A stretch of 64,000 bases of DNA from Desulfosporosinus sp. Sb-LF (GTDB lineage Bacteria > Bacillota > Desulfitobacteriia > Desulfitobacteriales > Desulfitobacteriaceae), in contig NZ_SPQR01000002.1 in the NCBI RefSeq assembly GCF_004766055.1, positions 310,001 to 374,000 of the forward strand, read 5' to 3'. Positions 1 through 64,000 of the stretch are shown piece by piece (positions within the stretch are counted from its first letter, which is position 1; each line of letters begins with the position of its first letter). A program made the position numbers and the translations under genes. The notes beneath the pieces were generated by a model that was given only the letters and a program-made list of their open reading frames with translations, was not told the DNA's origin and did not search any database.

Positions 1-67
1 CCTTTTAATACTAAATACAAAAGATATTAAAGACTCATACTTTAGATAGTATCAAACCCCCCCCAAT

Positions 68-94
68 AAAAAAAGCGTTATTAACGCTTTTTTT
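68..94. terminator. bidirectional intrinsic terminator
   Basis: The arms GCGTT (75-79) and AACGC (83-87) enclose a 3-base loop and are flanked by seven A on the left and seven T on the right. This makes a 12-bp stem usable on either strand. It lies just beyond the stop of the leftward VanW gene, which it most likely terminates. Nothing else is recognisable in the first 207 bases apart from a run of eight C at about 57-64. Confidence 0.75.
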
Positions 95-207
95 AACAAA
101 TACATAAATTATTTTAAATTTATTCCAAATTCAGGTACTTATAAGACCATTTCTCAAAAATTCGGGTTAACTTAGACTGAAATAAAGAGACCACCGAAGT
201 GATCTTC

Positions 208-1623
208 TTAGCCACCAACAGCTATAATCGTTGGCAACGCCTTATAAATACTTTGTTTGAGTGGTTCACTGCTCACGACTTTACCATTCATTTTAACTGT
301 GCGGATAGACTTAACGATTGACCCTGGTTGACCATGTTGCTTTACTATTGATACACCGTGAGTAAGGGTTTCATCCACGAGTCGCTGCTCTTCTGCAGGA
401 ATAATAGACTCTGTAGTATTCGTAATAAAAACTTCTTGCCCAGGTTTAACCTTACCATACAATTCAATAGTCACAGAATTAGCACTTGATTTGCTACGAA
501 CCAGAAGGTATCCACCAGTATTATTGTTAAATTTTAGATCAAGATCCGGGTATGCAACGGTTGCATCTTGTCCAAGTGGTACATAGGATATCGCCAAATC
601 ATGATTACTACGTTGTGTGACAGCCAAGTTTGCTAATAAACCTGTGTTGTACAAAGTACTGGATACCTGACATATTCCTCCAGCTAATCCAGGAACAAAC
701 TGACCATTGACAATAATATAAGCATCTTTATATCCGCCATCGACGGTTCTTTCACCAACGATTTGATTAAAGGATAAAGTATCACCTGGTTTCACAACCG
801 CCATATCCAAAGCCTTTGCTGCAATACGGACATTTTCTGACCTCGCAATTTGTGAAGGATCAAACCGAGTGGTATAACTCGCTAATAAACCAGTAATTTT
901 TTGGTCTTCCAATTGTACAGCAGTCAAATTAGGCAATTGTTCCTTAAATTCGACCTTGATCTCAGATGCAGGCTTATAAATATTGATTGCTTTAATTTGT
1001 GAACTCAGCGCTTCAGAATCAAAAACAGAACCTACATGTTCACTTTTAATAGTCATCGTATTTTGATTCGTTACATCGAAAGAAGCGTCCACGGCGGGTT
1101 TAACAAATTCATTTAAGGTCTGGTTCAGTTTTTCCTTTAATTTTTTGTCATCCCACTTTTGAGACAAGTCAAAGTTCATTCCTTTAGCTGCAGCCATTTT
1201 TGTTACAACCTTATTACGAAATGAACCCTTTCTGCTAATATCATAGGCTTCTTGTAAAGCTAGATCTGAAGTCACCGTCAAGCCAAGATCTTCTAACCTA
1301 ATCTCAGGTGATTTTTGACCCACATTTAGTTTCACGGACTGATTCATTAAGCGTTGAGTTTCTTTATCAATTGCAATTTTCGCTTGCTCTAAGGATAAAT
1401 CACCAACGTTAATTCCAGAAATCGACACCCCTTCTACGATGACGTGTTGATCCCGAGTATAGAACATTAAAGGAGCAATAACTAAGACGAGCGTAATTAA
1501 CAGAAGTCCGAATGTCATATAGAAAGACTTTGTTCTCAAAATTCGTTTTAGTCCATTCCAACGTTTCGTTATTGGCTTTTGAAATTCTCCATGACCAGCA
1601 CTTTGATCTTCTGACTCTCTCAT
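208..1623 (-). CDS. VanW family protein with C-terminal G5 domain
   Basis: This 471-residue protein is probably membrane-anchored and acts at the cell wall. It has a cytoplasmic N-terminus of about 35 residues and one membrane segment (about 36-55). A peptidoglycan-binding-4-like region (about 60-260) follows, then the VanW core (about 265-380) with the family signature GGICQVSSTLYN. The last 80 residues look like a G5 domain. The layout matches YoaR/VanW proteins, which are linked to vancomycin clusters or cell-wall metabolism but have no established biochemical activity. The ATG has a strong GGAGGGGG ribosome site. No van genes lie nearby, so a resistance role is not supported. The gene stands alone, with a terminator after it and a 145-base gap before it. 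Confidence 0.85.
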   Translation of the reverse strand: MRESEDQSAGHGEFQKPITKRWNGLKRILRTKSFYMTFGLLLITLVLVIAPLMFYTRDQHVIVEGVSISGINVGDLSLEQAKIAIDKETQRLMNQSVKLNVGQKSPEIRLEDLGLTVTSDLALQEAYDISRKGSFRNKVVTKMAAAKGMNFDLSQKWDDKKLKEKLNQTLNEFVKPAVDASFDVTNQNTMTIKSEHVGSVFDSEALSSQIKAINIYKPASEIKVEFKEQLPNLTAVQLEDQKITGLLASYTTRFDPSQIARSENVRIAAKALDMAVVKPGDTLSFNQIVGERTVDGGYKDAYIIVNGQFVPGLAGGICQVSSTLYNTGLLANLAVTQRSNHDLAISYVPLGQDATVAYPDLDLKFNNNTGGYLLVRSKSSANSVTIELYGKVKPGQEVFITNTTESIIPAEEQRLVDETLTHGVSIVKQHGQPGSIVKSIRTVKMNGKVVSSEPLKQSIYKALPTIIAVGG

Positions 1624-1713
1624 ACGTCCCCCTCCGAATATCTACCTCTTATCTAATATGCCTCATAATTACCTTATAAATTCGACGTTCTTCTCATTTA
1701 TCCTTCACAGAAT

Positions 1714-1750
1714 TGCATAAAAAAGAGCCCTACTTCTCAAAGCAACGCTC
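1714..1750 (-). terminator. probable terminator after rsmG
   Basis: On the minus strand a GAGC...GCTC stem with a long loop is followed by six T, 20-50 bases past the rsmG stop. The stem is short, so this is a modest call. Confidence 0.4.
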
Positions 1751-1768
1751 CAAACGTACCAATCTGTA

Positions 1769-2491
1769 TCAACAAATTGGTTTTTTCGCAGGTGTACCGG
1801 CTTGACGTGGGAATTGTGATGATGTTTCCCTAATCTTTCTAATTACAACAACAGCCCTATGCTCTGCTCCTGAACCTAGATTAAAATGTTCTACCCCTTC
1901 AATAGTACCCCCTACAAGAGATAATGCCTTTTGGGATTCCGCTAATTCATCGTCAACTTGAGCTCCCTTTGGAGCTAGGAGCAATCCATCAACCTTAAGA
2001 ACTGGTAAAGCGTACTCTAATAAGACCGGTAGACGAGCCACAGCGCGTGAACTTACAGTATCAAAATGCCCTCGATAACGGACATCTCTTCCAAAGTTTT
2101 CAGCCCGAGCATGGACTGTCTTAATCCTCTTTAGTCCTAAGGACTCTATCACGATATCTAAAAAGTCCAAACGTTTCTTTAAAGAATCCACGAGTACAAT
2201 ATCCAATTCCGGATGTAAAATTTTTAGTGGAATACCAGGGAAACCGGCTCCAGTACCTAAGTCTGCAAAAGATTTACCTCTAATAAATTTTGAAAGAACC
2301 ATCGAGTCAATGAAATGTTTTAATATAACATCTTGAGGATCTGTAATTCTTGTTAAGTTTAACCGTTGGTTCCAATCAAGTAAAAGAGCTCCAAAATCAC
2401 AAAAATGAGTAACCTGCAAATTAGATAAACTATATCCTAAATGCTTATCAGTTAATTCTTGTATCACCGGCGCATATTCCTGAAACATCAT
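1769..2491 (-). CDS. rsmG: 16S rRNA (guanine527-N7)-methyltransferase RsmG
   Basis: RsmG methylates N7 of G527 in 16S rRNA using S-adenosylmethionine. The SAM-binding loop is seen as FADLGTGAGFPGIPLKI near residues 95-110. The 240-residue length is normal for the family, which was formerly called GidB. The start codon overlaps the mnmG stop in ATGATG, and a GGGGGAG ribosome site sits inside the end of mnmG, so translation is probably coupled. It is the last gene of the leftward mnmE-mnmG-rsmG operon, the usual arrangement near bacterial origins. Confidence 0.95.
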   Translation of the reverse strand: MMFQEYAPVIQELTDKHLGYSLSNLQVTHFCDFGALLLDWNQRLNLTRITDPQDVILKHFIDSMVLSKFIRGKSFADLGTGAGFPGIPLKILHPELDIVLVDSLKKRLDFLDIVIESLGLKRIKTVHARAENFGRDVRYRGHFDTVSSRAVARLPVLLEYALPVLKVDGLLLAPKGAQVDDELAESQKALSLVGGTIEGVEHFNLGSGAEHRAVVVIRKIRETSSQFPRQAGTPAKKPIC

Positions 2492-4392
2492 CGAACTCCC
2501 CCTCTGCGCCGTTGTTCTAAGAAAACAAGCAATACGGAAATATCTGCTGGACTAACTCCTGTAATACGAGAAGCCTGCCCTAAGTTAAGGGGATGGACCT
2601 CCATGAGTCGTTGCCTTCCTTCAGTAGATAAGCCGCGCACTTCTTCATAATCAAGCAAATTCGAAAGATTACGGGATTCTAACTTTGTAAACCTCTCGAT
2701 CTCCGCCCATTGTTTTTCTATATAGCCTTCATATTTAATTTCAATCTCCGCTTCTTCTAGTGCTTCGACGTCGCAGTTTTCTAACTCCGGTAAAAGCTTA
2801 GTTAGATGAGTAATAGAAATTTCCGGTCTACGAATTAATTCCTCAGCACTAATTCCTCCACGAGTCTGAGTTGATTTTGCTTCAATCATGACATGTTGTA
2901 AATCCTCTCTCAGCGGTGAGAAAACAGTAGATTTCCAGAGTTTCTTGATATACTCTAAGTTCTCCTTTTTCCTTTGAAAACGTATCCAACGCTCCTCATT
3001 GACTAACCCTATAGATCGTCCTCTTTCAGTCAACCTTAAATCAGCATTATCCTGGCGTAAAATTAGACGGTATTCAGCACGAGACGTCAAAAGTCGGTAA
3101 GGCTCCTTAACCCCTTTTGTAACCAAATCATCTATTAAAACACCTAAATAACCTTCCGAACGACGAAGGATAAAAGGATCTTTTCCAAGCGACCGAAGTG
3201 CGGCATTAATCCCAGCCATCAATCCTTGGGCTGCGGCTTCTTCATATCCAGAGGTTCCATTTAATTGGCCTGCCGTAAACAACCCCGGTAACTGTCGTAA
3301 CTCTAAGCCTAGAGAAAGTTGATGAGGTAAAACATAATCATACTCAATCGCATATCCTGGGCGTAACATTCGGACCTGTTCAAGTCCTGGAATGCTCTGT
3401 AGAATCTGAATCTGAACTTCCTCCGGCATACTAGTCGATAAGCCCGCGACATAAAGTTCGTCACTTTGCCATCCTTCCGGCTCTAAAAATATCTGATGTG
3501 CTTCTCGTTGGGCAAACCGCACTACCTTATCTTCAATCGAAGGGCAATAACGGGGACCAATTCCCTCAATTTCACCAGAGTACATAGGCGCACGATAGAG
3601 GTTTTCTCGAATTATATCGTGTGTCTTAGAAGCTGTGTAGCCAAGCCAACATGGAACTTGCTTAGAGGGATCATTGTGCCAAAATTGGCTCTCTGTGGGC
3701 ATAAACGAAAAATGCAACGGCAGATTATCCCCAGGTTGGCAACGAAACTTGGCATAATCAACTGAGTGTCGATGTATTCGGGGTGGTGTACCAGTTTTAA
3801 ACCTTCCTAATTCAATGCCAAAATCTTTTAATGAATCCGAAAGAGACATGGCTGGCATCTGCCCGTTTGGACCGCCTTGGTACATAGCAGCGCCTATAAT
3901 AATTCTTCCACGTAAATATGTGCCGCTTGTTAGGACAACGCTCTCTGCTCTAAAACACGCACCAGTTCGCGTCACAACGCCACTGATCATGGTGTTATCC
4001 ACAATGAGTCGTTCTACCAATCCTTGGCTTATAGTTAACCTGGGCTGGGCCAGGAGAACATCCTTCATCCGATTATGGTACGACTGTTTATCTGATTGTA
4101 GTCGCAAAGCATGGACAGCAGGTCCCTTTCCGGTATTTAGCATTTTAACTTGCAAGGAAGTCTCATCTGCCACTATTCCCATTTGTCCACCTAAAGCATC
4201 TATTTCTCGAACCAAATGACCCTTAGCCGGCCCACCTACCGATGGATTACAGGGCATATGTGCAATTGTGTCAATATTTAAAGTAATCAAGAGGGTCTCG
4301 CACCCTAAACGTGCCGCGGCAAGGGCAGCCTCACAACCAGCATGCCCTGCGCCAACGACAATTACATCGTATTTTCCAGCGAAGTATTCCAA
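2488..4392 (-). CDS. mnmG: tRNA uridine-5-carboxymethylaminomethyl enzyme MnmG (GidA)
   Basis: MnmG is the FAD- and NADH-dependent partner of MnmE. Together they add the aminomethyl or carboxymethylaminomethyl group to wobble U34 of certain tRNAs. The N-terminal FAD-binding motif is VIVVGAGHAGCEAALAAARLG, and family signatures such as GPRYCPSIEDK and GYEEAAAQGLMAG follow. I place the start at a TTG giving MEYFAGKYDVIV, for 634 residues. This start fits the family N-terminus, has AGGA six bases upstream, and leaves 8 bases after the mnmE stop. An upstream in-frame TTG (4416) would add eight residues inside mnmE and lacks a ribosome site. The 3' end overlaps rsmG by 4 bases. Confidence 0.95.
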   Translation of the reverse strand: MEYFAGKYDVIVVGAGHAGCEAALAAARLGCETLLITLNIDTIAHMPCNPSVGGPAKGHLVREIDALGGQMGIVADETSLQVKMLNTGKGPAVHALRLQSDKQSYHNRMKDVLLAQPRLTISQGLVERLIVDNTMISGVVTRTGACFRAESVVLTSGTYLRGRIIIGAAMYQGGPNGQMPAMSLSDSLKDFGIELGRFKTGTPPRIHRHSVDYAKFRCQPGDNLPLHFSFMPTESQFWHNDPSKQVPCWLGYTASKTHDIIRENLYRAPMYSGEIEGIGPRYCPSIEDKVVRFAQREAHQIFLEPEGWQSDELYVAGLSTSMPEEVQIQILQSIPGLEQVRMLRPGYAIEYDYVLPHQLSLGLELRQLPGLFTAGQLNGTSGYEEAAAQGLMAGINAALRSLGKDPFILRRSEGYLGVLIDDLVTKGVKEPYRLLTSRAEYRLILRQDNADLRLTERGRSIGLVNEERWIRFQRKKENLEYIKKLWKSTVFSPLREDLQHVMIEAKSTQTRGGISAEELIRRPEISITHLTKLLPELENCDVEALEEAEIEIKYEGYIEKQWAEIERFTKLESRNLSNLLDYEEVRGLSTEGRQRLMEVHPLNLGQASRITGVSPADISVLLVFLEQRRRGGVR

Positions 4393-4400
4393 AACTCTTC

Positions 4401-5762
4401 CTACTTTCCGATACAAAATCTAGAGAAGATATCTTCAAGAAGAGATTCTTGAACATTATGTCCCGTAATTTCAGAAATATTTTCAACTGCTTGACGAATA
4501 TCTATCGAAAGGATATCCCAAGGCATATCCTTTTGAATACTCTTCAACGCCTGTGTTAGAGCAGTATTGCAACGCTCCAGTGAAGAAATATGTCGTACAT
4601 TAGAAAGGAGTGGAGCTGATTCAAGCATAGACTCCCCTTTATAAACTCTTCTTGAAATTTCAGCTTCAAGCTCTTTAAAACCCCTAAGTTCGAGGACAGA
4701 AAAAGGAATCCAAACTCCCTTTTCATTGAAACAGGGTATTTCTGTAGCCTTTAACAAGTCTATTTTATTCACAAGAACAATAACACTTTCCGCATAAGTC
4801 CTTAGAATATAATGTTCATCGTCAGTTAAGGGGACGTTAGCCTGAACAACCAACAAGATAAGTTCTGCATTCTCTAATGCTTTCCACGTTCTTTCGATTC
4901 CAAGACGTTCTACCACATCTTCACTCACGCAAATACCTGCAGTGTCCACTAGTTGAAGCAGAATTCCGCCCACACTCACGGACTCTCTAATTTCATCACG
5001 CGTTGTCCCCGGAATATCGGTCACGATGGCTCGCTCTTCATGCAATAGCGCATTCAACAAACTTGATTTACCAACATTCGGACGACCGACGATAACAGTT
5101 AGCAGACCATCTCTTAAAATTTTACCTGTTTTACTTCCTTCCAAAAGGTTCTGAATGTGATTAAGAGCAACAGTTACTCGTACTTCAAGGTTTTCTCGAT
5201 CCAAGCTTTCAACATCATCTTCAGGAAAATCAATTCCAGCTTCAATAAAGGCGAGAATTTCCAGAATTTCCTCGCGTAAATCAATAATAGCCTTTGAGAG
5301 TCCCCCATTTAACTGAGTTAAGGCCAAATTAGCAGCTGTCTCAGTTCGGGAACTTATTAAATCAATAACAGCCTCCGCTTGAACTAAGTCAAGCTTGCCA
5401 TTTAAAAACGCTCTTTTAGAAAATTCACCAGGCTCAGCTAAACGTGCACCATGACGAATACATGCTTGTAAAATTCTCTGAGCAACGAAAGGACCACCGT
5501 GACAATTTATTTCATAGACATCTTCACCAGTAAATGAGGACGGTTCCAACATTCTACCGATCAGTACTTGATCAAGAACTCTATCCTCGTCACTAAAAAT
5601 TCCAAGGTTTAGGGTGAAATTTTCGCGTCGGACCCATCGTTTCATAGATTGAGGATGGAAACAGGCTTCAATGATCTTTCCCGCCCCCGCCCCCGATAAT
5701 CTTAAAATATGAATACTTGTTTCCGCCATAGCTGTCGCAATAGCGACAATGGTATCTTCCAA
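4401..5762 (-). CDS. mnmE: tRNA modification GTPase MnmE (TrmE)
   Basis: MnmE works with MnmG in wobble-uridine modification of tRNA. It has an N-terminal tetrahydrofolate-binding domain (about 1-120), a helical domain, and an inserted G domain (about 220-375). The G-domain motifs are GRPNVGKSSLLNAL, DIPGTTRD, DTAG and NKID. The C-terminus ends in FCIGK, carrying the conserved catalytic cysteine. At 453 residues it is normal length. The start is TTG with GGAG about 11 bases upstream, and no in-frame ATG fits better. It opens the leftward mnmE-mnmG-rsmG operon. Confidence 0.95.
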   Translation of the reverse strand: MEDTIVAIATAMAETSIHILRLSGAGAGKIIEACFHPQSMKRWVRRENFTLNLGIFSDEDRVLDQVLIGRMLEPSSFTGEDVYEINCHGGPFVAQRILQACIRHGARLAEPGEFSKRAFLNGKLDLVQAEAVIDLISSRTETAANLALTQLNGGLSKAIIDLREEILEILAFIEAGIDFPEDDVESLDRENLEVRVTVALNHIQNLLEGSKTGKILRDGLLTVIVGRPNVGKSSLLNALLHEERAIVTDIPGTTRDEIRESVSVGGILLQLVDTAGICVSEDVVERLGIERTWKALENAELILLVVQANVPLTDDEHYILRTYAESVIVLVNKIDLLKATEIPCFNEKGVWIPFSVLELRGFKELEAEISRRVYKGESMLESAPLLSNVRHISSLERCNTALTQALKSIQKDMPWDILSIDIRQAVENISEITGHNVQESLLEDIFSRFCIGK

Positions 5763-5798
5763 ACCCGGATCATCTCCATTTAATTAAAAGTTAGCTAC

Positions 5799-5826
5799 AT
5801 TATAGCCTTTTCAAATAATCGGTCTA
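5799..5826 (-). promoter_or_regulatory. candidate sigma-A promoter of mnmE operon
   Basis: On the minus strand TAGACC (5826-5821) is 16 bases from a perfect TATAAT (5804-5799). It lies after the terminators of the preceding operon and 37 bases upstream of the mnmE start. Confidence 0.45.
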
Positions 5827-5844
5827 ATACTCTCAACAAATCAT

Positions 5845-5866
5845 AAAAAACTTGGCTTGCGCCAAG
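5845..5866 (-). terminator. intrinsic terminator (second of a tandem pair)
   Basis: The minus strand reads CTTGGC-GCAA-GCCAAG followed by six T. It backs up the terminator at 5908-5932 and separates jag from mnmE. Confidence 0.7.
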
Positions 5867-5907
5867 CCTTAGCGGATACACCCAAAATAATACTTTTAGA
5901 CTGGTAT

Positions 5908-5932
5908 AAAAAAAGGAGGGGTTTTTCCCCTC
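5908..5932 (-). terminator. intrinsic terminator after jag
   Basis: The minus strand reads GAGGGG-AAAAA-CCCCTC followed by C and seven T. It is a strong terminator at the end of the rpmH-rnpA-yidD-yidC-jag operon. Confidence 0.85.
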
Positions 5933-5999
5933 ACTCAAACTAAACTACCACGTACAATCAAAAATAGAAGTTTTGGGAAGCATAAAAGTAAAGTTGCCT

Positions 6000-6626
6000 C
6001 TATGCTCTTTTGAGTGATATAACAACACGCCGATTTGGATCATTACCCTCACTAAATGTTGAAATTCTAGCTTCATCCTGTAAAGAAGTATGAATAATCC
6101 TTCGTTCATGAGGGTTCATCGGTTCTAGGACTATCCTTATTCCGGTCCGCTTTACTTTTTCAGACAATCTTTTCGCGAGACGTACTAGCGTTTCTTCACG
6201 ACGTTGTCTATATCCTTCTACATCGACAATTATACGAACACGCTCGGACAATTTCTTAGCTACAGCTAAATTAGTCAAATATTGAAGCGCATCTAAAGTA
6301 TCTCCGCGTCGGCCGATCAGAATCCCAAGTTCAGGTCCGGTAATATCAATATGCCAGTGCTCACCGTTCTTACTCACGAGAGTAGTCGCATTTACATCCA
6401 TAGTTTGACAAACTTTATGAATGAAGTCTGCAGCCAATAAGCCTGGATCATCTTCATAAGAAACTCGAACTCTCGCAAGGCTTTTTCCAAAGAGACCGAA
6501 TAAACCTTTTTTAGTAGGTTCTTCTAAAACTTCAACCTTTACACGATCACGATCAACGGCTAATTCTAAGACCCCAGCAGCAATAGCTTCTTCGACCGTC
6601 TTCCCGCTTTTCTCTGTAACCCTCAT
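6000..6626 (-). CDS. jag: RNA-binding protein Jag (KhpB/EloR type)
   Basis: This 208-residue protein has the three Jag parts: an N-terminal Jag_N domain (about 1-50, GLFGLFGKSLARV), a KH domain (about 65-140, with GILIGRRGDTLDALQYLTN), and a C-terminal R3H domain (about 145-205, NPHERRIIHT). In other Firmicutes KhpB/EloR binds RNA and affects cell elongation. It sits directly downstream of yidC, its usual place, and ends the operon. It has a strong GGAGGAG ribosome site. Confidence 0.9.
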   Translation of the reverse strand: MRVTEKSGKTVEEAIAAGVLELAVDRDRVKVEVLEEPTKKGLFGLFGKSLARVRVSYEDDPGLLAADFIHKVCQTMDVNATTLVSKNGEHWHIDITGPELGILIGRRGDTLDALQYLTNLAVAKKLSERVRIIVDVEGYRQRREETLVRLAKRLSEKVKRTGIRIVLEPMNPHERRIIHTSLQDEARISTFSEGNDPNRRVVISLKRA

Positions 6627-6659
6627 GAACGCTCCTCCTCACGTCTTCCCCGTTAACTA

Positions 6660-7337
6660 CTATGCAGCCTTCTTTTCATTCGATAACTTACGATTAATAT
6701 AAAGTTGTTGAAGAATCGAAACTACATTCATTGTTACCCAATATAAAGCCAATCCAGCAGGAACGGTGGCGCTTATGTAAGCAAAAAATACTGGCATAAT
6801 GTACAACATTGTCTTTTGAGTAGGATCTGTAGAAGCATTTGGATTCGTTACTTTTGTTTGCAGATACGTTGTTGCTGCAGCAAAAATAGGTAAAATCAAA
6901 TGATATGAGGGAGTAAATCCATAGACCTTCGTTAAATCAAAACCCAAAAACCAGTGAGCTGCAGTATCTGAACCATAAGGGAAATTTCTTAATGTGCTAT
7001 ATAAACCCCAGAAAATCGGCAACTGTACAACAATAGGGAGACATCCGCCCATAGGGTTTACTTTATGTTCTTTATATAATTCCATGACCTCAAGATTTGC
7101 TTTTTCTTTATCATTCTTATGTTTTTGCTGAATAGCCTTAATTTTAGGTTGTAAATCAACCGTCTTACGCATTGATGCCATTTGCTTATAAGTTAACGGA
7201 TAAATCAAGGTTTTAATGATTACAGTCAAAAGTATAATCGCAACTCCATAATAAGGAAGACCTACGGCGGAAGATAAGTTATAGAGTATATGCAACAAAT
7301 AGGTCATTCCTTGAATAAGAATAGAAAAAATGTTCAC
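6660..7337 (-). CDS. yidC: membrane protein insertase YidC (short Gram-positive form)
   Basis: YidC inserts and folds inner-membrane proteins, alone or with the Sec translocon. This 225-residue form lacks the large periplasmic domain of Gram-negative YidC. It has about five membrane segments, the positively charged segment TYKQMASMRKTVDLQP and the conserved stretch NPMGGCLPIVVQLPIFWGLY. The start is GTG with AAGGAGGG five bases upstream. In a sporulating organism it may also serve the SpoIIIJ role during forespore development; that is inference from the family. No lipobox is seen at the N-terminus, unlike Bacillus SpoIIIJ. Confidence 0.9.
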   Translation of the reverse strand: MNIFSILIQGMTYLLHILYNLSSAVGLPYYGVAIILLTVIIKTLIYPLTYKQMASMRKTVDLQPKIKAIQQKHKNDKEKANLEVMELYKEHKVNPMGGCLPIVVQLPIFWGLYSTLRNFPYGSDTAAHWFLGFDLTKVYGFTPSYHLILPIFAAATTYLQTKVTNPNASTDPTQKTMLYIMPVFFAYISATVPAGLALYWVTMNVVSILQQLYINRKLSNEKKAA

Positions 7338-7348
7338 AAAAGCCCTCC

Positions 7349-7555
7349 TTAAACTGGGTCATGCCCTCCGGGATTAAGCGGGTGGCATTTCAATATACGT
7401 TTAATCGATTTCCAACTTCCTAAAATAAAACCATACTTTTGTAAAGCCTGAATCGAATACTCCGAGCATGTCGGATAAAATCGACAAGATTGACCTTTTA
7501 AAGGCGAAATAATCTTTTGGTATACGCGAATCATAAAAATTAAGCTTAGTTTCAT
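7349..7555 (-). CDS. yidD: membrane protein insertion efficiency factor YidD
   Basis: This small 68-residue protein carries the family core [19 protein letters not shown] and an amphipathic N-terminus. The family assists YidC-dependent insertion. It lies between rnpA (6 bases away) and yidC (11 bases), the standard order. The ribosome site is weak, so coupling to rnpA translation is likely. Confidence 0.9.
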
Positions 7556-7561
7556 AGTAGT

Positions 7562-7900
7562 TTACTCACTTTTAATAAGGGCATCCGCCCTCTTTAACAT
7601 ATTCATCATAGACTTTTCGACTTCCCAATAAGAAACTCCTTTGATTCCTGCCCTTGCAATTAAAATTATTTGCCGGTCCTTTCTAAGTTCCGGCATATGC
7701 AGACGAATAACCTCTCGCATAAGTCGCCTTGCGCGATTTCTCTGAACTGAATTGCCGACCTTCTTAGAAGCTACAAAACCGAAACGTTTTGGACCTTTGA
7801 GTACATAAATAGCTACATGTTTTACAGAATAATTTTTTCCGGCTGCAAAGATCTCTTGAAAGCCTGATTTTTTGCGTAAGCGGAATTTTCTTTTTAACAT
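7562..7900 (-). CDS. rnpA: ribonuclease P protein component RnpA
   Basis: RnpA is the protein subunit of RNase P, which matures the 5' ends of tRNAs with the catalytic RNA RnpB. The 112-residue basic protein shows the RNR signature RNRARRLMREVIRL and the N-terminal FRLRKKSGFQEIF. The ATG has GGAGGAG. It follows rpmH as in nearly all bacteria, but a hairpin at 7999-8025 lies between them and may lower rnpA expression relative to rpmH. Confidence 0.93.
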   Translation of the reverse strand: MLKRKFRLRKKSGFQEIFAAGKNYSVKHVAIYVLKGPKRFGFVASKKVGNSVQRNRARRLMREVIRLHMPELRKDRQIILIARAGIKGVSYWEVEKSMMNMLKRADALIKSE

Positions 7901-7998
7901 AACTCCTCCAGGCTAACATACCTTAGACCTAATTATATTTTAACTCCTACAACCCACGTTTAAACGTTTAGAGTTGTTTTATATAAAAAAAATTATTT

Positions 7999-8025
7999 AA
8001 AAAAAGGCCACATAATTGCGGCCTT
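7999..8025 (-). terminator. intrinsic terminator between rpmH and rnpA
   Basis: On the minus strand the arms AAGGCC and GGCCTT enclose a 10-base loop and are followed by a seven-base T run. The first arm overlaps the rpmH stop codon. Since rnpA has no obvious promoter of its own, partial read-through is the likely way rnpA-jag are expressed. Confidence 0.65.
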
Positions 8026-8158
8026 AAACTGACAACTTCTTCCGACCCTTTAAACGACGGCGTTTTAAAACATTTCGCCCCGTTGGTGTACTCATGCGAC
8101 TTAAGAAACCATGAACGCGTTTATGACGCCGATTCTTCGGTTGATATGTTCTCTTCAA
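8024..8158 (-). CDS. rpmH: 50S ribosomal protein L34
   Basis: The 44-residue basic protein begins [20 protein letters not shown] after the initiator and ends [11 protein letters not shown]. This is an unmistakable L34, a small large-subunit ribosomal protein. The start codon is TTG, with AGGAGGT ten bases upstream; no ATG or GTG is available in frame before the conserved N-terminus. The gene is the first of the leftward operon and follows a near-consensus promoter at 8219-8248. Confidence 0.97.
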
Positions 8159-8218
8159 TTTAACGACACCTCCTTTATTTCAAACGAAAAAAACATTCAA
8201 AATCAAACTTACTTAGAG

Positions 8219-8248
8219 ATTATACTCTAATAATTTTTATTCTGTCAA
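8219..8248 (-). promoter_or_regulatory. sigma-A promoter of rpmH operon
   Basis: The minus strand has a perfect TTGACA (8248-8243), an 18-base spacer and a perfect TATAAT (8224-8219). It lies about 60 bases upstream of rpmH and points away from dnaA. Confidence 0.85.
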
Positions 8249-8267
8249 GCAAGGGACTTTGATAAGA

Positions 8268-8465
8268 TGTGGATAACAATATTATTAAAAAAGTTATCCA
8301 CTGTGAATAATTTAAATAAAGTCTCTATCTTCCTGTTGATAACCCTTCAAAAACTTGTTATTATGTTTCTACACCACCTCACGACAACTATATATCGAGT
8401 AATATTTTATCCACAGTACGTAATTAGATCGAGTTATCCACAAATGTGTATAAGTTTGTGTATAA
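8268..8465. other. oriC: oriC, upstream DnaA-box cluster
   Basis: The rpmH-dnaA gap holds many 9-mers related to the DnaA box TTATCCACA. Perfect copies are at 8407-8415 and 8434-8442, and a perfect inverse copy TGTGGATAA is at 8268-8276. One-mismatch copies are at 8294-8302, 8302-8310 (inverse), 8334-8342 (inverse), 8445-8453 and 8457-8465 (inverse, TGTGTATAA). Gene direction flips here, as expected for the origin. The boxes nearest dnaA may also autoregulate its transcription. Confidence 0.85.
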
Positions 8466-8514
8466 CTTTTTTATTGTCATTATTCTTACATTCTTAGACA
8501 AGGGAGGTCCGTCC

Positions 8515-9876
8515 ATGCCACCACAGCCTATCTCACCTCACTTACTGTGGCAGGAAACGCTAGAAAAGCTGAAAAGTGAACTTTCCAAACCAAGCTTTGA
8601 AACATGGTTAAGTTCCACACAGCTTCTTCAAATTGATGGAGACACACTTGTCATAAGTGTTCCCAATGAATTTGCAAAAGATTGGTTAGAGAGTCGCTAT
8701 GCACCTTTGATCCGATCTTCAGTTCAGTCCGTGTTGGGACATTCCGTAAGTCTCCGATTTATTATACCCAATCAAGAAGGGTCCTATGGCGAAGACTCAA
8801 TTCAGTCCTTTCCAATTTCCCCTATTGACCCACAACAAGCTGAGCCTTTGCCTAATTCTCTTAATACTAAATATATCTTTGACACATTTGTCATAGGAAA
8901 CAGCAATCGTTTTGCACATGCAGCTTCTTTAGCGGTCGCTGAGTCACCGGCCAAATCTTATAATCCCCTTTTCATATATGGAGGAGTTGGATTAGGGAAA
9001 ACCCACCTAATGCATGCTATCGGTCATTATGTACTTCAACGATCACCTAATACCAAGGTTCTTTATGTTTCCAGTGAGAAATTTACGAATGAGCTTATAG
9101 ACTCTATCAGAGACGAGAACTCCATTGAATTTCGAAATCATTACCGAAACGTGGACATTCTCCTGATTGATGATATTCAGTTTTTAGCAGGCAAAGAGAG
9201 GACTCAAGAAGAGTTCTTTCATACATTTAATGCGCTCCATGAAGCAAATAAACAAATAATTATCTCTTCTGATCGTCCTCCCAAGGAGATCCCTACCCTG
9301 GAAGACCGTTTACGTTCCCGATTTGAATGGGGACTTATCACTGATATACAGGCTCCAGATTTGGAAACCCGCATTGCTATTTTAAGAAAAAAGGCTAAGA
9401 TGGAAAACCTTCAAGTACCCAATGAAGTAATGGTTTATATTGCAGATAAGATTCGTTCCAACATACGTGAACTTGAAGGAGCTCTTATCCGAGTTATGGC
9501 TTTTGCGTCTCTAAGTGCGATCCCCATTACTGCAGAAGTAGCGATAGAAGCGTTAAAAGAGATTATCCCAGCTAATAACACAAAGGAAATAACTATCGAT
9601 ATTATACAGCAATCAGTTGCAGGCTATTTCCATCTATCGCCCAGTGAATTCAAGGCTAAAAAACGGACACGTGCAGTGGCCTTTCCACGGCAAATTGCCA
9701 TGTACCTTTCCCGTCAACTTACTGACTCATCATTGCCAAAAATCGGTGACGAGTTTGGTGGTAGAGACCATACCACCGTAATGCATGCACATGATAAGAT
9801 TTCGCAAGCCTTACTTAATGATCCACAACTAGAGAAAAAAATTAATGAAATGATTCAACGTATTCAATCCGATTAA
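8515..9876 (+). CDS. dnaA: chromosomal replication initiator DnaA
   Basis: DnaA binds oriC and opens it in its ATP form. The 453-residue protein has domain I (about 1-85), a short linker, an AAA+ domain with Walker [14 protein letters not shown] and Walker B LLIDDIQF, and a C-terminal DNA-binding domain with the signature [16 protein letters not shown] choose the ATG at 8515 ([12 protein letters not shown]) because GGGAGG lies just upstream. A start at 8446 would add 23 hydrophobic residues and lies inside the DnaA boxes. Confidence 0.97.
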
Positions 9877-9893
9877 TTTTTTTTGTAAATTTA

Positions 9894-10092
9894 TGTGGAC
9901 ATCCTGTTCATAATATCTTAATAAAATAAACATTAATTTTTACATGTGGACATGTGGATAATATCAATCCGTCTGTCCACACCTTTTTCAACCTGCTTTT
10001 TATCAGTGTTTTAGCATGGTTAGCTTACTTGTCCACATGTTGACAAGTAATACTACTATAACTACTATTTTATTATCTTATTATTAATATCC
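9894..10092. other. oriC: oriC, dnaA-dnaN DnaA boxes and DnaA-trio-like unwinding tract
   Basis: DnaA-box-like sites are at 9894-9902 and 9945-9953 (TGTGGACAT), 9953-9961 (perfect TGTGGATAA), 9973-9981 (CTGTCCACA) and 10029-10037 (TTGTCCACA, one mismatch). Immediately after the last box comes an AT-rich tract with a three-base period, TACTACTATAACTACTATTT (10051-10070), followed by more AT. In Bacillus the same position holds the DnaA-trio element where the origin melts. A TTGACA-17-TACTAT promoter-like pair (10040-10068), which could drive dnaN, overlaps it. Confidence 0.75.
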
Positions 10093-10138
10093 CGTTTTAG
10101 AACCATGAGGATAAAGTTTTTAGGAGGATACGATTCTT

Positions 10139-11242
10139 ATGAAAATCTTCTGCTCAAAAGAGGCACTACTTTCCGGAGTAAATGCTGTTCAAAAGGCTGT
10201 GTCTAATAAAAACACGTTGCCTATTCTTCAGGGAATTTTGATCAAAGCAGAACAACAGTCTTTACAATTTGCAGCGACTGATCTCGAAATGGGGATTCGT
10301 TGTGAAGTCCCGGCCCAAGTGGTTGAAGAAGGAACCATGATCGTACCTGCTAAGCTTTTTACTGATGTTGTACGGAAACTTCCAGATACATCTATAACCT
10401 TAGAAGAACGAGAAAAAACAATCACAATTGGTTATTATCAATCTGAGATTGTGTTAAATGGGTATGATCCTGATGAATTTCCTTTGTTTCCAGACTTTTT
10501 TGATCCTATTTCATTCACTTTACCCACTCCGATATTCAAAAACATGATTAGGCAGACTGTTTTTTCTTGTGCAATGGAAGAAAATCGTCCCGTTTTTACT
10601 GGAACACTTTTACAAATTGAAGGGTCCAATGTGCGCTTAGTTGCAACCGATACACATCGCTTGGCCTATAGCCTTGCAGAAATATCTAACCCCGAAGGGT
10701 CACAATTTAGTGGTATCGTTCCTGCTAAAACATTATCGGAAATATATCGCCTATTGCGAGATGAGGATGAAGTCTTAACCATTAGCTTTAGTCAAACTCA
10801 AGTAGTCTTTCAATTCGGATTGATTTATTTAGTTTCCCGTCTGATTGAAGGCCAATTTCCAAACTACAAACAAGTAATTCCTCAAACGTGTGAAACCAAA
10901 GTGAATTTATCCGTAAAAAGCTTCCTAGAAGCTGTCGAGCGGGCCTCTTTACTTTCTCGTGACAAAAACGGAGCCACTATTATCAGAATTAATGTTGAAA
11001 AGGACGAATTAAGAATTGATCAGTCGTCTGAATTAGGTAAAATATCGGAGCAAATTGGCATTGAGATGGAGGGTAAGGATGTCATGATTGCCTTTAATGC
11101 CAAATTTCTAATTGATGCTTTGAAAGTAATTGACAGCGATCAAATTATTTTTGAGCTTTCTGGTCCATTTAGCCCTGGTGTGATGCGTCCCTTAGACAAT
11201 CCGAATTATCTTTATCTTGTTTTACCTGTAAGAACGTCTTAA
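10139..11242 (+). CDS. dnaN: DNA polymerase III beta sliding clamp
   Basis: The beta clamp forms a ring dimer that tethers polymerase III and other proteins to DNA. The 367-residue length matches the three-domain fold, and TDTHRLAY (about 175) and the C-terminal PVRTS are characteristic. The ATG has AGGAGG at normal spacing. It is the first gene of a dnaN-recF-remB unit, with 9 bases before recF. Confidence 0.96.
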   Translation: MKIFCSKEALLSGVNAVQKAVSNKNTLPILQGILIKAEQQSLQFAATDLEMGIRCEVPAQVVEEGTMIVPAKLFTDVVRKLPDTSITLEEREKTITIGYYQSEIVLNGYDPDEFPLFPDFFDPISFTLPTPIFKNMIRQTVFSCAMEENRPVFTGTLLQIEGSNVRLVATDTHRLAYSLAEISNPEGSQFSGIVPAKTLSEIYRLLRDEDEVLTISFSQTQVVFQFGLIYLVSRLIEGQFPNYKQVIPQTCETKVNLSVKSFLEAVERASLLSRDKNGATIIRINVEKDELRIDQSSELGKISEQIGIEMEGKDVMIAFNAKFLIDALKVIDSDQIIFELSGPFSPGVMRPLDNPNYLYLVLPVRTS

Positions 11243-11251
11243 CTCAATATT

Positions 11252-12346
11252 ATGATGATCAATAATCTATGCCTACAAAATTTCCGTAATTATCAAGATG
11301 AAAAAATACAATTCATGCCTGGTTCGAATATTTTGGTTGGAGATAATGGTCAGGGAAAAACTAATATCATAGAGGGAATCTACTACCTTTTGACAGGAAA
11401 ATCGTATAGAGTACAAAGGGAACAGGAACTCTTGCGTTGGGAGCAAAGCGAATTCCATCTTTACGGGGACTTTCTATTGGCTCGCCATAAAATTTTGCTA
11501 GAGAGTCATTATCGCGACAAAAAGAAAATTGTGAAGGTTAACCAAGTACCTTGTCGTCGCTTATCGGATTTTGTTGGTACCATTAATGTAATTTTCTTTT
11601 CTCCAGATGACCTTGTCATGATAAAAGGAGGGCCTGCGGAGCGGAGGAGATTTTTGGACCTACATATTGCACAAATGCGTCCAGGGCATGTAAGCCTTCT
11701 TAATGCTTATAATAAGGCGGTGCAGCAAAAGAGTGCACTTTTAAAATCTTATGTTGAAAAATCCCTTAAATATTCGCAATTACAACTTTGGAATGAACAA
11801 ATACTTGAATTGGGAGAAAAGGTTATTCGCAATAGAGCTGAACTAGCTGAACGAATTCAAAGGGTTGCGGATGATATCTATATGAATCTTTCATCGGAAA
11901 AAGAAAAGATACAAGTTTTGTACATTGCTTTAGGTAAAAGAAATATTAATAATGCTATTGCTGAATTCTCACAATTACTTCATGATAAACTGGAACAAGA
12001 AATTGAACGACAAATGGTATTGGTTGGTCCGCACCGTGACGATGTGCAAATACTTCTAAACGATAGACCGGCACGTTTATACGCTTCTCAAGGGCAGCAG
12101 CGCTCGTTAGTTTTGAGCTTAAAACTTGCTGAATTGGAACTTATTCGTCAAGAAAAAGGAGAATATCCCCTCCTCTTACTTGATGACGTATTGTCTGAAT
12201 TAGATCGTTTCAGGAGAGACTACTTAATAAAATTCATTGAGTCATCTCGCATTCAGACCTTAATAACAATGACAAGTGCTGAGAGTCATCTTGAATCCGG
12301 AGCACTTTACCGTGTAGAACAAGGACATATAAGGAGGGAGCCATAA
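11252..12346 (+). CDS. recF: DNA replication and repair protein RecF
   Basis: RecF is an SMC-like ATPase that loads RecA at gapped DNA with RecO and RecR. The 364-residue protein has Walker A VGDNGQGKTNIIEGI (about 30-45), the signature ASQGQQRSLVLSLKLAE and Walker B PLLLLDDVLSELD. The start lies 9 bases after dnaN. Its stop TAA is followed directly by the TTG start of remB. Confidence 0.95.
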   Translation: MMINNLCLQNFRNYQDEKIQFMPGSNILVGDNGQGKTNIIEGIYYLLTGKSYRVQREQELLRWEQSEFHLYGDFLLARHKILLESHYRDKKKIVKVNQVPCRRLSDFVGTINVIFFSPDDLVMIKGGPAERRRFLDLHIAQMRPGHVSLLNAYNKAVQQKSALLKSYVEKSLKYSQLQLWNEQILELGEKVIRNRAELAERIQRVADDIYMNLSSEKEKIQVLYIALGKRNINNAIAEFSQLLHDKLEQEIERQMVLVGPHRDDVQILLNDRPARLYASQGQQRSLVLSLKLAELELIRQEKGEYPLLLLDDVLSELDRFRRDYLIKFIESSRIQTLITMTSAESHLESGALYRVEQGHIRREP

Positions 12347-12598
12347 TTGTACTTACATCTTGGTAGCGATGTTCTGATTAAGAAAGATAAAATTGTTGCA
12401 ATTATTGACTTAGAAACTACAAAAGAAGGTAAAACTAGTAAAAAAATAATAAATGATATAAAAGATAATAAAAAAGTGAATTATATTTCCGAACTAGGTA
12501 AAGAAAAAACATTAATTATTACGAGTTCTGAATATTATTTTTCGCCTATTTCATCTATTACTTTGTTTAAACGTTCTTTTTTTAAGAATAGGGTTTGA
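12347..12598 (+). CDS. remB: RemB/YaaB-like DUF370 protein
   Basis: This 83-residue protein begins MYLHLGSDVLIKKDKIVAI, typical of the DUF370 family that includes the Bacillus extracellular matrix regulators RemA and RemB. It sits between recF and gyrB, where Bacillus has yaaB (remB). The start is TTG with zero spacing after the recF stop, and AAGGAGGG lies eight bases upstream within recF. The C-terminal part (about 30-83) is basic and lysine-rich. The DNA-binding role is inferred from RemA; the exact function of the RemB branch is unclear. Confidence 0.85.
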   Translation: MYLHLGSDVLIKKDKIVAIIDLETTKEGKTSKKIINDIKDNKKVNYISELGKEKTLIITSSEYYFSPISSITLFKRSFFKNRV

Positions 12599-12641
12599 AT
12601 AATTAATATATGAGTCTTTGTTATCAGCGATTGGTTTCTAA

Positions 12642-14642
<2,001 letters not shown>

Positions 14643-14656
14643 AGGAGTGCTCATTC

Positions 14657-17131
14657 ATGTCGGATGAAATGCTGGGAGGAAAAGTTCTTCCCGTTGAAAT
14701 TGCGGATGAAATGCGAAAATCGTTTATCGATTATTCGATGAGTGTTATCGTTAGCCGTGCTTTGCCCGATGTTCGAGACGGGCTCAAACCGGTGCATCGT
14801 AGAATCTTATATACTCTTCATGAGTTGGGTCTGACCCCAAATAAACCGTATAGTAAGTCAGCACGTCTTGTCGGAGATTGTATGGGTAAATTCCACCCTC
14901 ATGGGGATTCTTCAATTTATGATGCTGTTGTACGAATGGATCAGGACTTTGCTAGCCGCTATCCACTCATTGACGGGCACGGGAATTTTGGTTCTATCGA
15001 TGGAGACTCTGCAGCCGCTATGCGTTATACTGAGCTTCGTATGGCTAAAATTGCGACCTATATGTTAGCTGATATCGATAAAGAAACTGTCGATTATACT
15101 CCTAACTATGATGAGAAGCAAGATGAGCCTACGGTGTTGCCTGCAAAATTTCCAAATTTACTCGTTAATGGTTCATCGGGAATTGCTGTAGGGATGGCAA
15201 CCAATATTCCACCTCATAATTTATCGGAAGTCATCGATGCGACGGTGGCGTTGCTAGATAACCCCGAGTTAACCATTGACGACCTTATGAACTATGTCAA
15301 AGGCCCCGACTTTCCAACGGGCGGGACAATCATGGGTTATGAAGGAATCAGGTCTGCTTATTCAACAGGAAGAGGATCGATAAAAACACGGGCAAAAGCA
15401 AAAATTGAGAATATGGAAAAGTCGGGAAAAACCCGAATTGTAGTTACTGAAATTCCTTTCATGGTAAATAAAGCCAGAATGATTGAGAAAATGGCAGAAC
15501 TTGTACGTGATAAAAAACTAGATGGAATTACTGACTTACGAGATGAATCTGACCGATCAGGGATGCGTATTGTCATTGAGTTAAGGCGTGATGTCAATCC
15601 ACAAGTCATCCTAAATCAACTCTATAAACATACTCAGATGGAAGATACTTTCGGTGTTAATATGCTAGCACTTGTGAATGGCCAACCTAGGACACTTACA
15701 CTGAAAGATATGATTCATTATTTTATTGAACATCAAAAGGATGTTATTGTCCGTAGGACTCGGTTTGAACTCAAAAAAGCGGAAGCAGAAGCTCATATCA
15801 TTGAGGGACTTCGAATCGCTCTAGACCATATTGATGAGGTTATTGAAACCATTCGTTCTTCTTCGGATGAATCCAATGCCAGAGCAAACCTAATGACTCG
15901 ATTTGGTTTAAGTGAAAGACAGGCCCAGGCAATTGTTGATATGAGATTAAAGCGACTGACTGGCCTGGAACGAGAAAAACTCGAAAATCAATATCAAGAA
16001 TTGATGAATACGATTGCCTACTTAAAGGCAGTTCTTGCTTCAGAGAAGATGGTAATTGACATTATTAAGGCTGAATTAGCCGAGATTAATCATAAATTTG
16101 GTGATGCACGTCGGACGCGAATTACCGTTGATGTCAGTAAGATGGATATTGAAGATCTCATTTCTGAAGAAGATGTGGTTGTCACTGTTACTCATTATGG
16201 ATATATTAAACGGTTGCCTCTTAATACATATAAGAGCCAGCATCGGGGTGGCAAAGGTGTTCACGGGATGGCTACTAAGGAACGGGATTTTGTAGAACAT
16301 CTTTTTACCACGACGACACATCACTATATCCTGTTTTTTACATCACAGGGTAAAGTATATCGTTTAAAGGCCCACGAAATTCCAGAGGCAAGTCGGATAG
16401 GTAAGGGAACAGCGGTTATAAATCTCTTAAACCTAAGCCAGCATGAAATGATTACAGCTGTCATGGCAATAAAAGATTATAGTTCTGATTTCTTTTTGAT
16501 CACAGCGACCAAGAAAGGAATCATGAAGAAGACAGCACTGCAAGAATACGATTCATCAAGGCGTGATGGGTTAATCGCTTTAACTCTAGATGAAGGGGAT
16601 GAACTCATCGGTGTTAAACTAACCCAAGGGTTAGATGATATTCTATTGGCTACCAAAAATGGAATAGCCATTCGTTTCGCAGAATCGGATGTCCGGTACA
16701 TGGGACGAACAGCGCGCGGGGTAAAAGGAATTAAACTGGAAGCAAACGACGAAGTTGTCGGTATGGATGTGATTGGCGATGAGGGTGAACTATTGACCAT
16801 GAGTGAAAATGGGTTTGCCAAACGTACCAATCTCAAGGAATTCCGTGTTCAAGGACGTGCAGGCAAAGGAATCATTGTCATGAAATTGAACGCTAAGACT
16901 GGCACGTTGGTCGGAATCAAGGTCGTTCAAGTAGAAGATGAACTAATGGTCATTACGAATAACGGAATCATGCTCCGAATCCAAGTAGCAGATATTTCTA
17001 ATCAGGGACGTTCCGCGCAAGGGGTATTAGCCATGCGTACTGGCGCTAGTAGTGTCGTCGCCATCGCTAAAGTAGTGATGAAAGAAGAAGAGGGAGCCGA
17101 GGACTCTGCGGATACCGAAGAAGAGGACTAA
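14657..17131 (+). CDS. gyrA: DNA gyrase subunit A
   Basis: GyrA is the DNA breakage-reunion subunit. The catalytic tyrosine lies in [12 protein letters not shown] (about residue 122). The quinolone-resistance region [21 protein letters not shown] carries serine and aspartate residues, the sensitive wild-type pattern in other gyrases (inference). The C-terminal beta-pinwheel includes a GyrA box-like [10 protein letters not shown]. At 824 residues with an acidic tail ([15 protein letters not shown]) the length is normal. It has AAAGGAG before the ATG. Confidence 0.96.
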
Positions 17132-17133
17132 AA

Positions 17134-17162
17134 TTGACAAATTTCACGCTAGGTGTTACCAT
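17134..17162 (+). promoter_or_regulatory. candidate promoter of pdxS-pdxT-serS
   Basis: A perfect TTGACA (17134-17139), a 17-base spacer and TACCAT (17157-17162) begin directly after the gyrA stop and about 70 bases before pdxS. Confidence 0.5.
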
Positions 17163-17234
17163 GTCTGAAAATCACAGAAACTAAATTATATGAGAATTAA
17201 CATTAACTGTACAAATTTAGAGGAGGAAATATTA

Positions 17235-18119
17235 ATGACTGATATAGCTTCGTTAAAAGTTAAGACAGGGCTGGCAGAAATGCTAAAAGGCGGTGTCATT
17301 ATGGATGTGACAACCCCTGAACAAGCTATCATAGCAGAAGAAGCAGGAGCATGTGCCGTGATGGCTTTGGAACGTGTTCCTTCGGATATACGTGCTGAGG
17401 GCGGAGTCGCTCGTATGGCGGATCCGACAATTATTCAAAATATAATGGCTGTGGTATCAATCCCTGTCATGGCGAAAGCTCGAATCGGTCATTTCGTAGA
17501 AGCTCGAATTTTGGAAGCATTAGGCGCCGATTATATTGATGAGTCTGAAGTCCTAACCCCAGCAGATGATGCTTACCATATTAATAAACATGACTTTAAA
17601 GTCCCTTTTGTTTGTGGTTGCCGAAATTTAGGAGAAGCATTGCGCCGAATCGGAGAAGGGGCCGCTATGATTCGTACCAAAGGAGAACCTGGAACAGGTA
17701 ACGTTGTTGAAGCTGTTCGACATATGCGTACTGTGATGGCTCAAATACGTGCTTTAACATTAATGCCGAGAGAAGAGCTTATGTCAGCCGCTAAAGATAT
17801 GGGTGCGCCTTATGATTTGGTACTTTATGTTGCAGAGCATGGAAAACTACCGGTTGTTAATTTTGCTGCAGGAGGGATAGCGACCCCAGCTGATGCGGCC
17901 TTAATGATGCATTTGGGAGTCGACGGTATTTTTGTAGGGTCGGGAATCTTTAAATCTGGGGATCCTAAGGCTCGTGCTAAAGCAATTGTTCTGGCAACAA
18001 CTCACTATAAGGATGCAAAATTGCTTGCGGAAATTTCCAAGGATTTAGGACAACCTATGTCTGGAATTGAAATTTCAACGCTGGCTGATTCCCAACGCAT
18101 GCAAGAACGGGGTTGGTAA
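17235..18119 (+). CDS. pdxS: pyridoxal 5'-phosphate synthase subunit PdxS
   Basis: PdxS condenses ribose 5-phosphate, glyceraldehyde 3-phosphate and ammonia into pyridoxal phosphate; the ammonia comes from PdxT. The 294-residue TIM-barrel shows the family stretches [24 protein letters not shown] and [18 protein letters not shown] choose ATG at 17235 ([20 protein letters not shown]) because AGGAGG is placed correctly; an upstream ATG at 17190 has no ribosome site. The pdxT start follows the stop by 2 bases. Confidence 0.96.
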
Positions 18120-18121
18120 AC

Positions 18122-18709
18122 ATGAAGAAGCGTGTTGGCGTTTTGGCACTGCAAGGTGCTTTTCGCGAGCACCGGCAGGTTTTGGAACAATTAGGTTGTG
18201 AAGTTGTGGAAGTGCGCAAATCAAGCGATCTTGATGGAATCCAAGGTCTGATTATTCCAGGTGGAGAAAGTACTACTATTGGTAAACTCTTATCGAATGA
18301 TGAGATGGGTGATAAAATTAAGGAACTCGGCGCTAAGGACTTACCCATTTTTGGGACATGCGCCGGTATGATTCTACTTAGTAAAACGATCGTAGATAGT
18401 GATCAGTATCGGTTAAACCTTATGGATACGGTTGTAGAACGCAATGCCTTCGGAAGGCAAGTGGCAAGTTTCGAAACGGATCTTAATGTACCTGCCATGG
18501 GTCCTAATCCTTTGCGAGCAGTTTTTATTCGTGCGCCTTATCTTCAAAAGGTTGATCCAAATGTTGGTATTTTAGCGGAATATGAAGGTAAGATTGTTTT
18601 TGCACGGCAAGGAAATTTATTGGCGAGTGCATTTCATCCGGAACTTACCCCGGACCAACGTGTTCATCAATACTTTTTAGATATGATTGATGAACATTGG
18701 GCCAAGTAG
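18122..18709 (+). CDS. pdxT: pyridoxal 5'-phosphate synthase glutaminase subunit PdxT
   Basis: PdxT hydrolyses glutamine to feed ammonia to PdxS. The class I glutaminase triad is visible: the nucleophile cysteine in FGTCAGMI and the HPE of [19 protein letters not shown] is the family signature. The protein is 195 residues from the ATG at 18122 ([14 protein letters not shown]). pdxS, pdxT and serS form one unit. Confidence 0.95.
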
Positions 18710-18743
18710 GAACGTGTGTGAGGCATGGGAGGGTTTTTTTAGT

Positions 18744-20009
18744 ATGTTGGAACTCAAGTTTGTACGTAATAACCCAGAAGTAGTGAAAGAAGCATTGCGT
18801 AAGCGTCATGTTTCTATTAGTCTTGACCATTTTTTAAAACAAGAAGAAGAACGGCGAAAGCTGCTTTTTGAAGTTGAAACTTTAAAGGCTCGTCGTAATT
18901 CTGTTTCTGAAGAAGTTGGGCGTCTCAAGAAAAGTGGAGAAAATGCCGAAAGCCTAGTTTTGGAAATGCGTGAGGTTGGTCAAACTATCAAGGATTTGGA
19001 ACAAAAATCTACGGACATTGTGCAAGAAATGGAAAAGGTGCTCTATGAGATTCCTAACATACCTCACGTCTCCGTACCGGTAGGACCAGATGAAAGTGCC
19101 AATGTTCAAATTCGCACCTGGGGAACCCCCCGCGTCTTTGACTTCGAGCCAAGGGCGCATTACGAGATTGGTGAAAAATTAAATGTTCTCGATTTTGTTA
19201 GAGCAGCTAAAGTCACTGGGGCACGTTTTACGTTTTATAAAGGTTTAGGTGCTAAATTAGAGCGTTCACTGATATCGTTTATGCTTGATCGCCATACCTC
19301 GAGAGGGTATACAGAAATACTTCCGCCGTACATGGTGAATCGGACTTCTATGACAGGGACGGGTCAGCTTCCTAAATTTGAGGACGATGCTTTTAAAATT
19401 TCTGGAACGGAGTATTTTTTGATTCCTACGGCAGAAGTGCCTGTCACAAATCTTTATCGTGAAGAAATATTGGATGGTAGTCAATTACCGATTCGCCATT
19501 GCGCTTATAGTGCTTGTTTTCGTTCTGAAGCCGGTTCGGCAGGGAGAGATACACGAGGGCTTATCCGGCAACATCAATTTAACAAAGTGGAACTTGTAAA
19601 ATTCTCTCTGCCTGAGAATTCATATGAAGAGCTCGAACTGTTGACCACAGATGCAGAAAGTATACTTCAAGAATTAGAACTTCCTTACCGAGTTATGGCT
19701 TTATCAACTGGAGATATTGGGTTCACATCTGCCAAAACGTATGATTTGGAAGTATGGCTACCAAGCTTTGATACTTATCGGGAAATTTCTTCTTGCAGCA
19801 ACTTTGAGGATTTTCAAGCACGGCGAGCAAACATTCGTTTTCGGAGAGGGCCTAAAGAAAAGCCAGAGTATGTCCACACACTCAATGGTAGTGGATTGGC
19901 GATTGGGCGGACAGTAGCAGCCATTTTGGAGAATTATCAGGATCAAGATGGCAGAGTACGTATTCCTAAGGCGCTTCAACCTTACATGGGTGTTGAATAC
20001 TTAGGTTAA
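18744..20009 (+). CDS. serS: seryl-tRNA synthetase
   Basis: SerS charges tRNA-Ser with serine. This class II synthetase has an N-terminal antiparallel coiled coil (about 30-100) that contacts the long variable arm of tRNA-Ser. It also has motif 2 ([26 protein letters not shown]) and motif 3 ([20 protein letters not shown]). The start is ATG at 18744 ([14 protein letters not shown]), giving 421 residues with GGGAGGG upstream. It is followed by two tRNA-Ser genes within about 1 kb. I see no T-box leader. Confidence 0.95.
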
Positions 20010-20068
20010 TAAATTGATATTGGTAACATAAATGTTTATAAATTGTCAATAATACTAGAAGAAGATAG

Positions 20069-20097
20069 TTGCTTTTCTAGAAAATATATGGTATGCT
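20069..20097 (+). promoter_or_regulatory. candidate promoter of tRNA-Ser(UGA) cluster
   Basis: TTGCTT (20069-20074), a 17-base spacer and TATGCT (20092-20097) lie 20 bases upstream of the tRNA. Confidence 0.45.
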
Positions 20098-20117
20098 ACT
20101 ATTCGGTTGTTTTATTT

Positions 20118-20207
20118 GGAGGGGTGTTCGAGCGGTTTAAGGACCCGGTCTTGAAAACCGGTGACTCCGTAAGGGGTCCGTGGGTTCGAATCCCACCCCC
20201 TCCGCCA
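20118..20207 (+). tRNA. tRNA-Ser(UGA)
   Basis: This 90-base gene includes an encoded CCA. The acceptor pairs GGAGGGG with CCCCTCC. The anticodon stem CCGGT/ACCGG closes the loop CTTGAAA, giving anticodon UGA. The long variable arm (GACTCCGTAAGGGGTC) is typical of serine tRNA. The T-loop is GGTTCGAATCC-like. Confidence 0.96.
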
Positions 20208-20213
20208 TAATAT

Positions 20214-20290
20214 GCGTTCGTAGTTCAGCTGGATAGAGCGTCAGACTTCGAATCTGAATGCCGGGGGTTCGAATCCCTCCGAACGCACCA
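20214..20290 (+). tRNA. tRNA-Arg(UCG)
   Basis: This 77-base gene includes CCA. The acceptor GCGTTCG pairs with CGAACGC, and the anticodon stem TCAGA/TCTGA closes CTTCGAA, giving anticodon UCG for CGN arginine codons. It starts 6 bases after tRNA-Ser(UGA), so the two are co-transcribed. Confidence 0.95.
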
Positions 20291-20342
20291 ATTCTTTAAT
20301 ATCAGAGTTCGATGTTCGTATATCGAACACGAATACTATTTA

Positions 20343-20420
20343 GGCCTCGTAGCTCAGTGGATAGAGCGGGGGTTTCCTAAACCCTGTCTTGCGGAGGTTC
20401 GACTCCTCCCGGGGTCACCA
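20343..20420 (+). tRNA. tRNA-Arg(CCU)
   Basis: This 78-base gene includes CCA. The acceptor GGCCTCG pairs with CGGGGTC through two wobble pairs. The anticodon loop TTCCTAA gives CCU for AGG codons. The T-arm GGAGG-TTCGACT-CCTCC is clear. The variable region is about 7 bases, slightly long for this class. It lies directly before tadA. Confidence 0.9.
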
Positions 20421-20433
20421 TATAGAGGGATAT

Positions 20434-20880
20434 ATGCTTCATCAAGATTGGATGCAACTTGCGCTCATACAGGCTCAAATGGCATATGAACAAGGAGAAG
20501 TTCCAATCGGAGCGATTGTTGTTCATCAGGGTCAAGTGATTGCTGCAGCGCATAACGAAAGAGAAATGAATAACGACCCCACAGCACATGCAGAAATTTT
20601 AGCAATTCAACGAGCAGCAAAAGTTTTAGGAAGTTGGCGTCTAACAGATGCTAGCTTGTATGTCACACTGGAGCCTTGCCCGATGTGTGCTGGGGCAATT
20701 ATGCAATCTCGCATAAAGAGACTGATCTATGGGGCAATGGATTTAAAAGGCGGTGCAACAGGTTCGGTGATTAATGTCTTGGATAGGACACTTTGGAACC
20801 ACCGCGTTGACATTATTGCTGGGGTTATGGAAGATGAGTGTTCTGACATCTTAAAAAAGTTTTTTCGGAGATTACGCTGA
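20434..20880 (+). CDS. tadA: tRNA adenosine(34) deaminase TadA
   Basis: TadA converts wobble A34 to inosine in tRNA-Arg(ACG). The zinc site and catalytic glutamate are in HAEILAIQ, with the second zinc motif in PCPMCAGAI. I start at ATG 20434 (MLHQDWMQLALIQAQ), which gives 148 residues and sits just after GAGGG. An in-frame start at 20389 would lie within the tRNA-Arg(CCU) gene. The order serS-tRNA-tadA-tRNA-SRP RNA-dnaX matches Bacillus. Confidence 0.95.
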   Translation: MLHQDWMQLALIQAQMAYEQGEVPIGAIVVHQGQVIAAAHNEREMNNDPTAHAEILAIQRAAKVLGSWRLTDASLYVTLEPCPMCAGAIMQSRIKRLIYGAMDLKGGATGSVINVLDRTLWNHRVDIIAGVMEDECSDILKKFFRRLR

Positions 20881-20896
20881 GATTGAGTGTCCTTTC

Positions 20897-20937
20897 TAAT
20901 GCTTTGATAAGAACTTGTTTTTGTCTTAGCATTTTAA
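20897..20937 (+). terminator. possible terminator after tadA
   Basis: Nested pairs AATGCT/AGCATT and ATAAGA/TCTTA surround a T-rich loop and are followed by TTTAATT. It is imperfect but placed between tadA and the next tRNA. Confidence 0.35.
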
Positions 20938-20945
20938 TTGTATAT

Positions 20946-21036
20946 GGAGGAGTATCGAAGTGGTCATAACGAGAGCGACTCGAAATCGTTTGACGGTGTA
21001 AACCGTCCGTGGGTTCGAATCCCACCTCCTCCGCCA
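20946..21036 (+). tRNA. tRNA-Ser(CGA)
   Basis: This 91-base gene includes CCA. The acceptor GGAGGAG pairs with CTCCTCC, the anticodon loop is CTCGAAA giving CGA for UCG codons, and the long variable arm (GACGGTGTAAACCGTC) marks a serine tRNA. Confidence 0.95.
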
Positions 21037-21049
21037 CTACATAAGAATC

Positions 21050-21090
21050 AAGGGTCTTCGCACACATAAAGCGAAGCCCTTTTATTTTTT
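21050..21090 (+). terminator. intrinsic terminator after tRNA-Ser(CGA)
   Basis: AAGGGT-CTTCGC and GCGAAG-CCCTT form an 11-bp stem with one bulge, followed by TTATTTTTT. Confidence 0.8.
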
Positions 21091-21189
21091 AGGTATAGAG
21101 AATGGTAATGACCAAAAATCATAGGTCATCAGTTACTTTATTTGAAGAAAAATCTATTGGAGGGTATTTCGATGTAAAAGGAAAAAATA

Positions 21190-21519
21190 TTGTCTTATAT
21201 CTTAGATTCATACCCCTATCCAGTGGTATTTGTTGATTGTGATCATATTATCCGACACATGAATAAAAAGGCTAATTACCATTATTACCAGGAACGTAGA
21301 TACCGTGATCTGATTGGTAAATCGGTGTTTACTTGTCATCAAAATGTGGAGTCAGTTGAAATGATAAAAGCAGCAGTTGAAAAACTTAAAAATCACGCAA
21401 GTGAAGTTTTTTTACATGTTAATGTTAGGAATGAAAGAGTATATATAGTTCCTGTAAGAGATGAGAGTGGTAGATTATTGGGATATTTCGAGAGATTCGA
21501 AATGAATTTACAGAAGTAG
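21190..21519 (+). CDS. small PAS-like sensor protein, abnormal start
   Basis: The 109 residues look like a single PAS domain (YPYPVVFVDCDHIIRHMNKKA, then DLIGKSVF and RVYIVPVRDESGRLLGYFE). No output domain is present, so it may be a small ligand- or redox-binding protein; ligand and function are unknown. The start is problematic. A strong GGAGGG precedes an ATG at 21172 in the same frame, but the next codon is TAA. Translation may instead begin at TTG 21190, with AAGGA seven bases upstream. A single base change from CAA to TAA would explain the layout, so this could be a fresh pseudogene, a start-stop element, or a sequencing error. Confidence 0.6.
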   Translation: MSYILDSYPYPVVFVDCDHIIRHMNKKANYHYYQERRYRDLIGKSVFTCHQNVESVEMIKAAVEKLKNHASEVFLHVNVRNERVYIVPVRDESGRLLGYFERFEMNLQK

Positions 21520-21675
21520 TCATAAAAATTAAACACTAACGGGGAATAAAAATTTTTAATCTCCTTAAGAGAACAAATGGGGTTTCGCAAGCATTGCGAG
21601 GCCTCTTCTATTTCTACCCAGAAGAAAAGCTCGTAAGTTAAACCTTTTCTACTTTGCTTAAACCTTCACAATCTT

Positions 21676-21722
21676 GGACATACTGTTATTAGTTAAGAGA
21701 TGTAACAGATAACAGTATGTCC
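21676..21722. repeat. 14-bp inverted repeat upstream of spoIIR
   Basis: GGACATACTGTTAT (21676-21689) and its exact reverse complement (21709-21722) are separated by 19 bases. The right arm ends 5 bases before the GAGGGGG ribosome site of spoIIR. There is no T run, so it does not look like a terminator. It could be an operator or an RNA hairpin in the spoIIR leader. Confidence 0.7.
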
Positions 21723-21744
21723 ATATGAGGGGGTTTGATTTTTA

Positions 21745-22479
21745 ATGAAAGCAGTAAATACTATTATTATAAGTTTGATTGCATTTATGCTAATTGGAGC
21801 TTTTTGGGGACCAATTCGTGGGGGAAATGCGACTGAAAGTAATAAAGTTGCTGCCTCTTCATCTTCTAATGAAAAGGCGTTAGCTTCAACACCAGATCAA
21901 TTGATTCGCTTTCATGTTCTCGCAAATTCGGACAACGAACAGGACCAAGCGCTCAAGCGAGCCGTTCGTGATGCCATTCTCAAAGAAGTTTCTCCCCGGT
22001 TAGCTGTTTCTCGGTCCTTAAGTGAATCTCGGCAACTGCTTAAACAAGTTCGTCCGGATATGGAGGATATTGGTCGGTCAGTAGTAAAGGCTTGGGGTAA
22101 GGATTATTCGGTACATACAGAGTATGGACATTTCTCATTTCCCACAAAATCTTATGGCACATTGGTTCTGCCAGCTGGTGACTATGAGGCATTACGTGTG
22201 GTGATCGGAGAGGGCCAAGGTTCAAATTGGTGGTGTGTACTTTTTCCACCACTTTGCTTTGTCGATATTGATCATTCCACTGCAGTTCAAGTTGATGGAA
22301 AGCCAGGGATACCACTTAAAAACGAGCTAAGAGGTGGTGTTTCAGGCGGAGTTAATAGAGGGGTTAAAAACGAAGCCTTGGCTTTACCAATCAATCAAAC
22401 ATATAAAACTACGAAAAGCTCGCCTAAGATACGATTTTTCTTTTGGGAAATGGTTAATCGTCTTACTACTGCCGTGTAA
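21745..22479 (+). CDS. spoIIR: stage II sporulation protein R
   Basis: SpoIIR is the secreted forespore signal that triggers SpoIIGA processing of pro-sigma-E in the mother cell. The 244-residue protein has an N-terminal membrane or signal segment (about 5-25) and the family core LIRFHVLANSDNEQDQALKRAVRDAIL, and it contains WWCVLFPPLCFVD and ends near KIRFFFWEMVN. The ATG follows GAGGGGG. In Bacillus it is a sigma-F gene; I could not identify a clear sigma-F promoter here. Confidence 0.93.
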   Translation: MKAVNTIIISLIAFMLIGAFWGPIRGGNATESNKVAASSSSNEKALASTPDQLIRFHVLANSDNEQDQALKRAVRDAILKEVSPRLAVSRSLSESRQLLKQVRPDMEDIGRSVVKAWGKDYSVHTEYGHFSFPTKSYGTLVLPAGDYEALRVVIGEGQGSNWWCVLFPPLCFVDIDHSTAVQVDGKPGIPLKNELRGGVSGGVNRGVKNEALALPINQTYKTTKSSPKIRFFFWEMVNRLTTAV

Positions 22480-22480
22480 G

Positions 22481-23296
22481 TTAGACCCTGGGGATGTTCC
22501 TACCATGGAATATTTCTGCCATTTCTTTCGTTAGACGTTGTTTTATCTTTTTTTTCTCACTTGGAAGGAGTTCCTTTTTTGCCGTCCCGAACAAATAATT
22601 ATCGAGATCAAAGTCTTTTAGGATCATTTTAGTATGAAAGATATTTTCCTGATAGACATTAACGTCAATCATCTGATAGAGTTCTTTTATTTCTTTGGCA
22701 ACATAATTTTGAATGGAATTAATTTTATGATCAATAAAGAACTTCTTTCCGTCGAGATCTCGGGTAAACCCCCGAACTCGGTAGTCTATAATAGCTATAT
22801 CTGATGAAAAGTTAGTTACTAGATAATTGAGGGCTGCTAGTGGGGAAATTTTGCCACAAGTTGAGACATCAATATCAGCTCTGAAAGAACTGATCCCTTT
22901 GTTAGGGTGACTTTCTGGATAGGTGTGAACGGTAATGTGGCTTTTATCCAGATGGGCCACAACGTCCGAAGATGTGTCTACAGAAATAGGATCAGATTTG
23001 GGCTTTTCTAGAGGGACCAGTTCCTGTTCTTCTGAAATAAGCATTGTGACACTGGCTCCTTGAGGGTCATAGTCTTGTTTGGCAATATTTAGGATGTGTG
23101 CGCCGATGATGTTGGCTACATCTGAAAGGATTCTTGCTAGTCTATCTGAATTGTATTCCTCATCGACGTAATCAATGTAGGCTTGACGGTGTTCAAGTGA
23201 CTTAGCATAACAAATATCGTACATATTGAAGCTGAGTGTTTTTGTAAGGTTATTGAAACCGTATAATTTGAGTTCTTTCAATGGTTTAATTTCCAT
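22481..23296 (-). CDS. speD: S-adenosylmethionine decarboxylase proenzyme (E. coli-type SpeD)
   Basis: SpeD makes decarboxylated SAM, the aminopropyl donor for spermidine. The 271-residue length matches the long E. coli type rather than the ~130-residue Bacillus type. Self-cleavage should occur at [16 protein letters not shown], between K118 and S119, with S119 becoming the pyruvoyl group. The gene faces the opposite way from its neighbours, and its stop is one base from the spoIIR stop, so the two converge with no terminator between them. The ATG has GGAGG. No speE is seen in this window. Confidence 0.92.
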
Positions 23297-23428
23297 TTGC
23301 GTCCTCCAAAACTTCCTAGAACATTATTAGTAATAAGGGATACACAGAGTACTCTACGATATTTAGGGCAAAAATATTCAATGAGAATGGATTTACTGGT
23401 AGCATATCATAAATAATCATTTTAGCTA

Positions 23429-23457
23429 TTGACGGGCGTGTCTCTATAAGATATAAT
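23429..23457 (+). promoter_or_regulatory. sigma-A promoter of tRNA-Ser(GGA)
   Basis: TTGACG (23429-23434), a 17-base spacer and perfect TATAAT (23452-23457) lie about 45 bases upstream of the tRNA. Confidence 0.7.
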
Positions 23458-23501
23458 ATCATTTGTTCACTAAATTAACCAAAAGGCGTTTTGTTGAGCA
23501 T

Positions 23502-23593
23502 GGAGAGGTGGCTGAGTGGTCGAAGGCGCCCGCCTGGAAAGCGGGTACATTGGGCAACCGGTGTCGAGGGTTCAAATCCCTCTCTCTCCGCCA
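23502..23593 (+). tRNA. tRNA-Ser(GGA)
   Basis: This 92-base gene includes CCA. The acceptor GGAGAGG/TCTCTCC, anticodon stem CCCGC/GCGGG with loop CTGGAAA (anticodon GGA, codons UCC/UCU) and long variable arm identify it. It is the third serine tRNA in 3.5 kb. Confidence 0.96.
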
Positions 23594-23607
23594 AGTTCAA
23601 AGGATAT

Positions 23608-23640
23608 AAGCCAAAGTATTCGACTTCGGCTTTTTATTTT
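23608..23640 (+). terminator. intrinsic terminator after tRNA-Ser(GGA)
   Basis: AAGCC-A-AAGT and ACTT-C-GGCTT form a stem followed by TTTTTATTTT. It overlaps the SRP RNA promoter. Confidence 0.75.
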
Positions 23641-23648
23641 GCTATAAT
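23619..23648 (+). promoter_or_regulatory. candidate promoter of SRP RNA
   Basis: A perfect TATAAT (23643-23648) lies 7 bases before the predicted RNA start. The -35 (TTCGAC, 18-base spacing) is weak and shares the preceding terminator. Confidence 0.5.
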
Positions 23649-23654
23649 TAGTTT

Positions 23655-23924
23655 AGCCGTACTAGATGGGGAGGTAGCGGTTCCCTGTAACTTGCAGCCC
23701 GCTCTAGCAAGATGGAATTCCCGCGAGAGGTCCTCGCCTGTGAAGCTGTCTTTGATTAGCAACGATGAGATTTTGGTCTTGCGCAACAGAACACTCCGAA
23801 CCGTGTCAGATCTTGACGGAAGCAGCACTAAGGAGAGCGTTCTGTGTGCCGTAAGGTTGCCTGAATCGAGTTCGCTGATCAGGGTAACGTTCGGAGGCGA
23901 TGGTTCAATCAAGGGTGTACGGCT
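23655..23924 (+). ncRNA. ffs: signal recognition particle RNA (large Bacillus-type, 4.5S/6S-like)
   Basis: This RNA is the scaffold of the signal recognition particle. The ends pair: AGCCGTAC (23655-23662) with GTACGGCT (23917-23924). The length of about 270 bases matches the Firmicute form with an Alu domain. The S-domain hallmark is present, GTCAGATCTTGACGGAAGCAGC around 23805-23826, aligning base for base with the usual GTCAG...GGAAGCAGC helix 8. The tetraloop reads UGAC rather than GGAA. It sits between tRNA-Ser and dnaX, as scr does in Bacillus. Confidence 0.93.
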
Positions 23925-23941
23925 ATTTTATAAATAGGGAT

Positions 23942-23968
23942 AAAGGTGGTCATTGTACCATCTTTTTT
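23942..23968 (+). terminator. intrinsic terminator after SRP RNA
   Basis: AAAGGTGGT and ACCATCTTT form a 9-bp stem with loop CATTGT, continuing into a T run. Confidence 0.75.
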
Positions 23969-24005
23969 GGCATATTTATAGACTCTGTTTATCGAGGGTG
24001 AAATT

Positions 24006-25685
24006 ATGGCTTATTTGGCACTGTACCGTGAATGGCGTCCGAAAATGTTTAGAGACATAGTAGGACAGGATCATATCACCAAAACATTAGTTAATGCCCT
24101 AAAGCAAGGAAAGATCGCTCACGCTTATTTATTCAGCGGTCCGAGGGGTACAGGTAAAACCACTGCGGCCAAAATATTGGCCAAGGCCTTGAATTGTGAA
24201 CAAAAAGATGGCGTTGAACCCTGTAACCATTGCGCTTCCTGTACTAGTATTGATCATGGTTCAGCCATGGAAGTTTTTGAAATTGACGCTGCTTCAAACC
24301 GCGGAATCGATGAAATTAGAGATTTACGTGAAAATGTAAAATTGAGCTCAATTCAAGGAAAATATAAAGTTTATATTATTGATGAAGTACATATGCTAAC
24401 AACAGAGGCCTTTAATGCCCTGCTCAAGACACTGGAAGAACCTCCACCCCAGGTTATTTTTATTTTGGCAACGACTGAGGTTCAAAAAATACCTTTGACA
24501 ATTCTCTCTCGTGTACAGCGTTTTGAATTCCATCGTATCTCGGTAGAAAATATTCAAAATAGATTAGTGGAAGTGTGCACGTCGTTAAATCGTCAAGTCC
24601 ATCCAAATGCTTTGGTGGTGATTGCCCAAAAATCCGAAGGAGGCCTTCGGGATGCCTTAAGTATTTTAGATCAATGCTTGCTTCAGGATGGCCCGATCGG
24701 GGTAGAGGATGTCTATCTAGTCCTAGGAATGGTCGGTGAGACTTTCAGTGCTCAGTTAGTGGACTCATTGCTCTCCTCAAATTATAGTGAGTGCTTAACC
24801 CTTCTAGCGGAGGGAATTCAGCAAGGGCGTGATCCTCGACAGATTATTCGAGAACTCTTAGATTATCTTCGTCAAATGCTGTTAACTTCGGCTACGAGGG
24901 AAGCGCCTTTGGTAGCACCCCATATTCAGGAGCGGTTGCTCAAGCAGAGTGAACAGAGCGGGATTTCTCGAATGTTGCACTGGATTTCCATACTATTGCA
25001 AGGTGAAGGTCAGCTCAAATATGCGTCTAACGCACGATTAGCTGCCGAACTGTTGTTAGTTCAGACGATTCATGAGAATCGAGCACCATCTATAAGTGGT
25101 CAAGAGGAGATTTTAATACGATTATCCACTTTGGAACAACAGATTCAAGGGATACGTTCAGTCCAAGGGGACGTAAGCGAAAGAAAGCCCTCAGCCAGTT
25201 CGAACGTGGTGCGCCAGAGGGTTTCTAATGTAGCAAATAATGCACCCATAACGGTAAAGAATGTTAATGCGAATATTACCGAGAGTACTGAGGGAGTAGT
25301 TCCTAAACAAACCCTCAGCATCGAGGGGATCCAGGAGCGTTGGACTGACGTTTTAGATCAGGTCAAGAAACTTAAAAAGTCAACCCAGGCCTTTTTGTTG
25401 GAAGGGAAACCAGTTCAACTTGAGGGAAATACCTTGACGATCCTTTTCCGTGAAGGATGTTCCTTTCACAAAGACAAAGTCAATCAACCTGATAATAAGC
25501 AGACGATTGAAGATGTTCTTAAGAAACTATTCAGTATTTCGATAACACTTCAGAATTTCATGGAGAACGAATATCAAACCAGGGAAACATCTGAGAGCCA
25601 AGAGTTGAAGAGGCAAGAACAGACCTTAATCGACAAAGCTAAAGATATGTTTGGACCAGATCTTGTGGTTGTAAAAGAGAGGTAA
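24006..25685 (+). CDS. dnaX: DNA polymerase III subunits gamma/tau
   Basis: DnaX is the clamp-loader ATPase and organiser of the replisome. The 559-residue protein has Walker A GPRGTGKTTAAKI (about 45), a zinc module with four cysteines (CEQKDGVEPCNHCASC) and Walker B IIDEVHML with a downstream SRVQRFEF arginine finger. Domain III and a tau tail of about 200 residues follow. I see no strong frameshift slip site. It opens the dnaX-ybaB-recR unit with GAGGG before the ATG. Confidence 0.95.
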   Translation: MAYLALYREWRPKMFRDIVGQDHITKTLVNALKQGKIAHAYLFSGPRGTGKTTAAKILAKALNCEQKDGVEPCNHCASCTSIDHGSAMEVFEIDAASNRGIDEIRDLRENVKLSSIQGKYKVYIIDEVHMLTTEAFNALLKTLEEPPPQVIFILATTEVQKIPLTILSRVQRFEFHRISVENIQNRLVEVCTSLNRQVHPNALVVIAQKSEGGLRDALSILDQCLLQDGPIGVEDVYLVLGMVGETFSAQLVDSLLSSNYSECLTLLAEGIQQGRDPRQIIRELLDYLRQMLLTSATREAPLVAPHIQERLLKQSEQSGISRMLHWISILLQGEGQLKYASNARLAAELLLVQTIHENRAPSISGQEEILIRLSTLEQQIQGIRSVQGDVSERKPSASSNVVRQRVSNVANNAPITVKNVNANITESTEGVVPKQTLSIEGIQERWTDVLDQVKKLKKSTQAFLLEGKPVQLEGNTLTILFREGCSFHKDKVNQPDNKQTIEDVLKKLFSISITLQNFMENEYQTRETSESQELKRQEQTLIDKAKDMFGPDLVVVKER

Positions 25686-25760
25686 ACCAAAGTTTAAATA
25701 GCATGAAAGTCAACGACTTTCAAATGATTGATAGGACTAAATAAGATAGGATGTGTTAAA

Positions 25761-26108
25761 ATGGCAGGTTTAAAAGGAATGGGCGGCGGCGGTATGGGTG
25801 GTAATATGAACCAGATGCTAAAGCAGGCTCAAAAGATGCAAGAGGATATGGCGCGAGTACAGTTGGAGCTTCAAACTAAAACGGTAGATGCTTCTTCTGG
25901 CGGAGGAATGGTACAGGTCGTAGTGAGTGGGAAAATGGAATTAGTAGAGTTGAAGATTAAACCAGAAGCTGTCGACCCACAGGATGTAGAAATGTTGGAA
26001 GACCTAGTTAAAGCAGCCTTAAACGAAGGGCTAAGGAAGGCCCAGGAAATGGCCAGCAATGAAATGGGTAAACTGACCGGTGGCTTAAAGATCCCCGGCT
26101 TGTTCTAG
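25761..26108 (+). CDS. ybaB: YbaB/EbfC family nucleoid-associated protein
   Basis: This small DNA-binding protein of 115 residues starts with a Gly/Met-rich leader (MAGLKGMGGGGMGGNMNQ). The core has QAQKMQEDMARVQ and GGGMVQVVVSG. The family binds DNA as a dimer; its role near recR is unclear. I choose ATG 25761, with AGGA nine bases upstream; an in-frame start at 25728 lacks a ribosome site. Confidence 0.92.
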   Translation: MAGLKGMGGGGMGGNMNQMLKQAQKMQEDMARVQLELQTKTVDASSGGGMVQVVVSGKMELVELKIKPEAVDPQDVEMLEDLVKAALNEGLRKAQEMASNEMGKLTGGLKIPGLF

Positions 26109-26115
26109 GTGATCT

Positions 26116-26712
26116 ATGGACTTTTTACATTATCCACAACCCTTGGCAGATCTTATAAGTAACTTGTCCCGACTACCAGGGATTGGACCAAAGACTGCTG
26201 GACGGCTCGCTTTTTATCTTCTTCAACAACCACGGGTCTCAGAAGATTTGGCTGAGGCGATCGTTGTGGCTAACCGGGAAATCATGAAGTGTTCGCTATG
26301 TTCTAATTTTACGGATATTGACCCTTGTGTGATCTGTAATAATGTTCACAGAGATCAAAAGTCGCTTTGCGTTGTAGAGCATCCTAGAGATGTTGTATCC
26401 TTAGAAAAAACCAGAGAATTTAAAGGACTTTATCATGTTCTCCATGGTGTTCTTTCCCCAATGGAGGGAATTGGGCCAGAGCAATTGACCATTAAACAGC
26501 TCTTGAAACGATTAGACGGAGTTCACGAAGTGGTTATGGCCTTGAACCCGACTGTGGAGGGAGAGGCTACGTCTTTATACTTAGCACGCTTACTCAAACC
26601 TTTAGGTATTAGGGTAACCCGCATAGCGCATGGTTTGCCCGTCGGTGGAGATCTAGAATATGCGGACGAAGTGACCATTGCCCGGGCTTTGGAAGGTAGA
26701 AGACAATTATAG
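26116..26712 (+). CDS. recR: recombination mediator RecR
   Basis: RecR works with RecO and RecF in recombinational repair. The 198-residue protein has the N-terminal helix-hairpin-helix ([17 protein letters not shown]), a C4 zinc finger ([16 protein letters not shown]) and a Toprim domain ([12 protein letters not shown]). It starts 7 bases after ybaB and ends with the common QL tail. Confidence 0.95.
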
Positions 26713-26751
26713 TTAACGATAATATATTAGCTCCATCTTGCATAGTTATTT

Positions 26752-26799
26752 AAGCACATTGACTAATCGCCAAAATCGTTTAGTGGATGTGCCTTTTTA
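26752..26799 (+). terminator. intrinsic terminator after recR
   Basis: AAGCACATTGACTAATCG pairs with CGTTTAGTGGATGTGC with a few mismatches and is followed by CTTTTTATC. Confidence 0.75.
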
Positions 26800-26941
26800 T
26801 CTTAATGCTATATTAGTGGAGCTTTTTCATATACGATAATCTGATTTATTAGCAAGTTTTCTGGAAATTAGTAGTGTTGAGTTCTTCTTTGCCCTAGGCA
26901 AGCATATTTATGGACTAGCACTGGGCGAAGGAGGTAAATTC

Positions 26942-27196
26942 ATGACCTTAATCTTTCTGGGTTTGCTTATTTTGCTAATAGGCTTGGTCGTTCGGTCTAC
27001 CCTGAGTAAGCCTAATTTGTTGATAAAGATTCTGATTCATATGCTAGGAGGAATTGTCGGACTATGGGTGTTCGACCTTTTACTTAGTATTCTAGGATTT
27101 GCAATTCCACTAAATTTTTTCACGATAATTTTAGTTGGATTGTTGGGATTTCCAGGGGTCTTAACTCTAACTGTATTGCAGTTTTTAGGAATCTAA
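26942..27196 (+). CDS. bofA: pro-sigma-K processing inhibitor BofA family protein
   Basis: In Bacillus, BofA holds the SpoIVFB protease inactive in the forespore outer membrane until sigma-G signalling. This 84-residue protein is almost wholly hydrophobic, with two to three membrane segments and the family ending AIPLNFFTIILVGLLGFPGVLTL. It lies just after recR, as in Bacillus. The ATG has AAGGAGG. It appears to have its own transcript, since a terminator separates it from recR. Confidence 0.85.
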   Translation: MTLIFLGLLILLIGLVVRSTLSKPNLLIKILIHMLGGIVGLWVFDLLLSILGFAIPLNFFTIILVGLLGFPGVLTLTVLQFLGI

Positions 27197-27267
27197 AGGA
27201 GTGTTAAGATAGCTACCGTTGGTATGAGGAATTGTGTCTCGAAAAGCTAAACTTCTTATTAATTTTC

Positions 27268-27297
27268 TTGACGGATTCGATAATTAAGAGTTATACT
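27268..27297 (+). promoter_or_regulatory. candidate promoter of nifJ
   Basis: TTGACG (27268-27273), an 18-base spacer and TATACT (27292-27297) would start a transcript near 27304, just before the hairpin at 27312-27345 and about 195 bases before nifJ. Confidence 0.5.
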
Positions 27298-27311
27298 TAT
27301 CCTGTCCAAAG

Positions 27312-27345
27312 GGGAACTATTCGGGTCATACCCGAAGTAGTTCCC
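27312..27345 (+). repeat. strong hairpin in the bofA-nifJ gap (terminator or nifJ leader hairpin)
   Basis: GGGAACTATTCGGGT and ACCCGAAGTAGTTCCC pair over about 15 bp with one bulge and a 3-base loop. Five T follow seven bases later (27353-27357). It may end bofA transcription, or, if the promoter at 27268 is real, form a 5' leader hairpin of nifJ. The rest of this 303-base gap shows nothing else recognisable. Confidence 0.7.
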
Positions 27346-27499
27346 TGAATCTGTTTTTACGGTCTTTAATGAAAATTCTCTCTTTTCAGTATACAGCTCG
27401 ACTCTTAATTTCTTGAGCTTATTGAGAAAATGGAAGGAGAGTAAGACCTCTTTTAGAGACCTAAAATTAAATTAATCACATGAATTAGGAGGATGAATA

Positions 27500-30400
27500 A
27501 TGGCTAAAATGAAAACCATGGATGGTAATGAAGCGGCAGCTCACGCGTCGTATGCGTTTACGGAAGTTGCCACGATCTTCCCCATCACTCCCTCTTCGAC
27601 AATGGCCGAACTAGTGGATGAATGGGCTGCTCATGGAAGGAAAAACATCTTTGGACAAACTGTTAAGGTTGTAGAGATGCAATCCGAGGCTGGGGCAGCC
27701 GGAGCAGTACATGGTTCCCTGCAAGCTGGGGCTTTAACCACCACATATACAGCTTCACAAGGCTTACTTTTAATGATTCCTAATATGTATAAAATTGCTG
27801 GTGAGCTTCTCCCGTGCGTATTTCATGTGAGTGCCCGTGCCCTGGCAACCCACGCTCTATCAATTTTTGGTGATCATCAGGACGTCATGTCCGTACGTGC
27901 CACTGGTTTTGCACAGCTTTCTTCACACAACGTGCAAGAAGCTTTGGACCTAGGCTTTATTGCTCACCTTGCAACCGTTAAATCGCGAGTTCCTTTCATG
28001 CATTTCTTTGACGGATTTCGTACTTCTCACGAAATTCAAAAGATTGAAATTCCAGAGTATGAGGAAGTTGCTACCCTTCTTGATATGGATGCAGTTCAAG
28101 CCTTCCGTGATCGTTCTTTGAATCCAGAACGACCAGTACTTCGTGGAACAGCTCAAAACCCAGATGTTTATTTCCAAGGTCGGGAAGCTTCCAATAGTTT
28201 TTATGATGTAATTCCAGATATGGTTGAACATTATATGCAAGAATATAAGAAACTCACCGGTCGTGAATATCACCCATTCCAATATTATGGTGCTGAAGAT
28301 GCAGAACATGTTATTGTGGCTATGGGCTCGATCTGCGACACCATTGAAGAAACCATTGATTACCTAGTAGCTAGAGGAGAAAAAGTAGGAGTTATTAAGG
28401 TTCACCTCTTCCGTCCTTTCTCCAGTGATTATTTCTTCAAAGTATTACCTAAAACTGTGAAAAAAATTGCAGTTCTTGAGCGTACTAAAGAGCCAGGTTC
28501 CTTAGGCGAACCTCTCTACCTAGATGTTAAGGATATTTTCTACTCTAGCGATATGAAACCTGTTATTGTCGGAGGTCGCTATGGCTTAGGTTCTAAGGAT
28601 ACGACTCCTTCTCAAGTTCTAGCTGTTTACAAGAACCTCAAGTCTGAAGCTCCGAAAAACGGCTTCACGATCGGTATCGTAGATGATGTGACTTTTAAAT
28701 CTTTAGCTGAAGATGAAATCATCGACACCGCTCCAGAAGGTACTATTTCTTGCAAATTCTGGGGACTTGGTTCCGATGGTACTGTCGGTGCTAATAAGCA
28801 AGCTATTAAGATCATTGGGGACCACACTAAGCTCTATGCACAAGCTTATTTCCAATACGATAGTAAGAAATCTGGCGGTATCACAGTTTCCCACGTCCGC
28901 TTTGGTAAAAAACAAATTAAATCCCCTTATTATGTTACAGGCACGAATTATATCGCTTGCCACAACCAAACTTATGTCCACCAGTATGATCTCTTAAAGG
29001 GCCTGAGAAAAGGTGGAAATTTCGTCTTGAACTGCCAATGGACTCCAGAAGAGCTGGAAGAGAAACTTCCGGCTGCTATGAAGCAGTCCCTCGCTAAAAA
29101 TGAAGTTAACTTTTACATTATTGATGCAGTATCGATTGCTCGTCAAATTGGGCTCGGTTCTCGCATTAACATGGTCATGCAAGCAGCTTTCTTCAAGCTT
29201 GCTAACGTAATCCCTGTCGAAGAGGCTATTGATTATCTAAAGGCTTCCGTCGTGAAGACCTATGGTAAAAAAGGCCAAAATATTGTTGATATGAACAATG
29301 CGGCGATTGATAAAGGGGTATCTTCTCTTGTTAAAGTGGAAATCCCTGCATCTTGGGCTAATGCGGACAATGCGCAAGCACAGGCGGCAGCTGCAGTTGA
29401 AGAAACAGATTTTGTGAAAAATATCCTTCGTCCGATGAATGCTTTGGAAGGAGATAACCTCCCAGTTAGCACGTTTACGGGCCGCGAAGATGGGACTTTC
29501 CCAGTAGGAACCGCATGCTCTGAAAAACGTGGTATTGCGGTTGTCGTACCAGAGTGGCAAATGGATAAGTGTATTCAATGTAACCAATGTTCCTATGTAT
29601 GCCCGCACGCAGCAATTCGTCCGTTCTTGATGAACGAGGAAGAAGCGAAAAACGCTCCTGCAACCTTCGTTGGTAAGAAAGCGATTGGTAAAGAAGCTGT
29701 AAATCTGCAATTCCGTGTTCAAATAAGTACACTAGATTGTACAGGTTGTGGCAACTGTGCTGAGGTATGCCCCGCTAAGGATAAGGCTTTGATTATGAAA
29801 CCAGCTGCTGAACAAATGGAGCAACAAGCAGAGAACTGGGAATTTGCAGTTACTCTCGCTAACAAGAGCAAGCTCTTTGATGTAACGACGGTTAAAGGTA
29901 GTCAGTTTGCGCAACCTTTGCTTGAGTTCAACGGCGCATGCCCTGGTTGTGGAGAAACAGCTTATATTAAACTTGTCACCCAACTTTTCGGTGACCGTAT
30001 GATGATAGCAAATGCTACCGGCTGTAGTTCGATCTGGGGTGGAAGTGCTCCTTCAGTTCCTTATACTACGAACCAAGAAGGTAAAGGACCTAGTTGGGCT
30101 AACTCCTTATTCGAGGACAACGCTGAGTTTGGCTATGGTATGTACTTGGGTGTTCGTCAACAACGCGAAAAACTTGTTGAGTTGATGACTCAAGCGCTGG
30201 AAATGGAAATCAGTGCTGAGTTGAAAGAAGCCTTCCAAGAGTGGATTAAGGGTTGGGATGATGCTGAAGCCTCCAAGGTTGCGACTGTTAAGGTCCTAGC
30301 TGGACTTAATGGATATGTTGGAGATAATAAAGTTCTCTCAGAAATCCTGGCAAAGAAAGATAATCTCATCAAGAAGTCTCAGTGGATTCTTGGCGGGGAC

Positions 30401-31030
30401 GGCTGGGCTTATGATATCGGTTTTGGAGGTCTAGACCACGTCTTAGCTTCAGGAGACGATGTTAATGTGTTTGTTCTAGATACCGAGGTTTACTCAAATA
30501 CTGGAGGACAATCCTCTAAGTCTACTCCTCGGGCAGCTGTCGCTAAATTCGCTGCTGCGGGTAAGAAGATTCGTAAGAAAGATCTAGGCATGATTGCTAT
30601 GAGCTATGGATATGTTTATGTAGCTCAAATCGCTCTAGGCGCTAACATGGCTCAAACGATTAAAGTGATTAAAGAAGCAGAAGCTTATAAAGGACCTTCT
30701 TTGATTATTGCCTATGCTCCGTGTATTAATCATGGCCTCAAGGTGGGTATGACCAAGAGTGTACAAGAACAGAAGAAAGCAGTTGATTCTGGTTACTGGC
30801 ATCTCTATCATTATAATCCAGATCTGATAGACCAAGGCCAAAATCCATTTAGTCTTGATTCTAAAGAGCCAACCACGTCCTTCCGTGAGTTCATTATGGG
30901 CGAAGTTCGATACTCCTCCTTGGTGAATACTTTCCCAGATACTGCAGAGGAGCTATTTGCAGGGGCTGAGAAATACTCAAAGGTTCGCTATGAGTCCTAC
31001 AAACGCCTCGCTGACCAAAAATGGGACTAG
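27500..31030 (+). CDS. nifJ: pyruvate:ferredoxin (flavodoxin) oxidoreductase, single chain
   Basis: This enzyme converts pyruvate and CoA to acetyl-CoA, CO2 and reduced ferredoxin, a core anaerobic reaction. The 1176-residue chain fuses all domains. It starts with the N-terminal pyrimidine-binding domain ([17 protein letters not shown]). A 2x[4Fe-4S] ferredoxin domain near residues 690-765 carries [12 protein letters not shown] and [12 protein letters not shown]. The C-terminal TPP domain has [11 protein letters not shown] and [20 protein letters not shown], and a late cysteine (APCINHG) should complete the proximal cluster. It has AGGAGG and ends before a strong terminator, so it is monocistronic. 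Codon use looks more biased than its neighbours, as for a highly expressed gene; this is an impression, not a computed value. Confidence 0.97.
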   Translation: [1176 protein letters not shown]

Positions 31031-31065
31031 AAACTAATTCATAGGATTTTCAATATATCTTGATT

Positions 31066-31094
31066 GAGAGGGCAGGTTTACCTGCTCTCTTTTT
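31066..31094 (+). terminator. intrinsic terminator after nifJ
   Basis: GAGAGGGCAGG and CCTGCTCTC enclose TTTA and are followed by TTTTTG and further T runs. Confidence 0.9.
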
Positions 31095-31334
31095 GTTGTT
31101 TTTTTTACAATTACATAAATTCCTTGAAATAAAGTTAAGATATCTAGAAGTACAACCAGATTGTATTGGTCTAAGTGAATTCATGAAGTACACCATACTC
31201 AATTTTTGCCCTTAGTGTTTGCTTTTTGCATAGTTCATTTTTATCTTAAGTATGAAAAAACGTTACTTTCTTATATTGATTGATTTCCGACGTCATAACA
31301 TGAAAGCTTGCTATAAAAGTTAGAGGAGGGCATT
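31095..31334. other. AT-rich gap, nothing recognised
   Basis: This is the remainder of the 304-base nifJ-to-membrane-protein gap. It is AT-rich, with no open frame of note, no tRNA and no clear repeat. A ribosome site (GAGGAGG) sits just before the next start. Confidence 0.5.
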
Positions 31335-31871
31335 ATGAGCCACCTTATAATAAAGGTTTTTACAGATTATCAGATCATCGTAACTATAATAATTGTTGCG
31401 ATATCGTTGAAGTGGGGCGATTGGAGGAACTGGAAACGCTATTACCCAACCATGTTATTCTATATAACGGGTAATTTTGTCTATGATTTAATCGCCTATA
31501 ATTATCCTTTGTGGGAGTATGAATCCCCTTTGTTGAAGACCACTTTTAGTGACCTATTGATAGCCTTAGTATTCTATCCGGCAACAATTGTTTTATATCT
31601 ACCCCATATACCGAAAGGATTCCTGAAACAAGCTTTGTGGGTAACATTTTGGGTATGTGTTTATTCAATCGTGGAAATAGTTTCCTATGGATTTGGTTTT
31701 TTCTCTTATCATAACGGTTGGAGCATAGGGTGGTCTATATTATTTGATTGCTTTATGTTCCCCTTATTGTGGCTGCATTACAGAAAGCCAGTTTGGGGCT
31801 TGCTCATGGCAGTTGCAATGGCCTATACGGTTATATGGTATTTCCAAATACCTTTTTCTAGCATGAAGTAA
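31335..31871 (+). CDS. CBO0543-like multi-pass membrane protein
   Basis: The 178-residue protein has about five hydrophobic segments and conserved-looking aromatic stretches (WGDWRNWKRYYPTMLFY, HNGWSIGWSILFDCFMFPLLWLHY). I recognise this as the CBO0543 style of clostridial membrane protein, a family with no known function. It stands alone with GAGGAGGGC before the ATG. Nothing in the context suggests a role. Confidence 0.7.
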   Translation: MSHLIIKVFTDYQIIVTIIIVAISLKWGDWRNWKRYYPTMLFYITGNFVYDLIAYNYPLWEYESPLLKTTFSDLLIALVFYPATIVLYLPHIPKGFLKQALWVTFWVCVYSIVEIVSYGFGFFSYHNGWSIGWSILFDCFMFPLLWLHYRKPVWGLLMAVAMAYTVIWYFQIPFSSMK

Positions 31872-32187
31872 GACGAAGGATAGTCAGTTAGATAAAATCT
31901 AGATGTATCTAAAATAAGTTGGCTATGGAAAGTCACCATATTTTTTGCAACCTCATTTTTGACATGATTTTATATAAATGGAGTATCCTTAATATTCGGC
32001 ACATTGGCAGTAGGCTATTTCCTAATTCTCCGAGCCCTATTTATAGGGATATTAATGTTAACTAACCGTTTTTCGTGCTAAAGTGAACCACTTTCACCTA
32101 AGTTTGAAACATCTCTCGCAATCCTAGTTCCTGGCGAACATATTGATTACCTCTGGAATAAGATGTGCAAAAGAGAGAAGGGCGGTG
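31872..32187. other. 316-base gap with weak terminator-like hairpin
   Basis: A short ATGG-AAAGTCA-CCAT hairpin followed by ATTTTTT (about 31924-31947) may end the preceding gene. Otherwise I see nothing recognisable. The 3' part reads in frame with the DUF2935 gene from a TTG at 32143 that lacks a ribosome site. Confidence 0.4.
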
Positions 32188-33138
32188 TTGGCTACGGGTA
32201 GTGTGCCAATGATTGGAAACTTTGTCCGTGAGTCACTAGATCTACACTTGTTTTTCGCCCGAATTATGAGAGAACATGCCATTTTCCTGCAAGCTAGTTT
32301 TTATCCGAAAGATGTTACTTATGCTCAGCAAGCGGAACAATTTAAGTGTCAATATGACGAAATTCTTAAGGAAGCCCTGATGCTGAGCGATTGTACAGCC
32401 TCTGTAGAGGTACTGAAATCTGGAGAATTGGTCACTAATGAAACTTTGCGTTCTGAGCAGAAGACCCAGGAACTAACAGGAATATTGATTGATATGACGT
32501 TAACGACAGAAGAATTTAGAGTAACCCAAGACCAAGGGACTATTCCAGCTGAGATCCAACCGCAGGTTAGTGAATTAAATCATAAATCGATAAATCTTAC
32601 GACCTCTTTTGCGAAATTTAAGGCTATGGTATTGAATCAAGTCACCCACTGTCATCTAGCGACCAATTTGTTCCCTTCACAGTTAGAACATGTTTACAGA
32701 GAAGCCCTCTTTTATCTTAAGGTTATAAAGCGAATGCAAAACAATCAGTTCGTGGATGGCCGTGTCGACTTGTTTGAACAAGAGGTTTTTTGGGGTGAAA
32801 TCATGGAAGAACATGCAATGTTCGTACGGCATCTCTTAGACCCGTCCGAAAAGGAACTTTGCCGTAAGGCGAGGGATTTAGCGCGGCGATTTGAACAGTT
32901 GGAACAAAAAATGAAAGGCGAGGGATTGCCAGCTTCTAGCTTTGGACGACTTAGGCAAGAAAATATTGCTGCAACATTATCAATTGCTGAATTTAAAGCT
33001 ACGGGCACGGAACTCCTTTTGGCTTGTCAGGTTAAATCGTTATTATCCCCGCTCTTAACGGACCATACGTTGAGGGAAGCCAACTACTACTTGAGAATTT
33101 TACAGTCATGGAAACCAGGTTATATCGGTCGAGGTTAA
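32188..33138 (+). CDS. DUF2935 family protein (duplicated helical EHA domain)
   Basis: The protein is made of two similar all-helical halves. The first carries ARIMREHAIFLQASF (about 20-40) and the second GEIMEEHAMFVRHLL (about 200-220), so it is an internal duplication. Both halves keep E/H residues that could bind metal; this is inference. The family is common in spore-forming Firmicutes and uncharacterised. The start is uncertain: I use TTG 32188 (MATGSVPMIGNF) because AAGGG lies five bases upstream, while ATG 32209 is another choice. The length is about 316 residues. Confidence 0.75.
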   Translation: MATGSVPMIGNFVRESLDLHLFFARIMREHAIFLQASFYPKDVTYAQQAEQFKCQYDEILKEALMLSDCTASVEVLKSGELVTNETLRSEQKTQELTGILIDMTLTTEEFRVTQDQGTIPAEIQPQVSELNHKSINLTTSFAKFKAMVLNQVTHCHLATNLFPSQLEHVYREALFYLKVIKRMQNNQFVDGRVDLFEQEVFWGEIMEEHAMFVRHLLDPSEKELCRKARDLARRFEQLEQKMKGEGLPASSFGRLRQENIAATLSIAEFKATGTELLLACQVKSLLSPLLTDHTLREANYYLRILQSWKPGYIGRG

Positions 33139-33178
33139 CCGCGATTGACTAGAAAAGTTCATAATGAACTTTAAGACG

Positions 33179-33237
33179 TAAACGGATAAAGAGAAGGATG
33201 CAGGCACATGCATTCTTCCTTGATCCGTTACTTTTTT
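33179..33237 (+). terminator. intrinsic terminator after DUF2935 gene
   Basis: AACGGAT...GAAGGATGCA and TGCATTCTTC...ATCCGTT form a long, slightly interrupted stem followed by ACTTTTTT. Confidence 0.75.
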
Positions 33238-33383
33238 CCATGCAAGGGAGAAGAGTTGTTCACTTTGCTCCGTATTCACTACAAGGAACCTCGTTGGGTT
33301 TGGTTGATATGACATATTCCGGAATACCTTTATAAAGTATAGGATTTGAAGGATTATAATAACGCTAGGGTTCGACATCAAAA

Positions 33384-33424
33384 ACAAGAGCATTTCACAC
33401 ATAAAAGTAGTGAAATGCTCTTGT
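33384..33424. repeat. perfect 15-bp inverted repeat, probable terminator
   Basis: ACAAGAGCATTTCAC (33384-33398) and its exact complement (33410-33424) are separated by 11 bases and followed by CCTTTT. It sits in the 388-base gap between the DUF2935 gene and gerAA, after another terminator, with no gene between the two. Apart from these hairpins and the promoter at 33476, the gap holds nothing I recognise. Confidence 0.7.
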
Positions 33425-33475
33425 CCTTTTAGGGGGTTGGGTTTTGTCCCGTAGAGAAGAGAACCAAAGACTTAC

Positions 33476-33504
33476 GAATAATCGACTCGTTGTCGGACAA
33501 AATA
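33476..33504 (+). promoter_or_regulatory. candidate sigma-G promoter of the gerA operon
   Basis: GAATA (33476-33480), a 17-base spacer and CAAAATA (33498-33504) resemble the sigma-G pattern gnATr / cAtnnTA. It lies 22 bases before the GTG start. Germinant receptor operons are sigma-G controlled in Bacillus. Confidence 0.4.
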
Positions 33505-33526
33505 AGCTTGATAAGGAGGGGGAAAC

Positions 33527-35101
33527 GTGCGCAGCTGGATGAAAATGATCAAAGAACTCACCATTCGCCCGAAGGGAGAACGCCAGATACGGAAGTCTCC
33601 CTCGTATTCCTTTGAAGAGGATCTAAATAAGCCTTTATCTGGGACTGCAGTGAAGGAGATCTTATCTAAGAGTAGCGATGTCGTGTTCAGGGAGTTTTCT
33701 CTTCAAGGGAAAGAACTTATACCCTGTATCTTAGCGGCAGTGGATGGGATGGTAGACAAAAATCTACTCGATCAATTTATTCTTAAACCTCTCATGGTGG
33801 ATTTGGCTGGACATCAGGAATTTTCCCAAGTGACATTATCAAATGTTGTGGATAAACTGCAGAGTCTACTTCCTGGCCTAGAACTTAAGAAAATATTCAA
33901 AATGGGAGAAGCACTAGATGCCGTTTTGTCCGGTGATGCGGTTATGTTTTTCGGCGATACTGAAGTGGGGATCGTTCTCGGTGCCAAGGGATGGGCTAAT
34001 CGTGGCGTTACTGAACCAATCACGGAGTCGATCGTCAAAGGGCCGCGTGAGGGATTTTCGGAAACGCTTCGGATTAACACCTCACTTTTGCGGCGCAAGA
34101 TCAAACATCCCTCCTTACGGATAATCTCCTTAAAACTTGGTGACATAACGAAGACCGATATTGTAGTCACATATATCGAGAAAATAGCAAGTCCAGATAT
34201 CGTCTCCGAAGTTTTTAGGAGGCTGAGTAAGATTAAGATTGATGCCATGCTAGGTAATGGATATATTGAGGAAATGATTGAGGATAATCCCTATTCGCCC
34301 TTTCCTCAAATCTCCTTTACTGAGCGTCCAGATGTCCTGGCGGGGAAGCTACTGGAGGGGAAAGTGGCAATTATTGTCGATGGAACCCCCATAGTCCTTG
34401 TGGTACCAGCAGTATTGACGCAGTTTTTAAATGTGAATGAAGACTATTACCAACGGGCCATGGTAGCAATCCTTGCTCGTTTTGTCAGGTTTGTTGGAGC
34501 ATTTGTAGCTATCATGGCTCCTAGCGTATACATAGCAGTAACGACATTTCATCAGGAAATTATACCGACAGACCTCCTGATGAGCATATCGGCAGGCCGG
34601 CAAGGAGTGCCCTTTCCAGCCCTGCTAGAGGCCTTGATTATGACGGTCACTCTAGAAATATTGCAGGAAGCGGGGCTCCGTTTACCAAAACCTATTGGGT
34701 CGACGATTGGAATTGTAGGGGCACTTATTATTGGTGATGCAGCAGTGAAGGCAGGGCTGGTCAGCCCCCTAATGGTCATAATCATTGGATTAACGGCTGT
34801 AGCGAGTTATGCAATTCCAACCTTCGATTTGGGTCTGGCGGTTCGGCTTATTCGATTCCCATTTATGGTTTTGGCGGGTGTACTTGGTTTCTTTGGGGTA
34901 TCGGTAGGTATTTATGTGGTCACTATTCACCTGCTAGGCCTTCGTTCTTTCGGAGTGCCATACTTGAGCCCGATTGCTCCTTTGCGTGTGCGGGCCTTGT
35001 TACAAGATACGTTTGTTCGGGCTCCCTGGTGGGCGTTAAAACGTCGTCCTCAACTTATCGATGTTGAGGAACCCCGATCAGGAGAGAAAGGGAAAGGGTA
35101 A
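33527..35101 (+). CDS. gerAA: spore germination protein GerAA-type (receptor A subunit)
   Basis: This is the A subunit of a nutrient germinant receptor in the spore inner membrane. The 524-residue protein has a soluble N-terminal region (about 1-290) with the family stretch DTEVGIVLGAKGWANRGVTEP-like, then about five membrane segments (about 290-460) and a short C-terminal tail. The start is GTG with AAGGAGGGGG. It is followed after 2 bases by gerAB and by an overlapping gerAC, the standard ABC order. Confidence 0.92.
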   Translation: MRSWMKMIKELTIRPKGERQIRKSPSYSFEEDLNKPLSGTAVKEILSKSSDVVFREFSLQGKELIPCILAAVDGMVDKNLLDQFILKPLMVDLAGHQEFSQVTLSNVVDKLQSLLPGLELKKIFKMGEALDAVLSGDAVMFFGDTEVGIVLGAKGWANRGVTEPITESIVKGPREGFSETLRINTSLLRRKIKHPSLRIISLKLGDITKTDIVVTYIEKIASPDIVSEVFRRLSKIKIDAMLGNGYIEEMIEDNPYSPFPQISFTERPDVLAGKLLEGKVAIIVDGTPIVLVVPAVLTQFLNVNEDYYQRAMVAILARFVRFVGAFVAIMAPSVYIAVTTFHQEIIPTDLLMSISAGRQGVPFPALLEALIMTVTLEILQEAGLRLPKPIGSTIGIVGALIIGDAAVKAGLVSPLMVIIIGLTAVASYAIPTFDLGLAVRLIRFPFMVLAGVLGFFGVSVGIYVVTIHLLGLRSFGVPYLSPIAPLRVRALLQDTFVRAPWWALKRRPQLIDVEEPRSGEKGKG

Positions 35102-35103
35102 CA

Positions 35104-36198
35104 ATGGAAAGAATCTCTCCACATCAATTTATGACATTAGGGTCAGCTGTACTCCTGGGGACAACGTTCCTCCCCATAGCATTGATTGTTACCGGAGTTG
35201 GTGGGCGGGATGGCTGGATGAGCATCTTGCCTGGATTTGTCATGGGAATTCCTTACGGACTAATGGTGCTCTCTTTCTTGGCACAGTATCCACAAAAGAA
35301 CTTGTTACAGATCACAGAAATACTCCTCGGTAAATGGATCGGGAAAATCATAGGGATCATGTATATCTTAATCACGGGTTACTTTGGGGGATTATTGCTA
35401 GGGCAAGTCGGGAATATCTATGAAGGTTCGATTATGCCCTTAACCCCCTTCTGGCTGTTCTGCCTAGGAGCACTACTACTCGTCTTCTACTTGGTAAGCT
35501 CTGGAATCGAAGTGCTTGCTCGCTTCTCCGAAGCCATATTCCCTGTGATCGTGCTCGCGTTGGTGCTGAATCTTGGTCTCTCTATACCGCGGATGGAACA
35601 AGGGGAACTTATGCCTATCTTAAGTGAAGGAATAAAACCCCTTTTATTCGGGGTAATCAAAACTTTACCTTTTGCGATGGAGTATACCCTCTTTTTAACG
35701 GGAATCCTTACGTTTCTTCCCACCGGTAAGCAAGAATTTGGCCAACTGAAAAGAGAGATTTGGCGAGCAGTTTTCTTGGTGGGCAGCCTAGATACTATGG
35801 TTGTCTTAATTCAGATTCTTGTCTTTGGACCCACTGAAACCGTCCGTATTGTGTATGGTTTATTAGAATTAGGGAAGATGGTGGAAGTAAGTCGGACGGT
35901 AGCGGGGGTTGAATCCATATTTCTGGGGGTTTGGCTTGGAGCAGCAGCCATAAAAATAGGTGCTTTCTTTTTCATGTCGACTTGGGGTTTAGAATCAGTC
36001 TTTAACTTGAAAGGCCTAAAATGGAACCTTGCCGTGGGTACCGTATTCGTGGGGATCGCCCTCGGGTTTACAAGAGCTCCTAATTTGATTACGGAAATTT
36101 CACTTGTTGACAATTATGTGATCTTGCCTTTTACCTCCGTTTGGATCCTCGCCCTTTGGGGAATCTCCCGCTGGAAGAAGGGAGCTGGTGTGCAATGA
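35104..36198 (+). CDS. gerAB: spore germination protein GerAB-type (receptor B subunit)
   Basis: The B subunit is an integral membrane protein of the APC superfamily and is thought to bind the germinant. The 364 residues hold about ten membrane segments, beginning ISPHQFMTLGSAVLLGTTFL. The 3' end overlaps gerAC in ATGA, showing translational coupling. Confidence 0.92.
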   Translation: MERISPHQFMTLGSAVLLGTTFLPIALIVTGVGGRDGWMSILPGFVMGIPYGLMVLSFLAQYPQKNLLQITEILLGKWIGKIIGIMYILITGYFGGLLLGQVGNIYEGSIMPLTPFWLFCLGALLLVFYLVSSGIEVLARFSEAIFPVIVLALVLNLGLSIPRMEQGELMPILSEGIKPLLFGVIKTLPFAMEYTLFLTGILTFLPTGKQEFGQLKREIWRAVFLVGSLDTMVVLIQILVFGPTETVRIVYGLLELGKMVEVSRTVAGVESIFLGVWLGAAAIKIGAFFFMSTWGLESVFNLKGLKWNLAVGTVFVGIALGFTRAPNLITEISLVDNYVILPFTSVWILALWGISRWKKGAGVQ

Positions 36199-37397
36199 AA
36201 AGTAATAGGAAACGCAAAGTTATGCTTTTATTGATCTTAATGGCTTGTAGTCTATTCTTAAATGGCTGTTGGGATAAACAGGAAGTGGAAGAATTGGCCC
36301 CTTTGGTCGGGGTAGGATTTGATCTCGGTCAAAAGCCTGGTACGTTTCTTATTACGGAACAATATGCACTACCCAAAAAAGGTGCAGCAGCCTCAGAGAT
36401 TGAAGGCTGGACGTATAGTTCTGAGGTTTCAAGTGCCCGGGAAATGAATGAGATGACTTCCAAGCTTCTAAATCTCCAACCTTTTATGGGTTCACTAAAG
36501 GTTATCGTCATTGGCGAAGATGCAGCAAAAGTTGGTTTTAAAGATATGTTGGATTTCGCACAACGCTTATCTGAATTTCGCCGGTCGATGTATCTGGTTT
36601 TAGCCAAAGGAAAAGCCGAAAGCCTATTAAACATGAAATTGCGCAAAGGGGAACTACCGGCGATGTTCCTTAAAAGTAATATCGAAACAGGGAAAACTAT
36701 CTCGACTTTCCCAACAGTACGCTTAGGGCATTATCTTACGGTTTTGGGTAGGAAAAGTACAGCGCCAATTCTCCCGATGATTGAGAGTATAAAACCGGGG
36801 GATGGGGGCATTGAATACGAAGCGAAGGATGGGGATGGGGCACAAGAAGCTCGGTTTCAAGGTTCCGGCGTTTTTCGAGAGGACCGTTTAATTGATTTCC
36901 TCACGGACGATGAAACTAAAGGGTATATGTGGCTAGAAAACCAAGTTGTACAGCGCTTAATCAATACGGTGGGTCTTGAAGAAAGTCAGGTTAATTTTAG
37001 TGGGCAAGTTATAAAATCTAGGACAAAGTACAAAGTGAACGATAATAACGGAACAATAGAGCTTCAATACCGGATCAAAGTGAGTATTTCAGTTGACGAA
37101 GTGATGGGACTAAAGAAACGGCTTTCGGAGCCAGAGTGGGTGGATTTTATGAAAGGGGCAGAAAAGAGCTTTGCTAAGGTAATTCAGAAAGAATGTGAGC
37201 TTTCTATTAAGAAGGAAAGAGAGTTGGGCTTGGATTTCTTAGGAATTGGACGGCACATTGAACAGCGAAATCCAGCGTATTGGAAGACGGTTAAGGATCA
37301 TTGGGAGGATGATATCGCAGATTTTCCAGTTTCAGTGAATGTTGAAGTCACTATTAATCATTCGGGAATGTCAGGTAACAGCGTAACGACTAATTGA
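36195..37397 (+). CDS. gerAC: spore germination lipoprotein GerAC-type (receptor C subunit)
   Basis: The C subunit is a lipoprotein on the outer face of the spore inner membrane. The 400-residue chain has a signal peptide with lipobox LNGC (cysteine near residue 24) followed by WDKQEVEELAPLVGVGFD, the family hallmark. The start ATG overlaps the gerAB stop; a start at 36141 would run inside gerAB. The ligand cannot be read from the sequence. Confidence 0.92.
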   Translation: MKSNRKRKVMLLLILMACSLFLNGCWDKQEVEELAPLVGVGFDLGQKPGTFLITEQYALPKKGAAASEIEGWTYSSEVSSAREMNEMTSKLLNLQPFMGSLKVIVIGEDAAKVGFKDMLDFAQRLSEFRRSMYLVLAKGKAESLLNMKLRKGELPAMFLKSNIETGKTISTFPTVRLGHYLTVLGRKSTAPILPMIESIKPGDGGIEYEAKDGDGAQEARFQGSGVFREDRLIDFLTDDETKGYMWLENQVVQRLINTVGLEESQVNFSGQVIKSRTKYKVNDNNGTIELQYRIKVSISVDEVMGLKKRLSEPEWVDFMKGAEKSFAKVIQKECELSIKKERELGLDFLGIGRHIEQRNPAYWKTVKDHWEDDIADFPVSVNVEVTINHSGMSGNSVTTN

Positions 37398-37446
37398 ACT
37401 CGAGAGGGGTAAGACTAGGGGTAGATGTAACTAGGAGGAATATAAA

Positions 37447-37680
37447 ATGATGAAGACAATTCATGAAGAAAACAACGTGCAGGAAATCGTTGTAAACGAA
37501 GCAAAAATTCTACCCATATGTTATCGCTGTGCTCAGGTTCCTAAAAATGGATTGTATGATGGGTTCCGGATTGAGGGAATGTTTTTTTGTTCGGATTGCC
37601 AGGAGGAATTGTTTACGGCTGAGCCGGGCTCTCCTGAATATAAAGAATTTCAGTTTTTGATAAAGGAAATTCTCTTTTAA
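37447..37680 (+). CDS. Gin/CsfB-like anti-sigma-G zinc protein
   Basis: This 77-residue protein has two zinc-knuckle pairs, CYRC (about 25) and CSDC (about 49), and ends in a helical PGSPEYKEFQFLIKEILF. The family protein Gin (CsfB) in Bacillus binds and inhibits sigma-G and sigma-E, and is normally found near holB, as here. The ATG has AGGAGG. The family call is good; partner sigma factors are inferred. Confidence 0.8.
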   Translation: MMKTIHEENNVQEIVVNEAKILPICYRCAQVPKNGLYDGFRIEGMFFCSDCQEELFTAEPGSPEYKEFQFLIKEILF

Positions 37681-37688
37681 CCCTTAGA

Positions 37689-37710
37689 GGCAATTCATGA
37701 ATTGCCCTTT
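37689..37710 (+). terminator. probable terminator after gin-like gene
   Basis: GGCAATT-CATG-AATTGCC is a palindromic hairpin followed by CTTTA. The T run is short. Confidence 0.5.
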
Positions 37711-37838
37711 ATCCTAGTGTCGGAAAAATATCGATGAAATTCATTGTGGATGAAAAATTTCCTAATTCGTGTTAAACTATAAGGAATACCATGTATTAAC
37801 TATGTTTTGGCGAATAGTCAGGTGAGTGGAGGTTATCG

Positions 37839-39275
37839 GTGGGTAAACTGGGAGAGGGATTGAGCCGTTATCAGAAACTAGGATTCTGCTCGTTCCATAC
37901 TCCTGGCCATAAAGGTCGGGAGGAATTTTTTGATGGCTTAGACTTTAGGAGCTTTGACTTAACAGAGCTTCCAGGCCTCGATATGCTTCATTCACCGAGT
38001 GGAATTATTGCTGAGGCCCAAAAACGTTCGGCTGAGGTTTTTGGAGCTGAGGAGACGTTTTTCCTAATCAATGGAGGAACGGTCGGAAATCAAGCGATGT
38101 TTCTATCTCTGGAAGAAACATCGGATAAACGTGTTGTTGTTGAGAGAAGCTCTCATCGTTCCGTAATGTCGGCTTTAGTTTTAAGTGGAAGGAAACCGCA
38201 CTATGTGATACCCACAGTTCATCCGGAATTTAACCTTCCTTTAGGATTGGATGTTGGGAAACAACGCATTCCGTGGCCGGAAATTTCTGCTTGCCATGTG
38301 ACGTATCCCAGTTATTACGGGACAGGCTTCGAATTAAACCAATTATTAGATGAGAGAAAGCGTATGGGGTGTAATACACCTATTCTTGTCGATCAAGCAC
38401 ACGGTTCACATTATCTAGGCCCACTTTTTCCTCCGAGTGCTTTAGAGCTTGGTGCAGACCTTGTCCTACATAGTTCTCATAAGACCTTAAGTGCCTTGAC
38501 TCAGTCGGCTATGCTTCATGTTCAAGGAGATAGGATTTCTCGCACCCGCTTGAGGCAAAGCCTAGAAATTCTGCAATCTTCAAGTCCGAGTTATTTACTT
38601 CTGGCTTCATTAGAAAGGGCTGGAGAATTCGCTTTGAATTTTGGACGTTGGGCTAGTCTTCGAGAAGAAGTCGAAACTCTTCATCGCAAAGTTGGCAGAA
38701 ATTTTCGCATCCTCTCTCAAAAAGATGCCGGAAGCTACGACATTCACACAGTGGATTGGTCTAAAATCTTAATTAATACCTTGCCCCTTGGTGTTCCTGC
38801 TTCTCGCTGTGTGGAATACCTCCGAGAAAGTTACGGGATTGAACCAGAGTTGTGGGATGAGGAAAATATTCTGTTCATGTTAGGAATTGGGAACATGCCA
38901 GAGGATGTCCGAAGGCTTACAAAGGGGTTAGAAAGTTTAGCGGAGTCAGCGTCCGGTTTCCCTCGTTTGCCTGGATTCGTAGAATTGAAAAAGCGAGTGC
39001 AATACGATGGAAACGTAATTCCTCCCTTGCCTAATTTAATTCTTTCTCCGAGGGAAGCTTTCTTCGCACATAAACGACAAATTTCTCTCAAGGAAAGTTT
39101 GGGACATGTTGTCGGGGAAACCATCTCCCCTTATCCGCCCGGAATACCTGTCATCGTGATGGGCGAACTAATGACTCCTGAAGTACTGGGTACACTCCTC
39201 ACCGCTGGAGAGGGGCGTTGGCAAGGGTGGGACGGCTTTAGAAACCAAACAATATGGGTGGTCGATCAGGAATAA
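37839..39275 (+). CDS. Orn/Lys/Arg decarboxylase family PLP enzyme (YaaO-like)
   Basis: This fold-type I PLP enzyme of 478 residues belongs to the short arginine/lysine/ornithine decarboxylase branch. TPGHKG is near residue 21, the PLP-contacting DQAHG at 185-189, and the Schiff-base lysine is K215 in HSSHKTLSALTQ. The substrate is not certain; the B. subtilis neighbour YaaO is annotated only broadly. The start is GTG with GGAGG six bases before. In Bacillus yaaO is followed by tmk, but here holB follows directly. SpeD in this window suggests polyamine synthesis, which a decarboxylase would feed. Confidence 0.88.
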   Translation: MGKLGEGLSRYQKLGFCSFHTPGHKGREEFFDGLDFRSFDLTELPGLDMLHSPSGIIAEAQKRSAEVFGAEETFFLINGGTVGNQAMFLSLEETSDKRVVVERSSHRSVMSALVLSGRKPHYVIPTVHPEFNLPLGLDVGKQRIPWPEISACHVTYPSYYGTGFELNQLLDERKRMGCNTPILVDQAHGSHYLGPLFPPSALELGADLVLHSSHKTLSALTQSAMLHVQGDRISRTRLRQSLEILQSSSPSYLLLASLERAGEFALNFGRWASLREEVETLHRKVGRNFRILSQKDAGSYDIHTVDWSKILINTLPLGVPASRCVEYLRESYGIEPELWDEENILFMLGIGNMPEDVRRLTKGLESLAESASGFPRLPGFVELKKRVQYDGNVIPPLPNLILSPREAFFAHKRQISLKESLGHVVGETISPYPPGIPVIVMGELMTPEVLGTLLTAGEGRWQGWDGFRNQTIWVVDQE

Positions 39276-39295
39276 GGGATGAAAATGGAGATATC

Positions 39296-40174
39296 ATGAA
39301 TCTACAGTTGGCACTTTTAGAGAAGGCGGCACGCGAAGGTCGCTTGGCACATCTCTTACTGTTTCATGGAGGAAGTGCCTTGCATCAACGAGAGGTGGCT
39401 CTTCGGTTGGCGCAGATTTTAAACTGCGATCTCCCTACGCCAGAGGGACCATGCTTGAGTTGTTCAGCTTGTCGGAAAATTTTTAGTGGGAATCATCCCG
39501 ACGTGTTATGGTTAAAGCCACTCAAGACGACCCTCGGAATCGAGCAAGTCCTGGCATGGCAAGAAAAGGTATCCCTTAGGCATTACGAGGGGAACTATAA
39601 GATTTCTGTCATCGAACACGCGGATGCTTTGACGTTACCTGCAGCGAATGCACTGTTGAAAATCATTGAAGAACCGCCAGAGAGAACTGTGATCATATTA
39701 TGTGCTGAAAATGCTGAAGGGATTTTGCCCACGATTCAGAGTCGCGCACAGCTTGTTTATTTTCCCGACCTATCCGAAGAAACTTGGTTGGAGAGATTGG
39801 GTGAAGTGGATCGGCAAGAAGCCGCTCAGGCCTTCAGTTTAAGCGGGAGAAACCAGAATCTGGCGACAGCCATTTTGGAACACGGTGTTTCTTTGCTGCA
39901 AGAATGGATTAGGAAGTTCAGGATTGCGGTAGAAGAAGAAGATTTTCTTAAACTCTTTTCTCTTTTCCCGATCGACAAGAATCAAGCAGTTCTTTATTTG
40001 CAAGTCATGGCGGTAAAGGCGCAAGACGGGATTCAAAAAGGTACGGTCCATCCTTTTGAGCTTTTGGCGATTGGAAAAGCAAGTGATGTACTAAGACAAC
40101 AAGTAAATCCGAGATTGGTGATTGAAGTATTGGCTTTAGAATTATTCCAACAAGGAGGGGCTCTCTGTGATTGA
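39296..40174 (+). CDS. holB: DNA polymerase III delta' subunit
   Basis: Delta' is a non-ATPase part of the clamp loader. The 292-residue protein resembles DnaX domains I-II. Its P-loop is degenerate (FHGGSALHQRE, no GKT), its zinc module has cysteines in CDLPTPEGPCLSCSACRK, and it has ANALLKIIEEPPERTVIIL and an SRAQ motif. The start is ATG 39296 (MNLQLALLEKA) with GGAG upstream; it begins 20 bases after the decarboxylase stop. It overlaps ricT by 8 bases. Confidence 0.93.
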   Translation: MNLQLALLEKAAREGRLAHLLLFHGGSALHQREVALRLAQILNCDLPTPEGPCLSCSACRKIFSGNHPDVLWLKPLKTTLGIEQVLAWQEKVSLRHYEGNYKISVIEHADALTLPAANALLKIIEEPPERTVIILCAENAEGILPTIQSRAQLVYFPDLSEETWLERLGEVDRQEAAQAFSLSGRNQNLATAILEHGVSLLQEWIRKFRIAVEEEDFLKLFSLFPIDKNQAVLYLQVMAVKAQDGIQKGTVHPFELLAIGKASDVLRQQVNPRLVIEVLALELFQQGGALCD

Positions 40175-40979
40175 GGTTGTAGGTGTTCGCTTTAAGCACG
40201 CCGGGAAAATATACTATTTCTCCCCGGGAGACCTTAAGCTTGCTGCATCTGATAAGGTAATTGTGGAAACAGCAAGGGGTATTGAATTTGGGGAATTGGT
40301 CATCCCCCCTCGTCAAGTGGCTGACGAGGAAGTGATTCTTCCTTTGAAACAGGTCATGCGTAAGGCGACAGCAGCGGATGAACAGTTTGTCGAACAGAAT
40401 AAAGCAAAAGAAAAAGATGCCTTCCAAATCTGCTTAAAGAAAATCTCAGACCATCATTTACCGATGAAATTGGTCGATGTGGAATATACATTTGACGGAA
40501 ATAAGATTATTTTTTCCTTTACGGCTGAGGGGCGAGTTGACTTCAGGGAATTGGTGAAGGATTTAGCAGCAATATTTAGAACGCGCATAGAGCTACGCCA
40601 AATTGGGGTTCGAGATGAAGCCAAAATGCTCGGAGGGGTCGGTTCTTGTGGACGGATTCTTTGTTGTACTTCTTTCTTAGGAGATTTTGAGCCAGTCTCA
40701 ATACGAATGGCTAAGGATCAAAAACTTTCTTTGAATCCAACCAAAATATCCGGGATTTGTGGTCGTCTTATGTGTTGTCTTAAATATGAAAATGGTTGTT
40801 ATAAATCTGAAGATAGAGAGCATTGTTGCCGCCGCAACACTCAAGATGGAGAAAGGAGCGCCGAAGCTCCGGATGAACAGAATCTTCGTGAGGAAAGTGC
40901 CCCTGCTCTCAAACCAGACGGGAGATTGCAACGTAATCGGAAAGGGGAAAAGCCCAAAGGAAAGAGTGAGAAAGTATGA
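40167..40979 (+). CDS. ricT: PSP1 domain protein RicT (YaaT)
   Basis: RicT is part of the Y-complex (RicA-RicF-RicT), which assists RNase Y-dependent mRNA maturation and affects sporulation and competence in Bacillus. This 270-residue protein has the PSP1 core and a cysteine-rich region ([29 protein letters not shown]) that binds an Fe-S cluster in the family. The C-terminus is charged and probably disordered. It starts at GTG with AAGGAGG inside the end of holB. Confidence 0.92.
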
Positions 40980-41281
40980 GCCAATTGACTCAGGCCTTAA
41001 CGGAAGTAGAAGAGAAATTGCGTTCCCTTCTTGAAGAAGTTAATCGTCTGAAGCCTTATGTTCAGGCTTTAGAGGAAGAAAATATTAAGTTGAAGCGAGA
41101 ATGGACCCTTCCGGAAAAAGAAACGGAACGTGTTATAGCTAATGCTGAACATATACAAGGGGTCGCCCATGATAATCTTGTGCGCCTGTATCAAGAAGGT
41201 TTTCACGTCTGCCATCTTCATTTTGGGCAACCGTTAGAAGGGGATTGCCTTTTCTGTATGGGCTTTTTAAGGAAAGATTAA
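40976..41281 (+). CDS. yabA: replication initiation control protein YabA
   Basis: YabA links DnaA and the DnaN clamp to prevent over-initiation. This 101-residue protein has an N-terminal leucine-zipper-like coiled coil (about 1-45) and a C-terminal zinc domain with HVCHLHFG and CLFC. It starts in ATGA overlapping the ricT stop. Both partners, DnaA and DnaN, are encoded 30 kb away. Confidence 0.92.
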
Positions 41282-41322
41282 TTCGTTCACGAGGAAGTTC
41301 TGGATTACGAGGAGTCGAAGAT

Positions 41323-42180
41323 ATGTTGGCTAAAGGAACGTTGTATGTATGTGCGACGCCGATTGGGAATTTAGGAGATATCACGTTACGGGTATTGGAT
41401 ACGTTACGGGAAGTGGATTTGATTGCTGCTGAGGATACGCGTCATTCCCGTAAGCTTTTGCAACACTACCAGATTAATACGCATATGATCAGTTATCACG
41501 CCCATAACGAAAAGAAGAAATCCTTAGAATTGGTGGAAATGCTCAAAGCGGGTCAAGCGATTGCGCTTATTTCTGATGCAGGATTACCAGGGATTTCCGA
41601 TCCGGGATGCGAAGTAATACGTCTTTGTCTAGCAGAGTCTATTCCAGTCGATGTTTTGCCTGGACCGAATGCAGCACTCACGGCCTTGGTCTTATCAGGA
41701 ATGCCGACGGAGCATTTTTCATTTCATGGATTTCTGCCTTCTACCACAGGAGCGAGGAGGAAAGTCCTCGAGCAACTGGCTAATCTTCCGCAAACGCAAA
41801 TTTTTTACGAAGCTCCTCATCGTTTGGTGTCTACACTACAAGGAATGTCGGAGTACTTTGGTGAACGTCCGGCTGCGGTTGTACGTGAGCTGACAAAATT
41901 GCATCAAGAGGTGCATCGGGGAACTGTATTAGAGTTGAAAGTGAGTTTCGAGCTGACGACACCTCGCGGGGAGTGCTGTATCATTCTTGCTCCCTACATC
42001 CCCGTAAAGTCGGTAGGGGGCCCGGAACAATGGTGCCAGGAAGTCAATCAAGGTATAAGTGGTGGACTGAGTAAGAAAGATGCCATGAAGGAAGTGGCGA
42101 AGCGTTATGGGGTTAGGAAATCAGAGGTTTATCAGGCACTTTTGGATGCGCCGGCCATGGATGGCCAAGTGTCTCTGTAG
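41323..42180 (+). CDS. rsmI: 16S rRNA (cytidine1402-2'-O)-methyltransferase RsmI
   Basis: RsmI methylates the ribose of C1402 in 16S rRNA. The 285-residue protein shows the tetrapyrrole-methylase fold motifs GTLYVCATPIGNLGDITLR, AEDTRHSRKLL, SDAGLPGISDPG and LPGPNAALTALVLSG. I start at ATG 41323 with GAGGAG upstream, since a start at 41245 would overlap yabA and lack a ribosome site. Order yabA-rsmI-abrB as in Bacillus. Confidence 0.95.
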   Translation: MLAKGTLYVCATPIGNLGDITLRVLDTLREVDLIAAEDTRHSRKLLQHYQINTHMISYHAHNEKKKSLELVEMLKAGQAIALISDAGLPGISDPGCEVIRLCLAESIPVDVLPGPNAALTALVLSGMPTEHFSFHGFLPSTTGARRKVLEQLANLPQTQIFYEAPHRLVSTLQGMSEYFGERPAAVVRELTKLHQEVHRGTVLELKVSFELTTPRGECCIILAPYIPVKSVGGPEQWCQEVNQGISGGLSKKDAMKEVAKRYGVRKSEVYQALLDAPAMDGQVSL

Positions 42181-42213
42181 CCAAGGATGGCGGGAAGACA
42201 CGAATAATAGGCA

Positions 42214-42237
42214 TAAAAAGAAGGCCTCAAAGGCCTT
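42214..42237 (-). terminator. intrinsic terminator after abrB
   Basis: The minus strand reads AAGGCC-TTTGA-GGCCTT followed by C and TTTTT. It lies between the convergent rsmI and abrB genes and may also stop rsmI weakly. Confidence 0.75.
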
Positions 42238-42300
42238 CCAGTTAATTTAGAGATGGATTGGTCCACCCATGGGTTTCTTCTATGTAACAAACTTCTGAAC

Positions 42301-42582
42301 TTATACGGCTTTGGAATCGGAATCCACTGTTCCAGCCACGGCTTCTCCCATAGCAACTGCACATTCACGGCAGACGTTTTTACCGTGGAAAAGCTGGTTA
42401 TCGCTGGCATTACCACAAAATACACAAGCAGGTTCATACTTTTTGAGGATGATCTTTTCTTGATCCACATAAATTTCCAGAGCGTCTTTTTCGTCAATAC
42501 CTAAAGTGCGGCGAAGCTCTATCGGTAAAACAATACGACCAAGTTCATCTACTTTTCTCACGATTCCAGTTGACTTCATCAT
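42301..42582 (-). CDS. abrB: AbrB-type transition-state regulator with C-terminal zinc-finger-like tail
   Basis: AbrB binds DNA through a swapped-hairpin N-terminal domain and represses post-exponential genes. The N-terminus MMKSTGIVRKVDELGRIVLP is nearly the Bacillus sequence. The C-terminal part carries CVFCGN and CREC, a four-cysteine pattern absent from Bacillus AbrB. The protein is 93 residues from the ATG at 42582; an upstream GTG is too close to the ribosome site. It is leftward, with a near-consensus promoter at 42633-42661. Confidence 0.9.
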   Translation of the reverse strand: MMKSTGIVRKVDELGRIVLPIELRRTLGIDEKDALEIYVDQEKIILKKYEPACVFCGNASDNQLFHGKNVCRECAVAMGEAVAGTVDSDSKAV

Positions 42583-42632
42583 TGATTTAACCACTTCCTT
42601 TACAACAACATTCGACAGGAAACTACAGCCTT

Positions 42633-42661
42633 ATGATACCAACGGTTCCATTTAAAGTCAA
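42633..42661 (-). promoter_or_regulatory. sigma-A promoter of abrB
   Basis: The minus strand has TTGACT (42661-42656), a 17-base spacer and TATCAT (42638-42633), about 50 bases upstream of abrB. Confidence 0.6.
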
Positions 42662-42740
42662 CCCATTTTTTTATGGATTTCGTTTCAAACTTACACAAAT
42701 AATACTTTTCTTACATATTAATTCTTAATAGTGGGTATAC

Positions 42741-42769
42741 TTGACAAATCTGAATCTTATTCTGTTATC
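42741..42769 (+). promoter_or_regulatory. candidate promoter of metG-tatD
   Basis: A perfect TTGACA (42741-42746) with TGTTAT or GTTATC 16-17 bases on. It lies inside a possible longer metG frame and argues for the start at 42800. Confidence 0.5.
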
Positions 42770-42799
42770 ACAAAGATAGTTAAGATGGGAGACGTAAAG

Positions 42800-44785
42800 G
42801 TGAAATATTATATAACAACTCCAATTTTTTATCCAAATTCGAGTCCGCATATTGGAACAGCTTACACGACGGTTGCAGCTGACGCGCTAGCCCGTTATCA
42901 TAGAATGCTTGGTGATGACGTCTATTTCTTAACGGGGACGGATGAAAACGCCCAGAAAATTGTTCGCACAGCCGAAGCGCATCACACAGATCCTAAAGTT
43001 TATGTTGATGGTGTTGTGGAACATTTTAAAGAATTATGGAAAGCCTTAGATATTTCATTTGATGACTTTATTCGTACAACAGAAGAACGCCATCAAAAGG
43101 TCGTTCAACAGATTTTTACCAAACTCTATGAGAAAGGAGATATCTACAAGTCAGAGTATTCTGGGTGGTATTGTACTCCTTGTGAAACCTTTTGGATGGA
43201 AAACAAACTTATTGAGGGTAAATGTCCTAACTCGGATTGTGGAAGAGAAGTAGAACTACTCAAGGAAGAGAGCTATTTCTTCCGTCTTTCGAAATATCAA
43301 GATATTTTGCTTAAGTTTATTGCAGAGAATCCGGAATTTATCCAGCCTGTTTCTCGCCGTAACGAAATGATACGTTTCATTGAAGGCGGTTTAGAGGATC
43401 TCTGTGTTTCACGCACCACATTTCAATGGGGGATTAAAGTCCCATTTGACCCTAAACATGTTGTCTACGTATGGTTAGATGCACTGATTAATTATATATC
43501 AGCGCTCGGGTACCCTGATGGAGAAAATTATCAACGATATTGGCCCGCTGATGTGCATATTATGGGAAAGGACATCGTACGTTTCCATGCAGTCATATGG
43601 CCGATTATTCTAATGGCCTTGGATATTCCTCTTCCTAAAGCGATCTATGGACATGGCTGGTACTTGACAAAAGATGGCGGAAAGATATCCAAGTCCCGTG
43701 GGAATGTGGAGGACTCTTTCGCCTTGATTCAAAGATATGGCTCGGATGCCATCCGTTATTTCCTGTTGAGAGAGATGCAAGTAGGAACTGACGGCACGTA
43801 TTCTGAAGATAACGTGGTCGAACGACTTAACAGTGATCTGGCCAATGATTTTGGAAATTTCGTCTCACGGAGCTTGGCGATGGTTGTCAAGTATCGAGAG
43901 GGAATTGTTCCTAGTTCTGGACAAGACGGATCCTTGGAGCAGGACTTGAAGGCATTGAGTCATGAGGTTAAAAAGGCTGTCGAAGAAAGTCTTGATAGAT
44001 GTGACCCGGCAAGTGCCTTGGAACAAATTTGGCGATTTGTTGCACGTTGTAATAAGTATGTCGATGAAACAGCCCCATGGGCTCTAGCAAAACAAGAGGG
44101 ACAGAGAGAACGCTTAGATACGGTTCTTTATACGTTCGTGGAATGTATCCGAATCATGGCGATTTTGACGGCCCCGTTTATGCCAGGATTACCGCCGAGA
44201 ATTTGTGTGCTTTTAGGTAAAGATGAGAAGCTCATGCGCTGGGAGGATGCGGATCAATGGGGCATCGTGGAACAAGGAACGCGAGTGCATAAGGGTGAGG
44301 CACTTTTTCCGAGAATTGATGTTTCTCAATATACGATAGCGGAGGAGACTAAACCAGTGAATCAAGAGCAAAGCCAAACTCAAGTTCAGAGTCAAGAACA
44401 AACCTTAGTTCATAATGAAACCCTCGAACCTATTCAAGCACTTGAATTTGAGCCTATAAAAGAGGAAATCAGCATTGATGAATTTGCTAAACTAGATTTA
44501 CGTGTTGCAAAAGTTCTCAGTGCAGAGAGAGTAGAAAAAACAGATAAACTAATGAAATTAGAAGTCGAAGTGGCCGGCGTTGCGCGTACGGTAGTTTCAG
44601 GGATTGCCAAACATTATGCTCCTGAAGACCTCGTGAACCAATATGTCGTCTTAGTTGCTAATTTGAAGCCTACCAAGCTAAGAGGAATCACATCTCAAGG
44701 GATGATCTTGGCAGCCTCTCAGGGGGAAGTGCTAGAAGTGCTTACGGTCAACAAAGGTCTTCCGGGAGGGGCACGGGTTAAATGA
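42800..44785 (+). CDS. metG: methionyl-tRNA synthetase
   Basis: MetG charges tRNA-Met. This class I enzyme shows HIGH as PHIGTAYTT, KMSKS as GKISKSRGN, and a four-cysteine zinc knuckle (CTPCETFWMENKLIEGKCPNSDC). The C-terminal 110 residues are an EMAP/Arc1-type tRNA-binding domain (DLRVAKVLSAERVEKTDKL), joined by a Q-rich linker. The start is GTG 42800 (MKYYITTPIFYPN) with GGGAG eight bases upstream, giving 661 residues. tatD overlaps by 4 bases. Confidence 0.95.
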   Translation: MKYYITTPIFYPNSSPHIGTAYTTVAADALARYHRMLGDDVYFLTGTDENAQKIVRTAEAHHTDPKVYVDGVVEHFKELWKALDISFDDFIRTTEERHQKVVQQIFTKLYEKGDIYKSEYSGWYCTPCETFWMENKLIEGKCPNSDCGREVELLKEESYFFRLSKYQDILLKFIAENPEFIQPVSRRNEMIRFIEGGLEDLCVSRTTFQWGIKVPFDPKHVVYVWLDALINYISALGYPDGENYQRYWPADVHIMGKDIVRFHAVIWPIILMALDIPLPKAIYGHGWYLTKDGGKISKSRGNVEDSFALIQRYGSDAIRYFLLREMQVGTDGTYSEDNVVERLNSDLANDFGNFVSRSLAMVVKYREGIVPSSGQDGSLEQDLKALSHEVKKAVEESLDRCDPASALEQIWRFVARCNKYVDETAPWALAKQEGQRERLDTVLYTFVECIRIMAILTAPFMPGLPPRICVLLGKDEKLMRWEDADQWGIVEQGTRVHKGEALFPRIDVSQYTIAEETKPVNQEQSQTQVQSQEQTLVHNETLEPIQALEFEPIKEEISIDEFAKLDLRVAKVLSAERVEKTDKLMKLEVEVAGVARTVVSGIAKHYAPEDLVNQYVVLVANLKPTKLRGITSQGMILAASQGEVLEVLTVNKGLPGGARVK

Positions 44786-45543
44786 TCTGGGATACACATG
44801 CACATTTAGATGATCCTGACTATACTGAGGATTTTCAAGAAGTTATTACGCGAATAAAGTCATCCGGGATTTCCCGGGTGACGAATGTAGGGTATGATAT
44901 TTCTTCGTCTGAACGATCTGTGAAGCTAGCTGCGGACTATGACTTTATTTATGCAGCGATTGGAGTACACCCGCACAATGCCGAAGGAGTCACAGCTCAA
45001 ACCTGGGATAAGCTCATACAGTTGGCTAAACAACCAAAAGTACTGGCTTGGGGAGAAATTGGACTGGACTATTATCGGGATCTCTCCCCGCGCTCTATTC
45101 AGAAAGAAGTATTTATTCACCAGATAAACTTAGCGAACGAAGTTGGCTTGCCTATCGTTATTCATAATCGGGATGCCCATCAGGATGTTTTGGAGATCGT
45201 GAAGGATCATCCCCCTAAGTTTGGTGGGGTATTTCACTGTTATTCCGGCTCTCGAGAAATGGCAAGCATTCTTCTAAACCAGGGATTCTATCTTTCGTTC
45301 GCCGGACCAGTGACGTATAAAAATGCTCGGCATACGGTCGAGGTGGCAGAACATATTCCTCTGGATCGTATTCTCGTAGAGACAGATTCGCCTTATTTAA
45401 CTCCGGAACCGCGAAGGGGTAAGCGCAATGAACCAACTTATGTTCGAGAAGTCGTTAAGAAAATTGCTGAGATTAGAAGCGTTTCCTTTGATGAAGTGGC
45501 TTCTCAAACTATGCGTAATGCTGAAACTGTTTTCAAGTTATAA
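44782..45543 (+). CDS. tatD: TatD family metal-dependent DNase/hydrolase
   Basis: The 253-residue TIM-barrel hydrolase has the metal-binding motifs DTHAHLDDPDY at the N-terminus, GEIGLDYYRD, IHNRDAH, FHCYSG and ETDSPYL. The family is involved in DNA repair or degradation; the exact substrate is unknown here. The ATG overlaps the metG stop (ATGA), so translation is coupled. Bacillus has the same metS-yabD pair. Confidence 0.92.
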   Translation: MIWDTHAHLDDPDYTEDFQEVITRIKSSGISRVTNVGYDISSSERSVKLAADYDFIYAAIGVHPHNAEGVTAQTWDKLIQLAKQPKVLAWGEIGLDYYRDLSPRSIQKEVFIHQINLANEVGLPIVIHNRDAHQDVLEIVKDHPPKFGGVFHCYSGSREMASILLNQGFYLSFAGPVTYKNARHTVEVAEHIPLDRILVETDSPYLTPEPRRGKRNEPTYVREVVKKIAEIRSVSFDEVASQTMRNAETVFKL

Positions 45544-45546
45544 ACT

Positions 45547-45576
45547 AGGACCTTCGCTGTAAGGTTCTTTTTTTTA
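45547..45576 (+). terminator. intrinsic terminator after tatD
   Basis: AGGACCTT and AAGGTTCT form an 8-bp stem with loop CGCTGT and are followed by eight T. Confidence 0.85.
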
Positions 45577-45610
45577 TTCTGCTTCATAGGTTTTGTTAAG
45601 GGGGGATAGA

Positions 45611-46462
45611 ATGTATTTGCTACCAGTTACCACGTATTCTGATTATTGGCGTGCAACCAAAGTTTGGAGTTCATATTTAGGCGGTTTGGCGTTGTTCGCT
45701 GCCAGTACCCGGTATTCAATACTGAGTGCCCCAGATATTACGCAAACTTTGCAACAACCATTGCAGGTGACACAATCAGGCTTAAATACAGAGACTTTAG
45801 ATATAGACTCAGAGCTTATAGGCTCCAGGCAAAAGGCTATCAAAAAAAGCTCTATCAGTCGCGGTGTATCAAGTGAACCATTACTTAACCGAGGAATGGC
45901 AAGCCCAATAACGCAAAGACTCCAAACGGAAGATAGAGAAATTCCCTTTGAAACACAATATGTCGAGTCAGATCAACTTCTTCCGGGCATGAGCCAGATT
46001 AAGGAGGAAGGGGAAAGAGGTATTCTTCGTCAGGTGGTAAAGACATTCGAGGTTGATGGACAACCCGTAGACCAGCAAATACAATCTTCTTTTGAACTCA
46101 AAAGGGCGAAAAAGAAAGTGGTTATCCAAAACTCCAAACCTCCTTTAGGGGAGAAGTTCGAATTAGCCAAAATGAACATTGGACAAACACTGAACGTAGT
46201 ATCGACAGCGTATACGCATACTGGAAGTAAAACAGCTTCTGGCGTCGCTCCGAGAGAAGGCTTGATTGCAGTCGATCCAAAGGTCATTGCCATGGGAAGT
46301 AAGGTTTATGTCGAAGGATATGGGTATGCCATAGCCGCTGATACGGGTGGAGACATTCGTGGAAATCGTATCGATCTTTTTTTCTCTAGTCTGCGCCAAT
46401 GTATAGACTGGGGGCGTAAACCTGTCCGTATTTATGTATTAAAACCATATAATGGAAATTAA
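45611..46462 (+). CDS. 3D domain protein (YabE paralogue without DUF348)
   Basis: The C-terminal 90 residues form a 3D (DPBB, lytic-transglycosylase-like) domain with the three conserved aspartates in IAVDPKVI, AADTGGD and GNRIDLFF. The middle (about 130-185) resembles a G5 domain. The N-terminal part is Ser/Thr/Gln rich with one hydrophobic stretch (about 20-40) that may anchor it outside the membrane. The start is ATG 45611 with GGGGGG five bases upstream, giving 283 residues. It is probably a wall-remodelling enzyme; the exact activity is inferred from the YabE/Rpf-like family. Confidence 0.82.
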   Translation: MYLLPVTTYSDYWRATKVWSSYLGGLALFAASTRYSILSAPDITQTLQQPLQVTQSGLNTETLDIDSELIGSRQKAIKKSSISRGVSSEPLLNRGMASPITQRLQTEDREIPFETQYVESDQLLPGMSQIKEEGERGILRQVVKTFEVDGQPVDQQIQSSFELKRAKKKVVIQNSKPPLGEKFELAKMNIGQTLNVVSTAYTHTGSKTASGVAPREGLIAVDPKVIAMGSKVYVEGYGYAIAADTGGDIRGNRIDLFFSSLRQCIDWGRKPVRIYVLKPYNGN

Positions 46463-46464
46463 TT

Positions 46465-46493
46465 TTGACAACTGACTACTGATATATTAGAAT
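46465..46493 (+). promoter_or_regulatory. sigma-A promoter of yabE-like gene
   Basis: Perfect TTGACA (46465-46470), a 17-base spacer and TAGAAT (46488-46493), starting 2 bases after the preceding stop. Confidence 0.7.
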
Positions 46494-46530
46494 GAGGTTG
46501 CTACGTCAGTTTACTTTTTGGAGGGATTCA

Positions 46531-47703
46531 ATGTTTGAGTTGACTCGAACTCGGGTTTTATCCTTAGTTAAGACGTCACGAATAGCCCAAGTGGTCATTG
46601 CTTTATGTGCTTTTTTTATCATAGTAACAGGTACATTCGTTTACAATGCTAAAACAATTGATGCCCATATTGATGGAAAAACAGTTCGTATTACCACAAT
46701 CTATGGGACTGTTGGCCAGGCACTTGACCATTCAAATTTAAAATCTTATCCCGAGGATATCGTCAAGCCTTCTCGGGACACAAAGGTTACAAAGGGATTG
46801 ACGATCGAAGTAACGAGGAGTGTGCCAGTCCATCTCTCAGTGGATGAACAAACTTTCATGACACGAACACCCGCAAAAACTGTAGGGGAAGCGCTTGTGG
46901 ATTTATCGGAGCGGAACGGACTACAAATTAAAGACGTAGATGAAGTGAATGTTCCGCGGACGGATGCTGTCGTTGACCAAATGGAAATTAAGGTGCGAAG
47001 GGCTATTCCCATTCTCGTTCGCGCGGATGGAAAGACGATTAATACGTATATTGCGCCACGAACTGTTGCAGAAACGCTCAAGAAATTAGGCATTGCTCTG
47101 GGAATAAAAGATAAGGTCTCGCTGCCCATTGATCATATGTTAGTCCCCAATGAGCAAGTTCAGGTTGTGAGGGTTGCTGAACGGATAGAAACTATTAAAG
47201 GTGAAATTCCATTTCAGAATGTTATTCAGGCAGCGGATTATCCCGTTGGATTACCTGATAAAGTTATTAGTCGTGGCTCGAATGGACTTCAAGAGCAGAC
47301 GGTTAGACTGACGCTCGAAGACGGGAAAGAGGTTGATCGTGAAATCCTCGGTCAGCGAGTAGTGACGACTCCCATCAATCAAGTTACTTCTCGTGGTGCA
47401 CAAACGTCAGTTTCACGGGGGGGAGAGACCATTCGTTTTAAACAGGCTTACGTCATGACGGCGACTGCATATTGCATACCAGGCGGGACAACAAGAACGG
47501 GGGCCCCTGTCCGATGGGGTATCATTGCAGTCGATCCCAGAGTTATTTCTCTCGGGGAAAACGTATATGTTGATGGTTACGGAAGGGCTCAAGCTTTAGA
47601 TACCGGTGGAGCCATTATCGGTAATCGCATTGACCTTTACATGAATTCCCAGGAGGCAGCAGCATCATGGGGTGTCCGGACCGTTATGGTATATGTTCAG
47701 TAA
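46531..47703 (+). CDS. yabE: YabE-like cell-wall protein (DUF348-G5-3D)
   Basis: The 390-residue protein has an N-terminal membrane segment (about 20-40), tandem DUF348 repeats (about 45-210, with TVGQALDHS, TVGEALVDL and TVAETLKKLG marking three copies), a G5 domain (about 215-290) and a C-terminal 3D domain (IIAVDPRVISLGENVYVDGYGRAQALDTGG, GNRIDLYM). YabE belongs to the stationary-phase survival (Sps)/Rpf-like group. The start is ATG 46531 with GGAGGG. It lies between tatD and rnmV as in Bacillus. Confidence 0.9.
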   Translation: MFELTRTRVLSLVKTSRIAQVVIALCAFFIIVTGTFVYNAKTIDAHIDGKTVRITTIYGTVGQALDHSNLKSYPEDIVKPSRDTKVTKGLTIEVTRSVPVHLSVDEQTFMTRTPAKTVGEALVDLSERNGLQIKDVDEVNVPRTDAVVDQMEIKVRRAIPILVRADGKTINTYIAPRTVAETLKKLGIALGIKDKVSLPIDHMLVPNEQVQVVRVAERIETIKGEIPFQNVIQAADYPVGLPDKVISRGSNGLQEQTVRLTLEDGKEVDREILGQRVVTTPINQVTSRGAQTSVSRGGETIRFKQAYVMTATAYCIPGGTTRTGAPVRWGIIAVDPRVISLGENVYVDGYGRAQALDTGGAIIGNRIDLYMNSQEAAASWGVRTVMVYVQ

Positions 47704-47722
47704 TGAACTTCATTGATTTTCT

Positions 47723-47757
47723 AAAGCAAGCCTTCGCTTCGAGCGGGGGCTTGCTTT
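47723..47757 (+). terminator. intrinsic terminator after yabE-like gene
   Basis: AAAGCAAGCC and GGCTTGCTTT form a perfect 10-bp stem with a 15-base loop, ending in TTT. Confidence 0.8.
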
Positions 47758-47889
47758 ATGTTAGGTAGGAAGTATAACTTTATTTATCAGCACATACTCT
47801 GTTATTGTAACCATGAAACGAAGGTGCTTCCATGGCTATTAATTAAAAATACATATCCTAAATGTAACCAGGAAACGGGGGAATACCGA

Positions 47890-48615
47890 ATGCGTCAGCT
47901 TGTGGGGATACCAGGGAAGAAAACTGCGATGTTACTTGTTCTGTGTGTAATGAGCATATTAGTGTTCTCTGTGCTTTGGCAGGGTTCTACCGCGGTCGTT
48001 AGTCGTCTTGAGAATGGCGATAGTGTGATGCTTGATCCGGGACATGGGGGATATGATCCTGGCGCGATCACCTCACAGGGTGTGTATGAGAAATCAATCA
48101 ATCTCCAAATTGCCCAGAAGGTGAAGGAAATGCTTCGTCCAAGCGGAATAGAGGTTTTGCTTACTCGAGAAGAAGATATTGATTATGCTCCAGATGGAGT
48201 CAGAGGAAAAACCATAAAGAAGCAAATCGACTTAAATCGCCGTATTGATATGGCAAACGCGGCAAAAGCGAATGTTTTTGTCAGCCTCCATGTCAATGCG
48301 GCTTCAGGGCAAAAATCTGGAGCGGAAACATTTTATCATTCCAAATCAGAATCGGGAAAACGGTTAGCTGAATTGATTCAACAAGAATTGATTAAAATAC
48401 CAGGAATGAATCGTAGAGTTGCGAAACCTGGGGATTTTTATATTATAAAAAATACGAGCATGCCTGCGGTTATCGTGGAAGTAGGCTATTTATCTAGCTT
48501 TAAAGAACAGAAGAAACTCCAACAATCTTGGTATCAAGAACAACTGTCACGCGCGATCGCTAAGGGAATAGCAAACTATTTTGAGCACCTTCCAAAATTG
48601 ACTTATAACGGATAA
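47890..48615 (+). CDS. cwlD: N-acetylmuramoyl-L-alanine amidase, CwlD-like
   Basis: This Amidase_3 zinc hydrolase of 241 residues has an N-terminal membrane anchor (about 15-35) and zinc motifs MLDPGHGGYDPGA, EKSINL and SLHVNA, with the catalytic glutamate in VIVEVGYLS. CwlD makes muramic-delta-lactam in spore cortex by removing peptide side chains. The size and the single anchor fit CwlD rather than large autolysins. The start is ATG 47890 with GGGGGAA. Earlier in-frame codons back to 47758 overlap the preceding terminator. Confidence 0.85.
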   Translation: MRQLVGIPGKKTAMLLVLCVMSILVFSVLWQGSTAVVSRLENGDSVMLDPGHGGYDPGAITSQGVYEKSINLQIAQKVKEMLRPSGIEVLLTREEDIDYAPDGVRGKTIKKQIDLNRRIDMANAAKANVFVSLHVNAASGQKSGAETFYHSKSESGKRLAELIQQELIKIPGMNRRVAKPGDFYIIKNTSMPAVIVEVGYLSSFKEQKKLQQSWYQEQLSRAIAKGIANYFEHLPKLTYNG

Positions 48616-48707
48616 ATATAACGCTTTATAAATAAATACATAACGTCCTTTGAAGCGGGGAAAATAAAGTCAGTTACCGAATCTACAATAAGGAGTTGAA
48701 GCGTAGC

Positions 48708-49889
48708 ATGAAACGGTTTCTGACTTTTATAATGAGCAGTGCTCTGATTTTGGGCCTTACCTTGACAGGATGTGCAAATCCAAACCCAAATGCACCTCCT
48801 GCTGCTCCACAAAATGCCCCATCGCAAACAACGCAAAATTCACAGCCGCCTCAAGCAGAGGCAGGAGCAACCCGAGATTCTGTGATAGGTGCAGAAAAAC
48901 GAGTAGTTATGGGATTTTACACGGATCCAGAGGGACCTACACCTGGTTCGAAGGAATCAATGCTCAAACATGCTAAATTGATGGATGAAGTAGCCTTCTT
49001 CTGGTACTCTTTTGACGCTAATGGTAAAGTGGTCCCGACAGGTAAAGTCGATTTGAGTATCAAAGAAGCAGCGCAAAAGAATGGGTCAAAAGCCTACGCC
49101 TTAGTGCATAACATGAATTTGACAGGGACAGTTGGGTTTGATGCAAATCTTGCTCATCGCGTTTTATCAAATTCTGCTGTAAGGGCAAATTTAGTAACCA
49201 ACTTGGTTAACTTGACAACAAAAGACGGTTGGGATGGAATTTCAATAGACGTTGAGAAGACCCCTCCTGGAGATCGTAACAATTTTTCTGCCTTTGTCGC
49301 TGAGTTGGGTAAAGCATTAAAGGCTAAAGACAAAGTCTTGAACATTTCTATTCCTGCTAAATTCGTAGATTATCCTTCCGATCTATGGTCGGGTGCCTAT
49401 GATTATGCGGCAATTGGAAAATCTGCTGATCAAATCATTCTTATGACCTATGATGAACATGGACTTGGGACTACCCAGGGACCTATTGCTTCACAAGGTT
49501 GGGTAGATCGCGTTATTAACTTTGCAGTGGGCAAGATAGCTAAAGAAAAGATTGTAATGGGACTTCCCGTTTATTCGTTTGACTGGGGGTCGAGCAAGCC
49601 CCTATTGCCAGATTATCTATCCTATATTCAAACGGTTGATCGTGCGAAGAAACATGGGGTAGAGATCCTCACAGATCCTAGTGCAAAGGTTCCGCAATTT
49701 ACCTATACAGCGAATGGTGTAAGACACGAAGTCTTTTTTGAGAATACCGCTAGTTTAAAAGTAAAAATGGATTATTCGCTTAAACACAAATTGCATGGTG
49801 TTGCTATCTGGCGCTTAGGAATGGAGGATCCTTCGATCTGGGATTCCCTCATGAAAACGTATGGAACCAATAAGGAAACAAAAAAATAA
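48708..49889 (+). CDS. glycoside hydrolase family 18 lipoprotein
   Basis: The 393-residue protein has a lipoprotein signal with lipobox LTGC (cysteine near 23) and a Pro/Gln/Asn-rich spacer to about 55, then a GH18 barrel. The catalytic DxxDxE motif is DGISIDVEKT and a second motif is ILMTYDEHG. Relatives include spore germination enzymes YaaH/YdhD, but LysM repeats are absent here. It is probably a peptidoglycan N-acetylglucosaminidase on the outer membrane face. It follows cwlD by 92 bases, suggesting a cortex-related role. AAGGAG lies 12 bases before the ATG. Confidence 0.85.
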   Translation: MKRFLTFIMSSALILGLTLTGCANPNPNAPPAAPQNAPSQTTQNSQPPQAEAGATRDSVIGAEKRVVMGFYTDPEGPTPGSKESMLKHAKLMDEVAFFWYSFDANGKVVPTGKVDLSIKEAAQKNGSKAYALVHNMNLTGTVGFDANLAHRVLSNSAVRANLVTNLVNLTTKDGWDGISIDVEKTPPGDRNNFSAFVAELGKALKAKDKVLNISIPAKFVDYPSDLWSGAYDYAAIGKSADQIILMTYDEHGLGTTQGPIASQGWVDRVINFAVGKIAKEKIVMGLPVYSFDWGSSKPLLPDYLSYIQTVDRAKKHGVEILTDPSAKVPQFTYTANGVRHEVFFENTASLKVKMDYSLKHKLHGVAIWRLGMEDPSIWDSLMKTYGTNKETKK

Positions 49890-49936
49890 CCATAAGATTT
49901 ACAAAGATTAGAAAATAAGTTCTATAAGTTTCCAAA

Positions 49937-49969
49937 AAGGGCGAAAGATATTCTTTCGTCCTCCTTTTT
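49937..49969 (+). terminator. intrinsic terminator after GH18 gene
   Basis: AGGGCGAAAGA and TCTTTCGTCCT form an 11-bp stem with loop TAT and are followed by CCTTTTT. Confidence 0.85.
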
Positions 49970-50051
49970 AATTCTGGATATTTTAAGAGAAAATTTGAGT
50001 CTTAGGACGTTCTCAGTTAAGATATAGAAGTGGAAACGGAGGAAACTTTGG

Positions 50052-50603
50052 ATGATAAAGGAACTTATCGTTGTCGAAGGGAAAAATGATGCACATGCGG
50101 TACGGCAGGCCCTCGGGGAAGTAGACATAATTTGGACTGAGGGTTATGGGTTGACCAAAAAGAAGTTAGAATACATTGCAGAGATGGCAGACCGTCAAGG
50201 GGTGATTATATTTACGGATCCTGATACGGTAGGAGAGCAGATACGTAATCGTATTCGTGCTTACGTTCCTCAGGCCAAACATACTTACCTTACAAGGAAG
50301 GCTGCTACAAAACAGGGGGATATTGGGGTAGAAAATGCGACAACCCACGAGATACAACGCGCCTTTGCTCATATTCAACAGGAGCAAGAAGCTATCAATG
50401 GAACATTTACAATTAAAGATTTAGTATCGGTAGGTCTTGCAGGGGCAACGGGTGCGAGTGAATTGAGAATAGCGCTTGGGCGCAAACTAGGAATTGGGGA
50501 TACCAATGCTAAGCAATTTCTACATCGATTAAATCGGTTTAGCATATCACGTGAATTATTTTTTCAAGCGATTGAGGAGGTTCGTCATGGAAAGCGCAGC
50601 TGA
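50052..50603 (+). CDS. rnmV: ribonuclease M5 (5S rRNA maturase)
   Basis: RNase M5 trims precursor 5S rRNA in Firmicutes. The 183-residue protein begins with a Toprim domain (LIVVEGKNDAHAV, with FTDPDTVGEQIR carrying the acidic metal residues) and a C-terminal rRNA-binding part. GGAGG precedes the ATG. It overlaps rsmA by 17 bases, the same coupling as in Bacillus. Confidence 0.94.
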   Translation: MIKELIVVEGKNDAHAVRQALGEVDIIWTEGYGLTKKKLEYIAEMADRQGVIIFTDPDTVGEQIRNRIRAYVPQAKHTYLTRKAATKQGDIGVENATTHEIQRAFAHIQQEQEAINGTFTIKDLVSVGLAGATGASELRIALGRKLGIGDTNAKQFLHRLNRFSISRELFFQAIEEVRHGKRS

Positions 50604-51411
50604 ATATACACGCCGTCTCGTAAAGAGTGGGGCACGTGCCCAAAAATCCATGGGTCAGAATTTCCTCATGAATGATGAAGTGATCAACCGTATTGTTTCA
50701 GCTAGTACGCTACAAGCGGATGTACCGCTCGTGGAAATTGGGCCGGGGTTAGGAGTATTAACACGGATACTTGCACAAAGGGTACCAAAGATGTGGGCGA
50801 TAGAGTTGGATCAACATAAGATTGGAATTTTGAATAAAGAGCTTAAAGGGCTCCCTATTGAGTTTCTCCATCAAGATGCGTTAAAACTTGATTTGCATGA
50901 ACTATGGGGAGATCAAAAAGGATACTTGGTGGGAAATTTGCCCTACTACATTACAAGCCCACTCGTCATGCACTTTCTGGACCAAGCGGATCGATTAAGT
51001 GGGATGACGATTATGGTTCAGAAGGAAGTAGCAGAGCGGATTGCGGCGTCACCTGGAGGCAAAACCTATGGTATTCTATCGATTGCGGTTCAGATTTCAG
51101 CCAAAGTTACAACCGTGATGGATGTTTTGCCCAGTGCATTTTGGCCAGCGCCTAAAGTCACGTCTGCAGTGATAAGATTGGACCTTCGCCCTTATCCGGG
51201 GTTTAGCGTGGATAAGAAGGATTTCTTTCGAGTGGTTAAGGCAGCATTTAGCCAGCGACGAAAGACATTAGGTAACTCACTAGCAGGTGGTTTGGGGCTA
51301 AAAAAGGAAGATGTTATCGAACGAATGCAAGGCACAGGGATCTCTGATGGACGGCGTGCAGAGACGTTGAGCATTGAAGAGTTTCAAGTTCTAACAAAGG
51401 CTTTTCGGTAA
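50587..51411 (+). CDS. rsmA: 16S rRNA dimethyladenosine transferase RsmA (KsgA)
   Basis: RsmA dimethylates A1518 and A1519 near the 3' end of 16S rRNA. The 274-residue protein has QNFLMNDEV, the SAM loop VEIGPGLGVLTRIL and the catalytic NLPYYITSP. The start is ATG 50587 with GAGGAGG; an earlier ATG at 50551 has no ribosome site. Two tandem terminators follow, so the rnmV-rsmA unit ends here. Confidence 0.95.
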   Translation: MESAAEYTRRLVKSGARAQKSMGQNFLMNDEVINRIVSASTLQADVPLVEIGPGLGVLTRILAQRVPKMWAIELDQHKIGILNKELKGLPIEFLHQDALKLDLHELWGDQKGYLVGNLPYYITSPLVMHFLDQADRLSGMTIMVQKEVAERIAASPGGKTYGILSIAVQISAKVTTVMDVLPSAFWPAPKVTSAVIRLDLRPYPGFSVDKKDFFRVVKAAFSQRRKTLGNSLAGGLGLKKEDVIERMQGTGISDGRRAETLSIEEFQVLTKAFR

Positions 51412-51420
51412 TATTGAGTA

Positions 51421-51469
51421 GGGGCTGTAACGAAACTTGTTTTTCAATTTGTTGCAGCCCTATTTTTAT
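51421..51469 (+). terminator. intrinsic terminator after rsmA (first of two)
   Basis: GGGCTGTAAC and GTTGCAGCCC pair with one mismatch and are followed by TATTTTTATT. Confidence 0.8.
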
Positions 51470-51490
51470 TGAGAATTCCAAATGAATTTA

Positions 51491-51531
51491 AGGATTATTC
51501 CCTGCTTCGTAGGTGAATAATCCTCTTTTTT
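51491..51531 (+). terminator. intrinsic terminator after rsmA (second of two)
   Basis: AGGATTATTC and GAATAATCCT form a perfect 10-bp stem followed by CTTTTTT. Confidence 0.85.
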
Positions 51532-51649
51532 ATTAAGTAAGGCAATAAAAGAATAAAAGTTGGGAAATATCCGAATCATAAGGAAGCAAATTGTAGGTTA
51601 AGCACTTACGTTCAAACGATAATAAGGATTGACGGAGGGTGAACTCGGG

Positions 51650-52243
51650 TTGGGCAAAACACATAGAGGACGTTTTATGAAATGGTCAAATATCATTGCT
51701 ACAGTGGCAACTACGGTGTTAGCGCTCACAGCTTTGATCACCGTCTATTTAACGGTGGCTGCTTGGAAGGTACAACAAGAGGCAATGCGTCCTTATTTTG
51801 TATTAAGGGAATCTCCCAAAGTTGATTTAGAAAATGAACTCAGCTTAGAGTTGAAATTTAATAATGTAGGTATACATCCCGCGGTCAATCTTTCAAGCGA
51901 GACGATTGTCTTTGATGAGCAGTTAGAAGGAAAACCGATTCACCATGATGAATCAGCCATAGTCAATGAAATTCCAAAAGATACAGCCTCAAGTCTGGTT
52001 ATGACCATACCCAGTGATACAATTTATTCCAAACAATTTAATATTAGTGCTCATTACATTGTGGTTGATTTACAGTATGCAGATCCTATCTTGGATAAGA
52101 CCTACAGCCAGACAATTTATATGAAGTGGAACGGAGTTCATGAAGGAAAAATACAAGCCACCATCCACGTAAAGGTCGAAGAGAAGGGAAAGATTTTGGA
52201 TTACTTCCAAAGGCATGGTATTGATCCTAAAATTAGGAGTTAG
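51650..52243 (+). CDS. membrane-anchored protein of unknown function
   Basis: I do not recognise a family. The protein is about 197 residues: a short basic N-terminus, one membrane segment (about 15-38, IIATVATTVLALTALITVYL), then RPYFVLRESPKVDLEN and an outside domain rich in beta-strand-like, hydrophilic stretches, with a charged end. The topology suggests a cell-surface anchored beta-sandwich. The start is TTG 51650 with GGAGGG ten bases upstream, and ATG 51677 is an alternative. It has strong terminators before it and overlaps the end of the convergent glycosyltransferase by 4 bases. It has no counterpart at this place in Bacillus. Confidence 0.6.
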   Translation: MGKTHRGRFMKWSNIIATVATTVLALTALITVYLTVAAWKVQQEAMRPYFVLRESPKVDLENELSLELKFNNVGIHPAVNLSSETIVFDEQLEGKPIHHDESAIVNEIPKDTASSLVMTIPSDTIYSKQFNISAHYIVVDLQYADPILDKTYSQTIYMKWNGVHEGKIQATIHVKVEEKGKILDYFQRHGIDPKIRS

Positions 52244-53145
52244 AGAATGGGATTAGCCATAATTCCATTTTGTAGAATAATATCGCTAGAAATCTCTTGA
52301 TTTTCTGTTCTAGATAATCCTGGAATAATGACATGCTGTTCATAGAATATACCCTGGGACCGTATAGAGTTCTCCCAATGATAAAGGAGGTCAAGACGTC
52401 GTTCGGGGTGGTAGCCCAATAATTCATGTTTACCGAGTGAACGTGTTGGTGGACTATTTTGGGCGAGTGCCAATCCCATGAGGCAATCCCCAATGATGGT
52501 CTCGGCAATCAGACGAGCATGACGCCGATGCTTTGTAGGGGATCGCATGGCTTCGTGAGGGATAGAGGTGGCCACTTTAATGGCAAGGTCGCTCTTCTTT
52601 GCCCAAAACAAGGTGAGCGGGGGAATCGCTATAGCATCTATAGGAAGGATGTGTAGGGCTCGCTGAGAAAGCGCATGGGGTCCATGTGTAGGTGTTGCAA
52701 GGCCGAGGACTTTAAAGAGATCAAGTTCGCGGTTGAGTTTGGCACGGAATTTTAGAACGAGATTGGCAAGTTTCTGACGATGGGGAATGTAAGGGTAACA
52801 ATTGGTTAAAGCAACGTCAACTCCAGATTCAATAGAGGTAATGAGGTGAATGAGATTTTGATAAATATCCCCAGACATATCACCATCGACAAAGAGTATG
52901 CCATCGACGCCTAAATAACGAGCGTAGAGTGCTCCGATCGCTCGAGGTATATCAATTCCTAAAGACTCTGAAAAGTAAAGAATATGAATTCGAGGATCCT
53001 GGATTGAGCTTGCCAGTTCGAAGGTCTGATCCGTGCAGCCATTAAGAACTAAAATAATGTAATGGACTGGAAGGCGTAAAATGGTGGTTAAGACTGCCAA
53101 GATGCTCTTTTCTTCATTCTTAGCTGGAATAACTGCTGCGAACAT
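52240..53145 (-). CDS. glycosyltransferase family 2-like protein
   Basis: The N-terminal 120 residues form a GT-A fold: VIPAKNEEKSILAVLTTIL, VLNGCTDQTFELA and FVDGDMSG, the last carrying the DxD-like metal motif. The C-terminal half is not typical of any GT2 I can name, and there are no clear membrane segments, so a soluble or peripheral enzyme is likely. The acceptor is unknown. It is leftward and single, with GGGGGG seven bases before the ATG. Its position next to yabG hints at a spore-related role, but this is weak inference. Confidence 0.78.
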   Translation of the reverse strand: MFAAVIPAKNEEKSILAVLTTILRLPVHYIILVLNGCTDQTFELASSIQDPRIHILYFSESLGIDIPRAIGALYARYLGVDGILFVDGDMSGDIYQNLIHLITSIESGVDVALTNCYPYIPHRQKLANLVLKFRAKLNRELDLFKVLGLATPTHGPHALSQRALHILPIDAIAIPPLTLFWAKKSDLAIKVATSIPHEAMRSPTKHRRHARLIAETIIGDCLMGLALAQNSPPTRSLGKHELLGYHPERRLDLLYHWENSIRSQGIFYEQHVIIPGLSRTENQEISSDIILQNGIMANPIL

Positions 53146-53243
53146 CTTTAGGCCCCCCTTTTGTTTAGACTTACTATTAATATATGCCGTTTAGATTTAT
53201 TCGACATAGTATAGAGTGATAAAAGGTAAAAGGAGGTCAAACC

Positions 53244-54080
53244 ATGTTTCACGTTGGGGATATTGTGGCTAGACTCTCACACCGAGAGGACATTTTCTTT
53301 CATATAGAACAAATAACGGTGAATGTTGACGGCGAACGTTCGGCGATCCTCAAAGGGCTCAATTTCAGACTACTAGCAGATGCTCCAGTCTCAGATCTTA
53401 TCGTGAAGAGACCCATTGAGGTTGCTGGCTATGAGCGTGAAGATAATAAAATGATTTATCAGAAATTACACAAATTAACCAGGCAAAGGAAAGTAGGTCA
53501 GGACGATCAAAAGGATTCTTTCGAGATTCCGGGACGGGTGTTGCAGCTTGATGGTGACCAAGATTATTTAAATCAATGTATCAAGACGTATCGGCAAATG
53601 GGAATCGAAGCAAAGGGGATTTGCAAATCCGAAATGGAACAACCAAAAGTAATACGTAAAATTTTGCAAGAGAATCCTGCAGATATCCTAGTATTAACAG
53701 GTCATGACGGATTCATCAGTGGGAAAAAGGACTTTCACAGTAATGACAGTTATCGAAGTTCGCGCTATTTTGTGGAATCCGTCTCAGAGGCCCGGCGGTT
53801 TCAACATAATTTGGATGCTCTGGTGATTTTTGCAGGAGCCTGTCAATCTAACTATGAAGCGATTCTTTCAGCAGGAGCAAATTTTGCTTCATCACCCAAA
53901 CGCATGCTTATCCATGCGTTTGATCCGGTGTTTATCGTGGAACGAATTGCTTTTACGCCGACAGATCAAATTGTTTCAGTGAAGGATATTCTTACGCATA
54001 CGATCACTGGCACCGATGGGGTTGGTGGAGTCGAGACGCGGGGGCAGTTGAGGCGGGGATATCCGAGAAGTCCTTATTAA
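53244..54080 (+). CDS. yabG: sporulation-specific protease YabG
   Basis: YabG cleaves coat proteins such as SpoIVA and CotT-type proteins during spore maturation. The 278-residue protein keeps the family N-terminus (FHVGDIVARLSHREDIFFHIEQI) and the stretches DILVLTGHDGF, FVESVSEAR and IFAGACQSNYEAILSAGANFASSPKR; the His/Asp and Cys residues there are candidate catalytic residues. It has AAAGGAGG before the ATG. In Bacillus it follows ksgA, the same neighbourhood. Confidence 0.93.
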   Translation: MFHVGDIVARLSHREDIFFHIEQITVNVDGERSAILKGLNFRLLADAPVSDLIVKRPIEVAGYEREDNKMIYQKLHKLTRQRKVGQDDQKDSFEIPGRVLQLDGDQDYLNQCIKTYRQMGIEAKGICKSEMEQPKVIRKILQENPADILVLTGHDGFISGKKDFHSNDSYRSSRYFVESVSEARRFQHNLDALVIFAGACQSNYEAILSAGANFASSPKRMLIHAFDPVFIVERIAFTPTDQIVSVKDILTHTITGTDGVGGVETRGQLRRGYPRSPY

Positions 54081-54202
54081 GTGCGCCTTGCCTGTGGAAC
54101 GGTTTAAGACAGGTAAGTAACTCGAGGGTAGACTTGGGGACGGTTCTAGCGCCTTACTAGTAAGTAAGACGGGATAATCGTCCCGCAGTCGCCCTATTTC
54201 TA

Positions 54203-54541
54203 TTAAGGCTGAATAATTACGGGGGTGCCGATTCCGACAAGCTGAAATAGGTTTTCGACGTCGTGATTATGCATGCGTACGCATCCTTTGGATATGGCTT
54301 GCCCGATACTTGTGGGGTTACTCGTTCCGTGAATCCCGTAATGGGGAAGGGAAAGTCCCATCCAGCGGCTGCCAAAGACACCGCCCGGATAAACTGTTTT
54401 AGTGGCAATGCTGTAGCGCCCGTAAGGTGTAGGGGTTGAGCCTTTGCCTACAGCAATCGGATAATGCTGAATTAGCCGGTTTCCTTCATAGAGCTCAAGT
54501 TGTCGTCGAGTAGTATGAATGACAATTGAACGGTTGGGCAT
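54203..54541 (-). CDS. small L,D-transpeptidase (YkuD domain)
   Basis: The 112-residue protein is a bare YkuD domain. The catalytic motif is HGTSNPTSIG followed by SKGCVRMHNHDVE, with the nucleophilic cysteine. The N-terminus (SIVIHTTRRQLELYEGNRLI) is the usual first strand. No signal peptide, LysM or peptidoglycan-binding domain is present, so it should act inside the cell or in the forespore/coat compartment, or be exported by an unusual route. GGAGG is 10 bases before the ATG. It is leftward between yabG and the cyanophycinase gene. Confidence 0.88.
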   Translation of the reverse strand: MPNRSIVIHTTRRQLELYEGNRLIQHYPIAVGKGSTPTPYGRYSIATKTVYPGGVFGSRWMGLSLPHYGIHGTSNPTSIGQAISKGCVRMHNHDVENLFQLVGIGTPVIIQP

Positions 54542-54663
54542 CGCGCTGAAGCCTCCTTTCTACGTAATTAGGGTCTATCTCATGGTATGTTAGGGATTTT
54601 CGAATGTTCGTTGCATAATTCAACCCTCTTTAGGTGGAAAATAAACCGACTGGAGGGATCAGT

Positions 54664-55464
54664 TTGACTGAACACATCGAAGGAAAGCTACTTATTATCG
54701 GTGGAGCAGAAGATAAAAGGGGAGACTGTAAAATTCTAAAACGCTTTGTTCAGGAGTCAGGCGGTAGGGAAAGCCGAATTACAGTTCTGACAGCGGCGAC
54801 AGAATACCCGCTTCAAGTGGGGACTGAGTACCATTCTTTATTTTTAGAACTAGGTGCACAGGAGGTACAGGTTCTTGATGTTTCAGACCGTAATCAGGCG
54901 AGAAGACAAGGGATCGGGAAAGACTTTGAAAAGTCTACGGGAGTTTTTTTTACAGGAGGTGACCAACTGCGGATTACTGGTTTGTTGGGAGGGACGTTGC
55001 TAGGTCGGATGCTCCAACAGCTATATGAACAGGGAGTCATCATTGCAGGAACGAGCGCCGGGGCATCTGTCATGTCGGATACGATGATTGTTGGGGGGGA
55101 AGCTGGGACAGCAAAGAAAAATACGTTGACAATGGCCCCCGGGTTAGGACTATTGCGTTCGGTTGTAATTGATCAGCACTTCGCTCAACGCGGGCGAATC
55201 GGAAGACTTCTGTCGGCAATCTCACAAAATCCCTACGTTCTCGGGGTGGGTATTGACGAGGATACAGCTATCTTAGTTCACTCGGATGCGCATTTTTCAG
55301 TCGTTGGTAGTAATACGGTAACAGTGGTTGACGCATCACCCTCAACAACCACGAATGTCTCAGAAACTACTCCAGGTCAATCACTGGTTTTGAGCCCGAT
55401 TTTAATGCACGTTTTATCCGATGGCTATGGTTTTGATCTTAAAAATCGAATTTCCTTACTTTAG
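54664..55464 (+). CDS. cphB: cyanophycinase
   Basis: Cyanophycinase splits cyanophycin (multi-L-arginyl-poly-L-aspartate) into beta-Asp-Arg dipeptides. The 266-residue S51 serine peptidase shows LLIIGGAEDKRGDC, FFTGGDQLRI, the nucleophile elbow AGTSAGASVMSD and VIDQHFAQRGRIGRLL. The start is TTG 54664 (MTEHIEGKLL) with GGAGGG six bases upstream; an earlier GTG lacks spacing. It is intracellular, with no signal peptide. cphA follows 98 bases later. Confidence 0.92.
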   Translation: MTEHIEGKLLIIGGAEDKRGDCKILKRFVQESGGRESRITVLTAATEYPLQVGTEYHSLFLELGAQEVQVLDVSDRNQARRQGIGKDFEKSTGVFFTGGDQLRITGLLGGTLLGRMLQQLYEQGVIIAGTSAGASVMSDTMIVGGEAGTAKKNTLTMAPGLGLLRSVVIDQHFAQRGRIGRLLSAISQNPYVLGVGIDEDTAILVHSDAHFSVVGSNTVTVVDASPSTTTNVSETTPGQSLVLSPILMHVLSDGYGFDLKNRISLL

Positions 55465-55562
55465 TAAAAGAGAATAATTGACGAGGGAATACTAAGAAGA
55501 AAAAAGGTTAAAACTAGTAAGGTGTATTTTCCTATTGTAGCTAAAGGAGGAACAACAACATA

Positions 55563-58220
55563 ATGGAGATTAGACAAATCCAAGCGATCGAAGGGGCCAA
55601 TGTCTATAGTAGTCGGCCAATTATTCGAGCGATTGTGGATCTCCAAGAATGGACAGAACGGTTCAGTAATGAACTAGGAGATTTCCGTGTTCGTCTCATA
55701 GAAAACTTACCGACATTGGCGGAGCATCATTGTTCGCGGGGTAAACTTGGTGGATTCCTAGAGCGGTTACAAGAGGGGACCCTAATTGGGCATGTCATTG
55801 AACATGTAACCATAGACCTTCTGACTCAAGCTGGGCAGACCGTTAAATATGGCAAGACTATGGCTATTTTAGAAGAACCGGGTTGCTATGAGATTATTTT
55901 CAATTACGAGGCCAAAGAGGGTGCGATCGAAGGTTTTAATCAAGGATTTGCTCTGGTGAAGGCCCTTCTGAATCAGGAATCGTTTGATGTCTCACAAGCC
56001 GTAGACCGCATAAAAAAAGTGATGTCTGACTACGAATTGGGGGTATCAACGCAAACGATCGTGGAAGCATGCCAGGAACGGGGAATTCCAGTGCATCGTC
56101 TCAATGAATGTAGTCTGTTGCAGTTGGGTTACGGGCGAAATCAAAGACGTATCCAAGCAACCATGACGGGTGCGACGTCTAGTATTGGAGTAGACATTGC
56201 CTGTGATAAGGAAATGACTAAAAAAATTCTAGGTGAAGGGGGACTTCCCGTCCCTTGGGGGCATATTGTCAGCACGGAAGATGAGGCCATTCAGGCCTTT
56301 CGAGATATGAAAACTACCGTTGTGATCAAGCCCTTGCATGGAAATCAGGGTAAAGGGGTTACCCTTCAGCTTACGAACGTAGCGGAAGTTAGAGCTGCGT
56401 TTAAGGTTGCTCAAACCTACGGAGATTGGGTCATCATTGAAGAATTTATTGAGGGACAACATTATCGATTGGTAGTAGTTGGAGATCATCTTATTGCAGC
56501 AGCCAAACGCGTCCCAGCTCATGTTATTGGAGATGGCTTAGCAACGATTGCAGAACTTGTCGCCCAAACCAATGCAGATCCTCAGCGTGGAGAGGACCAT
56601 GAAAAGGCCTTGACTAAGATCAAAATTGATCCTGTTGTGAAGTTGACCCTTACTCAAAGAGGATTAACACTTTCATCCATTCCTGAACCAGGGGAAGTGG
56701 TATACCTGCGTGACAGCGCTAATTTAAGTACTGGGGGAATTGCGGAGGATGTGACGGATTATGTGCATCCGGATAATATAGATCTGGCAGTCTATGCCTC
56801 AAAATTAATTGGCTTGGATATTGCGGGAATTGATTTAGTCATTGAAGATATCGAAGTTTCCTATCGCGAAAATAACGGGCATATCATTGAAGTTAACGCT
56901 GCGCCAGGGATTCGTATGCATCATTTTCCAAGCGTGGGTAAAGCGCGAGATGTGGGAAAGGCTATTGTGGAACAAGTGCTTCCTTCAGGGAATGGGAGAA
57001 TTCCTATTATAGCGATCACCGGTACGAATGGAAAAACAACTACAACACGTATGGTTAGCAAAATGCTGACAGATCAGCAGCTTTTCGTAGGGATGACTTC
57101 CACAGATGGAGTGTACATCAATCAAAAGTTGTGGATTAAAGGGGACATGACTGGGCCAGAGAGTGCTAGGACTATTCTAAGACATCCCGATGTCCAGGTG
57201 GCGGTACTGGAAACAGCACGAGGCGGGATCCTTCGTGCAGGGTTGGGTTATGAATACGCCGATGTTGCGATTATCACTAATGTTTCCAATGACCATCTGG
57301 GTCAGTACGGTATTGAGACACTCGAAGATATTGCCCATGTCAAGAGCTTAGTAGCAGAGATTGTTAAGCCGCATAGTTACGTGGTGTTGAATGCGGATGA
57401 CCCTTATGTTGTGAACATGGCTAAGCGAACGAAGGGGAGGGTTATTCTCTTTAGCACGGAAAAGGATAACAATCATGTTCGTAAGCATTTGGGATTGGGG
57501 GGGACAGCTGTCTTTTTGAACAGGGGCATGATCCTTCTTTGCCAGGGTTCGCAAAGTTGTCGGATCTGTTCAGTGAAACAGATTCCAGCAACTTTGGAAG
57601 GAAAGGCCTTGCATAATATCCAAAATGCTTTGGCGGCAGTCGCAGCAGGATGGGCATTGGGGTTAAGTGCCACAGCAATTCGGAACTCTCTTCAGGACTT
57701 CACTTCAAATGCAAAGCACAATCGGGGACGTCTAAATCTTTATGAGTTAGATGGAGTTCGTGTTGTTGTTGATTATGGACATAATGCGGCGGGAATCCAG
57801 GAGGTTAGCAAGACACTGAAACAGCTTAAACAAGGTTCTCTAGTGGGATGTATAACCGTCCCGGGTGATCGGCCTGATGAATCGGTACGAGAAGTGGGGC
57901 GGATCGCTGCGCTGGGTTTTAAACGCTTAATTATTCGGGAAGATGCTGATTTGCGTGGACGTAAACCGGGCGAAATTGCCCAACTTCTCTATGATGAAGC
58001 GGTGCGATGTGGAATGAATCCCAATAAAATAGAGATCGTTCTTTCAGAAATAGAAGCTTTTCGGCACGGATTGGATAGTTGCGTACCCGGGGATACTTTT
58101 GTGATATTCTATGAACATATTGAGCCGATTGAGGAAGAAATTTATAGGAGAATGGAATTACAGAAGGCACTACCTTTTAAACCGACACAGAATGAATGGG
58201 CCGTTGGAGGGGAACGTTGA
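55563..58220 (+). CDS. cphA: cyanophycin synthetase
   Basis: CphA polymerises aspartate and arginine into cyanophycin granules using ATP. The 885-residue chain has the N-terminal domain (about 1-160), an ATP-grasp domain (about 220-460) and a Mur-ligase-like C-terminal half with P-loop ITGTNGKTTTTRM near residue 485. Length and order match bacterial CphA1. AGGAGG precedes the ATG. With cphB directly upstream the window encodes a full make-and-break nitrogen storage pair; the beta-Asp-Arg dipeptidase is not here. Confidence 0.95.
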   Translation: MEIRQIQAIEGANVYSSRPIIRAIVDLQEWTERFSNELGDFRVRLIENLPTLAEHHCSRGKLGGFLERLQEGTLIGHVIEHVTIDLLTQAGQTVKYGKTMAILEEPGCYEIIFNYEAKEGAIEGFNQGFALVKALLNQESFDVSQAVDRIKKVMSDYELGVSTQTIVEACQERGIPVHRLNECSLLQLGYGRNQRRIQATMTGATSSIGVDIACDKEMTKKILGEGGLPVPWGHIVSTEDEAIQAFRDMKTTVVIKPLHGNQGKGVTLQLTNVAEVRAAFKVAQTYGDWVIIEEFIEGQHYRLVVVGDHLIAAAKRVPAHVIGDGLATIAELVAQTNADPQRGEDHEKALTKIKIDPVVKLTLTQRGLTLSSIPEPGEVVYLRDSANLSTGGIAEDVTDYVHPDNIDLAVYASKLIGLDIAGIDLVIEDIEVSYRENNGHIIEVNAAPGIRMHHFPSVGKARDVGKAIVEQVLPSGNGRIPIIAITGTNGKTTTTRMVSKMLTDQQLFVGMTSTDGVYINQKLWIKGDMTGPESARTILRHPDVQVAVLETARGGILRAGLGYEYADVAIITNVSNDHLGQYGIETLEDIAHVKSLVAEIVKPHSYVVLNADDPYVVNMAKRTKGRVILFSTEKDNNHVRKHLGLGGTAVFLNRGMILLCQGSQSCRICSVKQIPATLEGKALHNIQNALAAVAAGWALGLSATAIRNSLQDFTSNAKHNRGRLNLYELDGVRVVVDYGHNAAGIQEVSKTLKQLKQGSLVGCITVPGDRPDESVREVGRIAALGFKRLIIREDADLRGRKPGEIAQLLYDEAVRCGMNPNKIEIVLSEIEAFRHGLDSCVPGDTFVIFYEHIEPIEEEIYRRMELQKALPFKPTQNEWAVGGER

Positions 58221-58242
58221 GAGTCAGGAATTAGTAATTTGG

Positions 58243-58272
58243 AGGGGCGAGGATTATCTTCGTCCCTTCTGT
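58243..58272 (+). terminator. possible terminator after cphA
   Basis: GGGGCGA and TCGTCCC form a 7-bp stem with one G-U pair, followed by TTCTGTT. The T run is weak. Confidence 0.4.
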
Positions 58273-58367
58273 TGTCAAGATTTATAAGGAGAAGTGCTGG
58301 AACTCTGACCAAAAAATATGTATAATAAAAGGAAATACATCCATAATGTTCGGAAAGGGCAATGTAA

Positions 58368-59234
58368 ATGCAACAATCTTCTCTGACAACATTCGCATAC
58401 GCTAAAATCAACCTGGCCTTAGCAATACAAGAAATCCGCGAAGATGGGTATCACGAACTTCAGAGTGTCATGCAATCCATTGAATTACATGATATTGTTC
58501 GGATTCGGCGGCGTGGAGAGAAGGTTGTATGTAGTTGTGGAGCCTTAAGTGGCCCTGGAAACTTGGCGTATAAGGCGGCTGAACTATTTCTTGGGCAACT
58601 AGGCCAAGACGAAGGAATTGAAATTGAAATTGAGAAGTATATTCCCATTCAGGCTGGATTAGCTGGAGGTAGTACAGATGCTGCGGCGACGTTACGTTTA
58701 TTAAATCGACTCTATGGAGAACCTCTCGACAAGGAAGGACTTCTCGCACTTGGGGGGAAATGTGGTGCAGATGTCGCGTTCTGTCTCCGTGGTGGAACGA
58801 TGTGGGCGACTGGACGAGGAGAACTGCTGGAATTCTTGCCCACGGCCCCTAAAATAGATCTCGTCTTAGCCAAACCGTTTGCTGGAGTGAATACGAGGGA
58901 GGCTTACCTTCGATTTGATGCAGTAGGCCAAGGCGGGCATTTGACGCGAACGGATTGGGAGAGCGCCTTAAAAATGGGTTCATCTCAGCAAATTGCTGAG
59001 CTACTTTATAATGATTTAGAGCCTGCCTCAACTCAGCTAGTTCCGCAAATTTCATTATTGAAGCAGAGTTTACTCGATGCGGGGTGTTATGGAGCCTTAA
59101 TGTCTGGAAGCGGTTCTAGTGTATTCGGGCTTGCCCGAGGGAGACAGCATGCTATGGATGTTGCTGGACAGTTGAGAAAAAAGGGCTTAAAAAATGTTTG
59201 GGTTACCAGAACAGTAGGGAAAGTAAAAGGATGA
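58368..59234 (+). CDS. ispE: 4-diphosphocytidyl-2-C-methyl-D-erythritol kinase IspE
   Basis: IspE is the fourth enzyme of the MEP pathway to isoprenoids. It is a GHMP kinase of 288 residues, with AYAKINLALAI at the N-terminus, the ATP loop PIQAGLAGGSTDAAATL and the C-terminal MSGSGSSVFG. It starts at ATG 58368. It lies in the Bacillus-like ispE-purR-spoVG-glmU-prs order, but here a GntR gene is inserted between ispE and purR. Confidence 0.95.
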   Translation: MQQSSLTTFAYAKINLALAIQEIREDGYHELQSVMQSIELHDIVRIRRRGEKVVCSCGALSGPGNLAYKAAELFLGQLGQDEGIEIEIEKYIPIQAGLAGGSTDAAATLRLLNRLYGEPLDKEGLLALGGKCGADVAFCLRGGTMWATGRGELLEFLPTAPKIDLVLAKPFAGVNTREAYLRFDAVGQGGHLTRTDWESALKMGSSQQIAELLYNDLEPASTQLVPQISLLKQSLLDAGCYGALMSGSGSSVFGLARGRQHAMDVAGQLRKKGLKNVWVTRTVGKVKG

Positions 59235-59248
59235 AAGGGGAGACATTC

Positions 59249-59941
59249 GTGGGGAAACGATTGGTACCGGTGATACTTGACGGTTACAAGCCATTACGGG
59301 AGATTGTGTTTGAATCCATGCGCGAGGCCATTCTCAGTGGGGTTCTTGAGCCCGGAGAGCGGTTGATGGAAATCCAATTGGCTGAAGAAATGGGGGTTAG
59401 CCGAACTCCAGTACGGGAAGCAATCCGAAAATTAGAACTCGAGAATTTTGTCGTCATGATTCCTCGCAAGGGAGCGTATGTCGCAGGCGTTTCCCTAAAA
59501 GATGTTGCAGACGTTTTTGAGATTCGTTCGGCTCTTGAAGGATTGGCTGCAGGATTAGCTGCTGAACGAATTACCGAGGATGAATTAGAAGAAATGGAAC
59601 GGGCACTGTTCTATAGAGTCAGCGAGGGCGAAATGGATTTGGAACAGATTGTGAAGTCAGATACGGATTTCCATGCTTTAGTTTATAGAGCTAGTCGCAA
59701 TGAACGGTTAGTACAGATCTTAGAAAATTTACGTGAACAGATTCAACGTTTTCGCTCAACTTCACTCGCCGTTCCAGGACGAAATAAATTGGCGATTGAG
59801 GAGCACAGGATGATTGTCGAAGCCTTAAGAAACCATGATACTGAAGAAGCACAGTCTTTGGCGATGGCACATATTGTGACAGCTGAAAATGTCATGTTTG
59901 AGACTCTTAGAAAGAATGATTCGGACAAGGTGGATCAATAA
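59249..59941 (+). CDS. GntR family regulator with FadR-type C-terminal domain
   Basis: The 230-residue protein has an N-terminal winged helix (about 12-75: LREIVFESMREAILSG, GVSRTPVREAIRKLE) and an FCD domain (about 80-220) whose D/H residues (DTDFHALVY, EEHRMIVEAL) form a metal or acid ligand site in the family. The ligand is unknown. The start is GTG 59249 with GGGGAG six bases upstream; ATG 59231, overlapping the ispE stop, is the alternative. It sits in an ispE-gntR-purR run with tiny gaps, so it is probably co-transcribed. Confidence 0.88.
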   Translation: MGKRLVPVILDGYKPLREIVFESMREAILSGVLEPGERLMEIQLAEEMGVSRTPVREAIRKLELENFVVMIPRKGAYVAGVSLKDVADVFEIRSALEGLAAGLAAERITEDELEEMERALFYRVSEGEMDLEQIVKSDTDFHALVYRASRNERLVQILENLREQIQRFRSTSLAVPGRNKLAIEEHRMIVEALRNHDTEEAQSLAMAHIVTAENVMFETLRKNDSDKVDQ

Positions 59942-59943
59942 TC

Positions 59944-60762
59944 GTGGAGAAGATGAAAAGAGCGGAACGCATGGTGGCAATCACTCAATTGTTGATGCAA
60001 AAACCAAATGTTCTGACTCCCTTAACCCTATTTGCAGAACGGTTTGGTACGGCTAAGTCCACTATTAGTGAAGATTTAATGGCAGTCAAGGGTAGCCTCA
60101 TGCTTTCAGGGCAGGGTCATCTTGAAACGATTTCCGGGGCAGCCGGGGGGGTTCGGTACATACCGGAAATTGCCAAAGAAGAGGCCACAGAATTCCTTAG
60201 TGAGCTTTCTGAACGATTGAGTGACAAAGAACGAATTCTCGCAGGCGGCTTTTTGTATATGACCGACTTGTTGTTCGATCCTTCTGTATTGCGTCCCCTA
60301 GGCCTTATCTTTGCAGGTGCCTTCAGAGAGAAAAAACCGGATGTCGTTGTTACTATTGAAACGAAAGGGATTCCACTGGCCCTTGTAACGGCAGAGGCTT
60401 TAGGTTTGCCTATGGTTGTTATACGCAGTGGAAACAAAGTAACAGAAGGCTCCTCGGTAAGCATCAATTATGTTTCTGGATCATCACGGCGTATTCAAAC
60501 CATGTCACTTTCTCGAAGGGCCTTGGAACCAAAGCAACGCGTCCTCATCATTGATGATTTTATGAAGCTGGGGGGAACAGCACTAGGAATCAAAAACTTG
60601 ATGGCAGAATTTGAGGCTGACGTTGTAGGAATGGGGATCTTGGTGGAGGCCAGAATGACCGCGGAACCCAAGCTTGTGGGAGAATATTTATCCCTTTTGC
60701 AGCTGAACGAACTAGACCTAGATACTGGGAAGACGTCCGTTATTCCAATGATTAGCTTTTAA
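59944..60762 (+). CDS. purR: purine operon repressor PurR
   Basis: In Gram-positive bacteria PurR senses PRPP and represses purine genes. The 272-residue protein has an N-terminal winged helix (about 1-75) and a phosphoribosyltransferase-like domain with the PRPP motif VLIIDDFMKLGGTALG. The start is GTG 59944. It starts 2 bases after the gntR stop. PRPP synthetase (prs) is encoded 2 kb downstream. Confidence 0.93.
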   Translation: MEKMKRAERMVAITQLLMQKPNVLTPLTLFAERFGTAKSTISEDLMAVKGSLMLSGQGHLETISGAAGGVRYIPEIAKEEATEFLSELSERLSDKERILAGGFLYMTDLLFDPSVLRPLGLIFAGAFREKKPDVVVTIETKGIPLALVTAEALGLPMVVIRSGNKVTEGSSVSINYVSGSSRRIQTMSLSRRALEPKQRVLIIDDFMKLGGTALGIKNLMAEFEADVVGMGILVEARMTAEPKLVGEYLSLLQLNELDLDTGKTSVIPMISF

Positions 60763-60812
60763 TTATCTTTTAATAGACTTTAACAAATAAACAAAAATTT
60801 TCCTAAATAAAA

Positions 60813-60841
60813 GCAGGATTTTTTTACCATACAGAGAATAT
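60813..60841 (+). promoter_or_regulatory. sigma-H-type promoter of spoVG
   Basis: GCAGGATTT (60813-60821), an 11-base spacer and AGAGAATAT (60833-60841) fit the sigma-H pattern RnAGGAwww / RnnGAATww at full match. In Bacillus the spoVG promoter is the classic sigma-H promoter. It lies 47 bases upstream of the spoVG start. Confidence 0.7.
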
Positions 60842-60888
60842 CATTATGAACAAGCCCCGGATGTCAAGTGGAAGGGTGGTGATTCATA

Positions 60889-61143
60889 ATGAATATTACC
60901 GATGTGCGGGTTCGGAAGATTAACACGGAAGGAAAGATGAAAGCCGTGGTCTCCGTGACCTTTGATGATGCGTTTGTCGTCCATGATGTCAAAGTTGTGG
61001 AAGGAATGAATGGTATTTTTGTAGCTATGCCCAGCCGTAAAACACCCGAAGGGGAATTTCGTGATATCGCCCACCCTATTTCTTCCGCAGCACGAGAGGT
61101 AATCCAAACGGCTGTTTTAAAAGCTTATCAGGATGCCATTTAA
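60889..61143 (+). CDS. spoVG: septation/stage V sporulation regulator SpoVG
   Basis: SpoVG is a small nucleic-acid-binding regulator that affects septation, virulence factors and sporulation. The 84-residue protein has the family start [22 protein letters not shown] and the core [21 protein letters not shown]. It is slightly shorter than the Bacillus protein. It has its own sigma-H-type promoter (60813-60841) and its own terminator. Confidence 0.94.
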
Positions 61144-61175
61144 AACTCTTAAATAAATGTTTTTAGACATTTGAA

Positions 61176-61206
61176 AGGGGACCTTGCAAGTTAGGTCTCC
61201 TTTTTC
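61176..61206 (+). terminator. intrinsic terminator after spoVG
   Basis: AGGGGACCT and AGGTCTCCT form a 9-bp stem, with one mismatch, around TGCAAGTT and are followed by TTTTT. The rest of the 251-base gap before glmU has no clear feature. Confidence 0.8.
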
Positions 61207-61394
61207 CATCATGACTTATGGTTGTTTCGATAGTTTCTTTCGTTATGATTGTTGAATAAGCGGAATTTGGATTTGCTTACTAGTACATAATTACTATAGA
61301 ATAAAAGAGGATTTTGCCTTGATTTGACGAATAAAGAACTTTTGGAATGTAAAACTAAGTTGAGGTTAAACTATGCTGGAGGCGATTTTAGATT

Positions 61395-62765
61395 ATGCCT
61401 AATTTGGTAGCGGTGATTATGGCTGCAGGAAAAGGGACAAGGATGAAATCAAAGTTGCCGAAAGTCATGCATTCATTGGCAGGGAAACCTCTCATTGAAC
61501 ATGTCTTGGATGCGGTAACCCAGGTTGGGATTAAACGTCCTTTGGTTATTGTCGGGCATGGCCGAGAGATCATTGAGGACAGTATTTTTGGACGCGCAGA
61601 GATGGTTGTTCAAACTGAACAACTCGGAACAGGACATGCTGTCATGCAAGCTCTCCCTTATTTAGAAGACGCCCAGACCGTTCTAGTCCTAAGTGGCGAT
61701 CAGCCGTTGCTCAGTTCTGAGACGCTACACGCTCTTATTAATTTGCACCAGGCCCAAGGGGTTAGCGCGACAGTGTTGACATCTTACATGGAGCAGCCTT
61801 TTGGCTATGGTCGAGTCATTAAAAATGGCGACGATCTTGTTAGAATTGTTGAGGAAAAAGATGCAACTCCTGACGAACGACAAATTCGTGAAATTAACAC
61901 AGGGACGTATTGTTTTAAGGGGTCTGCACTCAAGGATGCCCTGACGAAAATTACTCCTCAGAATGCGCAAGGAGAATATTACCTAACGGAAGTATTCGAT
62001 GTGTTTTTAAATCTTGGGGAAAAAATGTTGACGTATTGTACAATGGATTCTCATGAGGCATTGGGAGTGAATAGTCGTGGCCAATTGGCTGAGGCTGAAG
62101 CGATTTTTCGCGAGCGCATTCTTGAGCATTGGATGAACGAAGGGGTTACATTGGTGGATCCTTCTTCAACCTTTATTGATGCGGACGTTGAACTCGCACG
62201 GGATGTAACGATTTTACCATTTACTCGCTTAATGGGGAAAACTCGGATCGAAGAGGATGCCGTGATTGGGCCCCAGACGAGTTTGGAAAATTGTACTGTG
62301 GGGTGCGGTTCTGAAGTTATCTATACTGTAGCCAAAGATGCAGCGATCGGAGAACGCTGTCACATTGGTCCGTTTACTTATTTACGACCGGGCACAAGAC
62401 TAGAATCGGACGTAAAAGTGGGCGACTTTGTCGAAATTAAAAATAGTTTAATTGAGACGGGAGCTAAAGTCCCCCATTTGAGTTATATTGGCGATACACA
62501 CGTTGGAAAGTCAGCGAATATTGGAGCGGGTACGATTACTTGTAACTACGATGGGGTTAACAAATATCCTACTAAAATCGGAGATTATGCCTTTATAGGC
62601 AGTAATACCAATTTGGTCGCTCCGCTTGAAGTGGGAGATTATGCTGTTACGGGTGCAGGGTCTACCATTACAAAGAATGTTCCTGCAGAGGCCCTGGCGG
62701 TTGAACGAAGCCAGCAGGTAATTAAGGCACATTGGCATAAGCGAAAAGATGAAATAGGGGGCTAA
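61395..62765 (+). CDS. glmU: bifunctional N-acetylglucosamine-1-phosphate uridyltransferase/acetyltransferase GlmU
   Basis: GlmU makes UDP-GlcNAc for peptidoglycan. It acetylates glucosamine-1-phosphate and then couples UTP. The 456-residue chain has the nucleotidyltransferase motif MAAGKGTRMKSKLPKVMHSL at the N-terminus and a left-handed beta-helix from about 250 (TCNYDGVNKYPTKIGDYAFIGSNTNLVAP). It precedes prs by 9 bases, as in Bacillus gcaD-prs. Confidence 0.95.
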   Translation: MPNLVAVIMAAGKGTRMKSKLPKVMHSLAGKPLIEHVLDAVTQVGIKRPLVIVGHGREIIEDSIFGRAEMVVQTEQLGTGHAVMQALPYLEDAQTVLVLSGDQPLLSSETLHALINLHQAQGVSATVLTSYMEQPFGYGRVIKNGDDLVRIVEEKDATPDERQIREINTGTYCFKGSALKDALTKITPQNAQGEYYLTEVFDVFLNLGEKMLTYCTMDSHEALGVNSRGQLAEAEAIFRERILEHWMNEGVTLVDPSSTFIDADVELARDVTILPFTRLMGKTRIEEDAVIGPQTSLENCTVGCGSEVIYTVAKDAAIGERCHIGPFTYLRPGTRLESDVKVGDFVEIKNSLIETGAKVPHLSYIGDTHVGKSANIGAGTITCNYDGVNKYPTKIGDYAFIGSNTNLVAPLEVGDYAVTGAGSTITKNVPAEALAVERSQQVIKAHWHKRKDEIGG

Positions 62766-62774
62766 AGAAGAGGC

Positions 62775-63716
62775 ATGGCAGCAAAGGAATTTAAGATTTT
62801 TTGTGGGAATGCCAATCGGCCGTTGGCGCAGGAAATCGTGGACTATCTTGGAGTTCCACTGGGTCAAGCCAAAATACAACGGTTTAAAGACGGCGAGATT
62901 TGTCTTGCTATTGATGAAAGCGTTCGAGGTTCAGATATCTACGTTGTTCAGCCAACTTGTTATCCTACAAATGATAACATCATGGAATTGTTGATTATGA
63001 TTGATGCGATTCGTCGGGCCTCAGCTCGACGTATTACTGCTGTAATGCCCTATTATGGATATGCCCGCCAAGAGCGCAAATCAAGGGCCCGTGACCCGAT
63101 TACGGCGAAATTAATGGCTAACCTAATCGCCACCGCGGGAGCGGATCGTGTTATTACTATGGATTTACATGCTCCAGCTATTCAAGGGTTCTTCGATATT
63201 CCCCTGGATCACTTGCCTGGAGTCCCGATTCTGGCGGAGTACTTCAGAGAGATGGGGCTTGAGAATGTTTGTGTTGTATCTCCAGATTTAGGGGGGGTCA
63301 CACGAGCACGGAATCTTGCCGAACGGATTGGTGCTTCCATAGCTATTATTGATAAGAGGCGTCCAGAACCCAATGTTTCTGAAATTATGCATGTTATTGG
63401 GGAACTGAAGGGCAAGACCGTAATTATGATTGATGACATTATCGATACTGCGGGAACCATAACGCTGGGGGCCCAGGCCCTTGTCGAACGAGGTGCTAAG
63501 GAAGTGTATGCGTGCTGCACTCACGCTGTTTTATCAGGACCAGCCATAGAACGCTTAAATAACTCCGTTATTCGTGAAGTTGTGGTGACAAACACCATTC
63601 CTCTGAGTGAAGAAAAATCAATTCCCAGGATGAGAGTGTTGTCGGTTGCTCCACTTCTTGGTGAAGCCATTGTGCGTATTCACGAAGATCTATCGGTTAG
63701 TAAACTGTTTAGTTAA
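62775..63716 (+). CDS. prs: ribose-phosphate pyrophosphokinase
   Basis: Prs makes PRPP from ribose 5-phosphate and ATP. The 313-residue protein has the signatures [19 protein letters not shown], the PRPP loop [16 protein letters not shown] and the flexible-loop KRRPEPN. It is the end of the glmU-prs pair. A convergent gene from the right ends 17 bases after it, and the shared terminator hairpin overlaps both ends. Confidence 0.96.
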
Positions 63717-63746
63717 AAAAGACCCCTGGGGTATCACCCCAGGGGT
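63714..63746 (-). terminator. intrinsic terminator shared by prs and the leftward gene
   Basis: ACCCCTGGGGT and its complement form an 11-bp GC-rich stem. On the minus strand it is followed by CTTTTTT, so it is a strong leftward terminator. The leftward stop codon falls inside the loop. On the plus strand the T run is poor. Confidence 0.8.
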
Positions 63747-64000
63747 TCCTTGGTTACTGGTATTTCCGGTGTTTGTGGAATTTCCGACATTTCCGAAGTG
63801 GTTTGGCAGGCCGAGGGAGTGGATTCGGTTTCAGGAATGATGATCGGTGGTTTATCCTGAGTGAGCTGAGAAGCAACCTTAGCCTTATCTTTTTTAAAGT
63901 AGCTACCAATAGTGTGAGTTGTTTCTGTGGCTAGACTAGAGGTTGAGTGGATTAGATTTTTGAGAGTATCATTGAGACCTTTATCCGCGATGGTGAGAGC
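63734..64000 (-). CDS. C-terminal part of an unknown protein (cut by window edge)
   Basis: The minus strand is open from the window edge to a TGA at 63736-63734, giving 88 residues with no start seen. The residues before about 50 include TETTHTIGSYFKKDKAK; the rest is a Pro/Thr/Glu/Ser-rich tail (PETESTPSACQTTSEM, TPEIPVTKEPLG) that looks disordered. A strong terminator right after the stop supports a real gene. No family can be named from this fragment. Confidence 0.6.
   Translation of the reverse strand, partial: ALTIADKGLNDTLKNLIHSTSSLATETTHTIGSYFKKDKAKVASQLTQDKPPIIIPETESTPSACQTTSEMSEIPQTPEIPVTKEPLG

Follow-up and report, generated by a model that had tools for sequence, protein, structure and literature searches.

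In Escherichia coli lacI, early nonsense mutations place a stop soon after the start codon and translation can restart at a nearby codon. The gene described here displays a similar layout, with a possible restart. Start-stop sites, where a stop comes directly or nearly directly after an initiation codon, have been detected by bacterial ribosome profiling in E. coli and Campylobacter jejuni (PMC11955535), and an ATG-TAA pair of like arrangement is present in the window, the 64,000-nucleotide stretch of Desulfosporosinus sp. Sb-LF DNA analysed here (contig NZ_SPQR01000002.1, positions 310,001 to 374,000). In contrast, the 18 C. jejuni sites are given in that report as internal and out of frame, whereas the window pair is found in a single genome, in frame and at the ancestral start of the gene. 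In E. coli, termination close to an initiation site is described as being followed by restart, with an efficiency that drops with distance (PMC9841429), and a review presents start-stop upstream open reading frames (uORFs) as occurring in eukaryotes and reinitiation as frequent in prokaryotes (PMC5972666). In eukaryotic start-stop uORFs, such as the AUGUAA of Arabidopsis NIP5;1, the AUG UAA lies 5′ of the main frame, as in the window. However, these sources describe leader elements that are separate from the main start, whereas the window element would be the destroyed start of the gene itself (PMC5972666, PMC11915504). The start-stop and reinitiation cases, as these sources describe them, make a weak restart at window position 21190 plausible (PMC11955535, PMC9841429, PMC5972666).

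The start region of the gene is summarized in Table 1. An earlier note, made from the letters alone, had described a GGAGGG ribosome site, an ATG at 21172, an immediate TAA and a TTG at 21190 preceded by AAGGA, all in one frame, and every base of this description is exact in the window sequence. The TAA is followed by AAG GAA AAA ATA and then by the TTG (21190–21192), in the same frame as the ATG; the AAGGA motif occupies 21178–21182, seven bases 5′ of the TTG, and the frame stays open up to a TAG at 21517–21519. Sigma-70-like sites near the gene occur at chance level only. The downstream neighbour is presumably spoIIR.

Table 1. Coordinates of the PAS gene start region and of its flanking features in the window.
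Feature	Position	Strand	Basis
tRNA-Ser(CGA), upstream edge of the gap with the PAS gene	20946..21036	+	tRNA call
Ribosome-binding site GGAGGG of the ancestral start	21159..21164	+	Sequence; 16S-tail duplex energy −9.8 kcal/mol (15 comparators: −9.1 to −12.9)
ATG, ancestral start codon	21172..21174	+	Aligns with the ATG/GTG/TTG starts of 13 intact genus orthologues
TAA, codon 2	21175..21177	+	GAA, GAT or GAC there in intact genus copies
Codons 3–6 (K-E-K-I), AAGGA inside; still like the R/K-E-K-M of relatives	21178..21189	+	Alignment, codon-drift test
Open frame that remains, 109 codons from TTG; PAS protein of one domain	21190..21519	+	ORF list, Pfam, alignment
Terminator-like hairpin 3′ of the PAS gene (weak)	21579..21605	+	1 found; shuffles 0.4, sd 0.8
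spoIIR-like gene, downstream edge of the gap with the PAS gene	21745..22479	+	ORF; name presumed

The window gene is a small sensor-type gene with a lone PAS domain. Translated from TTG 21190, the frame matches Pfam PAS_10 over nearly the full profile (E 1.4e-08, protein residues 1–102 on profile positions 1–101 of 106, 35.8 bits against a cut-off of 22.1), contains no further stop and matches no NCBIfam family above cut-off. The nearest solved structures, by both sequence and structure, are the PAS domains of SMU_1151c (2qkp) and PF0695 (3cax), which belong to larger proteins, whereas the window family consists of a lone domain of ~115 residues. An AlphaFold2 model (mean pLDDT 87) of L032, an intact orthologue, places the N-terminal helix at residues 3–12 and the first strand at residues 19–22. 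Judged from this model, a start at codon 7 would remove the first six residues, including the first four of the N-terminal helix, and leave the PAS core in place.

The window genome (G000) was compared with 28 other genomes of the genus and the start regions of the homologues were aligned. An intact copy is present in 13 of the 28, and the window frame displays 76–82% protein identity to these copies over 109 residues. In all 13, a strong ribosome site precedes a start codon (ATG, GTG or TTG) that aligns with ATG 21172. These murD-linked orthologues share with the window gene its length, its strong ribosome site and the start position but lack a stop at codon 2, where the window gene has TAA. 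Codon 2 of the 15 other genus copies that hold this stretch (the 13 intact ones and the broken copies of G004 and G017) is GAA in five, GAT in eight, GAC in one and AAT in one, the AAT belonging to a broken copy and the three other codons accounting for the remaining 14. A stop at this codon is thus found in 0/15 genus copies, and at the matching codon in 0/11 clostridial copies of greater distance, whose start in some cases lies at a different codon. From the ATG counterpart onward the genus copies conserve E/D-R/K-E-K-M with few exceptions. Codon 7, the counterpart of TTG 21190, specifies Leu in each of the 15 comparators (the 15 genus copies minus G043, together with G030 from outside the genus), through TTG in six and through other Leu codons in nine. 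Because the 13 intact orthologues start at its counterpart and codon 7 is a plain Leu, ATG 21172 is, on the alignment, the ancestral start, broken in this genome by a stop within a frame that is intact in the orthologues. The earlier interpretation of GGAGGG and ATG 21172 as an ordinary start interrupted at codon 2 is therefore upheld, and the pattern named beforehand as contrary to it is absent, as none of the 13 intact copies starts at the counterpart of 21190 or carries the TAA. In contrast, the CAA-to-TAA change that the note had proposed as the cause finds no counterpart among the relatives: CAA is absent from codon 2 in all 15 genus copies and was rejected as the likely lost codon, which on this comparison most likely coded for an acidic residue.

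The remaining genus genomes point to a gene that has been lost repeatedly. It is frameshifted in G004 and both frameshifted and shortened by a deletion in G017, frameshifts that could themselves be draft-genome errors, while G041 retains a C-terminal remnant and G009 a doubtful one. In 11 of the 28 genomes, three of them less than 90% complete, the gene was not found, the search giving either no match at all or distant PAS domains that belong to longer frames. With 15 of the 28 genomes holding a broken or reduced copy, or none that was found, the PAS gene is, on this distribution, dispensable and accessory. Beyond the genus it is present at E 1e-25 or better in one of 53 further genomes (G030), where codon 2 is GAA. 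A clostridial metagenome-assembled genome carries the gene twice in tandem (L048, 2625–2942 and 3001–3315).

The location of the window copy also differs from that of its orthologues. The intact copies lie just upstream of murD in 13/13 cases, with mraY before the PAS gene on the same fetched stretch in nine of the 13 loci, both gene names being our assignments by likeness. By its distribution, the lone PAS protein is an accessory, and not a core, neighbour of the cell-wall cluster. In G000, no PAS match lies in the gap between mraY and murD, whose matched ends are ~584 bases apart, and the only copy found lies between tRNA-Ser(CGA) and spoIIR, a setting seen in one of the 28 spoIIR loci fetched, that of the window itself, although some of these loci are short. 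On the murD-spoIIR tree, the genomes closest to G000 are G005 and G020 (grouping support 0.82), both without the gene, so that either transfer or retention by relocation is possible, the window gene being a homologue at another site that one of these routes may have brought there. When 25 placements on the tree were tried, the branch to G030 was the best, by only 2.5 lnL over the species-tree position, a margin too small to decide for or against a horizontal origin. In G030 itself the PAS gene occupies a third setting (L133, 1498–1845), between frames that by eye we take to be acetyltransferase-like and methyltransferase-like. The mraY-murD gap (L030–L038 and L080–L100), which has the PAS gene in 13 of the 28 genomes, holds repeat-like GC-rich filler in several others, and in G021 (L091) a frame there looks by eye like what we presume to be an acetyltransferase. 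The gap 5′ of spoIIR (window 21037–21744; L050–L053, L058) looks like a place of repeated insertion, holding the PAS gene in the window and, at the five other loci, a frame that we assume from its appearance to be DinB-like.

Selection on the gene was assessed with a purpose-written codon-model fit of 15 sequences, 14 of the genus and G030. Omega (dN/dS) is 0.042 overall and 0.034 on the window branch, where the profile stays within 1.92 lnL of the best value for about 0.01–0.09 and omega = 1 is worse by 14 lnL units; neutrality is thus rejected and no relaxed constraint is seen elsewhere in the frame. For four further end branches omega was 0.032 (G003), 0.269 (G014), 0.073 (G012) and 0.072 (G016), values that scatter in so short a gene, the separate omega of G014 being about 3 lnL better than a single one. 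The window branch is long and its synonymous sites are nearly saturated, with fourfold-site agreement of 3/19 to 12/25 to the genus copies and G030, so that its exact omega is rough. The window gene is not spotless: five of its residues differ at columns that are invariant in the rest of the 14 genus copies, the most of any copy (the next has three), which goes with the long branch and has not raised omega. One of the five changes (ERGY to ERRY) affects a column otherwise invariant in all 26 copies; changes of this kind number one to three in three distant copies and one in several others. Codons 3–5 still specify the family residues (K/R, E, K/E/T), an outcome whose probability is 0.003 if drift lasted throughout the branch, 0.05 if it lasted for 30% of the branch and 0.30 if it lasted for 10%, as calculated from the fitted model with assumed ancestral codons. 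Long neutral drift is excluded, and old decay was rejected, since neutrality fails on the window branch and codons 3–5 are kept. The low omega and the kept codons together suggest a stop that arose recently, is not genuine or is tolerated through restart. Among the options that the note had offered, a recent loss-type mutation is favoured, whereas long-standing decay is contradicted by the omega of 0.034.

The second ribosome site and the start-stop pattern were examined in turn. The predicted duplex with the 16S tail has an energy of −6.2 kcal/mol at the site of TTG 21190, compared with −9.8 kcal/mol at that of ATG 21172. Among the 15 comparators, which have a normal start, five (G003, G004, G013, G014 and G030) form a duplex at the second position that is at least as strong. 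On account of these five, AAGGA is best seen as a by-product of the conserved R/K-E-K codons; a dedicated second site and start is not apparent, the TTG being a Leu codon by descent. A count over the 4.27 Mb genome finds the string GGAGG-N4-10-ATGTAA 13 times and its reversed pattern 11 times, so that by itself the string is unremarkable and at chance level, and a class of start-stop genes in this genome was rejected on the same counts. The special point, as the alignment presents it, is not the string but the correspondence of ATG 21172 to the start codon of all 13 intact genus orthologues. An in-frame run of more than 100 open codons follows only two of the 13 matches. One is the window gene, and the sole other lies around position 1501 of L118.

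Taken with a probability of roughly 0.72, the preferred reading is that a normal PAS-domain gene of accessory character has recently acquired a nonsense codon at position 2 in this lineage, with a possible weak restart at the TTG. Ribosomes would load at GGAGGG and, as the sequences of the relatives imply, initiate at ATG 21172; UAA would be met in the A site at once and, by standard termination, cause release. At most a minority would be expected to restart 12 bases downstream at UUG 21190 from the weak AAGGA site, yielding a PAS protein without its first six residues. Against a recent stop, omega is not raised in the rest of the gene, just as a wrong base or a product that is still made would predict. 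The first of these possibilities, that one base of codon 2 is a sequencing or assembly error and the gene is really intact, is the main rival, a less likely account that deserves some weight: the rest of the gene looks functional, with no other stop and an omega of 0.034, and the strong ribosome site is kept. However, the genome has a completeness rating of 99.99% in 30 contigs, the neighbouring genes, judged by eye, are long uninterrupted frames, and a real loss would be unsurprising for a gene of which 15 of 28 relatives gave a broken copy or none.

The second possibility, that a product is still made by design, requires the AUG-UAA to be kept by selection, capturing ribosomes and letting a small tuned fraction restart at UUG 21190 so that the PAS level is low. 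A strong site, a start-stop, a weak site and an open frame do follow each other in a workable order, the PAS model is nearly whole from TTG 21190 and purifying selection is intact on the window branch. Start-stop sites are reported in bacteria (PMC11955535), and the AUGUAA of a plant leader is described as stalling ribosomes (PMC11915504). Nevertheless the element is common to no orthologue examined, the site before the TTG is matched or surpassed in a third of the comparators, which have a normal start, the genome holds no excess of such sites, and starting at 21190 would, on the model, cost part of the N-terminal helix. The coding-like state of codons 3–5 also argues against a long-established start at 21190, although selection on AAGGA could keep the same codons. 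Selection for the element is thus improbable, and the deliberate reinitiation that had been offered as an explanation is unsupported, the stop being unconserved, the second ribosome site no stronger than in relatives and the genome-wide count without excess. There is an equally slender chance that the stop became fixed for lowering, and not abolishing, PAS synthesis, AUG-UAA with a UUG restart acting as a fixed attenuator of a copy outside the cell-wall cluster; if so, a broken-looking gene would still be under purifying selection. Most improbable of all is that TTG 21190 is the normal start and the upstream ATG-TAA a chance pair. TTG is a permissible start with AAGGA at seven bases, but the genus copies conserve the codons from the ATG counterpart onward and place the strong ribosome site before it. 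As an ancestral start, TTG 21190 is contradicted by the orthologue starts and by the Leu at codon 7, and the presence of Leu there in 15/15 comparators, with TTG in only six, argues that it is not a start by descent. Compared with these alternatives, the nonsense codon in a dispensable gene looks like ordinary biology, a recent single mutation (or a reading error) without sign of a deliberate regulatory device. Automatic start calling likely selects the TTG and hides the broken ancestral start, a point for correction of the annotation; the program-made list of open reading frames indeed places the start of the PAS gene at the TTG.
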